A stretch of 64,000 bases of DNA from Paragemmobacter ruber (GTDB lineage: Bacteria; Pseudomonadota; Alphaproteobacteria; Rhodobacterales; Rhodobacteraceae): NCBI RefSeq assembly GCF_009908315.1, contig NZ_JAAATW010000003.1, positions 248,001-312,000 of the forward strand. The letters are read 5' to 3'. The stretch's first letter is position 1; each line of letters opens with the position of its first letter. Below are positions 1 through 64,000 of the stretch, in pieces. The position numbers and the translations under genes were made by a program. The notes beneath the pieces were generated by a model. The model did not search any database and was not told the DNA's origin. It saw nothing but the letters and a program-made list of their open reading frames with translations.

Positions 1-413
1 GCCGGACGCCGATGCCTTGGGTCACGGATAACGGGCTTTGCGGATTCTCGAGCGCCGAGCGCGCGTGGCTGCCGGTGACGGCGCCGCATCGCCCGCTGGC
101 CGTGGCGACGCAGGAGGCGGAGCCGGGATCCATGCTGCACCATTACCGCAGCCTGCTGGCCTTTCGGCGGGGGCATCTGACCTTTGCCCGGGGCCGGATG
201 ACGGGCTGGCGGGCCGAGGGGGATGTGTTCAGTTTCACCCGGTCGGGCGGGAGCGAGATTTTCTGCGCCTTCAATCTGGGCGAGGCCCCGGCGCGGGTGG
301 CGCTGCCTGCGGGGCATTGGGAGCGGATCGGGGAAGCCGTGGGGAGCATCGCGCCCGTAGGCAATGGGGTGGAATTGCCCGGATGGGGCTGTGCCATCGT
401 GAAGAAGGTTTGA
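1..413 (+). CDS. aglA: Alpha-glucosidase (GH13), C-terminal fragment cut by window edge
   Basis: Only the last ~137 codons are present; the frame is open from base 3 and ends at TGA 411-413. It begins RTPMPW, the motif that follows the catalytic barrel in bacterial alpha-glucosidases and oligo-1,6-glucosidases, then LLAFRRGHLTF and a small C-terminal beta domain. Such enzymes release glucose from alpha-glucosides in the cytoplasm. The stop lies 15 bp before an ABC ATPase, matching the 3' end of an aglEFGAK alpha-glucoside operon; the binding protein and permeases would lie left of the window (inference). The catalytic residues are outside the window. Confidence 0.85.
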   Translation, partial: RTPMPWVTDNGLCGFSSAERAWLPVTAPHRPLAVATQEAEPGSMLHHYRSLLAFRRGHLTFARGRMTGWRAEGDVFSFTRSGGSEIFCAFNLGEAPARVALPAGHWERIGEAVGSIAPVGNGVELPGWGCAIVKKV

Positions 414-428
414 GGGGGAGGGACGGGC

Positions 429-1514
429 ATGGCGGATCTGAAGCTGGTCAATGTCGAGAAGGCCTATGGCGAGGTGCGTGTCCTGCGTGACATCAACCTT
501 GATATCAAGACGGGCGAATTGATCGTGTTTGTCGGCCCCTCGGGCTGTGGGAAATCGACGCTTTTGCGGATGATCGCGGGGCTGGAGCGGATCACGGGGG
601 GCGACTTTTCCATCGACGGGGTGCGGATGAACGACATACCGCCCGCCCAGCGCGGCATTGCGATGGTGTTCCAGTCTTACGCGCTGTACCCGCACATGAC
701 GGTGCGGGACAACATGGCCTTTGCCCTGAAGATCGCGAAGAAGAGCGCGGCCGAGATCAATGCGGCGGTGGAGAAGGCCGCGAAGATCCTGCAGCTGACC
801 CCCTATCTGGACCGTCTGCCCAAGGCGCTTTCGGGTGGGCAGCGGCAGCGGGTGGCGATCGGGCGGTCGATCGTGCGCGATCCCAAGGTCTATCTCTTTG
901 ACGAGCCGCTTTCGAATCTGGACGCAGCGCTGCGGGTGGCGACGCGGATCGAGATCGCGCAGCTGAAGGAGCAGATGCCAAATTCCACGATGATCTATGT
1001 GACCCATGATCAGGTGGAGGCGATGACGCTGGCATCCCGCATCGTGGTGCTGGCAGGCGGCGGGATCAGCCAGGTGGGGGCGCCGCTGGAACTGTATGAG
1101 CGGCCGCGGAACGAGTTCGTGGCGCAGTTCATCGGCAGCCCGGCGATGAACCTTTTGCCCGGGCAGGTGATCGCGACCGGGGCGCAGACGGTGGTGCGGC
1201 TGGACAATGGCGGGATCGCGCGGTCATCGGTGCCGACGGAAGCCTCTGACATGGGGTTGCGGGTGAATGTGGGCGTGCGGCCCGAGGATTTTCTGGAAAC
1301 CCCTGAAGAGGGTATGTTCACCGGCGAGGTGGAGATCACCGAGGCCTTGGGCGAGGTGACGCTGCTTTACTTCAAGCGGCAGGGGGACGCGGCGCAGGTG
1401 GTGGCAAAGCTGCCCGGCATCCATGCCGATCTGCGCCACAAGACGGTGACGCTGTCGGCGGCGGCGCACAAGGTGCATCTCTTTGCGAACGGGGAATCGC
1501 TGCTTTATCGGTGA
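429..1514 (+). CDS. aglK: Sugar ABC transporter ATP-binding protein, probably alpha-glucoside (AglK/UgpC type)
   Basis: Cytoplasmic ATPase that powers a sugar ABC importer of the MalK/UgpC family. Walker A GPSGCGKST at residues 36-44, signature LSGGQRQ at 134-140, Walker B YLFDEP at 155-160, then a TOBE-type C-terminal domain; 361 aa is the usual length. The ATG follows an AGGG ribosome-binding site. It lies 15 bp behind the alpha-glucosidase and just before a rho-independent terminator, so it is the last gene of that operon. The alpha-glucoside assignment rests on the neighbour; sequence alone cannot separate it from maltose or glycerol-3-phosphate ATPases. Confidence 0.85.
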   Translation: MADLKLVNVEKAYGEVRVLRDINLDIKTGELIVFVGPSGCGKSTLLRMIAGLERITGGDFSIDGVRMNDIPPAQRGIAMVFQSYALYPHMTVRDNMAFALKIAKKSAAEINAAVEKAAKILQLTPYLDRLPKALSGGQRQRVAIGRSIVRDPKVYLFDEPLSNLDAALRVATRIEIAQLKEQMPNSTMIYVTHDQVEAMTLASRIVVLAGGGISQVGAPLELYERPRNEFVAQFIGSPAMNLLPGQVIATGAQTVVRLDNGGIARSSVPTEASDMGLRVNVGVRPEDFLETPEEGMFTGEVEITEALGEVTLLYFKRQGDAAQVVAKLPGIHADLRHKTVTLSAAAHKVHLFANGESLLYR

Positions 1515-1571
1515 GCGCGGGCATGGGAGATGTCCTGCCAGCCGCAGCCTTTGCGGATGGGGTGCGTTCTT

Positions 1572-1593
1572 GGGTATTTGGGCCAAGATGAAG
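1572..1593 (+). repeat. Dispersed 22-bp repeat, copy 1 (GGGTATTTGGGCCAAG core)
   Basis: The 22 bases here recur at 32694-32715 with a single A/G difference. Both copies sit in the first ~100 bp after a stop codon. Function unknown; too short and too well conserved for chance in a GC-rich genome, so I treat it as a dispersed intergenic repeat. Confidence 0.55.
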
Positions 1594-1620
1594 GGGCAGG
1601 GCGCTTGGTCCTGCCCTTTT
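1594..1620 (+). terminator. Rho-independent terminator of the aglA-aglK operon
   Basis: Perfect 7-bp GC stem GGGCAGG/CCTGCCC (1594-1600 and 1610-1616), 9-nt loop, then TTTT. It lies between the aglK stop and the convergent agmatinase gene. The U tract serves the plus strand only. Confidence 0.75.
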
Positions 1621-1628
1621 GGTTTGGC

Positions 1629-2591
1629 TCACCCTCGCTTTGCGCGGGCGTGGAAGATGAAGCCGAGGAAGTTCAAGAGAACTTGGGCGGCGAGGATGGC
1701 GGTGGTGCCGTCCCGGTCGTAATCGGGGGCAACCTCGACCAGGTCTATCCCCACGATGTCATGGCTCTGGGCAACCTTCTGGAGGATTTCGAGCACCTCG
1801 TAGTACAGGAAGCCGCCATGGCTGGGCGTGCCGGTGCCGGGCGCGATGGAGGGGCAGAAGCCATCAATGTCGATGGTGACATAGACCCGGGCGCCGGGGG
1901 GGATGCGGGCGGCAGTGGCCGCGGGCCCCAGTTTGCGGACCTGGCGGACCGACAGGATGTCGTCGCCCATGGCGCGGGCGGCGTCATAGCCTTCCTTGGT
2001 GGTGGAGGAGACATTGCGGATGCCGAGCGCGGTGATGCCGGTGACGTAGGGCCGTTCCGCCGCGCGGCGCATCGGGTTGCCGTGGCCGTGGCGGACGCCA
2101 TGGCGGATATCCACGAAATCGAGATGGGCGTCGATCTGCAGGATGTGGATCGGACCCTGATCATCAAAGGCGCGGATGCAGGGGATGTTGATGCTGTGAT
2201 CGCCCCCGATCGTCACGGGCAGGGCGCCGGCCTTGAGGATGGCGCGGACGCCGGTTTCGATATTGGCGTGGCTGGTTTCGGTATCGGTGTGGACGATGTC
2301 GGCATCGCCGATATCCACGATGCGCACATCGGGGCCGAGATAGGTGCAGTCATCTTCGTGGTCATAGGCCCCGGCATGGCCGAAGGAGAAGAGGGTGGAG
2401 GCTTCGCGCACCGCGCGTGGCCCGAAGCGGGCGCCCGCGCGGAACTGGGTGCCGAAATCGAAGGGCGCGCCGAGAATGGCGATATCGGCGTCGATGGCGG
2501 ACCAGTCGGCCACATAGGGGCGTTTGCCGAAGGTGGAGATGCCGACGAAGGGCAGGTTCAGGCGGCCCGTGTCATAGGTGTTGCCAGTCAT
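1629..2591 (-). CDS. speB: Agmatinase/arginase-family ureohydrolase
   Basis: Mn-dependent hydrolase that removes urea from a guanidino compound, probably agmatine (to putrescine) or a guanidino acid. Metal ligands are in the expected order: GGDHS (His132), DAHLD (Asp154, His156, Asp158) and DIDGF (Asp241, Asp243); 320 aa is normal for the family. It starts 4 bp after the LysR stop, so the two are almost certainly cotranscribed and the regulator may control it. Substrate cannot be read from sequence: agmatinase, guanidinobutyrase and proclavaminate amidinohydrolase share these motifs. Confidence 0.85.
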   Translation of the reverse strand: MTGNTYDTGRLNLPFVGISTFGKRPYVADWSAIDADIAILGAPFDFGTQFRAGARFGPRAVREASTLFSFGHAGAYDHEDDCTYLGPDVRIVDIGDADIVHTDTETSHANIETGVRAILKAGALPVTIGGDHSINIPCIRAFDDQGPIHILQIDAHLDFVDIRHGVRHGHGNPMRRAAERPYVTGITALGIRNVSSTTKEGYDAARAMGDDILSVRQVRKLGPAATAARIPPGARVYVTIDIDGFCPSIAPGTGTPSHGGFLYYEVLEILQKVAQSHDIVGIDLVEVAPDYDRDGTTAILAAQVLLNFLGFIFHARAKRG

Positions 2592-2595
2592 GGGG

Positions 2596-3513
2596 TCAGG
2601 TGTCCGTTTCGGTCTGGTCGGGGTCGGATTGGATCAGCAGGCCGGGGATCAGGTCGGCCAGCCGTGCGGCGGGCGGGTGCAGGGTGTTGCCTGCCATGCG
2701 GGCAAGGATGACGGGTTCGGTTCCGGCATCGGTGATGGACAGGGTGGCGAGGCGCGCGCCATCCTGGCTGCGGCGGCCATGGGGGCGGGTGTAGCTGATC
2801 CCGACGCCGAGGCCATTGGCCGCGAAGCTGCGCATCAGATCGAGCGTGGCGGTGCGGTGGGCGATCTGGAAGGGCAGGCCGCGCGCGGTGAAGAGCGCGC
2901 GCATATGGCCGAGCGAGAGGCCCTGATCGGCGAGGATGAGGGGGTATTCCGACAGGGCCTCGAGCGTAAGGCCGCGCTTGGCCATGCGCAGGAGGGGGTG
3001 GTCGGTGGCGATCACGGCATGGGGGGCGACCTGCATCAGCACGGTCTTTTCCGTCAGGCTGTCGAGGCCGAGATCCCAGGTGAGGGCGAGATCGACGCGG
3101 CCCTGACGCAGGCCTTCTGCGATGGATTCAAAGGACAGGACGGCGGGTTCAAGCCGGATGTCGGGGGCCGCAGTTGCGAGTTTGCGCAGAAGGGGCGCGA
3201 GGAGCGTGGGGGCGAGGTCTTCGAAACAGGCCAGCCGCACCGGCGCGGCGGGGGTTTCACCCGACATGAGGCGGGAGAGGGCGTCCAGCTGGGCCTGCGC
3301 CTCGGCCAGCCAGCCGCGCCCGAAGGCGGTGGGCGTGATGCGGCCACCGGGGCGGCGGAGGAACAGGGGCTGGCCCAGCGTCTGTTCGAGCTGGGCGAGG
3401 GCGACGGAGAGGGCGGGTTGCGAGACGTTCAGCGCCTCGGCCGCCGCAGTGACGCCGCCGCAGCGGGCGGTGGCGGTGGCGTATTCGATCTGGCGGAGGG
3501 TGGTGGGGATCAT
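2596..3513 (-). CDS. LysR-family transcriptional regulator
   Basis: 305 aa with an N-terminal winged helix-turn-helix (LRQIEYATATARCGGVTAAAEALNVSQPALS, roughly residues 6-36) and a C-terminal periplasmic-binding-like effector domain. First gene of a two-gene unit with the ureohydrolase, and divergent from the PhyH dioxygenase across an 88-bp gap. LysR proteins usually bind such divergent gaps, so both neighbours are candidate targets. The ligand is unknown. Confidence 0.9.
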   Translation of the reverse strand: MIPTTLRQIEYATATARCGGVTAAAEALNVSQPALSVALAQLEQTLGQPLFLRRPGGRITPTAFGRGWLAEAQAQLDALSRLMSGETPAAPVRLACFEDLAPTLLAPLLRKLATAAPDIRLEPAVLSFESIAEGLRQGRVDLALTWDLGLDSLTEKTVLMQVAPHAVIATDHPLLRMAKRGLTLEALSEYPLILADQGLSLGHMRALFTARGLPFQIAHRTATLDLMRSFAANGLGVGISYTRPHGRRSQDGARLATLSITDAGTEPVILARMAGNTLHPPAARLADLIPGLLIQSDPDQTETDT

Positions 3514-3601
3514 GGGCCTATGACTGGTATCGGAACATATTATTGGAAGCTATCGCCGGGGCGTGGCAGTTGTCGAGAGAGGATAGCAGCGGAGCGGTGC
3601 G
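3514..3601. promoter_or_regulatory. Divergent promoter gap, LysR gene / PhyH gene
   Basis: 88 bp between two start codons. It contains a locally AT-rich core around 3527-3550 (ACATATTATTGG) in an otherwise GC-rich stretch, with GGAA repeated on both sides of it. This is the expected place for the LysR operator and both promoters. I could not define -35/-10 boxes convincingly. Confidence 0.4.
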
Positions 3602-4381
3602 ATGGTGACGGATGAGATGGTCGCGGCCTATCAGCGGGATGGGGTCGTGCTGGTGAAGGGGCTGTTTGCCGATTGGGTGAAGGTGTTGCGGGCAGGCGTG
3701 GAGCGCAACATGGCCGAGCCCAGCGCGCAGGTGATGGCGACGCTGAAGCCGGGCGAGGCGGGGCGGTTCTTTGACGATTACTGCAACTGGACCCGTATCG
3801 GGGAATTCGAGCAGGTGATCCGCGCGTCCGGCGCGGCGGCGGCGGCGGCGCGGCTGATGGGATCGGAGCGGGTGCAGCTGTTCCACGACCATGTGCTGGT
3901 CAAGGAGCCCGGCACCACCAAGGCCACGCCATGGCATACGGACGGGCCTTACTATTTCGTCGAGGGGCGGCAGACGGTTTCCTTCTGGGTGCCGCTGGAC
4001 CCGGTGCGCGAGGCGAGCCTGCGCTGTGTGGCGGGAAGCCATCTTTGGGAGAAGGACGTGCTGCCCACGCGCTGGATGAGCGAGACGGATTTCTACCCGG
4101 AGGCGGGCGATTACATGCCGGTTCCCGACCCGGAGGCGGAAGGGATGCGGGTGCTGGAATGGGAGATGGAGCCGGGCGATGCGGTGGCCTTCCATTATCG
4201 CACGCTGCATGGCGCGCGGGGCAATACGAGCACGACGCGGCGGCGGGCCTTCAGCCTGCGGCTGGTGGGGGATGATGCGCGCTATGTGGCGCGGCCGGGG
4301 CCGACCTCGCCGCCATTTCCGGGCCATGGGATGCAGCCGGGGGACAGGCTGCGCGCGGATTGGTTTCCCTATCTGCTGTGA
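3602..4381 (+). CDS. Phytanoyl-CoA dioxygenase (PhyH) family protein
   Basis: Fe(II)/2-oxoglutarate-dependent oxygenase of 259 aa. The facial triad is visible: HTD (His112, Asp114) and the distal His203 in HYRTLHGARGN, followed by an arginine-rich strand that would hold 2-oxoglutarate. Members hydroxylate acyl-CoAs, osmolytes or small metabolites. It reads divergently from a LysR regulator and is followed after 69 bp by a TehA-type channel gene in the same direction. Substrate unknown; a link to the nearby ureohydrolase through the shared regulator is only inference. Confidence 0.85.
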   Translation: MVTDEMVAAYQRDGVVLVKGLFADWVKVLRAGVERNMAEPSAQVMATLKPGEAGRFFDDYCNWTRIGEFEQVIRASGAAAAAARLMGSERVQLFHDHVLVKEPGTTKATPWHTDGPYYFVEGRQTVSFWVPLDPVREASLRCVAGSHLWEKDVLPTRWMSETDFYPEAGDYMPVPDPEAEGMRVLEWEMEPGDAVAFHYRTLHGARGNTSTTRRRAFSLRLVGDDARYVARPGPTSPPFPGHGMQPGDRLRADWFPYLL

Positions 4382-4450
4382 GGGGCGGGGGATTTGCCTG
4401 CGCCTTTCGCGACCGCTAGGGTGCGGGCGGAAGATGGGGGGCTTTCCGGC

Positions 4451-5443
4451 ATGACAGAGCGCGCGCGACCGCGACCGAAGATCTATCCGCCACCGGAATT
4501 TCCGCCGCGAAAGGCGCCGCCTTTCGCGCGGATGCCGCCTGCGGTGTTTCCCGCGATCCTTGGTCTGTTCGGCCTGGGCCTTGCGCTGCGGCGGGGGCTT
4601 GCGGCGGCGGGGCTGCCGGGGGGAGTGGCCGAGATTGTGCTGGGGGCGGTGGCGGGTCTGTGGGCCTTTGCCATCTTGGCCTATGGGGCCAAGATGGCGC
4701 GGCGGGGATCGGTCCTTCTGGACGATCTGCGGGTGTTGCCGGGGCGGATGGGTCTGGCGGCGGCGAGCATGGGCGGGATGGCCCTTGCGGCGGCGCTGGC
4801 GCCCTTTGCGGTGGGCGGCGCGCGGGTGGTGCTTGTGGCGGCGCTGCTGGCGCATCTGGCGCTGGCGGTTCTGACGATCCGGGTGCTGCTGGCCCTGCCG
4901 CCGGAGGGGCGCGGGGTCAATCCCGGCTGGCATCTGAGTTTTGTGGGGTTCATTCTGGGGGGCCTTGCCGCGCCGGGGGTGGGCTGGCCTGTGCTGGGGC
5001 TGGCGCTGTTCTGGGTCTGTGGCGCGGTGGCGGTGGTGATCTGGGGCGTAAGCGCGGTGCAACTGGCGCGGCGCATCCCGCCTGCGCCGCTGCGCCCGCT
5101 TTTGGCCGTGCATGTCGCGCCGGCGGCGCTGCTGGCCGTCACGGGGACGCAAGGCGGCGTGCCGGTTCTGCCGATGGTGGCGCTGGCGATCGCGACGGGG
5201 ATCGTGGCGCTGCTGGTGGTGTCGGCCCGCTGGGTGCTTGAGGCGGGGTTCAGCGCGATGTGGGCGGCTTTCACTTTTCCCGTGGCGGCCTATGCCGCCG
5301 CCCTGTTCGTGACGGGGTTCGAGGTGGCGGGGATGGTGGTGCTGGTTCTGGTGCTGGCGGTGGTGCCGGTGATCGCGTGGCGGGTGGTGACGCTGTGGGG
5401 AAGCGGGCAGTTGGCGGCGCGCACCCATGCGGCGGAGGCGTGA
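4451..5443 (+). CDS. TehA/SLAC1-type anion channel or C4-dicarboxylate transporter family protein
   Basis: About 330 aa with roughly ten hydrophobic segments and a short basic, proline-rich N-terminus (MTERARPRPKIYPPPEF). Layout and length fit the tellurite-resistance/dicarboxylate (TDT, SLAC1) inner-membrane family, which conducts anions such as malate or sulfite. I chose the ATG at 4451; an upstream in-frame start at 4394 would add 19 residues unlike the family. It follows the PhyH gene by 69 bp. The transported anion cannot be predicted. Confidence 0.7.
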   Translation: MTERARPRPKIYPPPEFPPRKAPPFARMPPAVFPAILGLFGLGLALRRGLAAAGLPGGVAEIVLGAVAGLWAFAILAYGAKMARRGSVLLDDLRVLPGRMGLAAASMGGMALAAALAPFAVGGARVVLVAALLAHLALAVLTIRVLLALPPEGRGVNPGWHLSFVGFILGGLAAPGVGWPVLGLALFWVCGAVAVVIWGVSAVQLARRIPPAPLRPLLAVHVAPAALLAVTGTQGGVPVLPMVALAIATGIVALLVVSARWVLEAGFSAMWAAFTFPVAAYAAALFVTGFEVAGMVVLVLVLAVVPVIAWRVVTLWGSGQLAARTHAAEA

Positions 5444-5451
5444 GAGGGGGC

Positions 5452-7902
<2,451 letters not shown>

Positions 7903-7924
7903 GGGCGGGATTTGCCTGACGGCA

Positions 7925-7956
7925 GGATCTGCAAGAGGGCAAGATCTGCAAGAGGA
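7925..7956 (+). repeat. Short tandem duplication after guaB
   Basis: The 13-mer GATCTGCAAGAGG occurs twice about 17 bp apart (with one base different at the first position) just before the guaB terminator. Probably a slippage duplication. Confidence 0.45.
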
Positions 7957-7957
7957 C

Positions 7958-7996
7958 GGGGGGCGGTGGGCGGAGTGCCTGCCGCCCCCTTTTCTT
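7958..7996 (+). terminator. Rho-independent terminator of guaB
   Basis: GC stem GGGGGCGG/CCGCCCCC (7959-7966 and 7982-7989) with a 15-nt loop, followed by TTTTCTT. It separates guaB from the ECF-type promoter of the subtilase gene. Confidence 0.65.
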
Positions 7997-8024
7997 ATTG
8001 ATATGATAATTTATGTCCAGCGGT

Positions 8025-8052
8025 GGAATAAAGAAGCGCGGCCGCGCGTTGT
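8025..8052 (+). promoter_or_regulatory. Candidate ECF-sigma promoter of the subtilase gene
   Basis: GGAATA (8025-8030), 16-bp spacer, CGTTGT (8047-8052); predicted start ~8059, about 33 nt before the ATG. The same motif (GGAATA-N15-CGTTGT) lies upstream of the ECF sigma gene on the opposite strand at 11475-11501, at a similar distance from its start codon. The -35/-10 style is typical of ECF promoters, so the sigma factor probably drives both. A TATGATAAT stretch at 8003-8011 could be an additional sigma-70 -10. Confidence 0.6.
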
Positions 8053-8091
8053 GATGCAAAATCGGTCACGCCCTACGTCATTGGAAACGCC

Positions 8092-9522
8092 ATGCCGCCT
8101 GTCACCCATCGCCTGCTTGCCGCGCTTTTGCTTTCAACGCTGATCGTGCCTGCCCCGTCGCTGCTGCCGCTTGAGGGGGCGTCCCTCGGTGGGGCGGCCT
8201 GGGCGCAGGACAGTGACGGCGGGGATGATGGCGGGGACGATGGTGGCGACGACAGCGACGACAGTGACGACGACAGCGACGACGACGATGATGATGACGA
8301 TGACGACGATGACAGCGCCCGTGCCGGGGGTGGGGGCGGGACGGATTTCTCGCGCCGTGGGCAGCGTCCGCGGGCCGCGGCCCCGGCAGCGCCGCCGCCC
8401 CCGGTCCGCGTGCCGGATGAAGTGGTGGTGACCGATCTTTCGCCCGAGACACTGGCCCAGTTGCAGGGCGAGGGGTTCACGCTGATCGCCGAGCAGCAGC
8501 TAGAGAACCTCGGGGTGGCGGTGACGCGGCTGCGGGTGCCGCCCGCGCTGGGGCTGGAGGCGGCGCGCGAGCGCGTGCGCGCCCTGCCGGGGGGGGAGGA
8601 CGCGGATTTCAACCATTTCTATCGCCCCGGCCAGGCGGAGGCCGAGGCTGTGACCGATGCGGCCGCCTGCGCGCCCGAGAACTGTCCGGCGCTGGAATTG
8701 ATCTCGTGGCCTGCGGAGCGGTCCGAGACCTGCCGCGTGTCGCTGCCGGTGGGGATGATCGATACCGGGGTCAATGCCGAGCATGATATCCTGACGGGCG
8801 CCCGGCTGGATGTGCTGCGTATGGCGGATGAGGGGCAGGATCCTTCGGCGGCGGTTCATGGCACGGCGGTTGCCTCGCTGTTGATCGGGACGGAGGGAAG
8901 CCGCGTGCCGGGGCTGATCCGCGAGGCGGAGGTGATCGCGGTGGATGTGTTCTCGAAAGCGGGCAGCGACGAGCGCGCCGATGTGACCGCGCTGATGCGG
9001 GGCCTTGATGTGCTGAGCGCGCAAGGGGTGCGGGTGATGAACCTGTCGCTGGCCGGGCCGGAGAATGACGCGCTGACGGTGGTGCTGGATCGGATGACCG
9101 GGCCAGAGGGCGCGGTGATCGTGGCGGCGGCCGGCAATGCCGGGCCGGACGCCCCGCCCGCCTGGCCTGCGGCGCATCCCGGGGTGATTGCGGTGACGGC
9201 GGTGGATGCGCGCGGGCGCGTCTATCGCGGGGCGCAGCGGGGCGCGCATATTGACCTGGCGGCGCCGGGGGTTGGGCTTCTGGCCGCGACGTCGATCCGG
9301 GGGGCGCGGGGCAAGACGGGGACGTCTTATGCGGTGCCTTTCGTGACGGCGGCGGCGGCGGTGCTGTTGTCGCAGAACCCGACGCTGACGGCGGCGCAGG
9401 TGGCAGAAGAGCTCAAGTCACGGGCGCGCGACATCGGGGCAGAGGGGCCGGATGACGTGTTCGGGGCCGGGCTTCTGGATGTGGCGGACCTGTGCGCGAT
9501 GGCAGCGCCGCTGTCGGATTGA
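8092..9522 (+). CDS. Secreted S8 (subtilisin-type) serine peptidase with poly-Asp N-terminus
   Basis: 476 aa. Signal peptide 1-39 ending AWAQ, then an extremely acidic run (about residues 40-74, almost all Asp with Ser/Gly), a Pro/Ala linker, and an S8 domain with Asp224 (MIDTG), His256 (HGTAVASLL), oxyanion Asn349 (AAGNAG) and Ser412 (GTSYAVPF). All catalytic residues are intact. The Asp run may bind calcium or act as a prosequence (inference). It converges on an ECF sigma/anti-sigma operon and has a promoter matching that of the sigma gene, so it is likely a regulon member or the protease that releases the sigma factor. Ends in a strong terminator. Confidence 0.85.
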   Translation: MPPVTHRLLAALLLSTLIVPAPSLLPLEGASLGGAAWAQDSDGGDDGGDDGGDDSDDSDDDSDDDDDDDDDDDDSARAGGGGGTDFSRRGQRPRAAAPAAPPPPVRVPDEVVVTDLSPETLAQLQGEGFTLIAEQQLENLGVAVTRLRVPPALGLEAARERVRALPGGEDADFNHFYRPGQAEAEAVTDAAACAPENCPALELISWPAERSETCRVSLPVGMIDTGVNAEHDILTGARLDVLRMADEGQDPSAAVHGTAVASLLIGTEGSRVPGLIREAEVIAVDVFSKAGSDERADVTALMRGLDVLSAQGVRVMNLSLAGPENDALTVVLDRMTGPEGAVIVAAAGNAGPDAPPAWPAAHPGVIAVTAVDARGRVYRGAQRGAHIDLAAPGVGLLAATSIRGARGKTGTSYAVPFVTAAAAVLLSQNPTLTAAQVAEELKSRARDIGAEGPDDVFGAGLLDVADLCAMAAPLSD

Positions 9523-9561
9523 GCCGCCCCCGGGGGGTGGAGGCAGGTGGTGGAGAGGCAG

Positions 9562-9598
9562 GGCGCGGATGGTGGAAGCCATCCGCGCCTTTGTTTTT
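9562..9598 (+). terminator. Rho-independent terminator of the subtilase gene
   Basis: Perfect 11-bp stem GGCGCGGATGG/CCATCCGCGCC (9562-9572, 9579-9589), 6-nt loop, then TTTGTTTTT. One of the strongest terminators in the window. Confidence 0.9.
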
Positions 9599-10194
9599 GG
9601 CAGGGCGGCGCGGGCTGATCGGCGCGGTGCGGGGGGGGCGTTTGGTGCAAGGGGGGCGGGTTGCGGTGGGATGGCCGTGGGCGAGAGGGTGGCGCGGGCG
9701 GTGGGGTCATGCGTGCGCTTGGTCCTGGAGGGGGTGCTTTGGCGGATTGGTCAGGCGCATGGGGAGGGGGCTTTGGCGCTTGGGAGAAGGGGATTCGTCC
9801 GCGCGGCGGGGATGCTGCGGCGGGACTGTGGGGCTTGGGTTGGGTTTGGGTGGTGGTGCGGGCGAGCGGGGGAGCGGGCGCGTTTGCGTTTGGTGGGGGT
9901 GAGGTGGTTTGGCCTGCGCGGTGGTGATGGGGGGATGGCCGGGCTTTGCAAGGGGATGGGATGCGGTGGGGTGGGCGTGGGCGAGAGGGTGGCGCGGGCG
10001 ATGGGGTCAGCCGTGCGCTTGGTGCTGTAGGGGGGGCTTTAGCTGATCGGCCCTGTGCGGTGGAGGGGGTTGGCGCTTGATGTGGGGGATTGGTCAGCGC
10101 GGGGGTGATAGGGCGGTGGGATGGCGGGGGAGATGGGGCTTTGGGGCGGATGGTGGGGGGCATCCGCCTGCATTGTCCTGCCGCAACGCCCCCG
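9599..10194. other. G-rich noncoding tract with a 300-bp-offset direct repeat
   Basis: About 600 bp without a credible gene. Long open frames exist only because G-rich DNA lacks stops; none has a family resemblance or matching codon use. The plus strand is very rich in G over C with many GGGG runs. Bases 9661-9750 align without gaps to 9961-10050 (78 of 90 identical, offset exactly 300). Similarity continues a little upstream (GCAAGGGG at about 9649 and 9948). A hairpin GGCGGATG/CATCCGCC near 10148-10171 resembles the subtilase terminator core and may end the anti-sigma transcript, though it lacks a U tract. Confidence 0.6.
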
Positions 10195-10935
10195 CTATTG
10201 CGCCCAGTTGCGGGCGATGAGGGCGGCCTCTTCTTCGGGGGAGAGGGCAAGACCTGCGCCGCGTTGATCGAGATAGGCGGAGAGACCTTCGGCGGCGGCG
10301 CCTTCGGCGGGGAGGAAGGCGTCGTCTTCCCCGGCCGGGAGGAGCGGTTCCTGCAGCACCACGGCGATGGACCAGCCGCGTGCCGGATCGAGGCAGGCGA
10401 GCGCGACCTCCATCCGGGCGGCGCGGCGATCGAGGGCCTCGACCTCGCGGCAGGGGCCGGTATCGGTGGGCAGGGTGGACAGGATCATCAGATCGCGCCC
10501 TTCGCCCTGCGGCAGGGGTGTGCCGGAGGGCAGGGTGGCCAGCGCCTCGGCCAGCGGCGAGCCGGAGGGGACGGGACCCGCGGCGAGGGATTGCGCGTCC
10601 ATCGGGCGGAACAGTAGGACAGCGGCGGCGAGGCTGGCGGCAAGGGCGAGGGCGCCCGCCAGCAGGCCCGCGCGGGGGCGGAAAGCGATCACCTGTGCCG
10701 AGGCCGGGGCCGTGCCACGGATCGCCTGATCCAGCGGTGCGGGAAGCGGATCGCCCATCGGGGCGGCGAAGGCCTGCGCCAGCGCTGCATTGGCGGCGAA
10801 GAGGTCATCGACATAGGCCTGATCGTCGGGATTGCGGGCGAGGTGCATCACCACCGCCGCCGCCTCTTCGGGCGAGAGTTCGCCATCCACGAAGGCGGCG
10901 AGGCGGGTGCGGTCCATGGCGGGAGGGGGGGTCAT
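10195..10935 (-). CDS. Membrane-anchored anti-sigma factor
   Basis: About 246 aa. N-terminal ~60-residue helical domain (DRTRLAAFVDGELSPEEAAAV...) of the anti-sigma type without the HxxxCxxC zinc motif, one transmembrane helix at about 89-109, and a ~135-residue periplasmic domain. Its ATG overlaps the sigma stop in ATGA, so the two are translationally coupled. It should hold the sigma factor at the membrane until an envelope signal. A second Met at residue 7 is an alternative start. Assignment rests on architecture plus the neighbouring sigma gene. Confidence 0.85.
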   Translation of the reverse strand: MTPPPAMDRTRLAAFVDGELSPEEAAAVVMHLARNPDDQAYVDDLFAANAALAQAFAAPMGDPLPAPLDQAIRGTAPASAQVIAFRPRAGLLAGALALAASLAAAVLLFRPMDAQSLAAGPVPSGSPLAEALATLPSGTPLPQGEGRDLMILSTLPTDTGPCREVEALDRRAARMEVALACLDPARGWSIAVVLQEPLLPAGEDDAFLPAEGAAAEGLSAYLDQRGAGLALSPEEEAALIARNWAQ

Positions 10936-11438
10936 TGGCGGGGTCCCTGGCTGAGGCCGAGTTTGGGCAGGAGCGCCTCGCGGGCGCGGGAGAGGCGGCT
11001 CATCACGGTGCCGACGGGGATATCCAGCGTTTCCGCCGTTTCGCGGTAGCTGAGGCCTTCGATAGCGACGAGGGCGAGGACGGTGCGCTGTGCTTCGGGC
11101 AGGGCGGCCATGGCGGCCCGGGTCTGGGCGAGCATCATGCGATCCTCGGGCAGGCTGGCGGCCTTGCCTTCGTCGCTGAGATCGGCGTCGTCGGGATCCA
11201 TGGCGGTGCCGCGCCGCTGGTGGCTGCGGCGATCGTCGATCCAGAGCGTCTGGATGATCCGATACATCCAGCTGTCCATGCGCGTGCCGGCCTGAAACTG
11301 TGCCGCGTTGCGCAGCGCCTTTTCGCAGGCGGCCTGCACCAGATCATCGCCGTCCTGCCGGTTGCCGGTCAGGCTGTAGGCGAAGCGCCGCAGCTTTGGG
11401 ACAAGGGCGACGAGGTCCTGTCGAAAGCGGTCTTGCAT
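10932..11438 (-). CDS. ECF-subfamily RNA polymerase sigma factor
   Basis: 168 aa from the ATG at 11438, preceded by AAGGA at 6 nt; a TTG six codons earlier is possible but overlaps that site. Region 2 (DLVQAACEKALRNAAQF, RMDSWMYRIIQTLWIDDRR) and region 4 (LPEAQRTVLALVAIEGLSYRETAETLDIPVGTV) are clear, and there is no region 1/3, as in ECF sigmas. Coupled to the anti-sigma gene. A GGAATA-N15-CGTTGT motif upstream suggests autoregulation and a shared regulon with the convergent secreted peptidase. Confidence 0.92.
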   Translation of the reverse strand: MQDRFRQDLVALVPKLRRFAYSLTGNRQDGDDLVQAACEKALRNAAQFQAGTRMDSWMYRIIQTLWIDDRRSHQRRGTAMDPDDADLSDEGKAASLPEDRMMLAQTRAAMAALPEAQRTVLALVAIEGLSYRETAETLDIPVGTVMSRLSRAREALLPKLGLSQGPRQ

Positions 11439-11474
11439 TGGAATTCCTTTGGACAAGGCACTTGATCCGGCAAG

Positions 11475-11501
11475 ACAACGCCGCTGCCAAGGGTCTATTC
11501 C
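11475..11501 (-). promoter_or_regulatory. Candidate autoregulatory ECF promoter
   Basis: On the minus strand: GGAATA (11501-11496), 15-bp spacer, CGTTGT (11480-11475); predicted start about 30 nt before the sigma ATG. Same hexamers and nearly the same spacing as the subtilase promoter at 8025-8052. Confidence 0.6.
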
Positions 11502-11574
11502 ACTGCCGGGGCAGAAAATTCTTTCAGTGCGGGGAGGCGCGGCGGGGCGCGGGGAGGGGAATTTCCCAAGTGAA

Positions 11575-11600
11575 TTTGTCGGCTTTACATTGCTGACAAA
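11575..11600. promoter_or_regulatory. Palindromic operator candidate upstream of hemP
   Basis: Inverted repeat TTTGTCGGC-N8-GCTGACAAA (8 of 9 positions pair), overlapping a possible -35 TTTACA (11584-11589) with a weak -10 16 bp downstream. It lies about 75 bp before hemP. Haem-uptake genes are usually iron-regulated, so an iron-responsive repressor is plausible, but the site does not match the Irr/ICE pattern seen at the suf operon. Confidence 0.4.
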
Positions 11601-11675
11601 ATCACTAAGGTTATGGGTGTCGCCCGTGGCTCAGGACGCGGGCGATGCTGTCCCTTGGTCCAGAGCGTTGCGACG

Positions 11676-11828
11676 ATGATGCCCGAAAAATCCCAGACCA
11701 CCACAGAGGTGCCGGAACATGACGTGCTTGCCCTGACCGGCGGCGGAAGTCTGGCGCGGCTGGTGCATCAGGGTGAGGTCTATCTGTTGCGCATCACGCG
11801 GCTGGGCAAGTTGATCCTGACGAAGTGA
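11676..11828 (+). CDS. hemP: Hemin uptake protein HemP
   Basis: 50 aa from ATG 11676 (a second ATG follows at once). The C-terminus YLLRITRLGKLILTK is the hallmark of the small HemP family, found beside haem or iron acquisition genes; its biochemical role is poorly defined. It is 7 bp before bfd and probably cotranscribed with bfd-bfr. No TonB receptor or hmu genes are nearby. Confidence 0.85.
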   Translation: MMPEKSQTTTEVPEHDVLALTGGGSLARLVHQGEVYLLRITRLGKLILTK

Positions 11829-11835
11829 GGCCGCG

Positions 11836-12123
11836 ATGATCGTCTGCCACTGTTCGGGCATATCGGACCACGACATCCGCGCGGCCATCACCTGGATGCG
11901 GCGGGCCGATCCGGACACGATCATCACGCCGGGCAAGATCTATCACGCGCTTGGGAAACGTGCCGATTGCGGCGGTTGTATGCCGCTCTTGCTTGACACC
12001 ATGCGCCACTGTGCCAGCCTTGAGGTACCCACGACGCCGCCGATCCTGCGCGCGGTGTCCAGGCAGATGCAAACAGACCTCAGGCAAGGACGGCACCATG
12101 AAGGGCGATCCCAAGGTTATTGA
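11836..12123 (+). CDS. bfd: Bacterioferritin-associated ferredoxin (2Fe-2S)
   Basis: Small [2Fe-2S] protein that reduces the ferric core of bacterioferritin to release iron. CHC at the N-terminus ([11 protein letters not shown]) and DCGGC near residue 45 supply four cysteines in the Bfd pattern. 95 aa is longer than a typical Bfd; the extra C-terminal tail runs 26 bp into bfr in another frame and may be poorly conserved. Directly upstream of its partner bfr. Confidence 0.88.
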
Positions 12124-12583
12124 ATTTCTCAACGCGGCGCTGCGGTCGGAACTGACCGCCGTCAGCCAGTACTGGCTGCATTACAGATTGCAGGAAGATT
12201 GGGGCTATGGCCATCTGGCCGCCAAATCCCGGGCCGAGAGCATTGAGGAGATGCATCACGCCGACAAGCTGATCGCGCGGATCATCTTTCTGGAGGGGCA
12301 TCCGAATCTGCAAAAGCTCGATCCGCTGCGGATCGGGCAGGACCTGCGCGAGACGCTGGAGGCCGACCTTGCCGCCGAGCATGAGGCGCGCACGCTGTAT
12401 ATCGAGGCGCGGCGGCATTGCGATCAGGTGGGCGATTTCGTGACGCGGGCGCTGTTTGACGAGCTGATCGCGGATGAGGAAGGGCATATCGACTTTCTCG
12501 AGACGCAGATGGGCCTTTACGACCGTCTGGGGGCCGAGAAATACGGCATGCTGAACGCCAAGCCCGCCGATCAGGCCGAGTAA
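12098..12583 (+). CDS. bfr: Bacterioferritin
   Basis: 161-aa haem-containing ferritin that oxidises and stores iron as a 24-mer. Ferroxidase ligands Glu18, Glu51 and His54, haem ligand Met52 ([10 protein letters not shown]), and the later EAR..H and DEEGH motifs are present. ATG at 12098 has AAGGA upstream and gives the standard length; longer in-frame starts overlap bfd. Forms an iron-storage unit with hemP-bfd. Confidence 0.96.
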
Positions 12584-12669
12584 GCGTTCGACAGTTGCTG
12601 GCGGGGTCGGGTTCTGGCGAATCCGGCCCCGCTTGCCTATTGTCGCCGCGCAACGGGCGGAGGCTGGCC

Positions 12670-13422
12670 ATGGACGGGCGGCGCAGGGTGCTGGTGACCG
12701 GGGCGGGCGCGCCCGACGGGATAGGATTTGCTACGGCGCACTGGCTGGCGCGGGCGGGCTCACGGGTAGCGATTACGGCGACCACGGGGCGGGTCCATGC
12801 GCGGGCGGCGGAACTGATCGCCGAGGGGCTGGATGTGACGGCGCATGTGGCCGATCTGACCGAAGCCGAGCAGGTGGCGCGTCTGGCCGATGCGGTGGGG
12901 CCGGTGGATGTGCTGGTGAACAACGCAGGGATGGGGTCGGTCGGCGCCCCGGCGGAGCAGGTGGGGTTTCTGGACCTTGATCCCGATCAGTGGCGGCGGG
13001 CGATGGATGCCTCGCTGACGACGGCGGTGCTGGTGACGCGGGCCTTTCTGCCGGGCATGGTGGCGCAAGGCTTTGGCCGCGTGGTGATGATGGCCAGCGT
13101 GACCGGGCCTTATGTGGCCAAGCCGGGCGAGACGGCCTATGCGGCGGCCAAGGCGGGGATGGTGGGGCTGACCCATGCGCTGGCGCTGGAAGTGGCGGCG
13201 GCGGGGGTGACGGTGAATGCGGTGGCGCCTGGCTGGATCGCCACCGGCGCATCGACGCCCGAGGAGCGGCTGGCGGCGCGGGCCACCCCGCCGGGCCGGG
13301 CAGGCACGCCGGAGGAAGTGGCGGCGGTTGTGGCGTTTCTGGCGTCCGGGGGCGCGTCTTATGTGAACGGCGCGGTGATCGTGGTGGATGGCGGCAATAT
13401 CCTGCAGGAGCGTAAGGCATGA
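12670..13422 (+). CDS. Short-chain dehydrogenase/reductase (SDR)
   Basis: 250 aa, Rossmann fold. Cofactor motif TGAGAPDGIG near residue 10, NNAG, catalytic Ser (MMASVTG) and YAAAK; the C-terminal VDGGN is typical of classical SDRs. ATG at 12670 has GGAGG 7 nt upstream. Stop overlaps the next gene's start (ATGA), so it is coupled to the RNA methyltransferase. Substrate unknown; FabG-like ketoreductase activity is a guess. Confidence 0.85.
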   Translation: MDGRRRVLVTGAGAPDGIGFATAHWLARAGSRVAITATTGRVHARAAELIAEGLDVTAHVADLTEAEQVARLADAVGPVDVLVNNAGMGSVGAPAEQVGFLDLDPDQWRRAMDASLTTAVLVTRAFLPGMVAQGFGRVVMMASVTGPYVAKPGETAYAAAKAGMVGLTHALALEVAAAGVTVNAVAPGWIATGASTPEERLAARATPPGRAGTPEEVAAVVAFLASGGASYVNGAVIVVDGGNILQERKA

Positions 13423-14567
13423 CGCCGGGGGCGCGGGCGGCGGCGGCCATTGCCGTGCTGGACCGGGTGCTGGAGGGGCAGCCGGCCGAGATGGCGCTGA
13501 CGAATTGGGGCCGGGCGAACCGCTATGCCGGGTCGGGCGACCGGGCGGCGGTGCGCGACATCGTCTTTGATGTGCTGCGCTGCAAGCGATCCTGCGCCGC
13601 GCGCGGCGGGGCGCTGACGGGGCGGGGGCTGGTTCTGGGATGGGCGCGCGGCGGCCTTGGCCGGGAGGCGCTGTTTGACGGGCAGGGCCATGCCCCGGCG
13701 CCGCCCGGGGCCGGGGAGGCCGGGCGCGTGCCGGAGGGGGCGGAGGCGCTCGACTGCCCGGATTGGCTGGAAGCCCCGCTGCGGGCCAGCCTCGGGGCGG
13801 ATTTCGAAGCCGTGATGGCCGCGATGCAGGAGCGCGCGCCGGTGTTCCTGCGAGTGAATCTGGCGCGGCTGTTGCGGGGTGCGGCGGTGGCGATGCTGGC
13901 CGCCGAGGGGATCGAGGCGGTGGCGCATCCGTTGGCGGCATCGGCGTTGGAGGTGCGGGCGGGGGCGCGGAAGGTGCAGGCCAGTGCCGCCTATCGCGAG
14001 GGGCTGGTGGAGTTGCAGGATGCCGCCTCGCAGGCGGTGGTGGAGATGCTGCCGCTGCGCGACGGCATGGCGGTGCTGGATCTGTGCGCCGGGGGCGGGG
14101 GCAAGACGTTGGCCATGGCCGCGCGGGCAGGGCTGCGGCTTTGGGCGCATGATGCCGAGCGGCGGCGGATGGCCGACCTGCCCGTGCGCGCGGCCCGCGC
14201 CGGGGTGGCGGTGACGCTGGTGGACCGGCCCGAGGCGGCGGGGCCGTTCGATCTGGTGCTGGCGGATGTGCCCTGTTCGGGCGCGGGCAGTTGGCGGCGC
14301 GACCCAGAGGGGAAATGGGCGCTGACGGCGGCGCGTCTGGCCGCGCTGCGCGAGGTGCAGGCCGGGATCATGGACCGGGCGGCGGCCCTTGTCCGCCCGG
14401 GCGGGGTGCTGGGCTATGCGACCTGTTCGCTTCTGGACGAGGAGAACGGCGCGCAGGTGGAGCGGTTTCTGGCACGGCGTGACGGCTGGACGCTGGAGAC
14501 GGCGCGGCGCTTTACGCCGCTGGACGGCGGCGATGGGTTCTTTTGCGCCGTGTTGCGGCGGGGCTGA
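13419..14567 (+). CDS. RsmB/NOP-family RNA (cytosine-C5) methyltransferase
   Basis: 382 aa. An N-terminal region resembling the NusB-like domain of RsmB, then a SAM-dependent methyltransferase domain with DLCAGGGGK (SAM binding), VPCSGAGSWRRDP and the catalytic-Cys motif YATCSLL. Both cysteines needed for C5-methylation are present. Probably methylates 16S rRNA C967, but the N-terminal half is divergent, so another rRNA or tRNA position is possible. Translationally coupled to the upstream SDR. Confidence 0.85.
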   Translation: MTPGARAAAAIAVLDRVLEGQPAEMALTNWGRANRYAGSGDRAAVRDIVFDVLRCKRSCAARGGALTGRGLVLGWARGGLGREALFDGQGHAPAPPGAGEAGRVPEGAEALDCPDWLEAPLRASLGADFEAVMAAMQERAPVFLRVNLARLLRGAAVAMLAAEGIEAVAHPLAASALEVRAGARKVQASAAYREGLVELQDAASQAVVEMLPLRDGMAVLDLCAGGGGKTLAMAARAGLRLWAHDAERRRMADLPVRAARAGVAVTLVDRPEAAGPFDLVLADVPCSGAGSWRRDPEGKWALTAARLAALREVQAGIMDRAAALVRPGGVLGYATCSLLDEENGAQVERFLARRDGWTLETARRFTPLDGGDGFFCAVLRRG

Positions 14568-14635
14568 GGGCGCGGCCGCACCGCCGGGCAGGCGCATGGG
14601 GCGATTAGGGGTTTGTTAACACTTCCCGGTGCAAG

Positions 14636-16381
14636 ATGCGGCGGATGTCGGATCTGCGCACCCTGATCGCCCGTGTGCCCCTTTTGCCGCCGCGCCTTTC
14701 GGTGGTTGTCCGGCTATGCCTTGGGGCGGTATTGGCCGCCCTGATCGGGGGGATCGCGCTGGCGATGCCAGCGCGCCTTGTGGGCTTTGCCGCGCTGGTG
14801 GCCCTGGCGGGGGGCGGCCTTGCCACCTATCTTCGGCGCCGGGCGTCAGGCACGACGGTCGGCGTGGCCCAGAGCCCGCAGCGGGTGCAGGGAGCGTTCG
14901 ATCCAGCGCAGATCGAAGGTCTGGCCGTGCCGATCCTGCATTTCGATGGCGGGGGCGGGTTGCGGCGGGCCAATGGCGAGGCGCGAGCGATGCTGGATCT
15001 GGGCCTGCGGGACCTGCCGGAGGTGTCGCGGCTGTTTGTCGATCTCGGGCGGCCCGTGCGCGACTGGATCGCCGATGTGGCGGCAGGGCGGCTTCCCGGC
15101 GGATCGGAGATGGTGGGGCTTGCCGCCGATATCCGCCCCGAGGAGGGCGAGCGGTTCCTGCAGGTGACGCTGCGGCCTGACGGGCGGGGCGGGGCCTTGG
15201 CGATCCTGCAGGACACGACCGCGCTGAAGCGCATCGAGGCGCAGTTCGTGCAAGGGCAGAAGATGCAGGCCATCGGCCAGTTGGCCGGAGGAATCGCGCA
15301 TGATTTCAACAATCTGCTGACGGCGATTTCGGGTCATTGCGACCTGTTGCTGTTGCGTCACCAGCCCGATGATCCCGACCATCCCGATCTGATCCAGATC
15401 CGCCAGAACGCCAACCGCGCGGCGGCGCTGGTGTCGCAGCTTCTGGCCTTTTCGCGCAAGCAGACCCTGAAGCCGGAGCGGATTGACCTGCAGGAGACGC
15501 TGGCCGACCTGACCCATCTGCTGAACCGGCTGGTGGGAGAGAAGGTGGGGCTCGACCTGATCCATGCGCGCGAGCCGACCGCGATCCGCGCGGACCGGCG
15601 GCATCTGGAGCAGGTGATCATGAATTTGGTGGTCAATGCGCGCGACGCGATGCCGGAGGGCGGCATCGTGCAGATCGAGACGCGGGTGGTCACGCTGGCG
15701 CAGGAGATGCACCGCGACCGCGCGGTCGTGCCGCGGGGGCGGTATGTCGTGATTTCGGTCCGCGATGGCGGGGTGGGGATCGCGCCCGAGGCGATGGACA
15801 AGATCTTTGAGCCGTTCTTCACCACCAAGCGCGTGGGTGAAGGGACGGGGCTGGGCCTTTCGACGGTCTACGGGATCGTCAAGCAATCGGGGGGATTCGT
15901 CTTTGTGCAATCCACGCTTGGCGTTGGGACGGAGTTTGACCTGTGGTTCCCCTTCTGCGCCGAGGCCGCGCCGGAACGGGCCGTGACGCGCGCGCGGCGC
16001 GCGGTGCACCGGCGGGATGCGGTGGTGCTTCTGGTGGAGGATGAGGCGCCGGTGCGCACCTTTGCCGCGCGCGCCCTGCGCCTGCGCGGCCATTGCGTGC
16101 TGGAGGCGGGCAGCGCCGAGGAGGCGCTGGCGCTGCTGGAGGATGCGGATCTGAGGGTGGATGTGTTCGTGACCGATGTGGTGATGCCGGGCATGGATGG
16201 CCCGGGCTGGGTGCGGCAGGCGCTGGGGCAGCGGCCGCAGGTGCGGACGGTGTTCATCTCGGGCTATGCGGAAGAGGCGCTGTCGGACGATCAGGCGCGG
16301 ATCCCGAATTCGGTCTTTCTGCCCAAGCCGTTTTCGCTGACCGAACTGATCGACACGGTGCAGGCGCAACTGGCGGCATGA
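14636..16381 (+). CDS. cckA: Cell-cycle hybrid histidine kinase CckA
   Basis: 581 aa: two transmembrane helices (about 20-44 and 45-66), a PAS-like region (95-195), HisKA with His222 in GGIAHDFNNLL, HATPase with DGGVGI and GEGTGLGLS, and a receiver domain (464-581) with phospho-acceptor Asp514 (VTDVVMPGMDG). This domain order and the recA neighbourhood fit CckA, which feeds the ChpT-CtrA phosphorelay for motility and gene-transfer-agent control in this family. A second ATG three codons in is an alternative start. The first is not preceded by a clear ribosome-binding site. Confidence 0.88.
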   Translation: MRRMSDLRTLIARVPLLPPRLSVVVRLCLGAVLAALIGGIALAMPARLVGFAALVALAGGGLATYLRRRASGTTVGVAQSPQRVQGAFDPAQIEGLAVPILHFDGGGGLRRANGEARAMLDLGLRDLPEVSRLFVDLGRPVRDWIADVAAGRLPGGSEMVGLAADIRPEEGERFLQVTLRPDGRGGALAILQDTTALKRIEAQFVQGQKMQAIGQLAGGIAHDFNNLLTAISGHCDLLLLRHQPDDPDHPDLIQIRQNANRAAALVSQLLAFSRKQTLKPERIDLQETLADLTHLLNRLVGEKVGLDLIHAREPTAIRADRRHLEQVIMNLVVNARDAMPEGGIVQIETRVVTLAQEMHRDRAVVPRGRYVVISVRDGGVGIAPEAMDKIFEPFFTTKRVGEGTGLGLSTVYGIVKQSGGFVFVQSTLGVGTEFDLWFPFCAEAAPERAVTRARRAVHRRDAVVLLVEDEAPVRTFAARALRLRGHCVLEAGSAEEALALLEDADLRVDVFVTDVVMPGMDGPGWVRQALGQRPQVRTVFISGYAEEALSDDQARIPNSVFLPKPFSLTELIDTVQAQLAA

Positions 16382-16953
16382 GCGGGCGGCCGGGGGTGCG
16401 CCGCAGGGGCGGCGATGGGGGCGGCGATGGGGGCGGCACTGGGTGCGCTTGTCAGGGCGGCGGGCAGGGCTTGCGCGCTGTCGGAACGACGGGGACACGG
16501 GGTCCGGGCCACCGGGCGGTTCCGGCCTGGCTGGGTGCGTGCAGCCGCCCGTTCCGCGCCGGGAGGCCATGACGCTCGCTAAGCGCCCGGTCGCGGTTGG
16601 TGCGTTCTGCAGGGGTGAGTCTTGGGACAGTGCGTTCGCGGGGCGTGTTGGCCTTGAGGCCGCGTTATCAGGGGGTGCGTTTGCGGGGCGCGTTGCCCAT
16701 GTGGCGGTGGTCGCGGGGGAAAATCGCTCAGCGGACGCGTTCCCTGAGTGTTCATAACCGGAAAGCGCGGTGGCCGGGGGGGGGGTGCATTCTGGAGTGC
16801 GTTCTGGGGGGCCGTATGGGCGGGGGCGTTTTCGGGGGATGCTTTCCAGCAGGCGGCGTTCCCGCAAGGTGCGGTTGCGTGGCGCGCGCGATCGGGGGGC
16901 ACGCGCTGAGAGGGGGCGATTCTGCCAGGTGCGATTCTGGCAGGTGCGACGGA
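16382..16953. other. G-rich repetitive noncoding tract between cckA and the sulfotransferase gene
   Basis: About 570 bp with no convincing gene. It starts with tandem GGCGATGGGGGC units (around 16410-16440), then carries repeated GTGCGTT-centred motifs: 16630-16650 and 16675-16695 match at 18 of 21 positions, with further copies near 16604, 16786 and 16797. A hairpin CTGCCAG/CTGGCAG (16922-16943) lies just past the sulfotransferase stop and may end that transcript. Composition resembles the 9599-10194 tract. Confidence 0.5.
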
Positions 16954-17556
16954 TCAGGCCGGCAGGGGTTGGAGCGTTTCGTACAGGGCGAAGTCGCGGG
17001 CGGCGGCCTTGCGCAGACGCGCCTCGGTCTGCGGTGTCAGGTCCAGCGGCGCGACGGGCGAGACGTTCAGGCGCGGCAGGATGATTTCGCAATCCAGACG
17101 GTCTTCGAGGAAATGGACGAAGGTTTCGATTTCCTCGTAGCGGAAGAGGTGATCGACACCCTTCTCTCCCTTTGGCTGCAGGAAGCGGGCCTGCGATCCC
17201 ACGGCGGCAAAATCGGGCTGGGGATCATCGCACCAGGCGTTGACGAAGTGATCAAAGCTCATGCCCGCGGTGGATCGGGCGGCATCGGAGATATCGTCGC
17301 GCTGCCGGTAGCGGAACCACGATCCCAGCCAGTCGCGTGGTTCTCGCATCAGGGCCACGACCGTGAAGGGGTGGCCGGATGTGGCCTCCAGATAGGGGCC
17401 GATGAAGCGGTGGAAGCGCTGGACGGGCGTATGTTTCAGCACGGGCGGGCGCTGGATCGACATGGTGGCCATCGAATCAAGCGCCGCCTCGATCGCGGTG
17501 GAGCCGGTCTTTGGCGTGGCGAGGATGACGAGTCTTTGTTCCCAGAAAACCAGCAT
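16954..17556 (-). CDS. Sulfotransferase-family protein
   Basis: 200 aa. N-terminal TPKTGST (residues 14-20) is a PAPS 5'-phosphosulfate-binding loop and REPRDWLGSWF a 3'-phosphate-binding motif, so it should move sulfate from PAPS to an acceptor such as a sugar or lipid. Start at 17556 gives the usual LVILATPKTGST opening; earlier in-frame starts add Arg/Gly-rich sequence. It stands alone, with no glycan cluster nearby. Acceptor unknown. Confidence 0.75.
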   Translation of the reverse strand: MLVFWEQRLVILATPKTGSTAIEAALDSMATMSIQRPPVLKHTPVQRFHRFIGPYLEATSGHPFTVVALMREPRDWLGSWFRYRQRDDISDAARSTAGMSFDHFVNAWCDDPQPDFAAVGSQARFLQPKGEKGVDHLFRYEEIETFVHFLEDRLDCEIILPRLNVSPVAPLDLTPQTEARLRKAAARDFALYETLQPLPA

Positions 17557-17734
17557 GAAACACCCCTGACATGGACGCAGGCCTTCTACACAAGGCCCGC
17601 GCCTTAGGCGAGGCCCCGCGATGCCGCGCCCTTTGGCGCCCTTTGCCGCGCTAACCAAGCCTTAACCTCTGTATGTCACGCTGATGATGTTCGAATTTGA
17701 TTGAAATGTTCCCCATTTGTGCTCATAAAGATGA

Positions 17735-17749
17735 GAACACTTGGGGAAC
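17735..17749 (+). promoter_or_regulatory. LexA (SOS) box of recA
   Basis: Perfect GAAC-N7-GAAC, the LexA site known from Rhodobacter-group alphaproteobacteria, 50 bp upstream of the recA start. A half-matching GTTC-N7-GTGC lies at 17708-17722. Indicates SOS induction of recA. Confidence 0.85.
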
Positions 17750-17798
17750 AAGCGCAGCAATTGCCGCCCGGTCGCGGCTGTGAAATAAGGAGACGGAC

Positions 17799-18872
<1,074 letters not shown>

Positions 18873-18908
18873 CCCGTGTCCGGGGCCCTGGCCCGGGCTA
18901 CCGAAAGG

Positions 18909-18938
18909 GGCCGGAACCGCAGGGTTCCGGCCTTTTTT
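18909..18938 (+). terminator. Rho-independent terminator of recA
   Basis: Perfect 10-bp stem GGCCGGAACC/GGTTCCGGCC, 4-nt loop, then six Ts, 37 bp after the recA stop. Confidence 0.92.
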
Positions 18939-19047
18939 CGCACCCCGGGGCGCCGGCGTTGGATGGGGGCGGTGGACAGGGGCGGCGGGCAGGGCTAAGT
19001 GGGGTTCCCAAACGGGGTTTCCGCCTTTCTGAAAGGGCCTTTGCAGC

Positions 19048-21705
19048 ATGGCGTCGCTGAACGATATCCGATCCACCTTCCTCGACTTTTTTCAGCGCAA
19101 CGGACACCGCGTGGTGGAATCGTCCCCGCTGGTGCCGCGCAATGACCCGACACTGATGTTCGCCAATTCCGGGATGGTGCAGTTCAAGAACTGCTTCACC
19201 GGGGTGGAGACGCGGGATTACAAGCGGGCCACGACGGCGCAGAAATGCGTGCGCGCGGGGGGCAAGCACAATGACCTCGACAATGTGGGATATACCGCGC
19301 GGCATCATACGTTCTTCGAGATGCTGGGGAATTTCAGCTTTGGCGATTACTTCAAGGCCGAGGCGATCGCCTTTTCCTGGGAGCTGCTGACCCGCGATTT
19401 CGGGATCGACCCCAAGAAGCTGTGTGTCACGGTCTATCACACCGATGACGAGGCGGCGGGGATCTGGAAGAAGGTGGCGGGGCTGGAGGATCACCGGATC
19501 ATCCGCATCGCGAGCGATGACAATTTCTGGCGCATGGGGCCGACGGGGCCCTGCGGCCCGTGCACCGAGATCTTTTACGACCACGGTGATCACATCTGGG
19601 GCGGCCCGCCCGGCAGCGCGGATGAGGATGGCGACCGGTTCATCGAGATCTGGAACAACGTGTTCATGCAGAACGAGCAGTTCGCAGATGGCACGCTGCG
19701 CCCGCTCGACATGCAGTCGATTGACACCGGCATGGGGCTGGAGCGGATCGGCGCGCTGTTGCAGGGCAAGCATGACAATTACGACACTGATCTGATGCGA
19801 TCGCTGATCGAGGCATCCGCCCATGCGACGAGCCAAGATCCCGACGGCCCGGGCAAGGTGAGCCACCGGGTGATCGCGGATCACCTGCGGTCGGTGTCCT
19901 TTCTGATTGCCGATGGGGTGATGCCGTCGAATGAGGGGCGCGGCTATGTGCTGCGCCGGATCATGCGGCGGGCGATGCGGCACGCGCATATGCTGGGCGC
20001 GCAGGACCCGGTGATGTTCCGGCTGGTGCCGGCGCTGGTGCGGCAGATGGGCGGGGCCTATCCGGAACTGGCCCGCGCGCAGGCGCTGATCGAAGAGACG
20101 CTGCGGCTGGAAGAGACGCGGTTCAAGCAGACGCTGGATCGTGGGCTGCGGCTGCTGGACGATGAACTGGCGCGTCTTCCCGACGGGGCGGAACTGCCCG
20201 GGGGGGCGGCGTTCAAGTTGTATGATACCTATGGCTTCCCGCTGGACCTGACGCAGGATGCGCTGCGCGAGAAGGGCCGCGCGGTGGATGTGGCGGGGTT
20301 CGAGGCGGCGATGGCCGAGCAGCGCGCCAAGGCGCGGGCGGCCTGGTCCGGGACGGGCGAGGCGAAGGATGCGCGCATCTGGTTCGAACTGGCCGAAGCG
20401 GATGGCGTGACGGAGTTTCTGGGCTATGACACCGAAACGGCCGAGGGCGTGATCACCGCGCTGGTGCGCGACGGGGCGGGGATTGCCGCCGCCGCGCAGG
20501 GAAGCCAGGTGCAGATCGTGGTGAACCAGACGCCGTTCTATGGCGAATCCGGCGGGCAAGTGGGCGATGCGGGCTATATCCGCACGGCCACGGGTCTGGC
20601 CCATGTGACCGATACGAAGAAGGCGGCGGGGGTGTTCATCCACATCGCCGAGGTGGTCGAGGGCGAGGTGAAGACGGGCCAGCCTGCGAAGCTGGAGGTG
20701 GAGCACAAGCGCCGCGCGGCCATTCGGGCCAACCATTCGGCGACGCACCTTCTGCACGAGGCGCTGCGCCGGGCGCTTGGGGATCATGTCGCGCAGAAGG
20801 GCAGCCTGAACGCGCCGGATCGGTTGCGCTTTGACTTCAGCCATTCGGCGGCGCTGTCGGCGGCGGAACTGGCGCAGGTGGAAGCCGAGGTGAACAGCTT
20901 CGTGCGCCAGAACACGCCCGTCGAGACGCGGATCATGACACCTGACGATGCCCGCGCCATCGGGGCGCAGGCGCTGTTTGGCGAGAAGTATGGCGATGAG
21001 GTGCGCGTCGTTTCCATGGGCGTGCTGGAGGGATCGGCCAAGGGTGCGGACGGGCAGACCTATAGCCTTGAGCTGTGCGGTGGCACCCATGTGGCGCGTA
21101 CGGGGGATATCGGGGCCTTTGTCCTGTTGGGCGATTCTGCATCCTCTGCCGGGGTGCGGCGGATCGAGGCGCTGACGGGGGCGGCCGCGCTGGAGCATCT
21201 GCGCGCGCAGGATGCGCGGCTGGCCGAGGTGGCGGCGGTGCTGAAGGCGCCGGTGGCCGAGATCGTCGAACGGGTGAAGGTGCTGTTCGACGAACGCCGC
21301 GCCCTGCAGAACGAGGTGGCGCAGTTGCGCCGCGATCTGGCGATGGGCGGCGGGGCGAAGGGTGGCCCTGAGGTGCGCGAGGTGGCGGGCGTGAAGTTCG
21401 TGGCGCAGGTCCTGTCGGGCGTGTCGGGCAAGGATCTGCCCGCGCTGATCGACGGGCTGAAGGCGCAGATCGGATCGGGGGCCGTGCTGCTGATCGCGGA
21501 TACGGGGGCGAAGCCCGCCGTGGCGGCGGGTGTGACGGCCGATCTTACCGCGCGCGTGTCTGCCGTAGCGCTGGTGAAGGCGGCGGCCGAGGCGATGGGT
21601 GGCAAGGGCGGCGGCGGCCGGCCGGACATGGCGCAGGCGGGCGGCGCGGATATCGCGCTGGCGGATGGGGCGATCAAGGCGGCGGAAGCCGTGCTGGAGG
21701 GTTGA
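19048..21705 (+). CDS. alaS: Alanyl-tRNA synthetase
   Basis: 885 aa. Class II catalytic core at the N-terminus ([25 protein letters not shown]), editing-domain metal ligands HxxxH ([11 protein letters not shown]) and CGGTH, and a C-terminal C-Ala domain with the Gly-rich [13 protein letters not shown] segment. Charges tRNA-Ala. Four bp before a DUF1330 gene, so cotranscribed. Confidence 0.98.
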
Positions 21706-21708
21706 GCC

Positions 21709-21999
21709 ATGCCGAGCGCGTTGTGGATCGCCCATGTCGAGGTGACCGACTCGGAGGCCTATGGCAAATATGCCAAGGCCGCCGGACCGGCCATCGCCGC
21801 CCATGGCGGGGTGTTTCTGGCGCGTGGTGGGCGCTATGTGCAGCTGGAAGGCAATGACCGCGCCCGCAATGTGGTGGCGCGGTTCCCGAGCCTTGAGAAG
21901 GCCGTGGAGTGCTACCACTCGGCCGAGTATCAGGCGGCGCTGGCCCATGCCAAGGGCGCGAGCCTGCGCGATCTGGTGGTGGTGGAAGAGGTTGAGTGA
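21709..21999 (+). CDS. DUF1330 family protein
   Basis: 96-aa ferredoxin-like alpha/beta protein (LWIAHVEVTDSEAYGKYAKAA...GGVFLARGG) of the dimeric alpha-beta-barrel superfamily. Function unknown; homologues often lie at the end of unrelated operons. Starts 3 bp after alaS and precedes a terminator. Confidence 0.85.
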   Translation: MPSALWIAHVEVTDSEAYGKYAKAAGPAIAAHGGVFLARGGRYVQLEGNDRARNVVARFPSLEKAVECYHSAEYQAALAHAKGASLRDLVVVEEVE

Positions 22000-22034
22000 C
22001 CTTTCGCCTATCCTTTGCCGTTAGGTGGATAAAT

Positions 22035-22056
22035 CGGCCCCTGCGGGGGCCGTTTT
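22035..22056 (+). terminator. Terminator after alaS-DUF1330
   Basis: Stem CGGCCCC/GGGGCCG with a 4-nt loop, then TTTTC, 36 bp after the DUF1330 stop. Confidence 0.65.
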
Positions 22057-22127
22057 CATGCTAATGTCGCAAAAAAGAATCCGAGGCCGAGCATGACGAG
22101 ACGACCGAAGACCCGGGGGGGCATCTG

Positions 22128-22922
22128 ATGTGCCGCTGGGCTGCCTATGTGGGGGCGCCGATCTTTCTGGAAGAGATCGTGAGCCGCCCGGGACATTCGC
22201 TCATCCACCAGAGCCATTGCGCCACGCAGTGCCATACGGCGATCAATGCCGATGGGTTCGGGCTGGCCTGGTATGGCGAGCGGCCGGAGCCGGGGCTTTA
22301 CCGTGACGTGATGCCGGCCTGGTCGGACCCCAATCTGCGCAGCCTGACGGCACAGGTGAAATCGGGGCTGTTCATGGCGCATGTCCGTGCGTCAACCGGG
22401 ACGGCGACCAGCCGGAACAATTGCCACCCCTTTGCGGTGGGGCGCTGGACGTTCATGCATAACGGCCAGATCGGCGGCTATGATGCCTTTCGCCGCGATG
22501 CCGACATGATGATCCGCGATGACCTGTACCCCCATCGCAAGGGCGCGACGGATAGTGAGGCGCTGTTCCTGATCGCGCTGGCCGAGGGGCTGGACGAGGA
22601 TCCGCAGGGCGCGCTGGAGCGGGCGGCGGCGCGGGTGATCGCGCTGTCGCGCGCCAAGGGCAGCGCGCCCCATCTGCGGCTGACGGCGGCGCTGTCGGAT
22701 GGCGCGCGGCTGTTTGCGGTGCGCTATGCGACCGATGACCATGCGCCCACGCTTTACCATCGCTGGTCGGACCGGCGGCAGGGCAGGGCGGTGGTGTCGG
22801 AACCGCTGGAGCAGGATGAGGGCGACTGGACCCCGGTGCCTGCAGGCAGTTTCTGCCGGTTCGACGGCGCGGCGGTGGAGATCGCGCCCTTTGATCCATT
22901 AGCGCTGCGGCAGGCGGCTTGA
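22128..22922 (+). CDS. Class II glutamine amidotransferase (YafJ type)
   Basis: 264 aa. N-terminal nucleophile Cys2 (MCRWAAYVG), then NADGFGLAWYG, HVRAST and the NCHPF/FMHNGQI motifs of the Ntn amidotransferase fold. No synthetase domain, so the ammonia or gamma-glutamyl acceptor is unknown; EgtC- and YafJ-like proteins share this form. Stands alone; possible regulatory palindrome and LysR gene follow. Confidence 0.88.
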   Translation: MCRWAAYVGAPIFLEEIVSRPGHSLIHQSHCATQCHTAINADGFGLAWYGERPEPGLYRDVMPAWSDPNLRSLTAQVKSGLFMAHVRASTGTATSRNNCHPFAVGRWTFMHNGQIGGYDAFRRDADMMIRDDLYPHRKGATDSEALFLIALAEGLDEDPQGALERAAARVIALSRAKGSAPHLRLTAALSDGARLFAVRYATDDHAPTLYHRWSDRRQGRAVVSEPLEQDEGDWTPVPAGSFCRFDGAAVEIAPFDPLALRQAA

Positions 22923-22953
22923 TCCGGCGCCTGCCACGGATCGTTCAATATCG

Positions 22954-22978
22954 TTGACGACACAGGCGCTGTCGTTAA
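22954..22978. promoter_or_regulatory. Palindromic operator candidate upstream of LysR gene
   Basis: Inverted repeat TTGACGACA-N7-TGTCGTTAA (8 of 9 positions pair), about 95 bp before the LysR start. The left arm doubles as a -35 TTGACG. Suggests autoregulation of the LysR gene or a site for another factor. Confidence 0.45.
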
Positions 22979-23072
22979 TGCTATGCGCGTTATGCGGCCC
23001 CTTTTCCGGGGCTTTCCGAGTGTCACGGTTCCCGAGTGCAAAAGGATTTTCTTGCAAAGGGGGATTTGCGGC

Positions 23073-23957
23073 ATGGCGGCGCCATTTCCGGACTGGAACG
23101 ATCTGCGGGATATCCTGCTGATCACCGATGCGGGCAGCCTGTCGGGGGCGGCGCGGATCGCCCGGATCAGCCAATCCACCATGTCGCGGCGTCTGGCCGC
23201 GATCGAGGCGCATGGCCAGCCGGTGTTCCTGCGCGACGAGATGGGACGGATGAGCCCGAATGCCCGCGGCCAAGAACTGGTGGCGGCGGCGCGCGAGATG
23301 GCGGTGATCTATGAACGTGTCAAGGCGCGGCTGTCGGATGCCGGGCCGCCCCTGCGGGTGGCCAGTTGCGAGATGATGGCGCGGCTGTTTCTGTCGCCCG
23401 CGATTCCCGTCTGGTCGGCCAAGGCGGACAGCGTGGCGGAGTTGCAGGTGCATGAGGATGTCTATGCGCTGGATCCGGCGGGCTATGACGTGATGGTGGC
23501 GCCGATGGCGGCGGCGCCGGAGCGCAGCACGGGCCAGCTTTTGGGCGTGCTGCAGATGGGCCTGTTCGCGGCGCCGCATTATGTGGCGTCGAACCGCATC
23601 CGGGGGCGGCTTGAGACGCTGGAAGGGCAGGGCGTGATCCGGGCGTCAAAGGCGCTGGCCGAGGTGGAAAGCTATCGCTGGCTGGCGCGGCAGGGTGGCA
23701 ATGTGGCCCTGCTGTCGCCGAATGTGCCGACGATGGCGGAGGCCTGCGCGAACGGCCTTGGCGTGGCGCTTTTGCCGCTGGATCTGGCGGCGGGCGATCC
23801 GCGGCTTTTGCCGCTGGATGGGCCGAAGGCGCCCCCGTGCGAGGTCTGGGCCGTGGCGGATGCGGATGCGGCGACCGATCCCCGGGTGGCCGGTTTCCTG
23901 AAATGGGCGCGCGGACATTTCCGCGCGACCCGGGGCGAGGAACGCGCGCCCGTTTAG
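23073..23957 (+). CDS. LysR-family transcriptional regulator
   Basis: 294 aa from ATG 23073, placed by AAAGGGGG upstream and by alignment of the helix-turn-helix (NDLRDILLITDAGSLSGAARIARISQSTMSRRL). The effector-binding half is recognisable. Its stop overlaps the convergent typA stop by 4 bp. No divergent partner gene, so the target is unclear. Confidence 0.87.
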   Translation: MAAPFPDWNDLRDILLITDAGSLSGAARIARISQSTMSRRLAAIEAHGQPVFLRDEMGRMSPNARGQELVAAAREMAVIYERVKARLSDAGPPLRVASCEMMARLFLSPAIPVWSAKADSVAELQVHEDVYALDPAGYDVMVAPMAAAPERSTGQLLGVLQMGLFAAPHYVASNRIRGRLETLEGQGVIRASKALAEVESYRWLARQGGNVALLSPNVPTMAEACANGLGVALLPLDLAAGDPRLLPLDGPKAPPCEVWAVADADAATDPRVAGFLKWARGHFRATRGEERAPV

Positions 23958-25771
23958 GAGGCGCGCGCCTGCCGCTTGCGTTCATGCGGATCGAGGACGC
24001 GCTTGCGCAGGCGGATGATTTTCGGCGTCACTTCCACCAGTTCGTCATCGTCGATATAAGCGATGGCCTCTTCAAGGCTGAAGCGGATATGGGGGGTCAG
24101 GCGCACCGCCTCATCCGTGCCGGAGGCGCGGACGTTGGTGAGCTTTTTGCCCTTGAGCGGGTTCACCTCAAGATCATTGTCGCGGCTGTGTTCGCCGATG
24201 ATCATGCCCTCATAGACGTTTTCCTGCGGGCCGATGAACATGCGGCCCCGCTCTTCGAGGTTCCACAGCGCATAGGCGACCGAGACGCCGTTTTCCATGC
24301 TGATCAGCACGCCCTGACGACGGCCCTGGATCGGGCCCTTGTGCGGCACCCAGCCGTGGAAGATGCGGTTCAGCACGCCCGTGCCGCGCGTGTCGGTCAG
24401 GAACTGGCCGTGATAGCCGATCAGGCCGCGCGAGGGGACATGGGCGATGATGCGGGTCTTGCCGACGCCTGCAGGCTTCATCTCGACCAGATCGCCCTTG
24501 CGTTCGCCGGTCAGCTTGTCGATCACCGCGCCGGAATATTCGTCATCGACATCGACGATGACCTCTTCCACCGGTTCCATGCGGACGCCGTTTTCTTCCT
24601 TGAAGATCACGCGGGGGCGGGAGATCGACAGTTCGAACCCTTCGCGGCGCATGTTTTCGATCAGCACGCCCATCTGAAGTTCGCCCCGGCCTGACACTTC
24701 GAACGCCTCGCCGCCGGGGGTGTCGGCCACCTTGATGGCGACGTTGACCTCGGATTCCTTCATCAAGCGGTCGCGGATGACGCGGGATTGCACCTTGTTG
24801 CCGTCGCGGCCGGCAAGCGGGCTGTCATTGATGCCGAAGGTGACGGTGATCGTCGGCGGGTCGATGGGTTGGGCGGGAAGCGCGGTGTCGATGTCGAGCG
24901 CACAGAGCGTATCGGCCACGGTCGCCTTGGACATGCCGGCCAGCGTGACGATGTCGCCGGCCACGGCTTCATCAATCGCGGTCTGGGTCAGGCCGCGGAA
25001 AGCCAGGACCTTGGTCACGCGGAACTGTTCCAGACGTTCGCCCGTGCGCGACAGCGCCTTGAGCGTCTCGCCCACCTTCAGGCGGCCGGATTCGACGCGG
25101 CCCGTCAGGATGCGGCCAATGAAGGGATCGGCCGAAAGCGTGGTGGCCAGCATCGAGAAGGGTTCGTTCTGGCGGGCGATCTGTTTCGGGGCGGGGACGT
25201 GGCGGACGATCAGATCGAAGAGCGCGGTCAGGTCCTTGCGCGGGCCGTCAAGGCTTTCATCCGCCCAGCCGGCGCGGCCGGAGGCGTAGAGATAGGGGAA
25301 ATCCAGCTGTTCATCATTCGCGCCGAGATTGGCGAAGAGATCGAACACCTCGTTCAGGGCGCGGTCAGGTTCGGCATCGGGCTTGTCGACCTTGTTCAGC
25401 ACCACGATGGGCCGCAGGCCGAGGGCGAGCGCCTTGGAGGTGACGAATTTCGTTTGGGGCATGGGGCCTTCGGCGGCGTCCACCAGCAGGACCACGCCAT
25501 CGACCATGTTCAGGATACGCTCCACCTCGCCGCCGAAATCGGCATGGCCGGGGGTATCGACGATGTTGATGCGCGTCTCGCCATGTTCGACAGAGGTGCA
25601 TTTCGCAAGGATGGTGATCCCGCGTTCGCGTTCGATGTCGTTGGAATCCATGGCGCGTTCGGAGACGGCCTCATTCGCGCGGAAGGCGCCGGACTGTTTG
25701 AGCAGTTCGTCCACAAGGGTGGTTTTGCCATGGTCGACATGCGCGATGATGGCGATGTTGCGAAGCTCCAT
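23954..25771 (-). CDS. typA: Ribosome-binding GTPase TypA/BipA
   Basis: 605-aa translational GTPase. G1 [11 protein letters not shown]3 [12 protein letters not shown]4 NKVDKPDA, then EF-G-like domains and the BipA-specific C-terminus. Acts in ribosome assembly and stress adaptation. The start at 25771 gives the family's [16 protein letters not shown] opening; an open frame runs far upstream without similarity and no good Shine-Dalgarno is visible. Confidence 0.96.
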
Positions 25772-25845
25772 CGGGGAGGTCTCTTTCAAATCTTTCTGCG
25801 GTTGCGAGGGGCCATACAGGGTTTGGCGCCTGTTGGCTAGGGCCG

Positions 25846-26448
25846 TCAGGTGGCGATGTAGCGGTCGCGCCTGTGGTTGATGGCGATGACGAGGTTGACG
25901 ACCGCCGCGCCGAGGAAGGACCAGGCGACGGTGGGCCATGGCAGGAAGGTCAGCGCGATGGCGAAGAGGGCGGCGTCGAAGATCAGTTGGGTGTGGCCCG
26001 CGCGGAACCCCGTGCGGTCCTGCAGGTAGAGGGCGAGGATGCCGATGCCGCCGAGGCTGGCCCCGTGGCGGAAGATGGCAAGGAGCGCCGCGCCCGAGAC
26101 GAAGCCGAAGAGGACCGCCCCGAAGGCCGGGTGGAGGGTGGAGAAATCCACCCATCCGGGCATCAGCGCCGAGAGGGCCGAGAGCAGCGCCACGGCGAGG
26201 AAGGTCTTGATCGTGAAGGCCAGCCCCATGCGGCGGTAGCCGAACCAGTAGAAGGGGATGTTGATGGCGAAGAAGAGCCATCCGAAGGGCAGGCCGGTCG
26301 CGTAGGAGATCAGGACGGCAAGGCCTGCCGTCTGGCCCGTGATCATGCCCAGATGGGTGAGGATGACGATGCCGAAGGCGGCCATGGTGGCCCCGAAGGC
26401 AAGGCCTTGGGCATCTTCGATCAGGCTGTGGCTTTTCGGATCGGTCAT
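25846..26448 (-). CDS. YitT-family membrane protein, copy 2
   Basis: 200-aa inner-membrane protein with about five or six hydrophobic helices. Starts [19 protein letters not shown] and ends [11 protein letters not shown], nearly the same ends and the same length as the gene upstream. Role unknown; YitT proteins are predicted transporters. Separated by 52 bp from its paralogue and probably cotranscribed with it. Start at 26448 matches the paralogue. Confidence 0.82.
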
Positions 26449-26500
26449 GCGCGCGCTGTAGCGGGAAGGGGCGGGCTGCGCCAGAGGGGCAGCGACGGGT

Positions 26501-27103
26501 TCAGGCGGCGATATAGCGGTCGCGGCGGTGATTGATGGCGAGGAAGAGCGAGAAGGTCGCTGCGCCGACAAAGGACCAGAGCAGGGTTTCGGGCGCAAGG
26601 ATCAGGGCGGCGGCGGCGAAGATGACGACGTCAACGGCCAGTTGCACATAGCCTGCCTGTATGCCCCAGCGATCCTGGATCATCAGGGCGGGGATGGAGA
26701 AGCCGCCGAAGCTGCCGCCATGGCGCACCACGGCAAGCGCGGCGATGCCGAAGAGGATGCCGAAGAGGATGGCCGCGAAGGCGGGTTCGATGGCGCCCAG
26801 CGTCATCCAGCGCGGCAGGATGTCGGTGAGCACCGACAGGGCGGCGGTGGTGATCAGGGTCTTGAGCGCGAAGCGGCCCCCTATGCGCCACCAGCCGAGC
26901 AGCAGGAAGGGCAGGTTGATCGCGAAATAGACAAGCGAAAACGGCAGGTTCCAGCTATAGGCGATCAGCACGGCGAGGCCCGTCGTCTGGCCCGTGGCAA
27001 AGCCCATATGGGTGAGGATGTGGATGCCGAGGGCGGCCATGACGATGCCGAAGGCGATGCCTTGGACATCTTCCAGAAGGCTGTGCTGTTTCGGGTCGGT
27101 CAT
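26501..27103 (-). CDS. YitT-family membrane protein, copy 1
   Basis: 200-aa membrane protein, paralogue of the following gene (MTDPKQHSLLEDVQGIAFG at the start, [11 protein letters not shown] at the end; shared TGQT.GLAVLI and GG...QD internal motifs). A tandem duplication with moderate divergence. Preceded by GAGG and, 24-64 bp upstream, by two copies of GGTCA-N7-TGACC that probably bind a repressor or activator. Confidence 0.85.
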   Translation of the reverse strand: MTDPKQHSLLEDVQGIAFGIVMAALGIHILTHMGFATGQTTGLAVLIAYSWNLPFSLVYFAINLPFLLLGWWRIGGRFALKTLITTAALSVLTDILPRWMTLGAIEPAFAAILFGILFGIAALAVVRHGGSFGGFSIPALMIQDRWGIQAGYVQLAVDVVIFAAAALILAPETLLWSFVGAATFSLFLAINHRRDRYIAA

Positions 27104-27126
27104 GGTGGCCTCATGCGGGATATAAA

Positions 27127-27167
27127 GGTCATAGCATATGACCTTTTAAGGGTCAATATGGCTGACC
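27127..27167. promoter_or_regulatory. Twin palindromic operators, GGTCA-N7-TGACC
   Basis: Site 1 at 27127-27143 sits in a longer perfect palindrome AAAGGTCAT-N5-ATGACCTTT (27124-27146). Site 2 at 27151-27167 repeats the same half-sites and spacing, 24 bp centre to centre. They lie just upstream of the YitT pair. The regulator is unknown; spacing suggests two dimers on nearby faces of the helix. Confidence 0.65.
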
Positions 27168-27535
27168 ATTCTTTCGCTGTTGCCCGACTGCATCAGCGCG
27201 GGGCGTGATGGGGGCGGGGGATTTCCCCGGGGCGCGGTTTCGGGGTATGTGTCGCGTCCCGCAACGCGACAGATGGAGGGCGTGATGGTAGACATTGCTG
27301 GATCGTCACGACGTGGCGGGATGTTCGGGGTGGGCCGATCCGCGCTATACCGGCGCGTGTTTGCCCGGGCCTGACAAGACGCCATCCGCTTTCGGACGGC
27401 TGACCTAACCCTCTGACATTGCAGAACAAGACGTGACGCGGGCGGGCTTTCCCGTTTGATTTGCGCGCCTGCTCTGCCCAAACCCAACCCCTGACAGGAG
27501 CCGGTCGATCTGCCTTGCAGAGGCCGGAAAAAGAC
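27168..27535. other. Noncoding leader region before the DUF1127 gene
   Basis: About 370 bp with no firm gene. It holds a hairpin TGTCGCGT/ACGCGACA (27250-27271), then a 29-codon open frame (27285-27374, rich in Arg) with GGAGG 7 nt upstream, then a second imperfect hairpin GCCATCCG/CGGACGGC (27381-27400). This could be a long 5' leader with a small leader peptide, but I see no decisive evidence. Confidence 0.35.
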
Positions 27536-27772
27536 ATGGACCAAATGACCGACATGCGGGGCGGCGCGCCCCATTCCATCCAACTGGCGATCCACGAGCA
27601 TGGCGCGCTGCGCGTGCTGCTGGCGGCGGCGCGGGCGCTGATCGGGGCGGTGGTGGCCCCGGTTCTGCCGGATGCGACCGACCGGCTGAGCGATCACCTG
27701 CGGCGCGACATCGGGTTGCCGCCACGGGGATCCCCGCTGCCCGAAGCGCCGATGATGCCCGTGCGGTGGTGA
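27536..27772 (+). CDS. Small DUF1127-like protein
   Basis: 78 aa from ATG 27536. The C-terminal RLSDHLRRDIGLPPRG matches the DUF1127 motif found in short, arginine-rich alphaproteobacterial proteins; in related bacteria such proteins affect phosphate, RNA or stress metabolism (established for some homologues). The N-terminal half is a hydrophobic Ala/Leu/Val helix. Its stop codon lies inside a 14-bp tandem repeat. Confidence 0.65.
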   Translation: MDQMTDMRGGAPHSIQLAIHEHGALRVLLAAARALIGAVVAPVLPDATDRLSDHLRRDIGLPPRGSPLPEAPMMPVRW

Positions 27773-27804
27773 AGGTGCGGTGGTGAAGGAGCGCTGGTGA
27801 AGGG
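27763..27804 (+). repeat. Three tandem 14-bp repeats
   Basis: Three adjacent units of GCGGTGGTGAAGGT type (the third has C for G at position 4), running from the end of the DUF1127 gene into its 3' region. Slippage-prone, so copy number may vary between strains. Downstream to 27895 the motif CGTGCA also recurs several times. Confidence 0.65.
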
Positions 27805-27806
27805 GC

Positions 27807-27832
27807 GGGGCCGGATCTGGTGATCCGGCCCC
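27807..27832 (+). terminator. Strong hairpin after the DUF1127 gene
   Basis: Perfect 11-bp stem GGGGCCGGATC/GATCCGGCCCC with a 4-nt loop. No T tract follows, so it may stabilise the 3' end rather than terminate on its own. Confidence 0.5.
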
Positions 27833-27958
27833 GTGCCGGGCGTGCAGGAACGCGTGCAGAGGGGCGTGCATACGCGCGTGTGCACGACGCACGGTTGGGA
27901 TGACTGCCTCTCCTTGCCTGTGGAAGGGGAAGAGAGGCGGTGAGGTCCCGCCGTCGGA

Positions 27959-29173
27959 TCAGCCGGCGAGCGCCTTGTTGAGGTATTCGTCCACCTTCTC
28001 CAGATAGCCCATGGTGGTGAGCCATTTCTGATCTGGCCCCACGAGAAGGGCGAGGTCCTTGGTCATCCAGCCGTCTTCGACCGTCTGGACGGTGACCTTT
28101 TCCAGCGTGGTGGCAAAGCGCAGGAGCGCATCGTTGCCGTCAAGCTTGGCCCGGTGCTTCAGCCCGCCCGTCCAAGCGATGATCGAGGCGATGGAGTTGG
28201 TCGAGGTCTGGTGGCCCTTCTGATGTTCGCGGTAGTGGCGGGTGACGGTGCCGTGGGCGGCCTCGGCCTCGACCACCTTGCCATCGGGCGTCATCAGGAC
28301 AGAGGTCATCAGGCCGAGCGAGCCAAAGCCCTGGGCCACGGTATCGGACTGCACATCGCCATCATAGTTCTTGCAGGCCCAGACATAGCCGCCCGACCAT
28401 TTCATGGCCGAGGCCACCATGTCGTCGATCAGGCGGTGTTCGTAATGAATGCCGAGGGCCTTGAACCTGTCTTCGAATTCGTTGGCGTAGACCTCGGCGA
28501 AGATGTCCTTGAAGCGGCCGTCATAGGCCTTGAGGATCGTGTTCTTGGTGGAGAGGTAGACCGGCCAGCCCTTCATCAACCCGTAGTTGAAGGAGGAGCG
28601 GGCGAAGTCGTAGATCGAGGCGTCGAGGTTGTACATCGCCATGGTGACACCCTCGCCGGGGGCATCGAAGACATCGCGTTCGATCACGGTGCCATCTTCG
28701 CCCACGAATTTGATCGTGACCTTGCCCTTGCCGGGGAAGCGGAAATCGGTGGCGCGGTACTGGTCGCCAAAGGCGTGGCGGCCCACGACGATGGGTTTGG
28801 TCCAGCCCGGCACAAGGCGGGGGACGTTGCGGCAGATGATGGGTTCGCGGAAGATGACGCCGCCCAGAATGTTGCGGATGGTGCCGTTGGGCGATTTCCA
28901 CATCTGTTTCAGGCCGAATTCTTCAACGCGGCCCTCATCGGGGGTGATGGTGGCGCATTTCACGCCGACGCCGTGTTTCAGGATGGCGTGCGCCGCATCG
29001 ACGGTGATCTGGTCATTGGTGCGGTCGCGTTCCTCGATCCCCAGATCGTAATAGTGCAGGTCGATGTCGAGATAGGGCAGGATCAGCTTTTTCTTGATGA
29101 AATCCCAGATGATGCGGGTCATCTCGTCGCCGTCGAGTTCGACGACGGGGTTGGCTACCTTGATCTTTGTCAT
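27959..29173 (-). CDS. icd: NADP-dependent isocitrate dehydrogenase (eukaryotic type)
   Basis: 404 aa; converts isocitrate to 2-oxoglutarate and CO2 in the TCA cycle, making NADPH. Sequence ([40 protein letters not shown]-type substrate loop variants, [14 protein letters not shown]) is the homodimeric subfamily shared with mitochondria. ATG at 29173 gives the standard MTKIKVANP start. Divergent from a DUF2235 gene; a small palindrome lies in the gap. Confidence 0.96.
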
Positions 29174-29246
29174 GCGCGGCGCCCTTTCGAGGGAGGTGGA
29201 GGAGGTGGCGCGTCCATAGTCGAAAATCGCGCGTTTGGGAAGCATT

Positions 29247-29262
29247 GTATGCAACGGCATAC
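29247..29262. promoter_or_regulatory. Palindrome in the icd / DUF2235 divergent gap
   Basis: GTATGC-N4-GCATAC, flanked by ATT and AAT-like bases, 74 bp from the icd start and 70 bp from the DUF2235 start. The sub-sequence TTGTATGCAA resembles GntR-type operators. Candidate site only. Confidence 0.4.
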
Positions 29263-29332
29263 CGCAATTCGCGATTGTTGACCACGCTCGCCCTGTGGTT
29301 GATCCTCTTTGCGGACAGGTCCGGAGGGCGTG

Positions 29333-30472
29333 ATGAAGAACATAGCGGTTTTTTGTGACGGGACGTGGAACCATCTGGATATGGCCGAGCCCACGAATGT
29401 GGCGATCCTGTCGAAGAACGTGTTGCCGGTGTCATCAAAGGGAGTGGAGCAGCGGGCGATCTATCTGCCGGGGGTGGGGACGCGGAAGAAGGAGGCGGGC
29501 GCGATCGAGCGGGCGGTGGACCGGGTGACGGGCGGCGCCTTCGGCTGGGGTCTCGATGGGCGGCTGGAGGCGGCCTATCGCGAGATTGCGGCGGTCTATG
29601 CGGCGGGGGACCGGCTGTATCTGTTCGGCTTTTCGCGCGGGGCCTATATGGCGCGGTCGCTGGCGGGGCTGCTCAGGAATTGCGGGCTGCCCGGTGCGGG
29701 GATGGAGGCGCGCATCCCCGAGGCGATGGCGCTGTATCGCAACCGCGCGCCCGGATCGCACCCGGATGCCCCGGCAAGCCTGCGGTTCCGGGCCGAATTC
29801 TCGCCCCGCTTTGCCACCAGCGAGACGGATCGGATGGTGCGCCCGGGGCCGGTGGAGATGCTGGCGGTGGACTATCTGGGGGTGTGGGATACGGTGGGGG
29901 CGCTGGGGGTGCCGGATCACTTTGCGGGCCTCGCCGCGATCACCAACGGGAAGTACAAATTCCACGATCTGCGCCTGTCCAGCATGGTGAAATCGGCGCG
30001 CCATGCGGTGGCGATCGACGAGCGGCGGCGCACCTTTCCGCCGACCCTGTGGGAGAACCTGACGGAGTTGAACATCCGCGAGGGCGACATGCCCTATCGG
30101 CAGGAATGGTTTCCCGGCACCCATGGCGGGGTGGGGGGCGGGGGGCCGATCAGGGGGTTATCCAATGCGGCGCTTCTGTGGATCGCAGGCGGGGCAGAGG
30201 AGGCGGGGATGGAGTTTTCGCCCGCGATGAAGGATGCGGCGCAGATGGCGGTGGCGGTGGATGCGCCGCTGGACAACCATCCCCCCCAGACGGGGCTGGT
30301 GGCACGGCTTCTGGCGCGCAAGGCGGTGGACCGGGCGCCGCCGCCGTCGATCCGGGCGGTATCATGGATGGCGCGGGAACGCTGGCGGCGGCATGGCTAT
30401 CGCCCGGTGCCGTTGCGGCCCTTTGGCCCGAAGATGGAGCCGCCGGTGATGCCGGGGGAATGGGGGGATTAG
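29333..30472 (+). CDS. DUF2235 (alpha/beta hydrolase, Tle1-like) protein
   Basis: 379 aa. Opens [12 protein letters not shown], the DUF2235 signature, and has a GFSRGA nucleophile elbow and DTVGALG motif, so it is a serine hydrolase of the fold used by T6SS phospholipase effectors. No VgrG, Hcp or immunity gene is nearby and no signal peptide is seen, so a housekeeping cytoplasmic esterase is more likely here. ATG has GGAGG 6 nt upstream. Stop overlaps the convergent HD-domain gene by 4 bp. Confidence 0.85.
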
Positions 30473-31059
30473 GCGAAGAAGTGCCGCGCCTGCGCGCGGA
30501 CCCAGTCCCACAGGCGCGGGGCGCCGCGGGAGATTTTTTCCCCCACGCGGGTGTCGAGCTGATCGAGGGTCACGTTGTAGGTGATCCAGGTGCCGCCGCC
30601 CGATTGCAGGTTGGCCATGACGGGTTGCACCCGGTCGAGGCTTTTGGCGAAGCGGGCATCGGGGGTTTGCGCGGCCTCGAACTCATCCCAGAGTGCGCGG
30701 AAGTCGCGGGCGAGATCGGGGGGGAGGAGGCCGAAGATGCGGTCGGCGGCGCGGCTTTCGGCCTCTTGCGTGGCGGTGGAGGCGTGGGCGGTGCCGCCCA
30801 TGGAGTGGATCGGGACGTCGCCCACGTCGATCTCCACCAGATCATGCAGGAGGAGCATGCGGATCACGCGGTTGATGTCCACGCCCGGTTCGGCCTGATC
30901 GGCCAGCGTGAGGGCGTAGAGGGCGAGGTGCCAGCTGTGTTCGCCCGAGTTTTCCGCCCGCGAGCCATCGCAGAGCGTCGTGGCGCGCAGGACTGATTTC
31001 AGGCGGTCGGCTTCGTTGAGGAAGGCGAACTGGGCGGCGAGACGGTCGTCTGGCGACAT
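30469..31059 (-). CDS. HD-domain phosphohydrolase (YfbR-like)
   Basis: 196 aa. Metal-binding set: His in GEHSWH, HD in LLLHDLVEIDVGD, and a distal Asp, as in YfbR 5'-deoxynucleotidases and related HD proteins. Probably removes phosphate from nucleotides. Last gene of a three-gene unit with a small protein and an abhydrolase (9-bp gap upstream). Confidence 0.85.
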   Translation of the reverse strand: MSPDDRLAAQFAFLNEADRLKSVLRATTLCDGSRAENSGEHSWHLALYALTLADQAEPGVDINRVIRMLLLHDLVEIDVGDVPIHSMGGTAHASTATQEAESRAADRIFGLLPPDLARDFRALWDEFEAAQTPDARFAKSLDRVQPVMANLQSGGGTWITYNVTLDQLDTRVGEKISRGAPRLWDWVRAQARHFFA

Positions 31060-31068
31060 CGCGGGCGG

Positions 31069-31332
31069 TCAGTGCCCGGCATCGGGGCCGCGCGGCGCGG
31101 CGGGGGCGGTGCCGCCTTCGCGTTTTGCCTTCAGCGTCTGTTCGAGGAACTTGCGCCCCTTGCGTTCGGCAAGGATCACGCGGACGGCGGTCATATAGGC
31201 CTCTTGCGTGGTGGGCGAGGAATCGAGCAGGACCTTGCCCACCTTTTCGTGCAGGCGGTCATCGCCGGTTTCATCCATCGCATCGACCACGTCGCGGGCG
31301 AGTTTTTCGGTCAGGTCCTGCAGGATGCCCAT
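31069..31332 (-). CDS. Conserved small protein of unknown function
   Basis: 87 aa, mostly helical and charged (MGILQDLTEKLARDVVDAMDETGDD...), with an Ala/Pro-rich tail. No family I can name with confidence. Start overlaps the upstream abhydrolase stop in TGATG, so it is translationally coupled and very likely real. Confidence 0.75.
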   Translation of the reverse strand: MGILQDLTEKLARDVVDAMDETGDDRLHEKVGKVLLDSSPTTQEAYMTAVRVILAERKGRKFLEQTLKAKREGGTAPAAPRGPDAGH

Positions 31333-31991
31333 CAGCGCGATCCTTCCGTCAGGCGTTTCTTGACGTAGCCCGACACCGTTTCGATCATCGGCTTCATATG
31401 GGCTTCTTCATCCTTGAAGAAGTGATCGGCGCCTTCGATTTCGGTATGGGTGATGGTGATGCCCTTCTGTTCATGCAGCTTGGAGACCAGCTGGCGCGTG
31501 TCCTTGGGCGGGGCGACGCGGTCGGCAGTGCCGTTGATGATGAGGCCAGACGAGGGGCAGGGGGCGAGGAAGGAGAAATCGTAGAGGTTCGCCGGGGGCG
31601 CGACCGAGATGAAGCCCGTGATTTCGGGCCGCCGCATCAGAAGCTGCATCCCGATCCAGGCCCCGAAGGAAAAGCCTGCGACCCAGCAATGCTTGGCGTT
31701 CTGGTTCATGGATTGCAGATAATCGAGCGCGGAGGCGGCATCGCTCAGCTCGCCGATCCCCATGTCATATTCGCCCTGGCTGCGCCCCACGCCACGGAAG
31801 TTGAAGCGCAGCACGGTGAAGCCCAGATTGAAGAAGGCGTAATGCAGGTTGTAGACGACCTTGTTGTTCATCGTGCCGCCATATTGCGGGTGCGGGTGCA
31901 GCACGATGGCGATGGGGGCGTCACGTTCCTTTTGCGGGTGGTAGCGGCCTTCAAGACGGCCTTCGGGGCCGGCGAAAATCACTTCGGGCAT
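31332..31991 (-). CDS. Alpha/beta hydrolase
   Basis: 219 aa. LHPHPQYGGTMNNKVV is the oxyanion region of the COG2945-type small hydrolases, with nucleophile Ser in GFSFGAW, Asp in GTADRVAPP and His in GADHFF. Substrate unknown. First gene of the operon and divergent from iscR, so its promoter overlaps the suf control region; this arrangement is common in the family. Confidence 0.88.
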   Translation of the reverse strand: MPEVIFAGPEGRLEGRYHPQKERDAPIAIVLHPHPQYGGTMNNKVVYNLHYAFFNLGFTVLRFNFRGVGRSQGEYDMGIGELSDAASALDYLQSMNQNAKHCWVAGFSFGAWIGMQLLMRRPEITGFISVAPPANLYDFSFLAPCPSSGLIINGTADRVAPPKDTRQLVSKLHEQKGITITHTEIEGADHFFKDEEAHMKPMIETVSGYVKKRLTEGSR

Positions 31992-32024
31992 TGGTCAGCG
32001 CCTGTCTTTATCGGGAGCGATTTG

Positions 32025-32062
32025 TTGACGACTTCGCTCGGACAATTTAGAACCGTTCCAAA
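32025..32062 (+). promoter_or_regulatory. suf operon promoter with overlapping Irr/ICE-like palindrome
   Basis: -35 TTGACG (32025-32030), 17-bp spacer, -10 TAGAAC (32048-32053). The palindrome TTTAGAA-CCG-TTCCAAA (32046-32062) covers the -10 and differs at one position from the TTTAGAA-N3-TTCTAAA pattern described for Irr in alphaproteobacteria. Binding here would block RNA polymerase, giving iron-dependent control of iscR-suf. IscR itself may also bind nearby. Confidence 0.65.
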
Positions 32063-32146
32063 GGCGTGCGGGACGCGTCCTCTGGCGGGTCGGTTTCAGG
32101 TAATGGGCCGCATCAGCGCCGTCAATGTTTTTGCAGAGGGTTGGTC

Positions 32147-32623
32147 ATGAAACTGTCGACCAAGGGGCGCTATGCGATGGTGGCGCTGGCCGATCTGGCG
32201 CTGACGGAGGCCAAATCCGGGGGCGAGGAACTGGTGTCGTTGGCGGAAGTGGCCAAGCGGCAGGATATCAGCCTGCCCTATCTGGAGCAGTTGTTTGTCA
32301 AGCTGCGCCGGGCCGGGCTGGTGGAGGCGGTGCGGGGGCCGGGGGGCGGCTATCGGCTGGCGCGGTCCCCGGATGCGATCCGGGTGTCGGATGTGCTGGA
32401 GGCGGTGGAGGAGACGGTGGACGCGCTGCATACCGGGGCGGGGGTGTCGGGCGGCGTGTCGGGGACGCGGGCGCAGAGCCTGACCAACCGGCTGTGGGAG
32501 GGGCTGAGTGCCCATGTCTATGTGTTCCTGCACCAGACGCGGCTGTCGGATGTGATCCGCAACCAGATGACGCCCTGCCCGGCCGTGCCGGCGCTGTTTC
32601 GCGTGGTGGATGAGGATGTGTAA
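32147..32623 (+). CDS. iscR: Rrf2-family regulator IscR
   Basis: 158 aa. N-terminal winged helix (MKLSTKGRYAMVALADLAL... LPYLEQLFVKLRRAGLV) and dimer helix. The three clustered cysteines that hold the 2Fe-2S cluster in E. coli IscR are absent; the only cysteine is in TPCPAVPALF at the C-terminus. A Rhodobacter IscR of this unusual kind has been described as an iron-sulfur-dependent repressor of the suf operon (established). First gene of the operon. Confidence 0.92.
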   Translation: MKLSTKGRYAMVALADLALTEAKSGGEELVSLAEVAKRQDISLPYLEQLFVKLRRAGLVEAVRGPGGGYRLARSPDAIRVSDVLEAVEETVDALHTGAGVSGGVSGTRAQSLTNRLWEGLSAHVYVFLHQTRLSDVIRNQMTPCPAVPALFRVVDEDV

Positions 32624-32693
32624 GGGTTCGATTTTCCTGCGAAAAATCAGGGCTCCCGGCGGTTTGGCGGGGTGCGGGCGGGAGGCCGTGATC

Positions 32694-32715
32694 GGGTATT
32701 TGGGCCAAGGTGAAG
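32694..32715 (+). repeat. Dispersed 22-bp repeat, copy 2
   Basis: Second copy of the element at 1572-1593 (one mismatch), here in the 93-bp iscR-desulfurase gap. A small hairpin GATTTTC/GAAAATC-like (32630-32648) lies just upstream and may attenuate read-through from iscR. Confidence 0.5.
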
Positions 32716-32716
32716 C

Positions 32717-33748
32717 ATGAGGTCGCGGGTCTATCTGGACTGGAATGCCACGACGCCGCTGCGGGATGAGGCGCGGGCGGCCATGGTTGCGGCGATGGAT
32801 GTGGTGGGGAACCCGTCTTCGGTTCATGCCGAGGGGCGGGCGGCGCGGGCGCTGATGGAGCGGGCGCGGGCGCAGGTGGCGGCGGCGGTGGGGTGCAAGC
32901 CTGCGGAGGTGGTGTTCACCAGCGGTGCGACGGAGGCGGCGGCGGTGCTGGGGCGGCTGCCCGTGGGCCGGGTGGAGGTGGAGCCCACGGCGCATGATTG
33001 CCTGTGGGCGCAGCGGCGCACGGGCGAGGGGGTGCGGGCGCTGGGATGGGGATATGCCAATAACGAGACGGGGGTGATCGCCGAGCCGCCCGCGCGCGAC
33101 GATGGGGCGGCGCTGATGCTCGATATCGTGCAGGCGGTGGGGAAGGTGCCGTTCTCCTTCGCCTGGTCCGGGGCGGAGATGGCGGTGGTGTCGGCGCATA
33201 AGTTCGGCGGGCCGAAGGGTGTGGGCGCGCTGATCGTGCGGGACGGGTTCGACGTGGCGCCCGCGCTGATGGGCGGCGGGCAGGAGATGGGCCGCCGCGC
33301 CGGGACGGAGAATATCATCGGCATCGCGGGGATGGGGGCGGCGGCGGAAGCGGCGCAGCGCGATCTGGCGGCGGGCCGGTGGGAAGAGGTTGGTGAACTT
33401 AGAAATATTCTAGAAAGCGCATTGTCCTCGGGCGCAAACAATACTATTTCCGTCGGGAATGGTGGGCTGCGTTTGCCGAACACGCTGTGCCTGATCGCGC
33501 CCGGCTGGAAGGGTGAGACGCAGGTGATGGCGATGGATCTGGCGGGCTTTGCCGTATCGGCCGGATCGGCCTGTTCCAGTGGCAAGGTGCGGGCGAGCCG
33601 CGTGTTGCTGGCGATGGGGTTTGACGAGGTTCAGGCGGCGCAGGCGATCCGGGTGTCGCTGGGGCCGGGCGTGACGAAGGAAGAGGTGCTGCGCTTTGCC
33701 GATGTGTGGTGCGCGCAGTATCGCAAGGCCCTGAGCCGGGCCGCGTGA
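32717..33748 (+). CDS. Cysteine desulfurase (NifS/IscS class I-like)
   Basis: 343 aa, PLP enzyme that takes sulfur from cysteine for Fe-S assembly. PLP lysine in VSAHKFGGPKG; active Cys in the flexible loop SAGSACSSGKV; Asp in MLDIVQAVGK. Shorter than IscS (~400 aa), lacking about ten residues after ANNETG. A second desulfurase, sufS, closes the operon. Codons 228-233 (CTT AGA AAT ATT CTA GAA) are rare here and form an operator-like palindrome. Confidence 0.88.
   Translation: MRSRVYLDWNATTPLRDEARAAMVAAMDVVGNPSSVHAEGRAARALMERARAQVAAAVGCKPAEVVFTSGATEAAAVLGRLPVGRVEVEPTAHDCLWAQRRTGEGVRALGWGYANNETGVIAEPPARDDGAALMLDIVQAVGKVPFSFAWSGAEMAVVSAHKFGGPKGVGALIVRDGFDVAPALMGGGQEMGRRAGTENIIGIAGMGAAAEAAQRDLAAGRWEEVGELRNILESALSSGANNTISVGNGGLRLPNTLCLIAPGWKGETQVMAMDLAGFAVSAGSACSSGKVRASRVLLAMGFDEVQAAQAIRVSLGPGVTKEEVLRFADVWCAQYRKALSRAA
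33398..33414 (+). promoter_or_regulatory. ICE-like palindrome inside the desulfurase gene
   Basis: CTTAGAA-ATA-TTCTAGA matches TTTAGAA-N3-TTCTAAA at 12 of 14 arm positions, 384 bp before sufB. It is made of codons otherwise avoided in this genome (AGA, ATT, CTA). May be an internal iron-responsive control point; chance is possible but unlikely in such GC-rich DNA. Confidence 0.4.
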
Positions 33749-33797
33749 GTTGGAATGAAGCCGGGGCGAGGTGGCCCCTGCCGTGGAGATGGGAACG

Positions 33798-35315
33798 ATG
33801 ACCGAAGCCGCACTGAAGGACGCCGACATCCGCGAGGGCGTGGATCGCGAGACGATCGAGACCGTGCAGGCCATGGCCGGGAAGTACAAATACGGCTGGG
33901 AAACCGAGATCGAGACGGAATATGCGCCGAAGGGCCTGTCGGAGGATATCGTCCGGCTGATTTCGGAAAAGAATGGCGAGCCTGACTGGATGCTGGACTG
34001 GCGGCTGGCGGCCTATCGGCGCTGGGTGAAGATGGAAGAGCCGCGTTGGGCGATGCTCAACTATCCCGAGATCGACTATCAGGACCAGTATTACTACGCC
34101 AAGCCGAAGAGCATGGCGGTGAAGCCCAAGAGCCTTGATGAGGTGGACCCGAAGCTTCTGGCGACCTATGCGAAGCTGGGCATCCCGCTGAAGGAACAGG
34201 CGCTGCTGGCCGGCGTCGAGGCGCCTGAGGGCGAGCGGAAGGTCGCGGTGGATGCGGTGTTTGATTCCGTGTCCGTGGGGACGACCTTCAAGGCGGAACT
34301 GGCCAAGGCGGGGGTGATCTTCTGTTCGATCAGCGAGGCGGTGCGCGAGCATCCCGAATTGGTGAAGAAATACCTCGGTTCGGTCGTGCCGCAATCGGAC
34401 AACTTCTTTGCCACGCTGAACAGCGCGGTGTTTTCGGACGGGTCGTTCGTCTATATCCCCGAGGGCGTGCGCTGCCCGATGGAGCTGAGCACCTATTTCC
34501 GCATCAATGCGGAGAATACCGGGCAGTTCGAGCGGACGCTGATCATTGCCGACAAGGGCAGCTATGTGAGCTATCTGGAAGGCTGCACGGCGCCCAAGCG
34601 CGACACCCACCAGCTGCATGCGGCGGTGGTGGAGATCGTCATCCTCGACGATGCCGAGGTGAAATATTCTACGGTGCAGAACTGGTATCCGGGCGACGAG
34701 AACGGCAAGGGCGGCATCTACAACTTTGTCACCAAGCGGGCGGATTGCCGGGGCGCGCGGTCCAAGGTGATGTGGACCCAAGTTGAGACGGGGTCGGCGA
34801 TCACGTGGAAATACCCGTCCTGCATCCTGCGGGGCGATGACAGCCAGGGCGAGTTCTATTCCATCGCCATCGCGAACAACGCCCAGCAGGCCGATACCGG
34901 CACCAAGATGGTGCATCTGGGCAAGAACACCAAAAGCCGGATCGTATCGAAGGGGATCAGCGCGGGGCGCGCGCAGAACACCTATCGGGGGCTGGTGTCG
35001 ATGCACCCGAAGGCCACGAATTCGCGCAATTACACGCAATGCGACAGCCTGCTGATCGGCGACAAATGCGGGGCGCATACGGTGCCCTATATCGAGGTGA
35101 AGAACAATTCATCCCGCGTGGAGCATGAGGCGACCACATCCAAGGTGGATGAGGATCAGCTGTTCTATTGCCGGTCGCGGGGCATGGATGAGGAAGAGGC
35201 GGTGGCGCTGGTGGTGAACGGGTTCTGCCGCGATGTGCTGCAGGCGCTGCCGATGGAATTTGCCATGGAGGCCCAGAGCCTTGTGGCGATTTCGCTGGAA
35301 GGGTCGGTGGGGTGA
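33798..35315 (+). CDS. sufB: Fe-S cluster assembly scaffold SufB
   Basis: 505 aa, core of the SufBC2D scaffold. Contains the SufB signature [45 protein letters not shown] and [20 protein letters not shown] at 33798 gives [16 protein letters not shown], matching family starts. Stop shares a base with the next gene (TGATG). Confidence 0.96.
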
Positions 35316-36181
35316 TGGCGCCGCCGATTGGCCTGTTCTGGTTTGCCCAGACGCCGAATTTCGGGGATCGGATTTCGGCGGATGTGGTGGCGGCTGTCTC
35401 GGGCCGGCCGGTCGTGCATTCGATCGCGCGGCGGGCGGATCTGTTCGCCATCGGCAGCATCCTGAACCGGGCGGCGGCGGCGGTGGCCAAGCGGCCGAAT
35501 TGGGTGGGCCCGGTGATCTGGGGCAGTGGGATGTTCGGGCCGCTGGACCCGCCGCTGGATCTGGCGCGGGTGGAGATTGCCGCCGTGCGGGGGCCGCTGA
35601 CGCAGACGCTGCTGGAGACGACCTGCCCGACGTTGGGCGACCCCGGCCTGTTGATCAGCGATGTGGTGGCGGCGCCGGCGCGCGACCTGCACCGCATCGG
35701 GATTGTGCTGCATCATTCGGACAAGCCCGACGCGGCGGTGATCGAGGCGCTGCGGGCGGATGGGCGGTTCGATCTGATTGATGTGACGCAGGAGGATCAT
35801 CTGGATGTGGTCCGCCGGATTGCCGCCTGTGGGCATGTGGTATCATCCAGCCTGCACGGGTTGATCGTGGCCGATGCCTATGGGGTGCCGAACAGCTGGA
35901 TGGTGAACAACCGCATCCACAAGTCGGGCGCGTTCAAGTTTCATGACTATGCGCTGTCGGTACGGCGGCTGCTGAACGAGCCGCTGGTTCTGGCCGATGT
36001 GCCGGACATGGCGCGGCGGGGGGCGTTTTCGACCGAGACACCGGATTATCGGGCGTCGGTCATCGCACTGCGGGATGGCTTGCGGGCCGCTTTCCCGCAT
36101 GAGGCGCTGGCCCGGCGCGCAGCGGCGCCGCGGGCGGCCCGTGGGCGGGAGCCTGCGCTTGAAACCAGCGAAACGGAATAG
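35315..36181 (+). CDS. Polysaccharide pyruvyl transferase-family protein
   Basis: 288 aa. [42 protein letters not shown] and [17 protein letters not shown] are hallmarks of the pyruvyl transferase fold (ketal pyruvylation of cell-surface sugars). It is translationally coupled to sufB, an odd place for a cell-envelope enzyme. No glycan genes are near. Function within the Fe-S operon is unknown; it may simply ride on its expression. Confidence 0.8.
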
Positions 36182-36188
36182 GTGCAGC

Positions 36189-36500
36189 ATGATCGTGACG
36201 ACGACAGGAACGGTGGAAGGCTATCAGATTGCGGAATACCTGGGGATCGTGACGGGCGAGGCCATCATGGGGGCCAATGTCGTGCGCGATCTGTTTGCCG
36301 GGATCACCGACATCATCGGGGGCCGGTCCGGCGCCTATGAGGCGAAGCTGGCGGATGCCCGCGAGACGGCGCTGCGCGAGATGGAGGAACTGGCCCGGTC
36401 GCGCGGGGCGAGCGCGATCGTGGGGGTTGATCTGGATTACGAAGTGATCGGCCAGATGCTGATGGTGTCGGCCAGCGGCACGGCGGTGCGGCTGGGATAA
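36189..36500 (+). CDS. YbjQ/UPF0145-family putative heavy-metal-binding protein
   Basis: 103 aa ([49 protein letters not shown]), a clear YbjQ-type pentameric domain. Metal binding is a family annotation, not shown by any Cys/His here. Seven bp after the pyruvyl transferase; inside the suf operon. Confidence 0.88.
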
Positions 36501-36607
36501 GGGCCTTCGGGTGGGGAAAATGCAGGAATTTGCCTTGAATTTTGCGCAGTCGCGCCAAGGTTGCGTGGCATCCGATCTTGCAGTGTTTGCTGTAAGTGGT
36601 GCCCGGC

Positions 36608-36853
36608 ATGTCGCCCCATTCCAATTTCGACCCCAAGACAGAATTTGCTGCCCGACTGGCCCGGATCGAGGCGGGCGGGATCAATACCAACCGCACGCTT
36701 TTCGTGGGGATGGAGGAGATGCTGCATCTGCCGCCCGGCACCTTTGTGCGCAAGCGCAGGCGGCGGGGCAGGGCGGTGACGGTCTTCCTCGGCCTGATCG
36801 CGGGTTCGCTGGCGGTGGCCGGGGCGACCATGAGTTCGGCGGGATTCTACTGA
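36608..36853 (+). CDS. Small single-pass membrane protein
   Basis: 81 aa: soluble N-terminal half, basic patch RKRRRRGR, then one transmembrane helix (VTVFLGLIAGSLAVAGATM) and a very short tail. Typical of small Rhodobacteraceae proteins between sufB and sufC; no named family. Same direction and spacing fit operon membership. Confidence 0.6.
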   Translation: MSPHSNFDPKTEFAARLARIEAGGINTNRTLFVGMEEMLHLPPGTFVRKRRRRGRAVTVFLGLIAGSLAVAGATMSSAGFY

Positions 36854-36961
36854 CGGGCGACGCGCCCGCCATCATCAATCGGCCGCTGTGGCGGCAGGAC
36901 GGAAACCGGGGGCACCGCGCGGCGGCGGCCCCCCTTTGGCATTAAGGACCGGGGGCGAAAG

Positions 36962-37717
36962 ATGCTTCAGATCAAGAACCTGCATGTGAAACTTGAGGAA
37001 GAGGACAAGCAGATCCTCAAGGGTGTGGACCTGACCGTGAAGGCGGGCGAGGTGCATGCGATCATGGGGCCGAACGGATCGGGGAAATCGACCCTGTCCT
37101 ATGTCCTGTCGGGCCGCGACGGCTATGAGGTGACCGAGGGCAGCGCCACGCTGGACGGCGAGGAGCTGCTGGAGATGGAACCCGAAGAGCGGGCGGCGGC
37201 GGGGCTGTTTCTGGCGTTCCAATACCCGGTGGAGATTCCGGGCGTGGGGAACATGACCTTTCTGCGCACGGCGGTGAACGCGCAGCGCAAGGCGCGCGGG
37301 CAGGAAGAGATGAGCGCGGGCGATTTCCTGAAGGAGGTGCGCGCCAAGGCCAAGACGCTGAAGATCGACGCCGAGATGCTGAAGCGGCCCGTGAATGTGG
37401 GCTTTTCGGGCGGCGAGAAAAAGCGCAACGAGATCCTGCAGATGGCGATGCTGGAGCCGAAGATGTGCATCCTGGACGAAACCGACTCGGGCCTTGATGT
37501 GGATGCGATGAAGCTGGTGTCGGAAGGCGTGAACGCGCTGCGCGATGCGGGGCGGGCCTTTCTGGTGATCACACATTACCAGCGCCTGCTGGATCACATC
37601 AAACCCGATGTGGTGCATATCATGGCGAATGGCCGGATCATCAAGACCGGCGGGCCGGAACTGGCGCTGGAGGTGGAGAATAACGGCTATGCCGATCTGC
37701 TGGCGGAGGTGCAGTGA
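36962..37717 (+). CDS. sufC: Fe-S assembly ATPase SufC
   Basis: 251-aa ABC-type ATPase. Walker A GPNGSGKST, the Suf-specific signature FSGGEKKRNEILQ, Walker B CILDETDSGLD. Drives SufBCD scaffold function. Stop overlaps the sufD ATG in TGATG. Confidence 0.97.
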   Translation: MLQIKNLHVKLEEEDKQILKGVDLTVKAGEVHAIMGPNGSGKSTLSYVLSGRDGYEVTEGSATLDGEELLEMEPEERAAAGLFLAFQYPVEIPGVGNMTFLRTAVNAQRKARGQEEMSAGDFLKEVRAKAKTLKIDAEMLKRPVNVGFSGGEKKRNEILQMAMLEPKMCILDETDSGLDVDAMKLVSEGVNALRDAGRAFLVITHYQRLLDHIKPDVVHIMANGRIIKTGGPELALEVENNGYADLLAEVQ

Positions 37718-39003
37718 TGGCGCTGCCGCAGGCGAAGCAGGACGCGCTGGCCGCGCGGATCGCGGGGCTGTCGTTCCGGCGTGAGGGATGGCTGGGCGCG
37801 GCGCGGGCGGAGGCCTTGGCGCGGCTGACGGCGATGGGGCTGCCTGCCAAGCGCGATGAGTATTGGCGCTATACCGATCCCTCCAGCCTGACGGCGGTGG
37901 AGCCGCCCAAGGCGGCGGTGTTCGACGCCAGCGACGAGACGGCGGTCTTTGACGGGATCGACCGGCTGCGCGTGGTGTTCGTGGATGGCGTGTTCGATGC
38001 GGCGGCGTCGGACGATCTGGCGCTGGCGGGGGTGGAGATCGAGCGCCTGTCGCAGGCGGGCGGGGCGGATATCCATTGGGCGCGCGATGTCTATGGCGTG
38101 CTTGAGGCGCGCGGGCAGGTGCCGGTGGAACGGCCGCTGGCGGCGCTGAATTCGGCCTTTGCGACGGATGGCCTGCTGATCCGGGTGACGGGCAAGGCGG
38201 CGCGGCCCATTGCGCTGCATTATGTCCATAATTCAGATAGTTCTGATGCGATCCTGCACCATCTTGTGAAGCTGGAGGCGGGGGCGGAACTGACGCTTTT
38301 GGAAAGCGGGCCGGGGGCTGCGCGGTTTTCCGGCGTGATGGAGGTGGAGGTGGCGCCGGGCGCCCGGTTCCATCATGTGCGCTCGCAGGGGCGCGATCAT
38401 CAGCGCCGGGCGGTGACGCATATCTTTGCCCGGCTTGGGGCAGGGGCGCTGTTCAAGTCGTTCACGGTGACGGCGAATGGCGTGCTGACGCGGAACGAGG
38501 CGGTGCTGGAACTGGCGGGCGATGACGCGGTGGCCCATGTCGCGGGCGCGGCGCTGGGGGATGGCGATTTCCATCATGACGACACCGTCTTCGTGACCCA
38601 TGCGGCGGAGCGTTGCGAAAGCCGTCAGGTGTTCAAGAAGGTGCTTAAGAACGGGGCCGTGGGCGTGTTCCAGGGCAAGATCCTGGTGAAGCCCGGCGCG
38701 CAGAAGACCGATGGCTATCAGATTTCCCAATCGCTGCTTCTGGATGAGGACAGCCAGTTTCTGGCCAAGCCGGAACTGGAAATCTACGCCGATGATGTGA
38801 AATGCAGCCACGGGTCCACCAGCGGGGCCATCGACGAGACCGCGTTGTTCTATCTGCGGTCGCGGGGGGTGCCGGAACGGGTGGCGCAATCGCTTTTGGT
38901 GCTGGCTTTCCTGGCCGAGGCTTTGGGCGAGATCGAGGATGAGGCGATTGCCGAGGATATCCGGCAGCGCCTTGAGGGCTGGCTGGCGCGGCACGAACAC
39001 TGA
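37717..39003 (+). CDS. sufD: Fe-S assembly scaffold subunit SufD
   Basis: 428 aa; SufB paralogue with C-terminal VFQGKILVKPGAQKTDGYQ and CSHGSTSGAIDETALFYLRSRG. Pairs with SufB and SufC. Around 38226-38250 the codons become AT-rich (AAT TCA GAT AGT TCT GAT), forming TCAGA-N4-TCTGA. Next gene starts in TGATG overlap. Confidence 0.95.
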   Translation: MALPQAKQDALAARIAGLSFRREGWLGAARAEALARLTAMGLPAKRDEYWRYTDPSSLTAVEPPKAAVFDASDETAVFDGIDRLRVVFVDGVFDAAASDDLALAGVEIERLSQAGGADIHWARDVYGVLEARGQVPVERPLAALNSAFATDGLLIRVTGKAARPIALHYVHNSDSSDAILHHLVKLEAGAELTLLESGPGAARFSGVMEVEVAPGARFHHVRSQGRDHQRRAVTHIFARLGAGALFKSFTVTANGVLTRNEAVLELAGDDAVAHVAGAALGDGDFHHDDTVFVTHAAERCESRQVFKKVLKNGAVGVFQGKILVKPGAQKTDGYQISQSLLLDEDSQFLAKPELEIYADDVKCSHGSTSGAIDETALFYLRSRGVPERVAQSLLVLAFLAEALGEIEDEAIAEDIRQRLEGWLARHEH

Positions 39004-39527
39004 TGCCGGTGGTTCCCGATATCCTTGCCTCGTGGCGGCGGCCGCGCGCGGTGATCGCGCGCAAGCTGGCGCAAGGGCCGCGCGAGGATCGCGCGATTGC
39101 CACGCTGATGGGGGCGTGCGGCCTGATCTTCGTGTCGCAATGGCCCGCGCTGGCGCGCGAGGCGCATCTGTCGCGCATCGCGGCCGAGGCGGCGGGGACG
39201 CCGCTGGATCAGGTGCCGGGGCTTGAGGCGCTGATGGGGTCGCGGCTGTTCGCGCTGATCTTCATCGCGCCCCTTGTGTTCTATCTGCTGGCGGCGCTGA
39301 GCCATCTTGTGGCGCGGCTGCTGGGCGGCAAGGGCACGGGGTTCGGCGCGCGGCTTGCGCTGTTCTGGGCGCTCTTGTGCACGACGCCGATGATGCTGTT
39401 TCAGGGGTTGATCGCCGGGTTTCTGGGCGAGGGGACGGGTGCGACAGTGGTGGGGATTGGGGTTTTCGCGGCCTTCCTCTATCTGTGGATCAACATGCTG
39501 ATCGAGGCGGAAAAGCCATGGAACTGA
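39003..39527 (+). CDS. Yip1-like multi-pass membrane protein A
   Basis: 174 aa with about four hydrophobic segments (ATLMGACGLIFVSQWPAL, LFALIFIAPLVFYLLAALSHLVA, ALFWALLCTTPMMLFQGLIAGFL, VVGIGVFAAFLYLWINML). Resembles YIP1-family bacterial membrane proteins. Start overlaps the sufD stop; end overlaps the next membrane protein by 10 bp. Function in the operon unknown. Confidence 0.7.
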   Translation: MPVVPDILASWRRPRAVIARKLAQGPREDRAIATLMGACGLIFVSQWPALAREAHLSRIAAEAAGTPLDQVPGLEALMGSRLFALIFIAPLVFYLLAALSHLVARLLGGKGTGFGARLALFWALLCTTPMMLFQGLIAGFLGEGTGATVVGIGVFAAFLYLWINMLIEAEKPWN

Positions 39528-40102
39528 CACTGGCGAATGTGATGGGGCTGGTGCGGCAGACCTTTGCGGATCCGCGCGGGGCGGCGCAGGTGGTGCTGCG
39601 CCTGCCGATGCCGTTGCAGGCGCGGTGGGCGGCGGTGGCGCTGATGGCGGTGCTGTCGGCGGTGCTGATGCATCTGATGTCGGGGCTGATGCCGCCGGCG
39701 GTGGGGCCGGATGGGCAGGTGCTGCCCGCGATATCGCCGTTCTTCTGGGCGGGGATGGTGGGGTTCGGCATGGTGATGACCGCGCTTCTGGCCTTTGTCG
39801 TGGGGCGCTGGCGCGGGGGCAGGGGGGAGCTGGCGGATTCGGTGATCCTTGTGGCGTGGTTGCAATTCATCCAGCTGCTGATCGTGGTGGTGCAACTGGT
39901 GGTGCTGGTCGCGCTGCCGGTGCTTGCGCCCATCGTGGAAGTGGGGGCCGTGCTGATCTTCCTGTGGCTCTTGGTGAATTTCGTGGCCGAGATGCACGGG
40001 TTTCGCTCGCTGGGGATGGTGTTTCTGGGGATCGTGCTGACCTTCGTGCTGGCGGTGTTCGGGATGACGATCCTGCTGATGCTGATCGGGGTGGCGCCAT
40101 GA
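39518..40102 (+). CDS. Yip1-like multi-pass membrane protein B
   Basis: 194 aa, five predicted helices, Leu/Val-rich; similar layout to the preceding protein, so perhaps an old duplication or the two halves of a complex. ATG 39518 is the first start consistent with family length. Its stop overlaps the sufS start in ATGA, so sufS translation depends on it. Confidence 0.75.
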   Translation: MELTLANVMGLVRQTFADPRGAAQVVLRLPMPLQARWAAVALMAVLSAVLMHLMSGLMPPAVGPDGQVLPAISPFFWAGMVGFGMVMTALLAFVVGRWRGGRGELADSVILVAWLQFIQLLIVVVQLVVLVALPVLAPIVEVGAVLIFLWLLVNFVAEMHGFRSLGMVFLGIVLTFVLAVFGMTILLMLIGVAP

Positions 40103-41325
40103 CGATCTATGATGTGGATGCGGTGCGCGCGGAGTTTCCGATCCTGGCGCGGCAGGTGAACGGCAAGCCGCTGGTCTATCTGGACAATGGCGCCAGCGCG
40201 CAGAAGCCGCGCGCGGTGATCGAGGCGGTAAGCCAGGCCTATTCGATGGAATATGCCAATGTTCACCGGGGCTTGCATTACCTTTCCAACCTTGCGACCG
40301 AAAAGTATGAGGCCGTGCGCGGGATCGTCGGGCGGTTCCTGAATGCCGATCCGGAAGAGATCGTCTTCAATTCCGGCACGACGGAGGGGATCAATCTGGT
40401 GTCCTACGCCTGGGCCGCGCCGCGGCTGGGGCCAGGGGATGAGATCGTGCTGTCGATCATGGAGCATCACGCCAATATCGTGCCGTGGCATTTCCTGCGG
40501 GAACGGCAGGGGGTGGTGCTGAAATGGGTGGAGTGTGACGCCAAGGGCGATCTGGACCCGCAGGCGGTGATCGACGCGATCGGGCCGCGGACGAAGCTGG
40601 TGGCGGTCACGCATATGTCCAACGTGCTGGGCACGGTGGTGGATGTGGCGGCGATCTGTCGGGGCGCGCGCGAGAAGGGCGTGCCGGTGCTGGTGGATGG
40701 AAGCCAGGCAGCGGTGCATATGCCGGTGGATGTGCAGGCCATCGGCTGCGATTTCTATGCGGTGACGGGGCATAAGCTTTACGGTCCAAGCGGTTCGGGC
40801 GCGATCTTCATCCGGCGCGAACGGGTGGAGGAGATGCGGCCTTTCCTTGGCGGGGGCGACATGATCCGCGAGGTGGGCCGCGATTTCGTGACCTATAACG
40901 AGCCGCCGATGAAGTTCGAGGCGGGGACGCCGTCGATCGTGGCGCAGATCGGGCTGGGCGTGGCGCTGGAGTATATGATGGCCCTCGGGATGGAGAATAT
41001 CGCGGCCCATGAACGGGCCTTGCGCGATTATGCCCGGGCGCGGCTGGCGGGGCTCAACTGGCTGAACGTGCAGGGGAATTCCGACACGAAGGGGGCCATC
41101 TTTTCGTTCACCATGGCGGGTGCGGCACATGCGCATGACATTTCGACCATCCTGGACAAGCGGGGGGTTGCGGTGCGGGCCGGGACGCATTGCGCGATGC
41201 CGCTGATGGAGCATATGGGCGTGGGTGCCACGTGCCGCGCGTCGTTCGGGCTGTACAACACCGAGGCCGAGGTGGATGCGCTGATTTCGGCGCTGGAACT
41301 GGCGAACGATCTTTTCAACGGTTAA
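40099..41325 (+). CDS. sufS: Cysteine desulfurase SufS
   Basis: 408-aa class II desulfurase. PLP Lys in TGHKLYGPSGSG, active Cys in RAGTHCAMPLM, and YLDNGASAQKP at the N-terminus. Supplies sulfur to SufBCD. No sufE, sufU, sufA or sufT follows in the window, so the sulfur-relay partner must be elsewhere. Last gene of the operon before a tRNA. Confidence 0.96.
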   Translation: MTIYDVDAVRAEFPILARQVNGKPLVYLDNGASAQKPRAVIEAVSQAYSMEYANVHRGLHYLSNLATEKYEAVRGIVGRFLNADPEEIVFNSGTTEGINLVSYAWAAPRLGPGDEIVLSIMEHHANIVPWHFLRERQGVVLKWVECDAKGDLDPQAVIDAIGPRTKLVAVTHMSNVLGTVVDVAAICRGAREKGVPVLVDGSQAAVHMPVDVQAIGCDFYAVTGHKLYGPSGSGAIFIRRERVEEMRPFLGGGDMIREVGRDFVTYNEPPMKFEAGTPSIVAQIGLGVALEYMMALGMENIAAHERALRDYARARLAGLNWLNVQGNSDTKGAIFSFTMAGAAHAHDISTILDKRGVAVRAGTHCAMPLMEHMGVGATCRASFGLYNTEAEVDALISALELANDLFNG

Positions 41326-41377
41326 CCGCTTAGGCGGTTGCATAGGGCTGCGGTTTTCGGTAATCGGACGCTACAGC

Positions 41378-41454
41378 GCACCCATAGCTCAGCTGGATAG
41401 AGTGTTGCCCTCCGAAGGCAAAGGTCGCACGTTCGAATCGTGCTGGGTGCGCCA
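41378..41454 (+). tRNA. tRNA-Arg (anticodon CCG)
   Basis: 77 nt with encoded CCA. Acceptor GCACCCA pairs with TGGGTGC; anticodon arm TTGCC-CTCCGAA-GGCAA gives CCG (reads CGG); T arm GCACG-TTCGAAT-CGTGC. D arm is normal. CGG is a common Arg codon here. Confidence 0.95.
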
Positions 41455-41566
41455 GTTTCCTTTCTCCGATGATCGACAGACCGCCGCTGGCGGGATTGGT
41501 TAAGCTTTATCCTTTTCTTCTTTGATTTATTCTGCGGCGGGCAGAGGCCTGTGCAAGGAGGTGGGG

Positions 41567-41755
41567 ATGCCCAAGGTGGAGATTAGCGAGGCGTTGTTGC
41601 GCGAGATTGCGCAAGAGATTTGCCGCGTGGCAGAGACTTTGCCCGTGGGGAGCATGGAGCGGCACAGGATCGAGCGGCTGTTGTGCAATGACAGCGTCAT
41701 GGTCGAAGCCTACATCAAGAGCAATCTAAGAAAAGCCAATGCCAAGGATGGGTGA
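41567..41755 (+). CDS. Small conserved-looking hypothetical protein
   Basis: 62 aa, acidic-basic helical (MPKVEISEALLREIAQEICRV...). Preceded by AAGGAGGTG, the best Shine-Dalgarno in the window, which fixes the ATG at 41567. Two cysteines, no motif I recognise. Lies alone between a tRNA and rpe. Confidence 0.7.
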   Translation: MPKVEISEALLREIAQEICRVAETLPVGSMERHRIERLLCNDSVMVEAYIKSNLRKANAKDG

Positions 41756-41804
41756 GGGGCTGTGGCGGCGGGACTGGTTCGGCCTTTGGGCGGGTTACAT
41801 TTGA

Positions 41805-41849
41805 TCCGCATATCGTATAATCAATATTATGTCATATACTAGATGCGGA
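41805..41849. promoter_or_regulatory. AT-rich nested palindrome and promoter upstream of rpe
   Basis: Outer arms TCCGCAT (41805-41811) and ATGCGGA (41843-41849), inner ATAAT-CAAT-ATTAT (41817-41830). A perfect -10 TATAAT lies at 41816-41821 with a weak GTTACA -35 16 bp upstream; TATACT follows at 41835. About 85 bp from the rpe start. Most likely the rpe promoter with a built-in operator; no DnaA boxes seen. Confidence 0.5.
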
Positions 41850-41929
41850 AGCCCTGTGCTGGCCTTGCGCCACAGATTGCGCTAGAAGCCGCGGCGATCC
41901 CAACCTGAACCGCCATCGGAGGTGCTGCC

Positions 41930-42619
41930 GTGACCTTTTCCCGTGCGATCAAGATAGCGCCTTCCATCCTGTCGGCGGATTTCGCGAACTTTGGCGCTGA
42001 GTGCCGCGCGATCGAGGATCAGGGTGCGGATTGGGTGCATGTGGATGTGATGGATGGGCATTTCGTGCCGAACCTGACCTTCGGGCCGGCGATGTGCGCG
42101 GCGATCCGGCCGCATATCCGGGGCGTGATGGATGTGCATCTGATGATCGCGCCGGTGGATGCCTATATCGAGGCCTATGCCGCGGCGGGTGCGGACATCA
42201 TCACCGCGCATCTGGAGGCCGGACCGCACATTCACCGCACCTTGCAAGCCATTCGCCACACAGGGAAAAAAGCGGGCCTTGCGCTGAACCCCGGGACCGG
42301 GATTGACGCTGTGGCGCATGTGCTGGACATGGTGGACCTGATCTGCGTGATGACGGTGAATCCGGGTTTTGGTGGACAGAAATTCATTCATTCCCAAGTG
42401 GATAAGGTGCGTTCCTTGCGTGCCATGATCGGCGATAGGCCGATCCATATCGAGATTGACGGCGGCGTGACGGTGGAGACGGCGCCGCTGGTGGCGGCGG
42501 CGGGCGCGGATGTGCTCGTGGCCGGATCGGCGGTGTTCAAGGGCGGATCGGTGGGCGATCCGGCGCCTTATGGCGCGAATATCGCGGCGATCCGCAAGGC
42601 GGCGGAAGCGGCGATCTGA
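41930..42619 (+). CDS. rpe: Ribulose-phosphate 3-epimerase
   Basis: 229-aa TIM barrel interconverting ribulose-5-P and xylulose-5-P (pentose phosphate and Calvin cycles). [49 protein letters not shown] and VAGSAVFKG are all present. GTG start with GGAGG 7 nt upstream. Convergent with the DAO-family gene. Confidence 0.97.
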
Positions 42620-42722
42620 CAGGTCAGCCAAGCGTTCAGCAGGCCAGTGCAGCAAAGCGTCTGCACGCAGCGGACGGCGGGTTAAGAGGGTGTTGACCCG
42701 TTCCCGGTTCAGGCCCCCTGCC

Positions 42723-43895
42723 CTAGACCACCGCTTTTTCTGCAAAGGGGCGGCCTGCGATCATGCGGTCGACGGAGAGATCGGACAGGTCGATGCTTTG
42801 CCATGCGCCGGTCAGGATATGTTCGGCCAGCCCGCGCCCCACGGCGGGGCTTTGCTGCAGGCCGTGGCCGGAAAAGCCGTTGATCAGGTAGAGGTTCGGC
42901 AGCGCCGGATGCGGGCCGAGGATCGCGTTCTGATCGAGCGTGTTATAGGCGTAATGTCCCACCCAGTGGCGGATCACCTTGACTGCGTCGAAACAGGGGG
43001 CGCGGTGCCAGAGGGCGGGCCAGATCACATCGTCCCACAGATGCAGGTCGGGTTCGAAATCATCAGCGTCGCAGGGGCCGTCATCGCTGGGAACGGTGGC
43101 CGTGATCCATTGCTGGTGTTCGGGGCGGATCCAGTAGTCATTGTCGATCAGCAAAGGCGCGCCGGGGTGGCGGGCGTTTGGCGCGTCGATCACGAAGACG
43201 GTGCGCTTGCGGGGTTCCACAGCCAGCGGCAGGCCCGCCATGGCCATCACCTGCGCGGCGCGGGGGCCTGCGGCATTGACGGCGGCGGCGCAGGCGACCG
43301 GACCCCCCTGCCCCAGCGTGACCCCGGTCACGCGGCCCCCTGTGACGCTGATCCCCGTGACCGTATCGGTGACAAAGCGCGCACCCAGGGCGCGTGCGGC
43401 GCTGCGGAAGCCCGCGAGCAGACCCATGTTGTCGAAGAAGCCTTCGTCGCGGGGGCCGAAGCTGGCGCCGGTCAGATCATCGGTGGAGAGCCATGGCCAG
43501 CGCGCGGCGGTTTCTGCGGGCGAAAGGATCTGGGTCGCGGCGCCGTGGGCGTGCTGCATCACCGCCACTTCGCGCAGAGTGGCGAGCGCGCTGTCGCTGC
43601 GGGCGAGGAAGAGATAGCCGTTCTCGCGCAGGCCGAGCGTGGGGATTCCCACATCGACACCGAGATTGTCCTGAAAGTTGCGGATGAAGTCGATCCCGAA
43701 GCGGGAGATGGCGACGTTGACGGGGGTTGTGAACTGCTGCCGGATGCCCGCTGCCGAGAGCGCGGTGGAGGCGCGGGCGAAGCTGGGATCGCGTTCGACG
43801 ACCAGAACGTCGATGTCGGGCTGCATCCGCTTGAGCCAGAACGCCACCGAGGCGCCCATGACCGCCCCCCCAATGACCACGACATCGGCTTTCAT
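42723..43895 (-). CDS. FAD-dependent DAO-family oxidoreductase
   Basis: 390 aa. N-terminal FAD motif VVVIGGAVMGASVAFWL and C-terminal GHGLQQSPAVGRGLAEHIL, as in D-amino-acid dehydrogenases, sarcosine or glycine oxidases. Exact amine substrate cannot be told. Divergent from a LuxR-type regulator with a TAGACA-N7-TGTCTA palindrome between them, so it may be the regulator's target. Confidence 0.86.
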   Translation of the reverse strand: MKADVVVIGGAVMGASVAFWLKRMQPDIDVLVVERDPSFARASTALSAAGIRQQFTTPVNVAISRFGIDFIRNFQDNLGVDVGIPTLGLRENGYLFLARSDSALATLREVAVMQHAHGAATQILSPAETAARWPWLSTDDLTGASFGPRDEGFFDNMGLLAGFRSAARALGARFVTDTVTGISVTGGRVTGVTLGQGGPVACAAAVNAAGPRAAQVMAMAGLPLAVEPRKRTVFVIDAPNARHPGAPLLIDNDYWIRPEHQQWITATVPSDDGPCDADDFEPDLHLWDDVIWPALWHRAPCFDAVKVIRHWVGHYAYNTLDQNAILGPHPALPNLYLINGFSGHGLQQSPAVGRGLAEHILTGAWQSIDLSDLSVDRMIAGRPFAEKAVV

Positions 43896-43950
43896 CGCAT
43901 GCTCCCTGCGCGGATGGGCTGTTTTCCTCGACAGCCTTGCCTGCCGTGGT

Positions 43951-43969
43951 TAGACAGGAAACATGTCTA
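43951..43969. promoter_or_regulatory. Palindrome TAGACA-N7-TGTCTA between DAO and LuxR genes
   Basis: Perfect 6-bp arms, 19 bp overall, about the length of a lux-type box. It is 55 bp from the oxidoreductase start and 43 bp from the LuxR start. Probable binding site for the LuxR-type protein, controlling both directions. Confidence 0.55.
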
Positions 43970-44012
43970 GGACAAGCCGTGCCGCTGTGGGGAGTGGCGC
44001 GGTGAAGTGGGG

Positions 44013-44819
44013 ATGGGGATTGTGAGCGAGGTTCTTCCGCTTTTGGCGCGGATTGCCGAAGCCACGGCTGTGCGCGCGGTCTGGGACGCGGCCACCGGAT
44101 TTTTTGCCGGGCTTGGATTTGGCCGCGTGAATTATGGCTATACCCGGTTTTTGAGCGCGCGGTCGATCGGCAACCCGGAGGATGCGGTCTTTCTGACCAC
44201 CGGGGATGAGGACTATGCGCGGCGCTATTTTTCGGGCGGGCTGTACGCGCGCACGCCCGCCTTTCGCTGGGCGCAGGAGAATACCGGCGCCTGCACCTGG
44301 GCCTGGGTGCAGGAGGCGCTGGAGCGGGGCGTGTTGAGCGAGGCCGAGGCGGCGGCGGTGCGGCAGAATGCGACCATGGGTGTGGTTGCGGGGATCACGG
44401 TGAGTTTTCCCGAAACGTCGAGCCGCGCAAAGGGGGCGCTGGGGCTGATAGCCGATGCGGGGATGGATCACGCGGCGGTGGATCGGATTTGGGCGACGCG
44501 GGGGCAGGAAATGCTGGCCGTGGCGAACATGATGCATCTGAAGATCGTCAACCTGCCCAATCCGACCCGGCGCCGCCCCCTGACCCAGCGGCAGCGCGAG
44601 GCGCTGGAATGGGTGGCGGATGGCAAGACAACGCAGGATGTGGCGGTCCTGATGAACGTCTCGCCCGCCATGGTGGAAAAACACCTGCGACTGGCGCGCG
44701 AGGCGCTGAACGTGGAGACGACGGCGCAGGCGGTGGCCAAAGCTGCGCTTTTGAACATGATTTTCCAGAAGGATGGCGGCGCGGAGGGCGCAGGTTCGGG
44801 GCGCATGGCCGCGAGGTAG
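44013..44819 (+). CDS. LuxR-family regulator with autoinducer-binding domain (solo)
   Basis: About 268 aa. N-terminal autoinducer-binding-like region (FFAGLGFGRVNYGYTRFL...) and C-terminal LuxR helix-turn-helix LTQRQREALEWVADGKTTQDVAVLM. No luxI gene nearby, so it is a solo. Start uncertain: GTG 44007, ATG 44013 or GTG 44022. The ligand may be a foreign homoserine lactone or another metabolite. Confidence 0.82.
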   Translation: MGIVSEVLPLLARIAEATAVRAVWDAATGFFAGLGFGRVNYGYTRFLSARSIGNPEDAVFLTTGDEDYARRYFSGGLYARTPAFRWAQENTGACTWAWVQEALERGVLSEAEAAAVRQNATMGVVAGITVSFPETSSRAKGALGLIADAGMDHAAVDRIWATRGQEMLAVANMMHLKIVNLPNPTRRRPLTQRQREALEWVADGKTTQDVAVLMNVSPAMVEKHLRLAREALNVETTAQAVAKAALLNMIFQKDGGAEGAGSGRMAAR

Positions 44820-45137
44820 GGAATACCTGACTTCCTTAACGCAAGGTAAACAGGCCATAGGATGCACACGTTCTGTTGATTTGGGCTTTGCCCGGAACGG
44901 CAGGCGGCAGGTGTGGCGCATTTTCGCCTTTTGCCGTCTGTGAGTGCCCTGCCCTATCCCCAGGGTGGGTCATTTGTCGTGAGGGCGGAAATTCCCGCCG
45001 CCCGGGCGATCGCGTGCCTGTTGTCCTGCTTCATCCCCAAGGCGGGACGCGTGTCATGTATCGGGCGGTGTGGTCGGACGGCTGCACCGCCTTTCGTCTT
45101 TGGTGCGCCCTGCCCCACCGAGTGCCCGCAAAACGAT
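44820..45137. other. Noncoding gap between LuxR gene and tsf terminator
   Basis: About 320 bp without a credible gene; open frames here lack family features. A hairpin GGCGGTG/CACCGCC (45064-45091, 14-nt loop) followed by TTTCGTCTTT may be a weak plus-strand terminator for the LuxR transcript. Otherwise nothing distinctive. Confidence 0.4.
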
Positions 45138-45169
45138 AAAAAAAAGGCCCGCCCCTTGCGGGACGGGCC
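45138..45169 (-). terminator. Rho-independent terminator of rpsB-tsf
   Basis: Minus-strand stem of GGCCCG...CGGGCC (10 bp with one mismatch) and 4-nt loop, followed by eight U residues, 27 bp past the tsf stop. Confidence 0.9.
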
Positions 45170-45196
45170 GTGCCTCGGCGGTGCCGAGAGGGATTA

Positions 45197-46093
45197 TCAG
45201 CCGTTCAGGGCCTTGGCCACTTCGGCGGCGAAGTCCTCTTTCTCTTTCTCGATGCCTTCGCCCACGGCCATGCGCACGAAGCCCACGATCTCGACCCCGG
45301 CATCCTTGGCGGCCTGCGCCACAGTGATATCGGGATTGATCACGAACTTCTGGTTCAGAAGCGTGGATTCTTCGAAGAACTTCTTCATCCGGCCCGGGAT
45401 GATGTTGTTCTGGATCACGGCTTCGGGCTTGGGCTTGGCGGAGGCGGCGTTTTCTTCCAGCGCCTTGGAGGTTTGCACTGCCAATTCGCGGGCGACAACA
45501 TCCGCGTCCATGTCAGCCTCGGACAGCGAGACGGGCGAGGTGGCCGCGATGTGCATCGCGATCTGCTTGCCGATGCCGTTGTCGGTGCCTTTCAGCGCGA
45601 CGAGCACGCCGATGCGGCCAAGGCCATCGGCGGCAGCGGTGTGGATGTAGGAGGCGACGGTGTCACCCGACACCGCGGCCATGCGGCGCAGGGTCATGTT
45701 TTCGCCGATGGTGGCGATGGTTTCCTGCACCACCAGTTCGACCGGCTTGCCGCCCAGATCCGCCGACTTGAGCGCGTCGATATCCGACACGTTCAGCGCG
45801 ACGGTGGTCACGCCGCGGACGAGGTTCTGGAAATCGGCGTTCTTGCCGACGAAATCGGTTTCCGAGTTGATCTCGACGGCCACGCCCTTGCCGCCCGAGA
45901 CGGCCACGCCGACGAGCCCTTCGGCAGCGACGCGGTCGGCCTTCTTGGCGGCCTTGGCAAGGCCCTTGGTGCGCAGCCAGTCAACGGCGGCTTCCATGTC
46001 GCCGTTGGTTTCGGTCAGCGCCTTCTTGGCATCCATCATCCCTGCGCCGGTGGATTCGCGCAGTTCCTTCACCATGCTCGCGGTGATCGTCAT
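45197..46093 (-). CDS. tsf: Elongation factor Ts
   Basis: 298 aa; nucleotide exchange factor for EF-Tu. UBA-like start ([23 protein letters not shown]), the EF-Tu contact motif TDFVGKN, and duplicated core domains. Cotranscribed with rpsB upstream, with a stem-loop in the 69-bp gap. Confidence 0.98.
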
Positions 46094-46118
46094 GTCAGAC
46101 TCCTGAAATTCGAGAGTG

Positions 46119-46142
46119 ACCCGGCAGGTATCCCTGCCGGGT
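46119..46142 (-). promoter_or_regulatory. Intercistronic stem-loop, rpsB-tsf
   Basis: Perfect 10-bp inverted repeat ACCCGGCAGG/CCTGCCGGGT with a 4-nt loop and no U tract on the transcribed strand. Probably an mRNA-stability or partial-attenuation element between the two translation genes. Confidence 0.6.
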
Positions 46143-46162
46143 AAAAGACCTGTGACAGAGGA

Positions 46163-46927
46163 TCAGGCCTCGACGTCGGCGATGGCTTCTTCTTCGGGCG
46201 CGGTTTCCAGCGCGCCGAGGTCGATGCCGGCGGCGCCGAGCTGGGCCGACATGCCATCCAGTGCCGCACGGGCGACCAGATCGCAGTAGAGCGCGATGGC
46301 GCGGGCCGCGTCATCGTTGCCGGGGATCACGTAATCCACGCCCTTGGGCGAGCAGTTGGTATCGACCACGGCCACGACCGGGATGCCCAGCTTCTGCGCT
46401 TCGAGGATGGCGAGGTCTTCCTTGCCCACGTCGATGATGAAGATCAGGTCCGGGGTGCCGCCCATTTCGCGGATCCCGCCGAGCGAGGCCTGAAGCTTGG
46501 CCTGTTCGCGTTCGATGTTCAGACGCTCTTTCTTCGTCAGGCCTTCGGCGCCATGCGCCATCAGCTCGTCGATCTGCTTCAGACGCTGGATCGACTGCGA
46601 GACGGTCTTCCAGTTGGTGAGCGTGCCGCCCAGCCAGCGATGGTTCATGTAGAACTGGGCGCATTTCTCGGCGGCTTCGGCGATGGGCTTCTGGGCCTGA
46701 CGCTTAGTGCCGACAAAGAGGATGCGGCCGTTCTTGGCGACGGTGTCGCGCACGACCTTCAGCGCCTGTTCCAGCATGGGAACGGTCTGGGTCAGGTCGA
46801 TGATATGGATGCCGTTGCGGTCACCGTAGATGTACTGGCCCATCTTGGGGTTCCAGCGTGCGGTTTGGTGGCCGTAGTGAACGCCAGCTTCAAGCAGCTG
46901 ACGCATGGAGAACTCGGGAAGAGCCAT
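46163..46927 (-). CDS. rpsB: 30S ribosomal protein S2
   Basis: 254 aa. [47 protein letters not shown] and [12 protein letters not shown] are S2 signatures. AAAGGAA precedes the start. First gene of the rpsB-tsf operon. Confidence 0.98.
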
Positions 46928-47114
46928 GTCCTATTCCTTTCCGGTTTAGCCCTTGGCATCGCTGTCTTACCCCGGATGGGGCAACCGGCGGACGTGACGG
47001 GATTTCTCCCCGCCAAGCCCAAGCGAAGCCTGTGAAGTGCCGCTGCCTTTAGGGGGTTTTGGCGGGAAGTGCAAGCGGGGTTGGCGATCCTGCGGCATGA
47101 TGGGGGCGGGGACC

Positions 47115-47156
47115 AAAAATCTTGGAAGATTTTTGCAAATTTCTTCGAAGAAATTT
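47115..47156. repeat. Twin-hairpin AT-rich repeat, family B copy 1
   Basis: Two adjacent perfect palindromes: AAAAATCTT/AAGATTTTT and AAATTTCTT/AAGAAATTT, each with a 2-nt loop and joined by GC. Strikingly AT-rich. A related copy is at 51405-51447. Located between the divergent rpsB and psuK genes. Confidence 0.7.
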
Positions 47157-47209
47157 GGGGCGGGACGGGATGGGTTGAAAGCCCCTGCCCTTCGCCTCTA
47201 GATGGGGTC

Positions 47210-48106
47210 ATGAGCGCGCGCCCTGACATCCTATGTATCGGTTCGGTCCTGTGGGACATCATCGGCCGTTCTGCCATCGTGATGCGGCAGGGGTCGGATG
47301 TGCCGGGGCGGATCACGCGGTTGCCGGGCGGGGTGGCGATGAACATTGCCATGACGCTGGCCCGGCTGGGCCTGCGCCCGGCGGTGCTGACGGCCATCGG
47401 GCGGGATGCGGCGGGGGAGGAGCTGGTCGCGGCCTGCGCGCGGTTGGGGGTGGAGACGGGCTTTGCCTATCGGTCGGACGATCTGCCCACAGATCAGTAC
47501 ATGGCCGTGGAGGGGGCGAATGGCCTGATCGCGGCGATTGCGGATGCCCATTCGCTGGAAGCGGCGGGGGAGAAGATCCTGCGCCCCTTGGCCGACGGGT
47601 CCCTTGGCACGGCTGCCGCGCCCTGGGGCGGGATGATTGCGCTGGATGGCAACCTGACCGTGCATCTCTTGGCCGAGATCGCGGCCTCGCCCCTGTTTGC
47701 GGCGGCGGATCTGCGTGTGGCGCCCGCGAGCCCCGGCAAGGCGGAACGTCTGATCCCGTTGATGGCGCATGGGCGGGCGGTGCTTTACGTCAACCTCGAA
47801 GAGGCGCGGCTGATCGGGCATGAGGGGTATGACAGTGCGGGGGCGGCGGCGGAAGGGTTGCTGGCGCGGGGCGCGGCGCGGGTTCTGGTCACCGATGGCG
47901 GGCGGGCCTGCGCGGAGGGCAGCCAAGGCGCGGGCGTGATCGTCGATCACCCGCCGCAGGTGTTGGTGACGCGGGTGACGGGGGCGGGCGATACCTTCAT
48001 GGCGGCCCATATCGTAGCCGAGCGCCGGGGCGCGGACCGCGCGGCGGCGCTGGCCACGGCCATCCGGGCGGCGGCCACCTATGTGAGCGGGGAGATGCCG
48101 GAATGA
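47210..48106 (+). CDS. psuK: PfkB-family kinase, probable pseudouridine kinase
   Basis: 298 aa. Ribokinase fold with the N-terminal LPGGVAMNIAMTLARLG and C-terminal anion-hole TGAGDTFMAAH (catalytic Asp). The operon contains psuG, whose substrate is pseudouridine-5'-phosphate, so pseudouridine is the likely substrate. ATG 47210; upstream frame lacks similarity. Overlaps DUF1349 by ATGA. Confidence 0.85.
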   Translation: MSARPDILCIGSVLWDIIGRSAIVMRQGSDVPGRITRLPGGVAMNIAMTLARLGLRPAVLTAIGRDAAGEELVAACARLGVETGFAYRSDDLPTDQYMAVEGANGLIAAIADAHSLEAAGEKILRPLADGSLGTAAAPWGGMIALDGNLTVHLLAEIAASPLFAAADLRVAPASPGKAERLIPLMAHGRAVLYVNLEEARLIGHEGYDSAGAAAEGLLARGAARVLVTDGGRACAEGSQGAGVIVDHPPQVLVTRVTGAGDTFMAAHIVAERRGADRAAALATAIRAAATYVSGEMPE

Positions 48107-48684
48107 GCCGGTTTTCGCGGATGACATGGCTGAACCCGCCGCCCGAGCAGACCGAACTGCCCGGCGGGCTGGAGGTGGTGACAGGGGAACGCACGGATTT
48201 CTGGCGCGAGACCTTTTACGGCTTTGTCCGCCACAACGGCCATTTCCTGTGGGAGACGGCGCAGGAGGATTTCACCGCCGAGGTCACCATCGCGGGCCAT
48301 TACCGCGCGCTTTATGATCAGGCGGGGCTGATGATGATGCTGTCGGACCAGCATTGGATCAAATGCGGGGTCGAGGTGAATGATGGCCAGCCGGTGTTTT
48401 CCACCGTCATCACCAATCTTCATTCGGACTGGGCCACGATGCCCCTGCCCTTTGATGCAGGCCGCGTGCGGCTGCGCCTGACGCGCCATGCCGAGGCGGT
48501 GCGGGTGGATGTGGCCGATCCTGCGGGCGGCTGGATCCTGGCGCGGCTGGGCTATCTGCCGGCGCGGATGCCCGCCAAGATCGGGATCATGGCCTGTTCG
48601 CCGGAACGGGCGCGGTTCCGGGTGACGTTTTCGGATTATCGCTGCGGGCCTGCGATCCCGCGCGCCTTGCATGAGGGGCATTGA
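48103..48684 (+). CDS. DUF1349 family protein
   Basis: 193-aa concanavalin-like beta-sandwich (TDFWRETFYGFVRHNGHFLWE...QAGLMMMLSDQHWIKCGVEVNDG). Homologues are mostly uncharacterised and resemble sugar-binding domains. No signal peptide, so cytoplasmic. Coupled on both sides (ATGA and TGATG) to psuK and psuG, implying a role in pseudouridine or modified-nucleoside breakdown. Confidence 0.85.
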   Translation: MSRFSRMTWLNPPPEQTELPGGLEVVTGERTDFWRETFYGFVRHNGHFLWETAQEDFTAEVTIAGHYRALYDQAGLMMMLSDQHWIKCGVEVNDGQPVFSTVITNLHSDWATMPLPFDAGRVRLRLTRHAEAVRVDVADPAGGWILARLGYLPARMPAKIGIMACSPERARFRVTFSDYRCGPAIPRALHEGH

Positions 48685-49595
48685 TGGACCTGCTGACCTT
48701 TTCGCCCGAAGTGGCGGCCGCGCTGCGGGACGGCGCGCCGGTGGTGGCGCTCGAATCGACGATCATCACCCACGGGATGCCGTGGCCGCAGAATGTGGAG
48801 ACCGCCCGCGCGGTGGAGGCAAAGGTGCGCGCCCATGGGGCGGTGCCTGCCACCATTGCGGTGATGGGCGGGCGCATCCATGTGGGGCTGACGGAGGCGG
48901 AACTGGACCGGCTGGGCCAGGCGCGCGACGTGGCCAAGCTGAGCCGGGCGGACCTTGCCGCCTGTCTGGCGACCGGGGGCGTGGGGGCCACGACCGTGGC
49001 CGCAACGATGATCTGCGCCCGGCTGGCCGGGATCGGCGTCTTTGCCACGGGCGGGATCGGTGGCGTGCATCGCGGGGCGGAGACGAGTTTTGACATCAGC
49101 GCCGATCTGCCGGAACTGGCCCAGACGGCGGTGACGGTGGTGGCGGCGGGGGCGAAGGCGATCCTCGATCTGCCGAAGACGCTGGAATATCTGGAAACGG
49201 CGGGGGTGCCGGTGATCGCCTATGGGCAGGATGCCTTTCCCGCCTTCTGGTCGCGCGACAGCGGGCTGAGGGCGCCCTTGCGGATGGACCGGGCGGACGA
49301 GATCGCGGCGGCGGCCCGGCTGCGGGCGACGCTCGGCCTGCCGGGGGGGCAGTTGGTGGCCAATCCGATCCCGGCCGAGGCCGAGATTGCGCGCGAGGTG
49401 ATCACCCCGGTGATCGAGGCGGCGCTGGCCGAGGCGGCGGCCAAGGGCATCGCGGCCAAGGCGGTGACGCCCTTCCTGTTGCAGCGCATCTTCGAGATGA
49501 CCGAGGGGCGGTCGCTTGCGGCCAACATTGCCCTTGTTCTGAACAATGCGCGGCTTGGGGCGGCGATTGCCGGGGCGATGGCGCGGGCGGCATGA
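48684..49595 (+). CDS. psuG: Pseudouridine-5'-phosphate glycosidase
   Basis: 303 aa; splits pseudouridine-5'-P into uracil and ribose-5-P. Family motifs VALESTIITHGMPWPQN, GGVGATTVAATM, FATGGIGGVHRGAE and NPIPAEAEI are present. ATG 48684 overlaps the upstream stop. Completes the pathway started by psuK. Confidence 0.95.
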   Translation: MDLLTFSPEVAAALRDGAPVVALESTIITHGMPWPQNVETARAVEAKVRAHGAVPATIAVMGGRIHVGLTEAELDRLGQARDVAKLSRADLAACLATGGVGATTVAATMICARLAGIGVFATGGIGGVHRGAETSFDISADLPELAQTAVTVVAAGAKAILDLPKTLEYLETAGVPVIAYGQDAFPAFWSRDSGLRAPLRMDRADEIAAAARLRATLGLPGGQLVANPIPAEAEIAREVITPVIEAALAEAAAKGIAAKAVTPFLLQRIFEMTEGRSLAANIALVLNNARLGAAIAGAMARAA

Positions 49596-49657
49596 CGCAA
49601 ATGGTTGTGCGCGCCTTGGCGCGTTCCTAGATTGGCGCGAACAGGGGAAGCGCGACA

Positions 49658-50335
49658 ATGACCGAGACCACACCGCAGAAACGCAGCCTGTTCGGGGCGC
49701 TGCGGGGCAGTTTCCTGACGGGATTGGTCGTCGTGCTGCCCACGGGATTGACGCTGTGGCTGATCTGGTCGGTCGTGGGGTGGCTGGATGGCTGGATCCT
49801 GCCGCTGATCCCGGCCGCCTATCAGCCCGAGGCGATCGTGCGCAGCCTGTTCGGGCCCGAGGCGGAGTTTCCGCTGCGTGGCGTGGGCGTGGCGGTGTTT
49901 CTGGTCTTTACCGTGCTGGTGGGCTGGCTTGCGCGCGGGTTTTTGGGCCGGACGCTGATGCATCAGGCGGAACGGATGGTGGACCGGGTGCCGGTGGTGC
50001 GGTCGGTCTATGGCGGGTTGAAGCAGATCACCGAGACGGTCTTCGCGCAGAAGGAAAAGACCTTTGACCGCACCTGTCTGGTGGAGTTTCCCCGTGCGGG
50101 AAGCTGGGCTGTCGGCCTTGTAGCGACGACGCCCAAGGGCGAGATCGCGGCCAAGCTGCCCGGTGACATGATCGCGGTCTTCGTGGCGCTGACGCCGCTG
50201 ACATCGGGCGTGCTGATCTATGTGCCGCGCGAGGATGTGATCTTTCTGGACATGAAACCCGACGAGGCGGCCAAGCTGGTGGTGTCGGGGGGGCTGGTCT
50301 ATCCGGCGCAGAAGGAGCCGCTGATCGCCAAGTGA
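49658..50335 (+). CDS. DUF502 family membrane protein
   Basis: 225 aa. Two N-terminal transmembrane helices (SFLTGLVVVLPTGLTLWLIW and GVGVAVFLVFTVLVGWLARG), then PVVRSVYGGLKQITETV and a soluble domain typical of DUF502. Function unknown. Immediately abuts the convergent patatin gene. Confidence 0.88.
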   Translation: MTETTPQKRSLFGALRGSFLTGLVVVLPTGLTLWLIWSVVGWLDGWILPLIPAAYQPEAIVRSLFGPEAEFPLRGVGVAVFLVFTVLVGWLARGFLGRTLMHQAERMVDRVPVVRSVYGGLKQITETVFAQKEKTFDRTCLVEFPRAGSWAVGLVATTPKGEIAAKLPGDMIAVFVALTPLTSGVLIYVPREDVIFLDMKPDEAAKLVVSGGLVYPAQKEPLIAK

Positions 50336-51352
50336 TCAGCCGAAGAGCGCGGCCAGATCAAGGGTGCCGCGCTGGCCCAAATCGTGGCGGTGCCGGGCGA
50401 GGAAGGCGTCGCAGGCGGCCTGCCCTGCCCCGTGCAGCTGGGCGATCAGGCCCGGATTGGGCGTGAGTTTGGTGGAGGCGGAAAGCGCCGTCATCACGCT
50501 GTCATCGGCCACCAAGTGCAGCGCCACATCCTTCATGCGGCCCCGCTCCATCCGGCCTTCGGCGATCAGCCGCTTGACGAAATTCACCGCCCGCAATTCC
50601 CCCAGCAGGGCCGCGTGGAAGCTGATCTCGTTCACGCGGTTCTGGATGTCGAGCGGGGTCATCGGCACCTGATCGCGCTGCCATGGATTGATCGAGACGA
50701 TCATCACGTCATCGGGAAGATCGGGTTCGTAGAGCGGGAAGAGCGCAGGGTTGCCGGAAAAGCCGCCATCCCAATAGGCATCCTCACCGATGGTGACGGC
50801 CTGAAACACCGTGGGCAGGCAGGTGGAGGCGAGGAGCGCCTCGGGCGTCAGGGCATCGCCTGCGAAGATGCGGATGCGGCCGGTGCGCACATTGGTGGCG
50901 CCCACGAAGAGGCGCGGGCCTTCGCTGTGGCAGACATGGCTGAAATCGAGCCGCCGGACGATGGGTTCCAGCGGGTTTTCCCAAAACGGACCCCAGCCAT
51001 AGGGCGACCAGATCTGTGCAGCGAGCCCTTGGGGCGAGACGGGAAAAGCGGCCTGCACGGCATCGGTAACCGCGCGCGAGGCGGTGTAGAGGGGCTGCAT
51101 CCAGTTGGTCATGCGGAAGTCGCCGACATTGGCGACCTGCGCCCAGAGCGCGGCAAGGCTGGCCTTGGCCCCCTCGCGCCCGCCCGCCCGCATCCCGGCC
51201 TTGAGCGCGGCGCCGTTCAGCGCCCCGGCCGAGGTGCCGGAAATGGCGGCGATCTCGATCCCCTCATCCTCCAGCAGGCGGTCGAGCACGCCCCAAGTGA
51301 AGGCGCCATGCGCGCCGCCGCCCTGAAGTGCGAGAGAGATGCGAAGGGTCAT
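50336..51352 (-). CDS. Patatin-like phospholipase
   Basis: 338 aa lipid acyl hydrolase. Oxyanion GGGAHGAF, nucleophile Ser41 in GTSAGA, and catalytic Asp in DGGFSGNP. No signal peptide. Often found near bdhA in this family; could act on membrane or PHB-granule lipids. Upstream of bdhA's stop with a repeat in between, so separately transcribed from it is unclear. Confidence 0.9.
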   Translation of the reverse strand: MTLRISLALQGGGAHGAFTWGVLDRLLEDEGIEIAAISGTSAGALNGAALKAGMRAGGREGAKASLAALWAQVANVGDFRMTNWMQPLYTASRAVTDAVQAAFPVSPQGLAAQIWSPYGWGPFWENPLEPIVRRLDFSHVCHSEGPRLFVGATNVRTGRIRIFAGDALTPEALLASTCLPTVFQAVTIGEDAYWDGGFSGNPALFPLYEPDLPDDVMIVSINPWQRDQVPMTPLDIQNRVNEISFHAALLGELRAVNFVKRLIAEGRMERGRMKDVALHLVADDSVMTALSASTKLTPNPGLIAQLHGAGQAACDAFLARHRHDLGQRGTLDLAALFG

Positions 51353-51404
51353 TCTGCCTGCTTTCCGGGGCTATGCGTTCTGGCGCGGCCTGCTCTGTGG
51401 GGTT

Positions 51405-51447
51405 CAATTTTCTTGGAAGAAAATTGCAAAATTCTTCCAAGAATATT
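51405..51447. repeat. Twin-hairpin AT-rich repeat, family B copy 2
   Basis: Palindromes CAATTTTCTT/AAGAAAATTG (perfect) and AAAATTCTT/AAGAATATT (one mismatch), with 2-nt loops. Same architecture as 47115-47156. It lies 4 bp past the bdhA stop and may act as its 3' structure. Confidence 0.65.
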
Positions 51448-51450
51448 GGA

Positions 51451-52224
51451 TCACAGGGCCGTCCAGCCGCCATCGACGCTGATCGTGGTGCCGGTCACCT
51501 GATCGGCATGGGGCGAGCAGAGATAGACCACCGTCCCGCCGATCTGTTCGGTGGTCGCGAATTGCCGGGACGGCTGGCGTTGCAGCATCACCTCGCGGAT
51601 CACGGTGTCGCGGTCCATGTTGTGGACCTTCATCTGATCGGGGATCTGCGCCTCGACCAGGGGGGTGAGGACATAGCCCGGGCAGACGGCGTTGCAGGTG
51701 ATCCCCTGCCCCGCGGTTTCCAGCGCCACGGTCTTGGACAGGCCCACGACGCCATGTTTGGCCGCGACATAGGCGGCCTTGAAGGGGCTGGCCGTCAGAC
51801 CATGGGCGGAGGCGATATTAACGATGCGCCCCCATCCCTTTGCCCGCATGCCGGGCAGCGCGGCGGCGGTGGTGTGGAAGGCGGAGGAGAGGTTGATCGC
51901 GAGGATCTGGTTCCATTTGTCGATGGGGAATTCCTCGACCGGGGCCACGAACTGGATCCCGGCATTGTTCACGAGGATATCGCACCCGCCTGCCTTTTCG
52001 ACCAGCGCGCGGCAGTCTTCGGCCTTGGACATGTCGGCGGGAATGTAGCGCGCGGCGACGCCGTGATCGGCGGCGATCTGCGCGGCAAGGGCGTGATCTT
52101 CGGGCCGGTCGGTGAAGCTGTTGATCACCACATCGGCCCCGGCCCGGGCCAGTTCGGTGGCCACGCCCAAGCCGATGCCGGAGTTCGATCCGGTGATGAT
52201 CGCGGATTTGCCTTTCAGGTCCAT
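51451..52224 (-). CDS. bdhA: 3-hydroxybutyrate dehydrogenase
   Basis: 257-aa SDR. TGSNSGIGLG cofactor loop, NNAG, Ser-Tyr-Lys set (IASAHG...YVAAKHG), and the BdhA-type segment HGLTASPFKAAYVAAKHGVVG. Oxidises 3-hydroxybutyrate from PHB breakdown to acetoacetate. ATG 52224 gives the family opening. Confidence 0.9.
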   Translation of the reverse strand: MDLKGKSAIITGSNSGIGLGVATELARAGADVVINSFTDRPEDHALAAQIAADHGVAARYIPADMSKAEDCRALVEKAGGCDILVNNAGIQFVAPVEEFPIDKWNQILAINLSSAFHTTAAALPGMRAKGWGRIVNIASAHGLTASPFKAAYVAAKHGVVGLSKTVALETAGQGITCNAVCPGYVLTPLVEAQIPDQMKVHNMDRDTVIREVMLQRQPSRQFATTEQIGGTVVYLCSPHADQVTGTTISVDGGWTAL

Positions 52225-52318
52225 CGCGGCCCCCTTTGATGCTGCATGTGCAAAGTTAGGCATGCTGCGGGGGCGAATACCACCCCCTGCACGTGCGCCA
52301 TCGCGGGGCTGTGATGAT

Positions 52319-52395
52319 AAAAAAAAACGCCGGCGCGAGGCCGGCGTCTAGTTATTGAGGCAGGTTTCATACAGGCAAGAAACCTATCGAGCAGT
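52319..52395 (-). ncRNA. Candidate trans-acting small RNA
   Basis: About 77 nt on the minus strand. Hairpin 1: AGGTTTC/GAAACCT with a 10-nt loop (52362-52385). A single-stranded CCTCAATAAC linker follows. Terminator: ACGCCGGC/GCCGGCGT with a 5-nt loop (52327-52347), then nine U residues. No minus-strand gene lies upstream for this terminator to serve. A promoter is positioned correctly. This promoter-hairpin-linker-terminator build is classic for Hfq-type sRNAs; targets unknown. Confidence 0.7.
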
Positions 52396-52401
52396 GCCTT
52401 C

Positions 52402-52430
52402 TATATACGCGCCCTGTTGCCGGTATCCAA
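52402..52430 (-). promoter_or_regulatory. sigma-70 promoter of the candidate sRNA
   Basis: Minus strand: -35 TTGGAT (52430-52425), exactly 17-bp spacer, -10 TATATA (52407-52402), predicted start near 52395. The -10 is palindromic and could serve the divergent transporter gene as well. Confidence 0.6.
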
Positions 52431-52505
52431 GCTAAAAGTTTGAATCGGAAGGCAAGCCACCTTAGGGTCGGGCGAAAGAAAAACGGTGCGAGAGGGGCAG
52501 TTGCG

Positions 52506-54320
52506 GTGAGAGGGTCAGGCTTTCTTGGGCGTTGGAAGGGGTGGATCGCAGGTCTGGCGCTGGGGCTGGCCCCGATGCTGGCGGGGGCGGATACCCATGG
52601 CATAGCTATGTATGGTAGGCCCGCGCTACCCCCGGATTTTGTGTCGCTGCCCTATGCAAACCCGGATGCCCCCAAGGGCGGACGAATCGTTTTCGGCGAG
52701 AGCGGGGGGTTTGATTCGCTCAATCCCTTCATCGTCAGCGGGATCGCCCCGGCCGGTCTGACGGCGCATACGGTGGAGACGCTGCTGGGCCGATCGCTGG
52801 ACGAACCATTCACGCTTTATGGCCTTCTGGCCGAATCGGTGGTGACGGATGAGGCGCGCAGCTTCGTGGAGTTCACCCTGCGCGAGGCGGCCCGATTCTC
52901 GGACGGCAGCCCGGTGACGGTGGAGGATGTGATCTGGTCCTTCGAGGTGCTGGGGACCAAGGGACAGCCGCGCTATGCCACCGCCTGGAACAAGATCGCG
53001 ACGGTGGAACAGACCGGGCCGCGCAGCGTGCGGTTCACCTTCAAGGCCGAGGATCGGGAATTGCCGCTGATCCTTGGCCTGCGGCCGATCCTGAAGAAGG
53101 CGCAATGGGAGGGGAAGGATTTCACCCGATCGACGCTGGAGGCGCCGATCGGATCGGGGCCTTATGTCGTGGCGGCGTTCGAGCCGGGCCGTTTCATCAC
53201 CTATGCCAAGAATCCCGACTGGTGGGGGGCGGATCTGCCCTTCAACCGGGGGCAGCACAATCTGGACGAGATCCGCTATGACTATTTCGGCAATGGCGGG
53301 GCGGTGTTCGAAGCATTCAAGGCGGGCGCGATCACCAGCTGGCGCGAGACGAACCCGGTGAAATGGGAGCGGCAGTTCGATTTTCCCGCCGTGCAATCGG
53401 GCGAGGTGGTGAAATCGGTGATCCCGCACAGCCGCCCGTCGGGGATCGAGGGGTTCGTGTTCAACACCCGCCGCGCGATCTTTGCCGATTGGCGTGTGCG
53501 CGAGGCGCTGATCACGGCGTTCAACTTCGAATTCATCAATCGCACGCTGAACGGCAGCATCCCGCCGCGGATCGACAGTTACTTTTCCAACTCGCCGCTC
53601 GGGATGACGCCCGGCGCCCCGGCCGAGGGGCGGGTGGCGGAACTGCTTGAGCCGTTCCGCGACGCGCTTCTGCCCGGCGCGCTGGAGGGCTATGCCCTGC
53701 CGGTGGGGGACGGGAGCGAGGCCAACCGGCGCGCGATCCGCCGGGCGAATGCGCTGTTGGAAGAGGCGGGATGGTCGGTGCAGGAGGGCGTGCTAAAAAA
53801 CGCCGAAGGCCAGCCTTTCACCTTTGAGATCCTGATCACCAACGGGGCGGATGACATCATCAACGCCGCGACGATCTATGTCGAGGGCCTGAAGCGGTTG
53901 GGGATCGAGGCGCGGGTCACGACGGTGGATTCGGCCCAGTACAAGGAGCGCACGACGCAGTACGATTTCGACATGACGCATTACATCCGGTCGCTGTCGC
54001 TGTCGCCCGGCAATGAGCAGACGCTTTACTGGGGATCGGCGGGCGTGACGGAACCCGGGACGCGCAACTGGATGGGCATGAATTCGCCCGCCGCCGAGGC
54101 GATGATCGCCACGATGGTTGCAGCCCGGGATCAGGACGATTTCATTGCCGCCGTGCAGGCGCTGGACCGCATCCTGACGACGGGCCGCTATGTCATTCCG
54201 ATCTGGTATTCGGATGTGGCGCGGCTGGCGCATCGGCGGGAGTTGAAGTATCCCGACCGCCTGCCACTTTATGGCGACTGGCCGGGCTTTCAGCCCGAGG
54301 TCTGGTGGTATCAGGAATGA
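52506..54320 (+). CDS. Peptide/oligosaccharide-type ABC transporter binding protein (family 5, YejA-like)
   Basis: 604 aa from a GTG at 52506 giving signal peptide MRGSGFLGRWKGWIAG...LAGA; a TTG at 52440 would put 22 charged residues before it. Family 5 motifs: LNPFIVSG, DGSPVTVEDVIWSFE, GSGPYVV. Periplasmic receptor for peptides or similar solutes. No permease or ATPase genes adjoin it, so partners are elsewhere. Its leader faces the candidate sRNA. Confidence 0.87.
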   Translation: MRGSGFLGRWKGWIAGLALGLAPMLAGADTHGIAMYGRPALPPDFVSLPYANPDAPKGGRIVFGESGGFDSLNPFIVSGIAPAGLTAHTVETLLGRSLDEPFTLYGLLAESVVTDEARSFVEFTLREAARFSDGSPVTVEDVIWSFEVLGTKGQPRYATAWNKIATVEQTGPRSVRFTFKAEDRELPLILGLRPILKKAQWEGKDFTRSTLEAPIGSGPYVVAAFEPGRFITYAKNPDWWGADLPFNRGQHNLDEIRYDYFGNGGAVFEAFKAGAITSWRETNPVKWERQFDFPAVQSGEVVKSVIPHSRPSGIEGFVFNTRRAIFADWRVREALITAFNFEFINRTLNGSIPPRIDSYFSNSPLGMTPGAPAEGRVAELLEPFRDALLPGALEGYALPVGDGSEANRRAIRRANALLEEAGWSVQEGVLKNAEGQPFTFEILITNGADDIINAATIYVEGLKRLGIEARVTTVDSAQYKERTTQYDFDMTHYIRSLSLSPGNEQTLYWGSAGVTEPGTRNWMGMNSPAAEAMIATMVAARDQDDFIAAVQALDRILTTGRYVIPIWYSDVARLAHRRELKYPDRLPLYGDWPGFQPEVWWYQE

Positions 54321-54322
54321 GG

Positions 54323-54448
54323 ATGACGGAAATGAAGGCAGGTCTGGTTCTGGTGGTGATGCTGGTGGCGCTGTCGGGATGTGCGACGATCGCGGGGGTG
54401 GGCGAGGATATCTCGACCGGGGCGCGGACGGTGCAGAACACGTTCTGA
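54323..54448 (+). CDS. Entericidin-family small lipoprotein
   Basis: 41 aa from ATG 54323 (AGGA 6 nt upstream; ATG 54332 is an alternative). Signal helix then lipobox LSGC and CATIAGVGEDISTGARTVQ, matching EcnA/EcnB-type lipoproteins. Short, so easily missed by gene finders. Function in this family is unclear; the E. coli pair was described as a membrane toxin/antidote. Confidence 0.8.
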   Translation: MTEMKAGLVLVVMLVALSGCATIAGVGEDISTGARTVQNTF

Positions 54449-54454
54449 GGCGGG

Positions 54455-54567
54455 CGCATTCTGACGCAGAATTCGCGCCGGAATTTGACGCAAATTCCGG
54501 GTCCGCCGCGCCGCTGGGGACAGAATTCTGTGTCAGAATTCGGCGCGTTTTCTGTGTCGGAGAACGC
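54455..54567. repeat. Four-hairpin inverted-repeat element, family A copy 2
   Basis: Four hairpins: ATTCT/AGAAT and CCGGAATTT/AAATTCCGG (54478-54500), both with GACGC loops; GAATTCT/AGAATTC with loop GTGTC (54523-54541); and an imperfect CGTTTTCT/GGAGAACG. Same order as 5452-5581 and again between two convergent genes (entericidin and XRE). The tail CGGGTCAG is also shared. Confidence 0.65.
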
Positions 54568-54574
54568 CTGCGGG

Positions 54575-55198
54575 TCAGGTCAGCGAGGTGACCCAGAGGA
54601 TGGTGGCATCCTCTTCCGACAGGCTGATCACGTTATGACCCATCGAAGCATCGTAATAGGCGCTGTCGCCCCGGCGCAATTCCACGGGTTCATAGAATTC
54701 GGTATAGAGCCGGACCACGCCGGTGAGGACATAGAGAAACTCCTCTCCGTCATGGCGCACCCAGCCGTCGAATTCTTCCAGATCGCGGGCGCGGATGCGG
54801 GCCCGGTAGGGCAGCATCTGCTTGCGTGTCAGGTGACCGGCGAGAAGTTCGTGTTCGTAGGTGGCCGTGGCATGGCCCTGCCCTTCGCCCTGTTTGGTCA
54901 CCGACATGCGGCCGGAGACCTGCGTCCGTGACGGGGGTGTGAAGAGCTGGGGGACCGAGATGGCCAGACCTTCGGCCAGTTTCTTGAGCGCCTCATAGGT
55001 GGGCGACATCTGGCCGTTCTCGATCTTGGACAGGGTGGAGCGGGCGAGCCCGGCCTGCGTGGCGGCCTGTTCCAGCGTCCAGCCGCGCGCCTTGCGCAGG
55101 TCGCGCACGCGCTGGCCCAGATCGAGGGGGGCGACATGGGGTTCGGACCCGTTCTCGCGGGCGATGCGGATGAGCGTCTTGGGGTCTGATCCAGCCAT
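54575..55198 (-). CDS. XRE-family regulator with cupin domain
   Basis: 207 aa. N-terminal helix-turn-helix (LGQRVRDLRKARGWTLEQAATQAGLARSTLSKIENGQMSP) and C-terminal cupin (HDGEEFLYVLTG...ELRRGDSAYYDASMGHNV), as in regulators of amine, polyamine or aromatic metabolism. Divergent from an acyl-CoA synthetase gene (63-bp gap), its likely target. Confidence 0.9.
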   Translation of the reverse strand: MAGSDPKTLIRIARENGSEPHVAPLDLGQRVRDLRKARGWTLEQAATQAGLARSTLSKIENGQMSPTYEALKKLAEGLAISVPQLFTPPSRTQVSGRMSVTKQGEGQGHATATYEHELLAGHLTRKQMLPYRARIRARDLEEFDGWVRHDGEEFLYVLTGVVRLYTEFYEPVELRRGDSAYYDASMGHNVISLSEEDATILWVTSLT

Positions 55199-55261
55199 GG
55201 GAGGGGATTACGCGAGGTGCTGCGCGCTTGCAACGGCGCTGTGGGGGGCTAGAACGGCGGG

Positions 55262-56812
55262 ATGCTGTCCGAGATAGACCTGTCGCCCTGGCCGCCCTGC
55301 CCTGCCCCGTTCAACATGGCGCGGCATGTGCTGGAGGCATCCGCCACCCGCGCGCCGGATCGGATGGCGCTGCAGATCATCAGCCCCAAGGGCGCGGAGC
55401 GGTGGAGCTATGCCCGGCTGATGGCGGCGGTGCGGGGTTGCGGGACGGGGCTTCTGGCGCTGGGTTTGCGGCCGGGTGACAGGGTTCTGATGCGCTTGGG
55501 CAATGTGGTGGAGTTCCCGGTCCTGTTTCTGGGGGCGATCGCGGCCGGGCTGGTGCCGGTGCCCACCTCTGCCGCCCTGACGGGGGCAGAGATCACGCGG
55601 ATGGCGGGCGTAGTGCAGCCTGCGTTGATCGTGGGCGGAGACGGGGTGGCGCTGCCCGACCCCCTGCCCTGCCGGGCGGTGACGGCGGCCGATGTCGCAG
55701 GCTGGGCGCGGCTGGCACCCTGCGACTGGGACATGGGGGATCCCAGGCGGTTGGCCTATGTGGTATTCACCTCGGGCACATCGGGGCGGGCGCAGGCGGT
55801 GGCGCATGCGCATCGCGCGATCTGGGCGCGGGGGATGATGCATCAGGGCTGGGAGGGGATCGGGGATGGCGACCGCGTCCTGCATGCGGGGGCCTTCAAC
55901 TGGACCTATACGCTGGGCACGGGCCTGATGGACCCGTGGACGGTAGGCGCGGTGGCGATGGTGCCTGCACCGGGGGTGGAGGCGGCGGCGCTGCCCTTGC
56001 TGATGAAGCGTTTTGACGTGACGGTTTTTGCCGCCGCGCCGGGGGTGTATCGGCAGATGCTGCGGGCGCCCATGCCCCCGCTGCCCAAGCTGCGCCATGG
56101 GTTGAGCGCGGGCGAGGCGATGGGGGATGCGCTGCGCGCGGCCTGGGAGGCGGCCACAGGGCGCCCGCTGCATGAGGCGCTGGGGATGACGGAGGTATCC
56201 ACCTATATCTCGGGCAGTCCCGCGCGCCCTGCGCGGGCGGGGACGGCGGGATGGGTGCAGGCGGGGCGGCGCGTGGCGGTGCTGGGCGCGGAAGACGCGC
56301 CGGTGCCGCGCGGGGCGCAGGGCGTGCTGGCGGTGCATCGGTCCGACCCGGGGCTGATGCTGGGCTATCTGGGCGATGCGGAGGCGACCGCGGCGCGCAT
56401 CCGGGGCGATTGGTTCGTGACGGGCGATCTGGCGGAAATGGACGGGGATGGCGCGATCCGGTTTGTCGGGCGGGCGGATGATCTGATGAACCCCGGGGGG
56501 GTCCGGGTTTCGCCGCTGGAGGTGGAGGCGGTGATGGCCACCTGCCCGGGCGTGACGGATTGTGCGGTCGCGGAGGTGGAGGTGAAGCCGGGCGTGCGGG
56601 TGATTGGCTGCTTCTATCTGGGCGCCGCCCCGCTGGACGAGGCTATTCTCGCTGCCCATGCCGGGGCCAATCTGGCGCGCTGGAAGCAGCCGCGGCTCTG
56701 GGTCAGGGTTGACGCCCTGCCGCGATCGGCCAACAACAAGCTGAACCGGCGCGCGCTTGCGGGCCTTGTCCCGCCCGCGAAAAAAGGAACAACACCGCAT
56801 GATCCGGCTTGA
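55262..56812 (+). CDS. Acyl-CoA synthetase (AMP-binding family)
   Basis: 516 aa ANL-family ligase. A3 loop FTSGTSGRAQAV, GMTEVS, GDLAEMDGDG and C-terminal Lys in NNKLNR are visible. The usual Lys of the A3 loop (PKAV) is Gln here. Resembles benzoate- or short-chain acyl-CoA ligases. Overlaps the DsbA-like gene by 14 bp; probably regulated by the divergent XRE-cupin protein. Confidence 0.85.
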   Translation: MLSEIDLSPWPPCPAPFNMARHVLEASATRAPDRMALQIISPKGAERWSYARLMAAVRGCGTGLLALGLRPGDRVLMRLGNVVEFPVLFLGAIAAGLVPVPTSAALTGAEITRMAGVVQPALIVGGDGVALPDPLPCRAVTAADVAGWARLAPCDWDMGDPRRLAYVVFTSGTSGRAQAVAHAHRAIWARGMMHQGWEGIGDGDRVLHAGAFNWTYTLGTGLMDPWTVGAVAMVPAPGVEAAALPLLMKRFDVTVFAAAPGVYRQMLRAPMPPLPKLRHGLSAGEAMGDALRAAWEAATGRPLHEALGMTEVSTYISGSPARPARAGTAGWVQAGRRVAVLGAEDAPVPRGAQGVLAVHRSDPGLMLGYLGDAEATAARIRGDWFVTGDLAEMDGDGAIRFVGRADDLMNPGGVRVSPLEVEAVMATCPGVTDCAVAEVEVKPGVRVIGCFYLGAAPLDEAILAAHAGANLARWKQPRLWVRVDALPRSANNKLNRRALAGLVPPAKKGTTPHDPA

Positions 56813-57440
56813 TATCTTTTCCGATCCTGTCTGCCCGTGGTGCCTGATCGGCAAGGCCTATCTGGACCGCGCGCTGGAAAGCCGACCGAACCATCCCTTT
56901 CAGGTGCAGTGGCATCCATTCCAGCTCAACCCCGGGATGCCGCAGGGCGGCGCGGATCATGTGGAATATCTGGCGGCGAAGTTCGGGGGGCGCGAGAAGG
57001 CGATACAGGCCATGCTTGAGGTGGCCGAACATGCCAAGCGGGCCGGGGCCGAGATCGACATGGAGAAGGTCACGCGCCTGCCCAATACGCTGGATGCGCA
57101 TCGGCTGATCCATTGGGCGGGGATCGAGGGGCGGCAGGCGGCGATAGTGGCGCGGCTGTTCCGGGCGCATTGGCGCGACGGGGCGGATATCGGGGATCAC
57201 GCGACGCTGGCGGGGCTAGCGGGCGAGGTGGGGATGGACGGCGCTGCGGTGGCGCGGCTGTTGGCGAGCGAAGCGGATGCCGATGACATACGGGCGCGGG
57301 ATGCGGATGCCCGGCGTAAGGGCGTGACGGCGGTGCCGACCTTTCTGATCGCGCAGCACTATGTCGTGTCGGGCGCGCAGCCGGTGGAGGTCTGGCAGCA
57401 GGTGATCGACGAGCTGGTGGAGCAGGCGGCGCAGGGCTGA
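56799..57440 (+). CDS. DsbA-family thioredoxin-fold oxidoreductase (FrnE-like)
   Basis: 213 aa. Active site C12-PWC15 and the cis-Pro loop TAVPTFLI. No signal peptide, so it works in the cytoplasm, like FrnE/2-hydroxychromene isomerase-type members. ATG 56799 chosen from AAAAAGGAA upstream and family opening MIRLDIFSDPVCPWC. Coupled to the acyl-CoA synthetase. Confidence 0.9.
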   Translation: MIRLDIFSDPVCPWCLIGKAYLDRALESRPNHPFQVQWHPFQLNPGMPQGGADHVEYLAAKFGGREKAIQAMLEVAEHAKRAGAEIDMEKVTRLPNTLDAHRLIHWAGIEGRQAAIVARLFRAHWRDGADIGDHATLAGLAGEVGMDGAAVARLLASEADADDIRARDADARRKGVTAVPTFLIAQHYVVSGAQPVEVWQQVIDELVEQAAQG

Positions 57441-57639
57441 TAGGCGCCGCGCAAAGGCCGAAAGGGTTACACAGAGGGCGGCCGAGGCGCGGCGGGGAGG
57501 GGCTGTCTCCTCGCTGCCTTGGCGTGTTGATCGGGGCGATGTCCGGGGGGCACACGGCAAGTTGAGCGGCGACGGGCGCACAGGGATCTGTGCGGTCGGG
57601 GCAGTGTCGGCGAAGCGGGCCGCGTGGTAGCCCGGCGGC

Positions 57640-58860
57640 ATGACACAGATATCCGCCCCCGACGGCCGCCCCGCCGCGATCATGGGACAGCGCGAGTTCA
57701 TCGCCCTGATCGCCATGCTGTTTGCCACCATCGCCTTTTCCATCGACGCGATGCTGCCCGCCCTGCCCGAGATCGCGGCGGAGTTGTCGCCCGATGCGCC
57801 CAATGCGGCGCAGCTGATCCTGACGTCCTTTGTCATGGGCATGGGGATCGGCACGCTGTTTGCGGGGCCCCTGTCCGATGCTTTCGGGCGGCGGCCGGTG
57901 ATCCTTGCCGGGGCGGCGCTGTACTGTGCGGCGGCGCTGGTGGCCTATGTCTCGCCCACGCTGGAGGGTGTTCTGGTGGCGCGGCTGTTGCAGGGTCTGG
58001 GCGCGGCGGGGCCGCGCGTGGTGTCGCTGGCGCTGGTGCGCGACCTTTACAAGGGGCGCGAGATGGCGCGGGTGGTGAGCTTCGCGATGATGATCTTCAC
58101 GCTGGTCCCCGCGATTGCGCCCTTCATCGGCGAGGAGATCATGTCGGTGACGGGGTGGCGGGGGATCTTTCTGGCGTTTCTGGTCTTTTCTGGTCTGTCG
58201 ATGCTGTGGTTCTGGCTGCGCCAGCCCGAAACGCTGACGGCGGGGCAGCGGCGGCCGTTGCAGGCGGCCACGCTGCGGGCGGCCTTTGTCGAGGTGCTGT
58301 CGCACCGGGTGGTGGTGGTGTCGATCGCGGTGCAGACGCTGGTCTTTGCCTGCCTGTTCGGCACGCTGTCGGCGACGCAGCCGATCTTTGACCAGGTCTA
58401 TGGCGAGGGCGACAGTTTCGCGATGTGGTTTGCGGTGATCGCGGTGGTGTCGGGATCGGCGAGCCTGATCAACGCGCGGCTGGTGGTGCGGCTGGGGATG
58501 CGGCGGATGATCACCGTGACGCTGGCGGCGCAGGTGGTGTTCACGCTGGTCGTGCTGGTGACGAAGGTTGCTGGGCTGTGGCCTGCGGCGCTGGCCTTCC
58601 CGGTTCATCTGATCTGGACCATCGGGGTGTTCTTCATGACGGGGCTGACGGTGGGCAATCTGAATGCGCTGGGGCTGGAACCCGTGGGCCATATCGCGGG
58701 GATGGCGGCCAGCGTGATGGGGGCGATCGCGACGGTGGCCTCCGTCCTGCTGGCGGTGCCGGTGGGGTTGGCGTTCAACGGGACGGCCTATCCCCTCATG
58801 GTGGGGGTGGCGGTGTTTGCGGCGGGGGGCTGGGGGTTGATGCGGATGATCCCGCGGTAG
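57640..58860 (+). CDS. MFS multidrug exporter (Bcr/CflA type)
   Basis: 406 aa, 12 hydrophobic helices. IDAMLPALPEIAAEL, GPLSDAFGRRPVI and the antiporter motif region LVRDLYKGREMARV match Bcr/CflA proteins. Exports drugs or small metabolites by proton antiport. Shine-Dalgarno is weak; a Met at residue 15 is possible. Its stop lies inside a palindromic repeat. Confidence 0.9.
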   Translation: MTQISAPDGRPAAIMGQREFIALIAMLFATIAFSIDAMLPALPEIAAELSPDAPNAAQLILTSFVMGMGIGTLFAGPLSDAFGRRPVILAGAALYCAAALVAYVSPTLEGVLVARLLQGLGAAGPRVVSLALVRDLYKGREMARVVSFAMMIFTLVPAIAPFIGEEIMSVTGWRGIFLAFLVFSGLSMLWFWLRQPETLTAGQRRPLQAATLRAAFVEVLSHRVVVVSIAVQTLVFACLFGTLSATQPIFDQVYGEGDSFAMWFAVIAVVSGSASLINARLVVRLGMRRMITVTLAAQVVFTLVVLVTKVAGLWPAALAFPVHLIWTIGVFFMTGLTVGNLNALGLEPVGHIAGMAASVMGAIATVASVLLAVPVGLAFNGTAYPLMVGVAVFAAGGWGLMRMIPR

Positions 58861-58884
58861 GATGGGCAGAACTGCCCATCCTAC
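58857..58884. repeat. REP-like palindrome GTAGGATGGGCAG, copy 1
   Basis: Perfect 13-bp inverted repeat with a 2-nt loop. It contains the MFS stop codon. Second copy exactly 100 bp downstream. Together they fill the gap between the convergent MFS and mfd genes and can form strong hairpins in either transcript. Confidence 0.8.
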
Positions 58885-58956
58885 AGGGCGGGCAGAGGTC
58901 TTGGCCTTTGCGACCTTTGCAACAGGGTCAAGGGTATGGTTGTGGGTGAGGCCAAT

Positions 58957-58984
58957 GTAGGATGGGCAGTCCTGCCCATCCTAC
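58957..58984. repeat. REP-like palindrome GTAGGATGGGCAG, copy 2
   Basis: Identical 13-bp arms to 58857-58884; only the 2-nt loop differs (TC for AA). It lies 9 bp past the mfd stop. Confidence 0.8.
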
Positions 58985-58993
58985 GTGCCGCCC

Positions 58994-61900
58994 CTAGGCC
59001 TTGGCCTTCACCACCTTTTCGGCCAGATCGCGGGCGATGGCGAAGGCGCCCTTGATGCGGTCGGCTTCCGTCTTCCAGTCGCGCATCAGCACGATCTTAT
59101 TGCCCTGCACACGCGCGGCCGGATCGGATTTGATGAAGTCGACCAGCCCTGCCGGGTTGGCGAACTTGTCATTATGGAACTGCACCGTGGCGCCTTTCGG
59201 CCCGGCATCCAGACGGCTGATGCCTGCACGTTTGCACATCGACTTGATCCGCATGACCAGCATCAGGGTGTTCACCTCGCGGGGCAAGGGACCGAAACGG
59301 TCGATCAGTTCGGCGGCGAAGCCTTCGAGTTCCACCTTGGTTGTGAGCGATGACAGCCGCCGATAGAGGCCCAAGCGGATATCAAGATCAGGAATATAGT
59401 CTTCGGGGATCAGGACAGGGACGCCGAGGTTGATCTGCGGCGCCCATTGATCATCCAGCGGCGCGAGGCCGGACAGTTCGCCCGATTTCAGCTTGGCGAT
59501 CGTGTCTTCCAGCATCTGCTGGTAAAGTTCGTAACCCACTTCCTTGATATGGCCGGATTGTTCTTCGCCCAGAAGGTTGCCCGCGCCGCGCAGGTCGAGG
59601 TCATGCGAGGCGAGGTTGAAGCCTGCGCCCAGGGAATCGAGGCTGCCCAGCAGGCGGAGGCGTTTCATCGCCTGCGGGGTGAGCGGCATGCGGGGTTTCG
59701 TGGTGAGGAAGCAATAGGCGCGCGTCTTGGCGCGGCCCACGCGGCCCCGGATCTGGTAGAGCTGGGACAGGCCGAACATGTCGGCCCGGTGGACGATCAT
59801 CGTGTTCGCAGTGGGGATGTCGAGGCCCGATTCCACGATGGTCGTGGAAAGCAGCACGTCATACTTGCCGTCGTAGAATTCGTTCATCTTTTCGTCGAGA
59901 TCGCCCGCGGCAAGCTGGCCATGGGCGATGACATAGGTCACCTCGGGCACATGGGTGCGCAGGAAATCCTCGATCTCGGGCAGGTCAGAGATGCGGGGGA
60001 CGACGATGAAGGACTGGCCGCCGCGATAGCGTTCGCGCAAAAGCGCCTCGCGCAATGTCACGGGATCGAATTCCGACACGTAGGTGCGGATGGCGAGGCG
60101 GTCCACAGGGGGGGTGGCGATGATCGACAGGTCGCGCACGCCGGTGAGCGAGAGTTGCAAGGTGCGCGGGATGGGGGTGGCGGTCAGCGTCAGGACGTGG
60201 ATTTCCGACCGCATCTCCTTCAGCCGTTCCTTGTGGGCGACGCCGAAATGCTGTTCCTCGTCGATGATGAGAAGGCCGAGGGATTTGAAGCGGATGTCCT
60301 TGGCGAGCAGCGCATGGGTGCCCACGCAGATATCCACTGTGCCGTTCGCGAGGCCTTCGCGGGTGGTCTTGGCCTCTTTCGCGCTGACGAAGCGCGAGAG
60401 GGGTTTGACGGTGATCGGGAAGCCCCGGAAGCGTTCGGCGAAGCTGCGGTAGTGCTGGCGGGCCAGCAGCGTGGTGGGGCAGATCACGGCGACCTGCATC
60501 CCCGCCAGCGCGGCGACGAAGGCCGCGCGCATGGCGACCTCGGTCTTGCCGAAGCCCACATCGCCCACGATGAGGCGGTCCATCGGGCGGCCCGATTCCA
60601 GATCGGCCACCACATCGGCGATGGCGGAGAGCTGGTCATCGGTTTCCTGCCAGGGGAAGCGGGCGGCAAACGCCTCCCACAGGCTGTGCGGCGCCTCGAG
60701 GATGGGGGCGTGGCGCAGGGCGCGTTCCGCCGCGATCCGCATGAGGCGGTCGGCGATTTCGCGGATGCGTTCCTTGAGTTTCGCCTTCTTGGCCTGCCAT
60801 GCGCCGCCGCCGAGGCGGTCGAGCAGGCCTTCTTCATGGCCGTAGCGGGAGAGAAGTTCGATATTCTCCACCGGCAGGTAGAGTTTCGCCCCTTCGGCAT
60901 ATTCCAGCGCCACGCAGGCATGGGGCGCGCCAAGGGCGGTGATCGTTTCGATCCCCAGATAGCGGCCTACGCCATGTTCGACATGGACGACCAGATCGCC
61001 GGGGGTGAGGGTGTCCACCTCGCGCAGGAAGTTTTCGGCCTTGCGCTTGCGCTTGGGCTTGCCCACGAGGCGGTCGCCCAGCACATCCTGTTCGGAGATG
61101 ACGGCAAGGCCGGGGGCGGTGAACCCGGCCTCGAGCGCCCAGACCATCAGGAACAGGCCGCCCTTGCCTTCTGGCACCTCGCGCAGGTCACGGATGCGCT
61201 GCGCGCCGGTGACGCCCTGATCGGTGAGCAGACCTTCGAGACGTTCGCGCGCGCCATCGGACCATGAGGCGAGGATGACCTGACGGTCCTTGGTCAGGTC
61301 GCGGATATGGGTGGCGAGCGCGCCGAACAGGCTGATGCCTTCCTGCTGGCGTTCAGGGGCGAAGTTGCGCCCCATCCGCCCGCCTGCATCGAGGACGCCC
61401 GGGCCGGGGCTTTGCGGGTTGGGGGAAAGCTGAATCAGGCGGTGGGGGGCGGTGGCCGCCTCCCATGCCGGATCGTCGAGGTAAAGGAGGCCCGGCGCCA
61501 CGGGTTTGTAGACGGAATCGAGGCGGCCCTTGGCTGTCATCGCCTCGCGCCGGGCGTCGTACTGATCCTCGATCCCGTCCCAGCGCGACAGGCGGGCGGG
61601 GGTGATCTGGTCATCGAGCACGACGGTGGCGGTGGGGATGTAGTCGAACAGCGTCTCAAGCCGATCATGGAAGAAGGGAAGCCAATGCTCCATCCCCTGA
61701 TGCTTGCGCCCCGCGCTGACCGCCTCATACAGCGGGTCGTCCGATCCCCCTGCCCCGAACTCCAGCCGGTAGGATTGGCGGAAGCGGGTGATCGCGGCCT
61801 CATCGAGGATGATCTCGGACATGGGCGCGAATTCGACGGAGGTGAGTTTCTCGGTCGTGCGCTGGGTTTCGGGGTCGAAGCGGCGCGCGCCATCCAGAAC

Positions 61901-62437
61901 ATCGCCGAAGAAATCGAGCCGTATGGGCGTGCGGCTGCCGGGCGGCCAGATGTCCACGATGCCGCCGCGCAGGGCGTAATCGCCGGGTTCGGCCACGGTG
62001 GAGACGGGGGTGAAGCCCATGCGGGTGAGAAAGCCCTTGAGCCGCGCCTCATCCACCCGGTCGCCCACGCGGGCGGCAAAGGCGGCGTCGCCGATCACGG
62101 CGCGCGCGGGCAGGCGCTGCATCGCGGCGCCAAGCGTGGTGAGCAGGACGAAAGGCCCCTTCACGCCCGCCGCCAGCAGCGCGAGCGTGGCCATGCGCCG
62201 GGCCGATATGGCCGGATTGGGCGAGACGCGATCATAGGGCAGGCAATCCCAGGCCGGGAAATCCAGCACCAGCACCCCCGGCGCCATCACGGCGAGGGCC
62301 GCTGCCATCGCCTCGGCCCGCTTGTCATCGCGGGCGATGTGGATGACGGGGGCGCCCCGTTCCAGTTCGCGGGAAAGGAGGCGGGCGTCATACCCTTCGG
62401 GCGCGCCACCAAGGAGGATGCGGGGACCTGTCTGCAT
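58994..62437 (-). CDS. mfd: Transcription-repair coupling factor Mfd
   Basis: 1147 aa. UvrB-homology N-terminus, RNA-polymerase interaction domain (TPGDLVVHVEHGVGRYLG), RecG-like translocase with GDVGFGKTEVAMRAAF and DEEQHFG, and the C-terminal regulatory domain. Removes stalled RNA polymerase and recruits UvrA. Full length. Confidence 0.98.
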   Translation of the reverse strand: MQTGPRILLGGAPEGYDARLLSRELERGAPVIHIARDDKRAEAMAAALAVMAPGVLVLDFPAWDCLPYDRVSPNPAISARRMATLALLAAGVKGPFVLLTTLGAAMQRLPARAVIGDAAFAARVGDRVDEARLKGFLTRMGFTPVSTVAEPGDYALRGGIVDIWPPGSRTPIRLDFFGDVLDGARRFDPETQRTTEKLTSVEFAPMSEIILDEAAITRFRQSYRLEFGAGGSDDPLYEAVSAGRKHQGMEHWLPFFHDRLETLFDYIPTATVVLDDQITPARLSRWDGIEDQYDARREAMTAKGRLDSVYKPVAPGLLYLDDPAWEAATAPHRLIQLSPNPQSPGPGVLDAGGRMGRNFAPERQQEGISLFGALATHIRDLTKDRQVILASWSDGARERLEGLLTDQGVTGAQRIRDLREVPEGKGGLFLMVWALEAGFTAPGLAVISEQDVLGDRLVGKPKRKRKAENFLREVDTLTPGDLVVHVEHGVGRYLGIETITALGAPHACVALEYAEGAKLYLPVENIELLSRYGHEEGLLDRLGGGAWQAKKAKLKERIREIADRLMRIAAERALRHAPILEAPHSLWEAFAARFPWQETDDQLSAIADVVADLESGRPMDRLIVGDVGFGKTEVAMRAAFVAALAGMQVAVICPTTLLARQHYRSFAERFRGFPITVKPLSRFVSAKEAKTTREGLANGTVDICVGTHALLAKDIRFKSLGLLIIDEEQHFGVAHKERLKEMRSEIHVLTLTATPIPRTLQLSLTGVRDLSIIATPPVDRLAIRTYVSEFDPVTLREALLRERYRGGQSFIVVPRISDLPEIEDFLRTHVPEVTYVIAHGQLAAGDLDEKMNEFYDGKYDVLLSTTIVESGLDIPTANTMIVHRADMFGLSQLYQIRGRVGRAKTRAYCFLTTKPRMPLTPQAMKRLRLLGSLDSLGAGFNLASHDLDLRGAGNLLGEEQSGHIKEVGYELYQQMLEDTIAKLKSGELSGLAPLDDQWAPQINLGVPVLIPEDYIPDLDIRLGLYRRLSSLTTKVELEGFAAELIDRFGPLPREVNTLMLVMRIKSMCKRAGISRLDAGPKGATVQFHNDKFANPAGLVDFIKSDPAARVQGNKIVLMRDWKTEADRIKGAFAIARDLAEKVVKAKA

Positions 62438-62509
62438 GGCGCCTGACTTAACCGCCCGGGCAGCGGCGTCAACGGCAAAGGCGTGCGGTTTTCCGCGCCG
62501 GACGGGGGG

Positions 62510-63034
62510 CTAGCGGAAGGTGCCCAGCGTCAGGTTCTGATACATGCCGAACATGCCGGTGAAGAACAGCGCGAACATGCCCACAGTCTGCACGGTGATG
62601 CGGTGGCGCCGCAGCGTGCGGAACAGATCGGGGCCGCGCAGATCGTGGCGTTCGATGACAAGGCAGGTGCGCAGCGTCAGGGCCATCACCCCCAGCATCG
62701 GCAGCACGAGGCAGAGCAGCGCCTGCGCGAATTCCATGCGGAAGAAGATCGCCAGGACGATCAGGCTGGTCACGAGGAAGCAGACCAGCCCCACAAGGAT
62801 CAGCCCGCCCGTGCGCAGGATCAGCAGGAAACGGCGGGTATAGATATGGGCCAGCGCTTCGACATCCGCCTGCGCCTGTTCGCCTTCGCGTTCGGCGCGG
62901 CGGATCATGTCATGGGGCACGCCCACCACGAAATGGCTGACAGTGGACCAAAGCACCGCCAGTGCCAGCCAGAACCAGAGGTTCGAGAAGGATCTGAGGT
63001 CGATCACTTCGAAGATCGTCTTGTACCAGTCCAA
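62510..63034 (-). CDS. Four-helix membrane protein conserved in Rhodobacteraceae
   Basis: 174 aa from a TTG at 63034, chosen because DWYKTIFEVIDLRSFSNLWFW then starts at once as in relatives I remember; no better start exists in frame. Four transmembrane segments and a charged loop after the first. Relatives are sometimes labelled a component of the SufBCD complex; nothing in this sequence supports that. Divergent from hemB. Confidence 0.65.
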   Translation of the reverse strand: MDWYKTIFEVIDLRSFSNLWFWLALAVLWSTVSHFVVGVPHDMIRRAEREGEQAQADVEALAHIYTRRFLLILRTGGLILVGLVCFLVTSLIVLAIFFRMEFAQALLCLVLPMLGVMALTLRTCLVIERHDLRGPDLFRTLRRHRITVQTVGMFALFFTGMFGMYQNLTLGTFR

Positions 63035-63157
63035 CCCGCGCGTCCCTGTCTGACAGCGCCCCACCGCTTCCGCCTTGAGGCCCGGCTCTTTCTCTGGCAG
63101 GCAAGGGGCGTGGGTGCAAGCCCCGATGGATAGACCCTGCGCCCCGGAGCCCCGCCG

Positions 63158-64000
63158 ATGAGACCGATTTCCGCCCCGACCCCGGCCACCCGCTTTCGCC
63201 GCCTGCGCCGGACGGCGGCGCTGCGCGCCCTGTCGCAGGAGACGGCGCTGACGGTGGGCGATCTGATCTGGCCGCTTTTCGTGCGCGACGGTGCGGGGGT
63301 GCGCGAGCCTGTCGCCTCGATGCCCGGGGTGGAGCGGCTTTCGGTCGATCTGGTGGTTCAGGCGGCGGAACGGGCGGCGGGTCTGGGGATACCGGCGGTC
63401 TGCCTCTTTCCCTACACTGACCCCGCGCTCAAGACCGAAGCCTGCGAAGAGGCGTGGAACCCCGACAATCTGGCCAATCGCGCGATCCGGGCGATCAAGG
63501 CGGCGGTCCCGGAGATCGCGGTGATGACGGATGTGGCGCTGGACCCCTACAACGCGAACGGCCATGACGGGCTGGTGCGCGACGGGGTGATCCTGAACGA
63601 TGAAACGATCGAGGCGCTGGTGAGGATGGCGCTGGCGCAGGCGGAGGCGGGGGCCGATATCCTTGGCCCGTCCGACATGATGGACGGGCGCATCGGCGCG
63701 CTGCGGGCCGCGCTGGAGGCGGCAGGCCACAAGGATGTGGCGATCCTGTCCTATGCGGCGAAATATGCCAGCGCCTTCTATGGGCCCTTCCGCGATGCGG
63801 TGGGGGCGTCAGGCGCGCTGAAGGGCGACAAGAAGACCTATCAGATGAACCCCGCCAATTCGGACGAGGCGCTGCGTCTGGTCGAACGCGACCTGCGCGA
63901 GGGGGCGGATATGGTGATGGTCAAGCCGGGGATGCCCTATCTCGACATCTGCCGCCGGGTGAAGGACGCCTTCGGCGCGCCGACCTATGCCTACCAGGTG
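63158..64000 (+). CDS. hemB: Porphobilinogen synthase (ALA dehydratase), 3' end outside window
   Basis: 281 codons visible. Condenses two 5-aminolevulinates in haem/chlorophyll synthesis. Active-site Lys motifs SYAAKYASAFYGPFRD and MVKPGMPYLD are present. The zinc Cys triad is replaced by DVALDPYNANGHDG, the Asp-rich variant; the Rhodobacter capsulatus enzyme of this kind works without metal (established). Roughly the last 50 residues are missing. Confidence 0.96.
   Translation, partial: MRPISAPTPATRFRRLRRTAALRALSQETALTVGDLIWPLFVRDGAGVREPVASMPGVERLSVDLVVQAAERAAGLGIPAVCLFPYTDPALKTEACEEAWNPDNLANRAIRAIKAAVPEIAVMTDVALDPYNANGHDGLVRDGVILNDETIEALVRMALAQAEAGADILGPSDMMDGRIGALRAALEAAGHKDVAILSYAAKYASAFYGPFRDAVGASGALKGDKKTYQMNPANSDEALRLVERDLREGADMVMVKPGMPYLDICRRVKDAFGAPTYAYQV

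Follow-up and report, generated by a model that had tools for sequence, protein, structure and literature searches.

Why should the gene for an exported protease carry the same promoter signal as a sigma/anti-sigma operon on the opposite strand? The question is raised by a 64,000-nucleotide stretch of the Paragemmobacter ruber genome (the window), in which positions 8092 to 9522 of the plus strand encode an exported subtilase of 476 residues with a Peptidase_S8 domain. The protein belongs to family S8, as its catalytic triad (Asp224, His256, and Ser412) and Asn349 are all found at the expected places, and its N-terminus consists of a signal peptide (recognized by eye), an Asp-rich linker with 25 Asp in residues 39 to 80, and a conserved region between this linker and the catalytic domain. 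The operon converges on the subtilase gene and comprises a 168-residue ECF sigma factor with regions 2 and 4 (10932 to 11438, minus strand), the gene of which overlaps by 4 bp the start of that for a 246-residue anti-sigma factor (10195 to 10935, minus strand). The anti-sigma factor has a cytoplasmic, zf-HC2-type N-terminus without the HxxxCxxC signature, one predicted membrane helix (residues 88-112), and a periplasmic part containing Cys162 and Cys181, a cysteine pair found in 23 of the 23 proteins compared (L122 was left out of this comparison because it gave no anti-sigma match). Between the two transcription units lies a G-rich spacer with no assigned strand (9523 to 10194) that contains an internal duplication of about 185 bp, imperfect at 79%. 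Six relatives in the genus have a motif-preceded gene for a small repeat protein downstream of the anti-sigma gene; no trace of it was seen in the spacer, where a repeat-gene remnant was rejected after neither a minus-strand motif (up to two mismatches) nor a tblastn match was found.

The subtilase gene is preceded by GGAATA-N16-CGTTGT (8025 to 8052, plus strand), which is conserved ahead of its orthologues, and the sigma/anti-sigma operon by GGAATA-N15-CGTTGT (11475 to 11501, minus strand), which points to autoregulation. The preliminary description of this locus had the hexamers and both spacers right, but its leaders of about 30 to 33 nt were measured here as 39 nt (to the ATG at 8092) and 36 nt (to the ATG at 11438, minus strand). 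Both promoters agree with the ECF26 consensus of a GGAATA −35 element and a −10 element with GT (PMC6180224). Chance is ruled out as the source of the pair by its rarity: the window contains two matches where 0.02 are expected, none of 100 shuffled sequences contained two, and the whole genome (3.96 Mb) has three matches to the full pattern compared with zero for the reversed pattern. The third genomic match is situated 40 nt ahead of the start of another gene for an exported protein. Shortening the pattern to GGAATA-N15/16-CGTT makes it far less specific (11 genomic sites versus 5 when reversed), and 7 of the 11 CGTT-only sites have no assigned target, with 6 of these 7 inside long open frames. 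The RTX protein at G000:C1:573487 is likely a fourth target of the regulon; at the corresponding site of the genus relatives L137 and L139 no open reading frame was found. The RTX site also falls within a long open frame when either strand is counted, the coding status of such frames being unproven.

By sequence kinship, the sigma factor was assigned to the ECF26/RpoE6 branch. It is 45% identical over 157 residues to RpoE6 of Sinorhizobium meliloti, and, as in that organism, its gene is followed by one for an anti-sigma factor with an N-terminal domain, a membrane helix, and a periplasmic C-terminus. A tree set 94 sigma factors, including the window protein and RpoE6, apart from 12 genus paralogues and one additional sigma factor of L185 with a support of 0.995, where the outgroup was the 12 of 21 paralogues that passed the filter and where other ECF groups and RpoE1, RpoE3, and RpoE4 were outside the comparison; in the first tree test this additional L185 gene had blurred the split, and it was set aside in the final test. 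The preliminary description had regarded the composition of the locus as undescribed, yet RpoE6-EcfR6 of S. meliloti, an ECF26 system, is encoded divergently from the serine protease SMa0142, overexpression of RpoE6 raises SMa0142 from a GGAATA...CGTT promoter, and the arrangement is described as widely conserved in ECF26 (PMC6180224). SMa0142 is 42% identical to the window subtilase, and the sigma/protease pair is of a known kind. The two systems differ in that the sigma and protease genes are divergent in S. meliloti but convergent and 2 kb apart in the window, and in that the rpoE6 start maps to an RpoD/RpoH-like promoter (PMC6180224) without the motif, whereas the window sigma gene has it. 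The S. meliloti locus further includes a nearby DUF6065 gene, identified as SMa0148 through the promoter string given in the literature, and an Asn/Ser repeat gene that follows the motif and whose position suggests SMa0146; in the window genome their counterparts are a Tat Gly/Ser peptide and an HprK/PqqD kinase that are unlinked to the locus. Microarray data had failed to define the role of RpoE6 (PMC6180224).

The search of related genomes that had been proposed for this locus showed that the genes co-occur and that, within the genus, the motif is kept before both. Among 19 genomes of the genus, its own included, 7 contain both the sigma factor and the subtilase, and the motif precedes 7 of 8 sigma orthologues and 8 of 8 subtilase orthologues when GGAATG or CGTTAT variants are counted; the sole exception, G018, has a degenerate −10 element before its sigma gene. 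A close subtilase was present in 26 of the 33 family genomes with the sigma factor versus 5 of the 361 without it (394 in total), bearing in mind that related genomes are not independent in any of these counts. The best 80 of 503 confirmed subtilase loci from named genomes were also compared. The sigma gene was found at 75 of the 80 (62 divergent, 9 convergent, and 4 tandem, with 5 lacking it), and the site was detected before the subtilase in 54 of the 77 loci with enough flank (3 with less than 160 nt were excluded), with zero for the reversed pattern; the other 23 had no site even by a relaxed pattern. Before the sigma gene the site was present in 16 of these 75 loci overall (reversed control, 1) and in only 6 of the 62 divergent ones, and it was seen as well in nine family loci outside the branch of the window (L111, L112, L114, L115, L117-L119, L123, and L124). 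As background, the strict motif preceded 67 of 2608 other open reading frames versus 0 when reversed, a number that includes frames overlapping the same promoters. Taken with the RpoE6 overexpression result (PMC6180224), motif conservation and gene co-occurrence bear out the earlier proposal of one regulon, and we conclude that membership of the subtilase and the sigma/anti-sigma operon in a single regulon is well supported; the common promoter signal is explained by the membership of both in a small gene set that has been conserved.

That set appears to extend to small exported repeat proteins, of which 32 motif-preceded open reading frames were found in 31 of the same best 80 of 503 loci (reversed motif, 0). 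In classes that were drawn up after inspecting the proteins, the Asn/Ser repeat protein is paired with DUF6065 in 27 of 28 loci, the Asp-rich repeat protein with DCC and an HTTM protein resembling carboxylases in 6 of 8, and the Tat Gly/Ser repeat protein with an HprK-like kinase/PqqD fusion in 7 of 7. The third type is the one present in the window genome, behind the third motif site: at G000:C1:218210 a two-gene operon encodes a Tat-type, Gly/Ser/Asn-rich protein of 129 residues and an HprK-like kinase carrying a fused peptide-binding domain of PqqD type, and both the site and the pair were seen directly. The window genome gave no match to DUF6065 (E up to 1e-15) or to HTTM (E up to 0.001). 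The kinase matched the PqqD domain at 9e-11, profile searches matched it to HPr(Ser) kinase and PqqD/lasso B1 proteins of solved structure, its Foldseek hits were PEPCK and HPr kinase, and its HprK_rel_A match fell below the curated cut-off; it was absent from the 18 other genomes of the genus. Close kinases were located in genomes with this sigma factor in 10 of 13 cases and distant kinases in 0 of 17, and a motif-preceded Tat peptide lay ahead of 8 of 13 versus 0 of 17; two close kinases with Tat peptides are in genomes that lack both this sigma factor and the site. All 6 close DUF6065 proteins were from genomes with the sigma factor, and a fold prediction for DUF6065 was discarded as unusable (pLDDT 36). 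Six genomes of the genus have an NGG-repeat gene, but at the locus examined all three enzymes are missing. Literature searches returned no description of the wider regulon and no paper on DUF6065, and what looks new is the part beyond the sigma/protease pair, in which a low-complexity exported repeat protein is joined by one of three enzymes.

On this basis we propose, with moderate confidence, an ECF26 regulon that includes a repeat-protein operon and in which the subtilase is an output, most likely as a maturation protease. The membrane anti-sigma factor would release the sigma factor, which would activate both the operon that encodes it and the subtilase gene through almost identical promoters; conservation supports this dual control, and experiment has demonstrated it only for the S. 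meliloti counterpart of the protease gene. The sigma factor would also turn on transcription of the Tat peptide/kinase operon at G000:C1:218210. The kinase would bind the small protein through its PqqD domain and phosphorylate its serines before Tat export, and the exported subtilase would then trim this protein once it is beyond the inner membrane, a maturation role suggested by nothing other than the co-regulation of the two. In this reading the subtilase is one of the regulon's outputs and is not responsible for removing the anti-sigma factor.

The subtilase could instead be a co-regulated general secreted protease, expressed for nutrition or in response to envelope stress and not specially connected with repeat proteins. 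Family S8 enzymes are often secreted proteases of broad specificity, and 49 of 103 loci (a set that omits the duplicates or near-duplicates L044, L045, L046, L107, and L108 and the short-flanked L077-L105) have neither repeat peptide nor enzyme nearby; nevertheless, conservation of the sigma/subtilase pair over Rhodobacterales and Rhizobiales, together with N-terminal subtilase linkers that resemble the repeat proteins in being Asp-rich or Tat plus Gly/Ser, makes this reading rather doubtful. We consider it unlikely that the subtilase cuts the anti-sigma factor in its periplasmic domain, whether as a site-1 protease or, as the preliminary description had also suggested, as a feedback protease, even though its gene constantly neighbours that of a membrane anti-sigma factor and both proteins face the periplasm. 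Weak evidence against it comes from G018 and G233, which retain sigma and anti-sigma genes but have no close subtilase; with a degenerate sigma promoter in G018 and a stop codon within the repeat gene of G233, the two systems may be in decay. The S. meliloti protease gene behaves as an output, with which feedback is still compatible; our analysis gave no positive evidence for cutting of the anti-sigma factor, and the contrary evidence is weak.

It is very improbable that these promoters are recognized chiefly by EcfG, the general stress sigma factor, and not by the neighbouring sigma factor. EcfG-type sites have the form GGAAC...CGTT and are similar to those of the window, but the 190-210 nt that precede each of the two window genes contain no GGAAC-type site. 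Although in S. meliloti the RpoE6 regulon overlaps with that of RpoE2, the GGAATA of the window sites is the ECF26 consensus, and SMa0142 is raised by RpoE6 and weakly by RpoE4, not by RpoE2 (PMC6180224).

Several other systems resemble parts of the proposed ECF26 regulon. RpoE1 and RpoE4 of S. meliloti belong to the same ECF group and recognize GAA and GT elements in the −35 and −10 regions, but they respond to sulfite, their targets include sulfite oxidation genes, and the available part of the report mentions no subtilase (PMC3511301). ECF54 likewise combines an ECF sigma factor with subtilase genes in its context; as far as the available text describes it, that group has no anti-sigma factor, and its sigma factor is proposed to be controlled by proteolysis, through a mechanism described as mainly actinobacterial (PMC8999054). 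For the modification step, an HprK-like kinase plus an RRE phosphorylates a precursor serine in linear polyphosphorylated peptides, so that a kinase and a recognition domain again stand beside a small precursor; those systems are from Bacillota and use a discrete RRE, an SpI-type peptidase, a transporter, and an NTP transferase (PMC13381572). The present system differs in its fused kinase-PqqD protein, Tat signal, and distant co-regulated subtilase. The kinase and recognition domain beside a precursor were found as a fusion at L157:1169-2458, where the next long frames after the kinase, read by eye only, are on the opposite strand.

The sigma/protease pair was known before, but without a function, and the recurrent pairing of repeat type with enzyme type gives the regulon a testable role, the making and maturing of a modified exported repeat protein. 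More tentatively, this ECF26 branch may run an undescribed export system. A low-complexity repeat protein would be modified by whichever of three unrelated and interchangeable enzymes suits its repeat residue (DUF6065 for Asn/Ser, a vitamin-K-carboxylase-like HTTM protein plus a DCC oxidoreductase for Asp, and a PqqD-guided HprK-like kinase for Ser), exported, and trimmed by the co-regulated subtilase, the product being a surface or extracellular polymer that is charged and may bind Ca2+. If this is true, DUF6065 would gain a substrate, carboxylation of acidic residues would be suggested for a bacterial homologue of the carboxylase, and the modification of peptides by a kinase with an RRE would be extended to proteins exported by Tat.

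Both copies of the promoter motif claimed in the preliminary description were found, GGAATA-N16-CGTTGT at 8025-8052 on the plus strand, 39 nt upstream of the subtilase ATG, and GGAATA-N15-CGTTGT at 11501-11475 on the minus strand, 36 nt upstream of the sigma ATG. The expected number in the window was 0.02, and none of 100 shuffles reached the two observed. The full motif occurs three times in the 3.96-Mb genome and the reversed pattern not at all; the pattern lacking the last two bases (GGAATA-N15/16-CGTT) was less specific, with 11 genome matches versus 5 when reversed. Genes for a BFD-like ferredoxin and a bacterioferritin (11836-12583) are neighbours of the sigma promoter. The subtilase (8092-9522, plus strand) has an S8 domain with catalytic D224/H256/S412, an N-terminal signal peptide as judged by eye, and 25 Asp within residues 39-80, and the 168-aa sigma factor (10932-11438, minus strand) contains regions 2 and 4. 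One membrane helix is predicted in the anti-sigma factor (10195-10935, minus strand), which lacks an HxxxCxxC motif; a simple hydropathy cut-off called the helix in 22 of 23 anti-sigma proteins, missing Sinorhizobium meliloti EcfR6, for which one is reported in the available text of PMC6180224. Two periplasmic cysteines are kept in all 23 proteins (that of the window and 22 relatives, EcfR6 included). Disulfides are broken by sulfite. Since the cysteines are invariant and some ECF26 systems respond to sulfite (PMC3511301), the pair might serve as a disulfide sensor in the proposed signal release by the anti-sigma factor.

The preliminary description knew of no such system, but RpoE6 of S. meliloti, placed in ECF26 and encoded divergently from the protease SMa0142, is already described (PMC6180224). 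In the available text of that paper, the serine protease gene is a prominent RpoE6 target raised by the sigma factor, the divergence of rpoE6 from this gene is called widely conserved in ECF26, and the ECF26 consensus is given as GGAATA / GT. RpoE6 is 45% identical to the window sigma factor and SMa0142, also a subtilase, 42% identical to the window protein; when the locus was re-read, the published promoter string was found upstream of SMa0142. In a tree of 107 sequences, some of them duplicates, which covers window-type sigma factors and paralogues of the genus only, the window protein and RpoE6 fall in a group of 94 that is set apart, with support of 0.995, from 12 of the paralogues and a second sigma factor encoded in locus L185. 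A second, different ECF sigma gene lies near the ECF26 locus in L107, on the same contig as L185, at about 6167-6628.

Co-occurrence and motif conservation in relatives were both borne out. Among 19 genomes of the genus, a sigma orthologue (cut-off at least 70%) was present in 8, the subtilase in 8, and both in 7; genome G007, 83% complete, has the subtilase and its site, and no sigma orthologue was found there. With variants included, the motif precedes the subtilase in 8/8 and the sigma gene in 7/8, the variants being GGAATG at both sites of G003 and CGTTAT upstream of the subtilase in G003, G007, G010, and G011. In the eighth sigma genome, G018, GGAATA is followed by a degenerate -10, and the subtilase is absent. 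Across 394 family genomes (E up to 1e-35 for sigma and 1e-50 for close subtilases), 33 have the sigma factor, 31 a close subtilase, and 26 both (p = 2e-29, related genomes not being independent). These comparisons of sequence support a single regulon in which the subtilase and the sigma operon share promoters conserved in relatives.

The autoregulation suggested with it differs between branches. Among 80 named loci, the best of 503 retrieved by the subtilase alone, 75 have the sigma gene, which is divergent in 62, convergent as in the window in 9, and tandem in 4. In four of the other five, <400 nt lie left of the subtilase; in L251 (Microvirga) there are 8.6 kb. In these best 80, the motif precedes the subtilase in 36/77 (strict) or 54/77 (relaxed; reversed, 0) and the sigma gene in 12/75 or 16/75 (reversed, 1), the latter sites falling in 9/9 convergent, 1/4 tandem, and 6/62 divergent loci. 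By record title, nearly all 80 are Alphaproteobacteria; L236 is titled only Proteobacteria, and L240, which carries this locus otherwise seen in Alphaproteobacteria, is titled Bacillus subtilis, perhaps through mislabelling or contamination of the assembly. In the family, a site before the sigma gene was also seen in nine loci that do not belong to the window's branch (L111, L112, L114, L115, L117-L119, L123, and L124). Because such sites occur in only part of the named loci and in these nine, autoregulation through the motif is, as read from promoter sequences, a trait of some branches including that of the window, and not of all. In L116, L120, L121, L122, L125, and L126 the motif falls within the sigma gene or at its end, directly before the anti-sigma gene, an arrangement also reported for S. 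meliloti ecfR6. The further proposal, feedback by subtilase cutting of the anti-sigma factor, found no positive evidence, and genomes with sigma and anti-sigma genes and no close subtilase count against it, weakly because the G018 promoter is degenerate and a stop codon interrupts the G233 repeat gene.

The third full motif copy of the window genome precedes a gene for a 129-aa Tat-type Gly/Ser/Asn-rich protein, and a 430-aa frame (TTG start assumed) begins 1 nt after it. Its product contains a PqqD domain (9e-11), with HprK-related matches below the cut-off, and matched profiles of a solved HPr(Ser) kinase and of lasso B1/PqqD proteins. The structure model is confident (pLDDT 89); the top Foldseek hits were PEPCK structures, and HPr kinase 3tqf came at rank 46. 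TM-scores over the query were 0.21-0.40, low as expected when only one domain is shared. Kinase relatives occur in 30/394 family genomes, 13 close and 17 distant. For 10 of the 13 close kinases the genome also encodes this sigma factor (11 counting G384, whose adjacent sigma gene in L091 is below the cut-off). Eight close kinases follow a motif-preceded Tat peptide; in two more the site before the Tat peptide is degenerate, and another two, whose genomes lack this sigma factor, have a Tat peptide without the site. None of the 17 distant kinases is in a sigma genome or has a motif-preceded Tat peptide, a stray site occurring in L267. The shorter CGTT pattern also lies 44 nt upstream of an RTX calcium-binding protein gene of the window genome (L159:1439-2443; G000:C1:573487). 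RTX-related proteins with a site were seen in L106, L107, and L108.

In 6/7 genus relatives with a fetched region (not G018), an extra motif copy 3' of the anti-sigma gene is followed by a small exported NGG-repeat protein, which was not found in the window spacer (9523-10194). Within that spacer, a segment of about 185 bp is imperfectly duplicated (79%). Among the best 80 of 503, the motif precedes 32 ORFs, in 31 loci, whose products combine a signal-like segment with a low-complexity body; the reversed motif precedes none of this kind, although it precedes far fewer ORFs overall (13 versus 244). Three repeat kinds recur in 103 loci, each with one enzyme type within the locus: Asn/Ser repeats with DUF6065 (27/28), Asp-rich repeats with an HTTM protein plus a DCC1-like oxidoreductase (6/8), and Tat Gly/Ser-rich peptides with the HprK-like kinase (7/7); 49/103 have neither peptide nor enzyme. 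Conversely, 2 of 29 DUF6065 loci lack the Asn/Ser peptide (L178, L212) and 2 of 8 HTTM loci the Asp-rich one (L186, L202); of 9 kinase loci, L203 has a peptide sorted by script as NGG though it reads as Tat, and none was found in L201. A vitamin-K carboxylase lumenal domain (1.4e-40) is present in the one HTTM protein tested. In 22/26 loci the DUF6065 gene follows the strict motif, and in the family close DUF6065 proteins fall in 6/6 cases, distant ones in 1/21, in genomes with this sigma factor; the window genome gave no DUF6065 or HTTM match. L110 (G233, no close subtilase) carries a motif-preceded gene for Asn/Ser repeats (minus strand, from about 386), the frame of which is broken by a stop codon. 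HprK-like kinases with an RRE phosphorylate a precursor serine, according to the available text of PMC13381572. By analogy, the kinase would act on the Tat peptide. The subtilase may trim this peptide. The sigma/anti-sigma/subtilase system is of an already known kind, and its new part appears to be the extended regulon.
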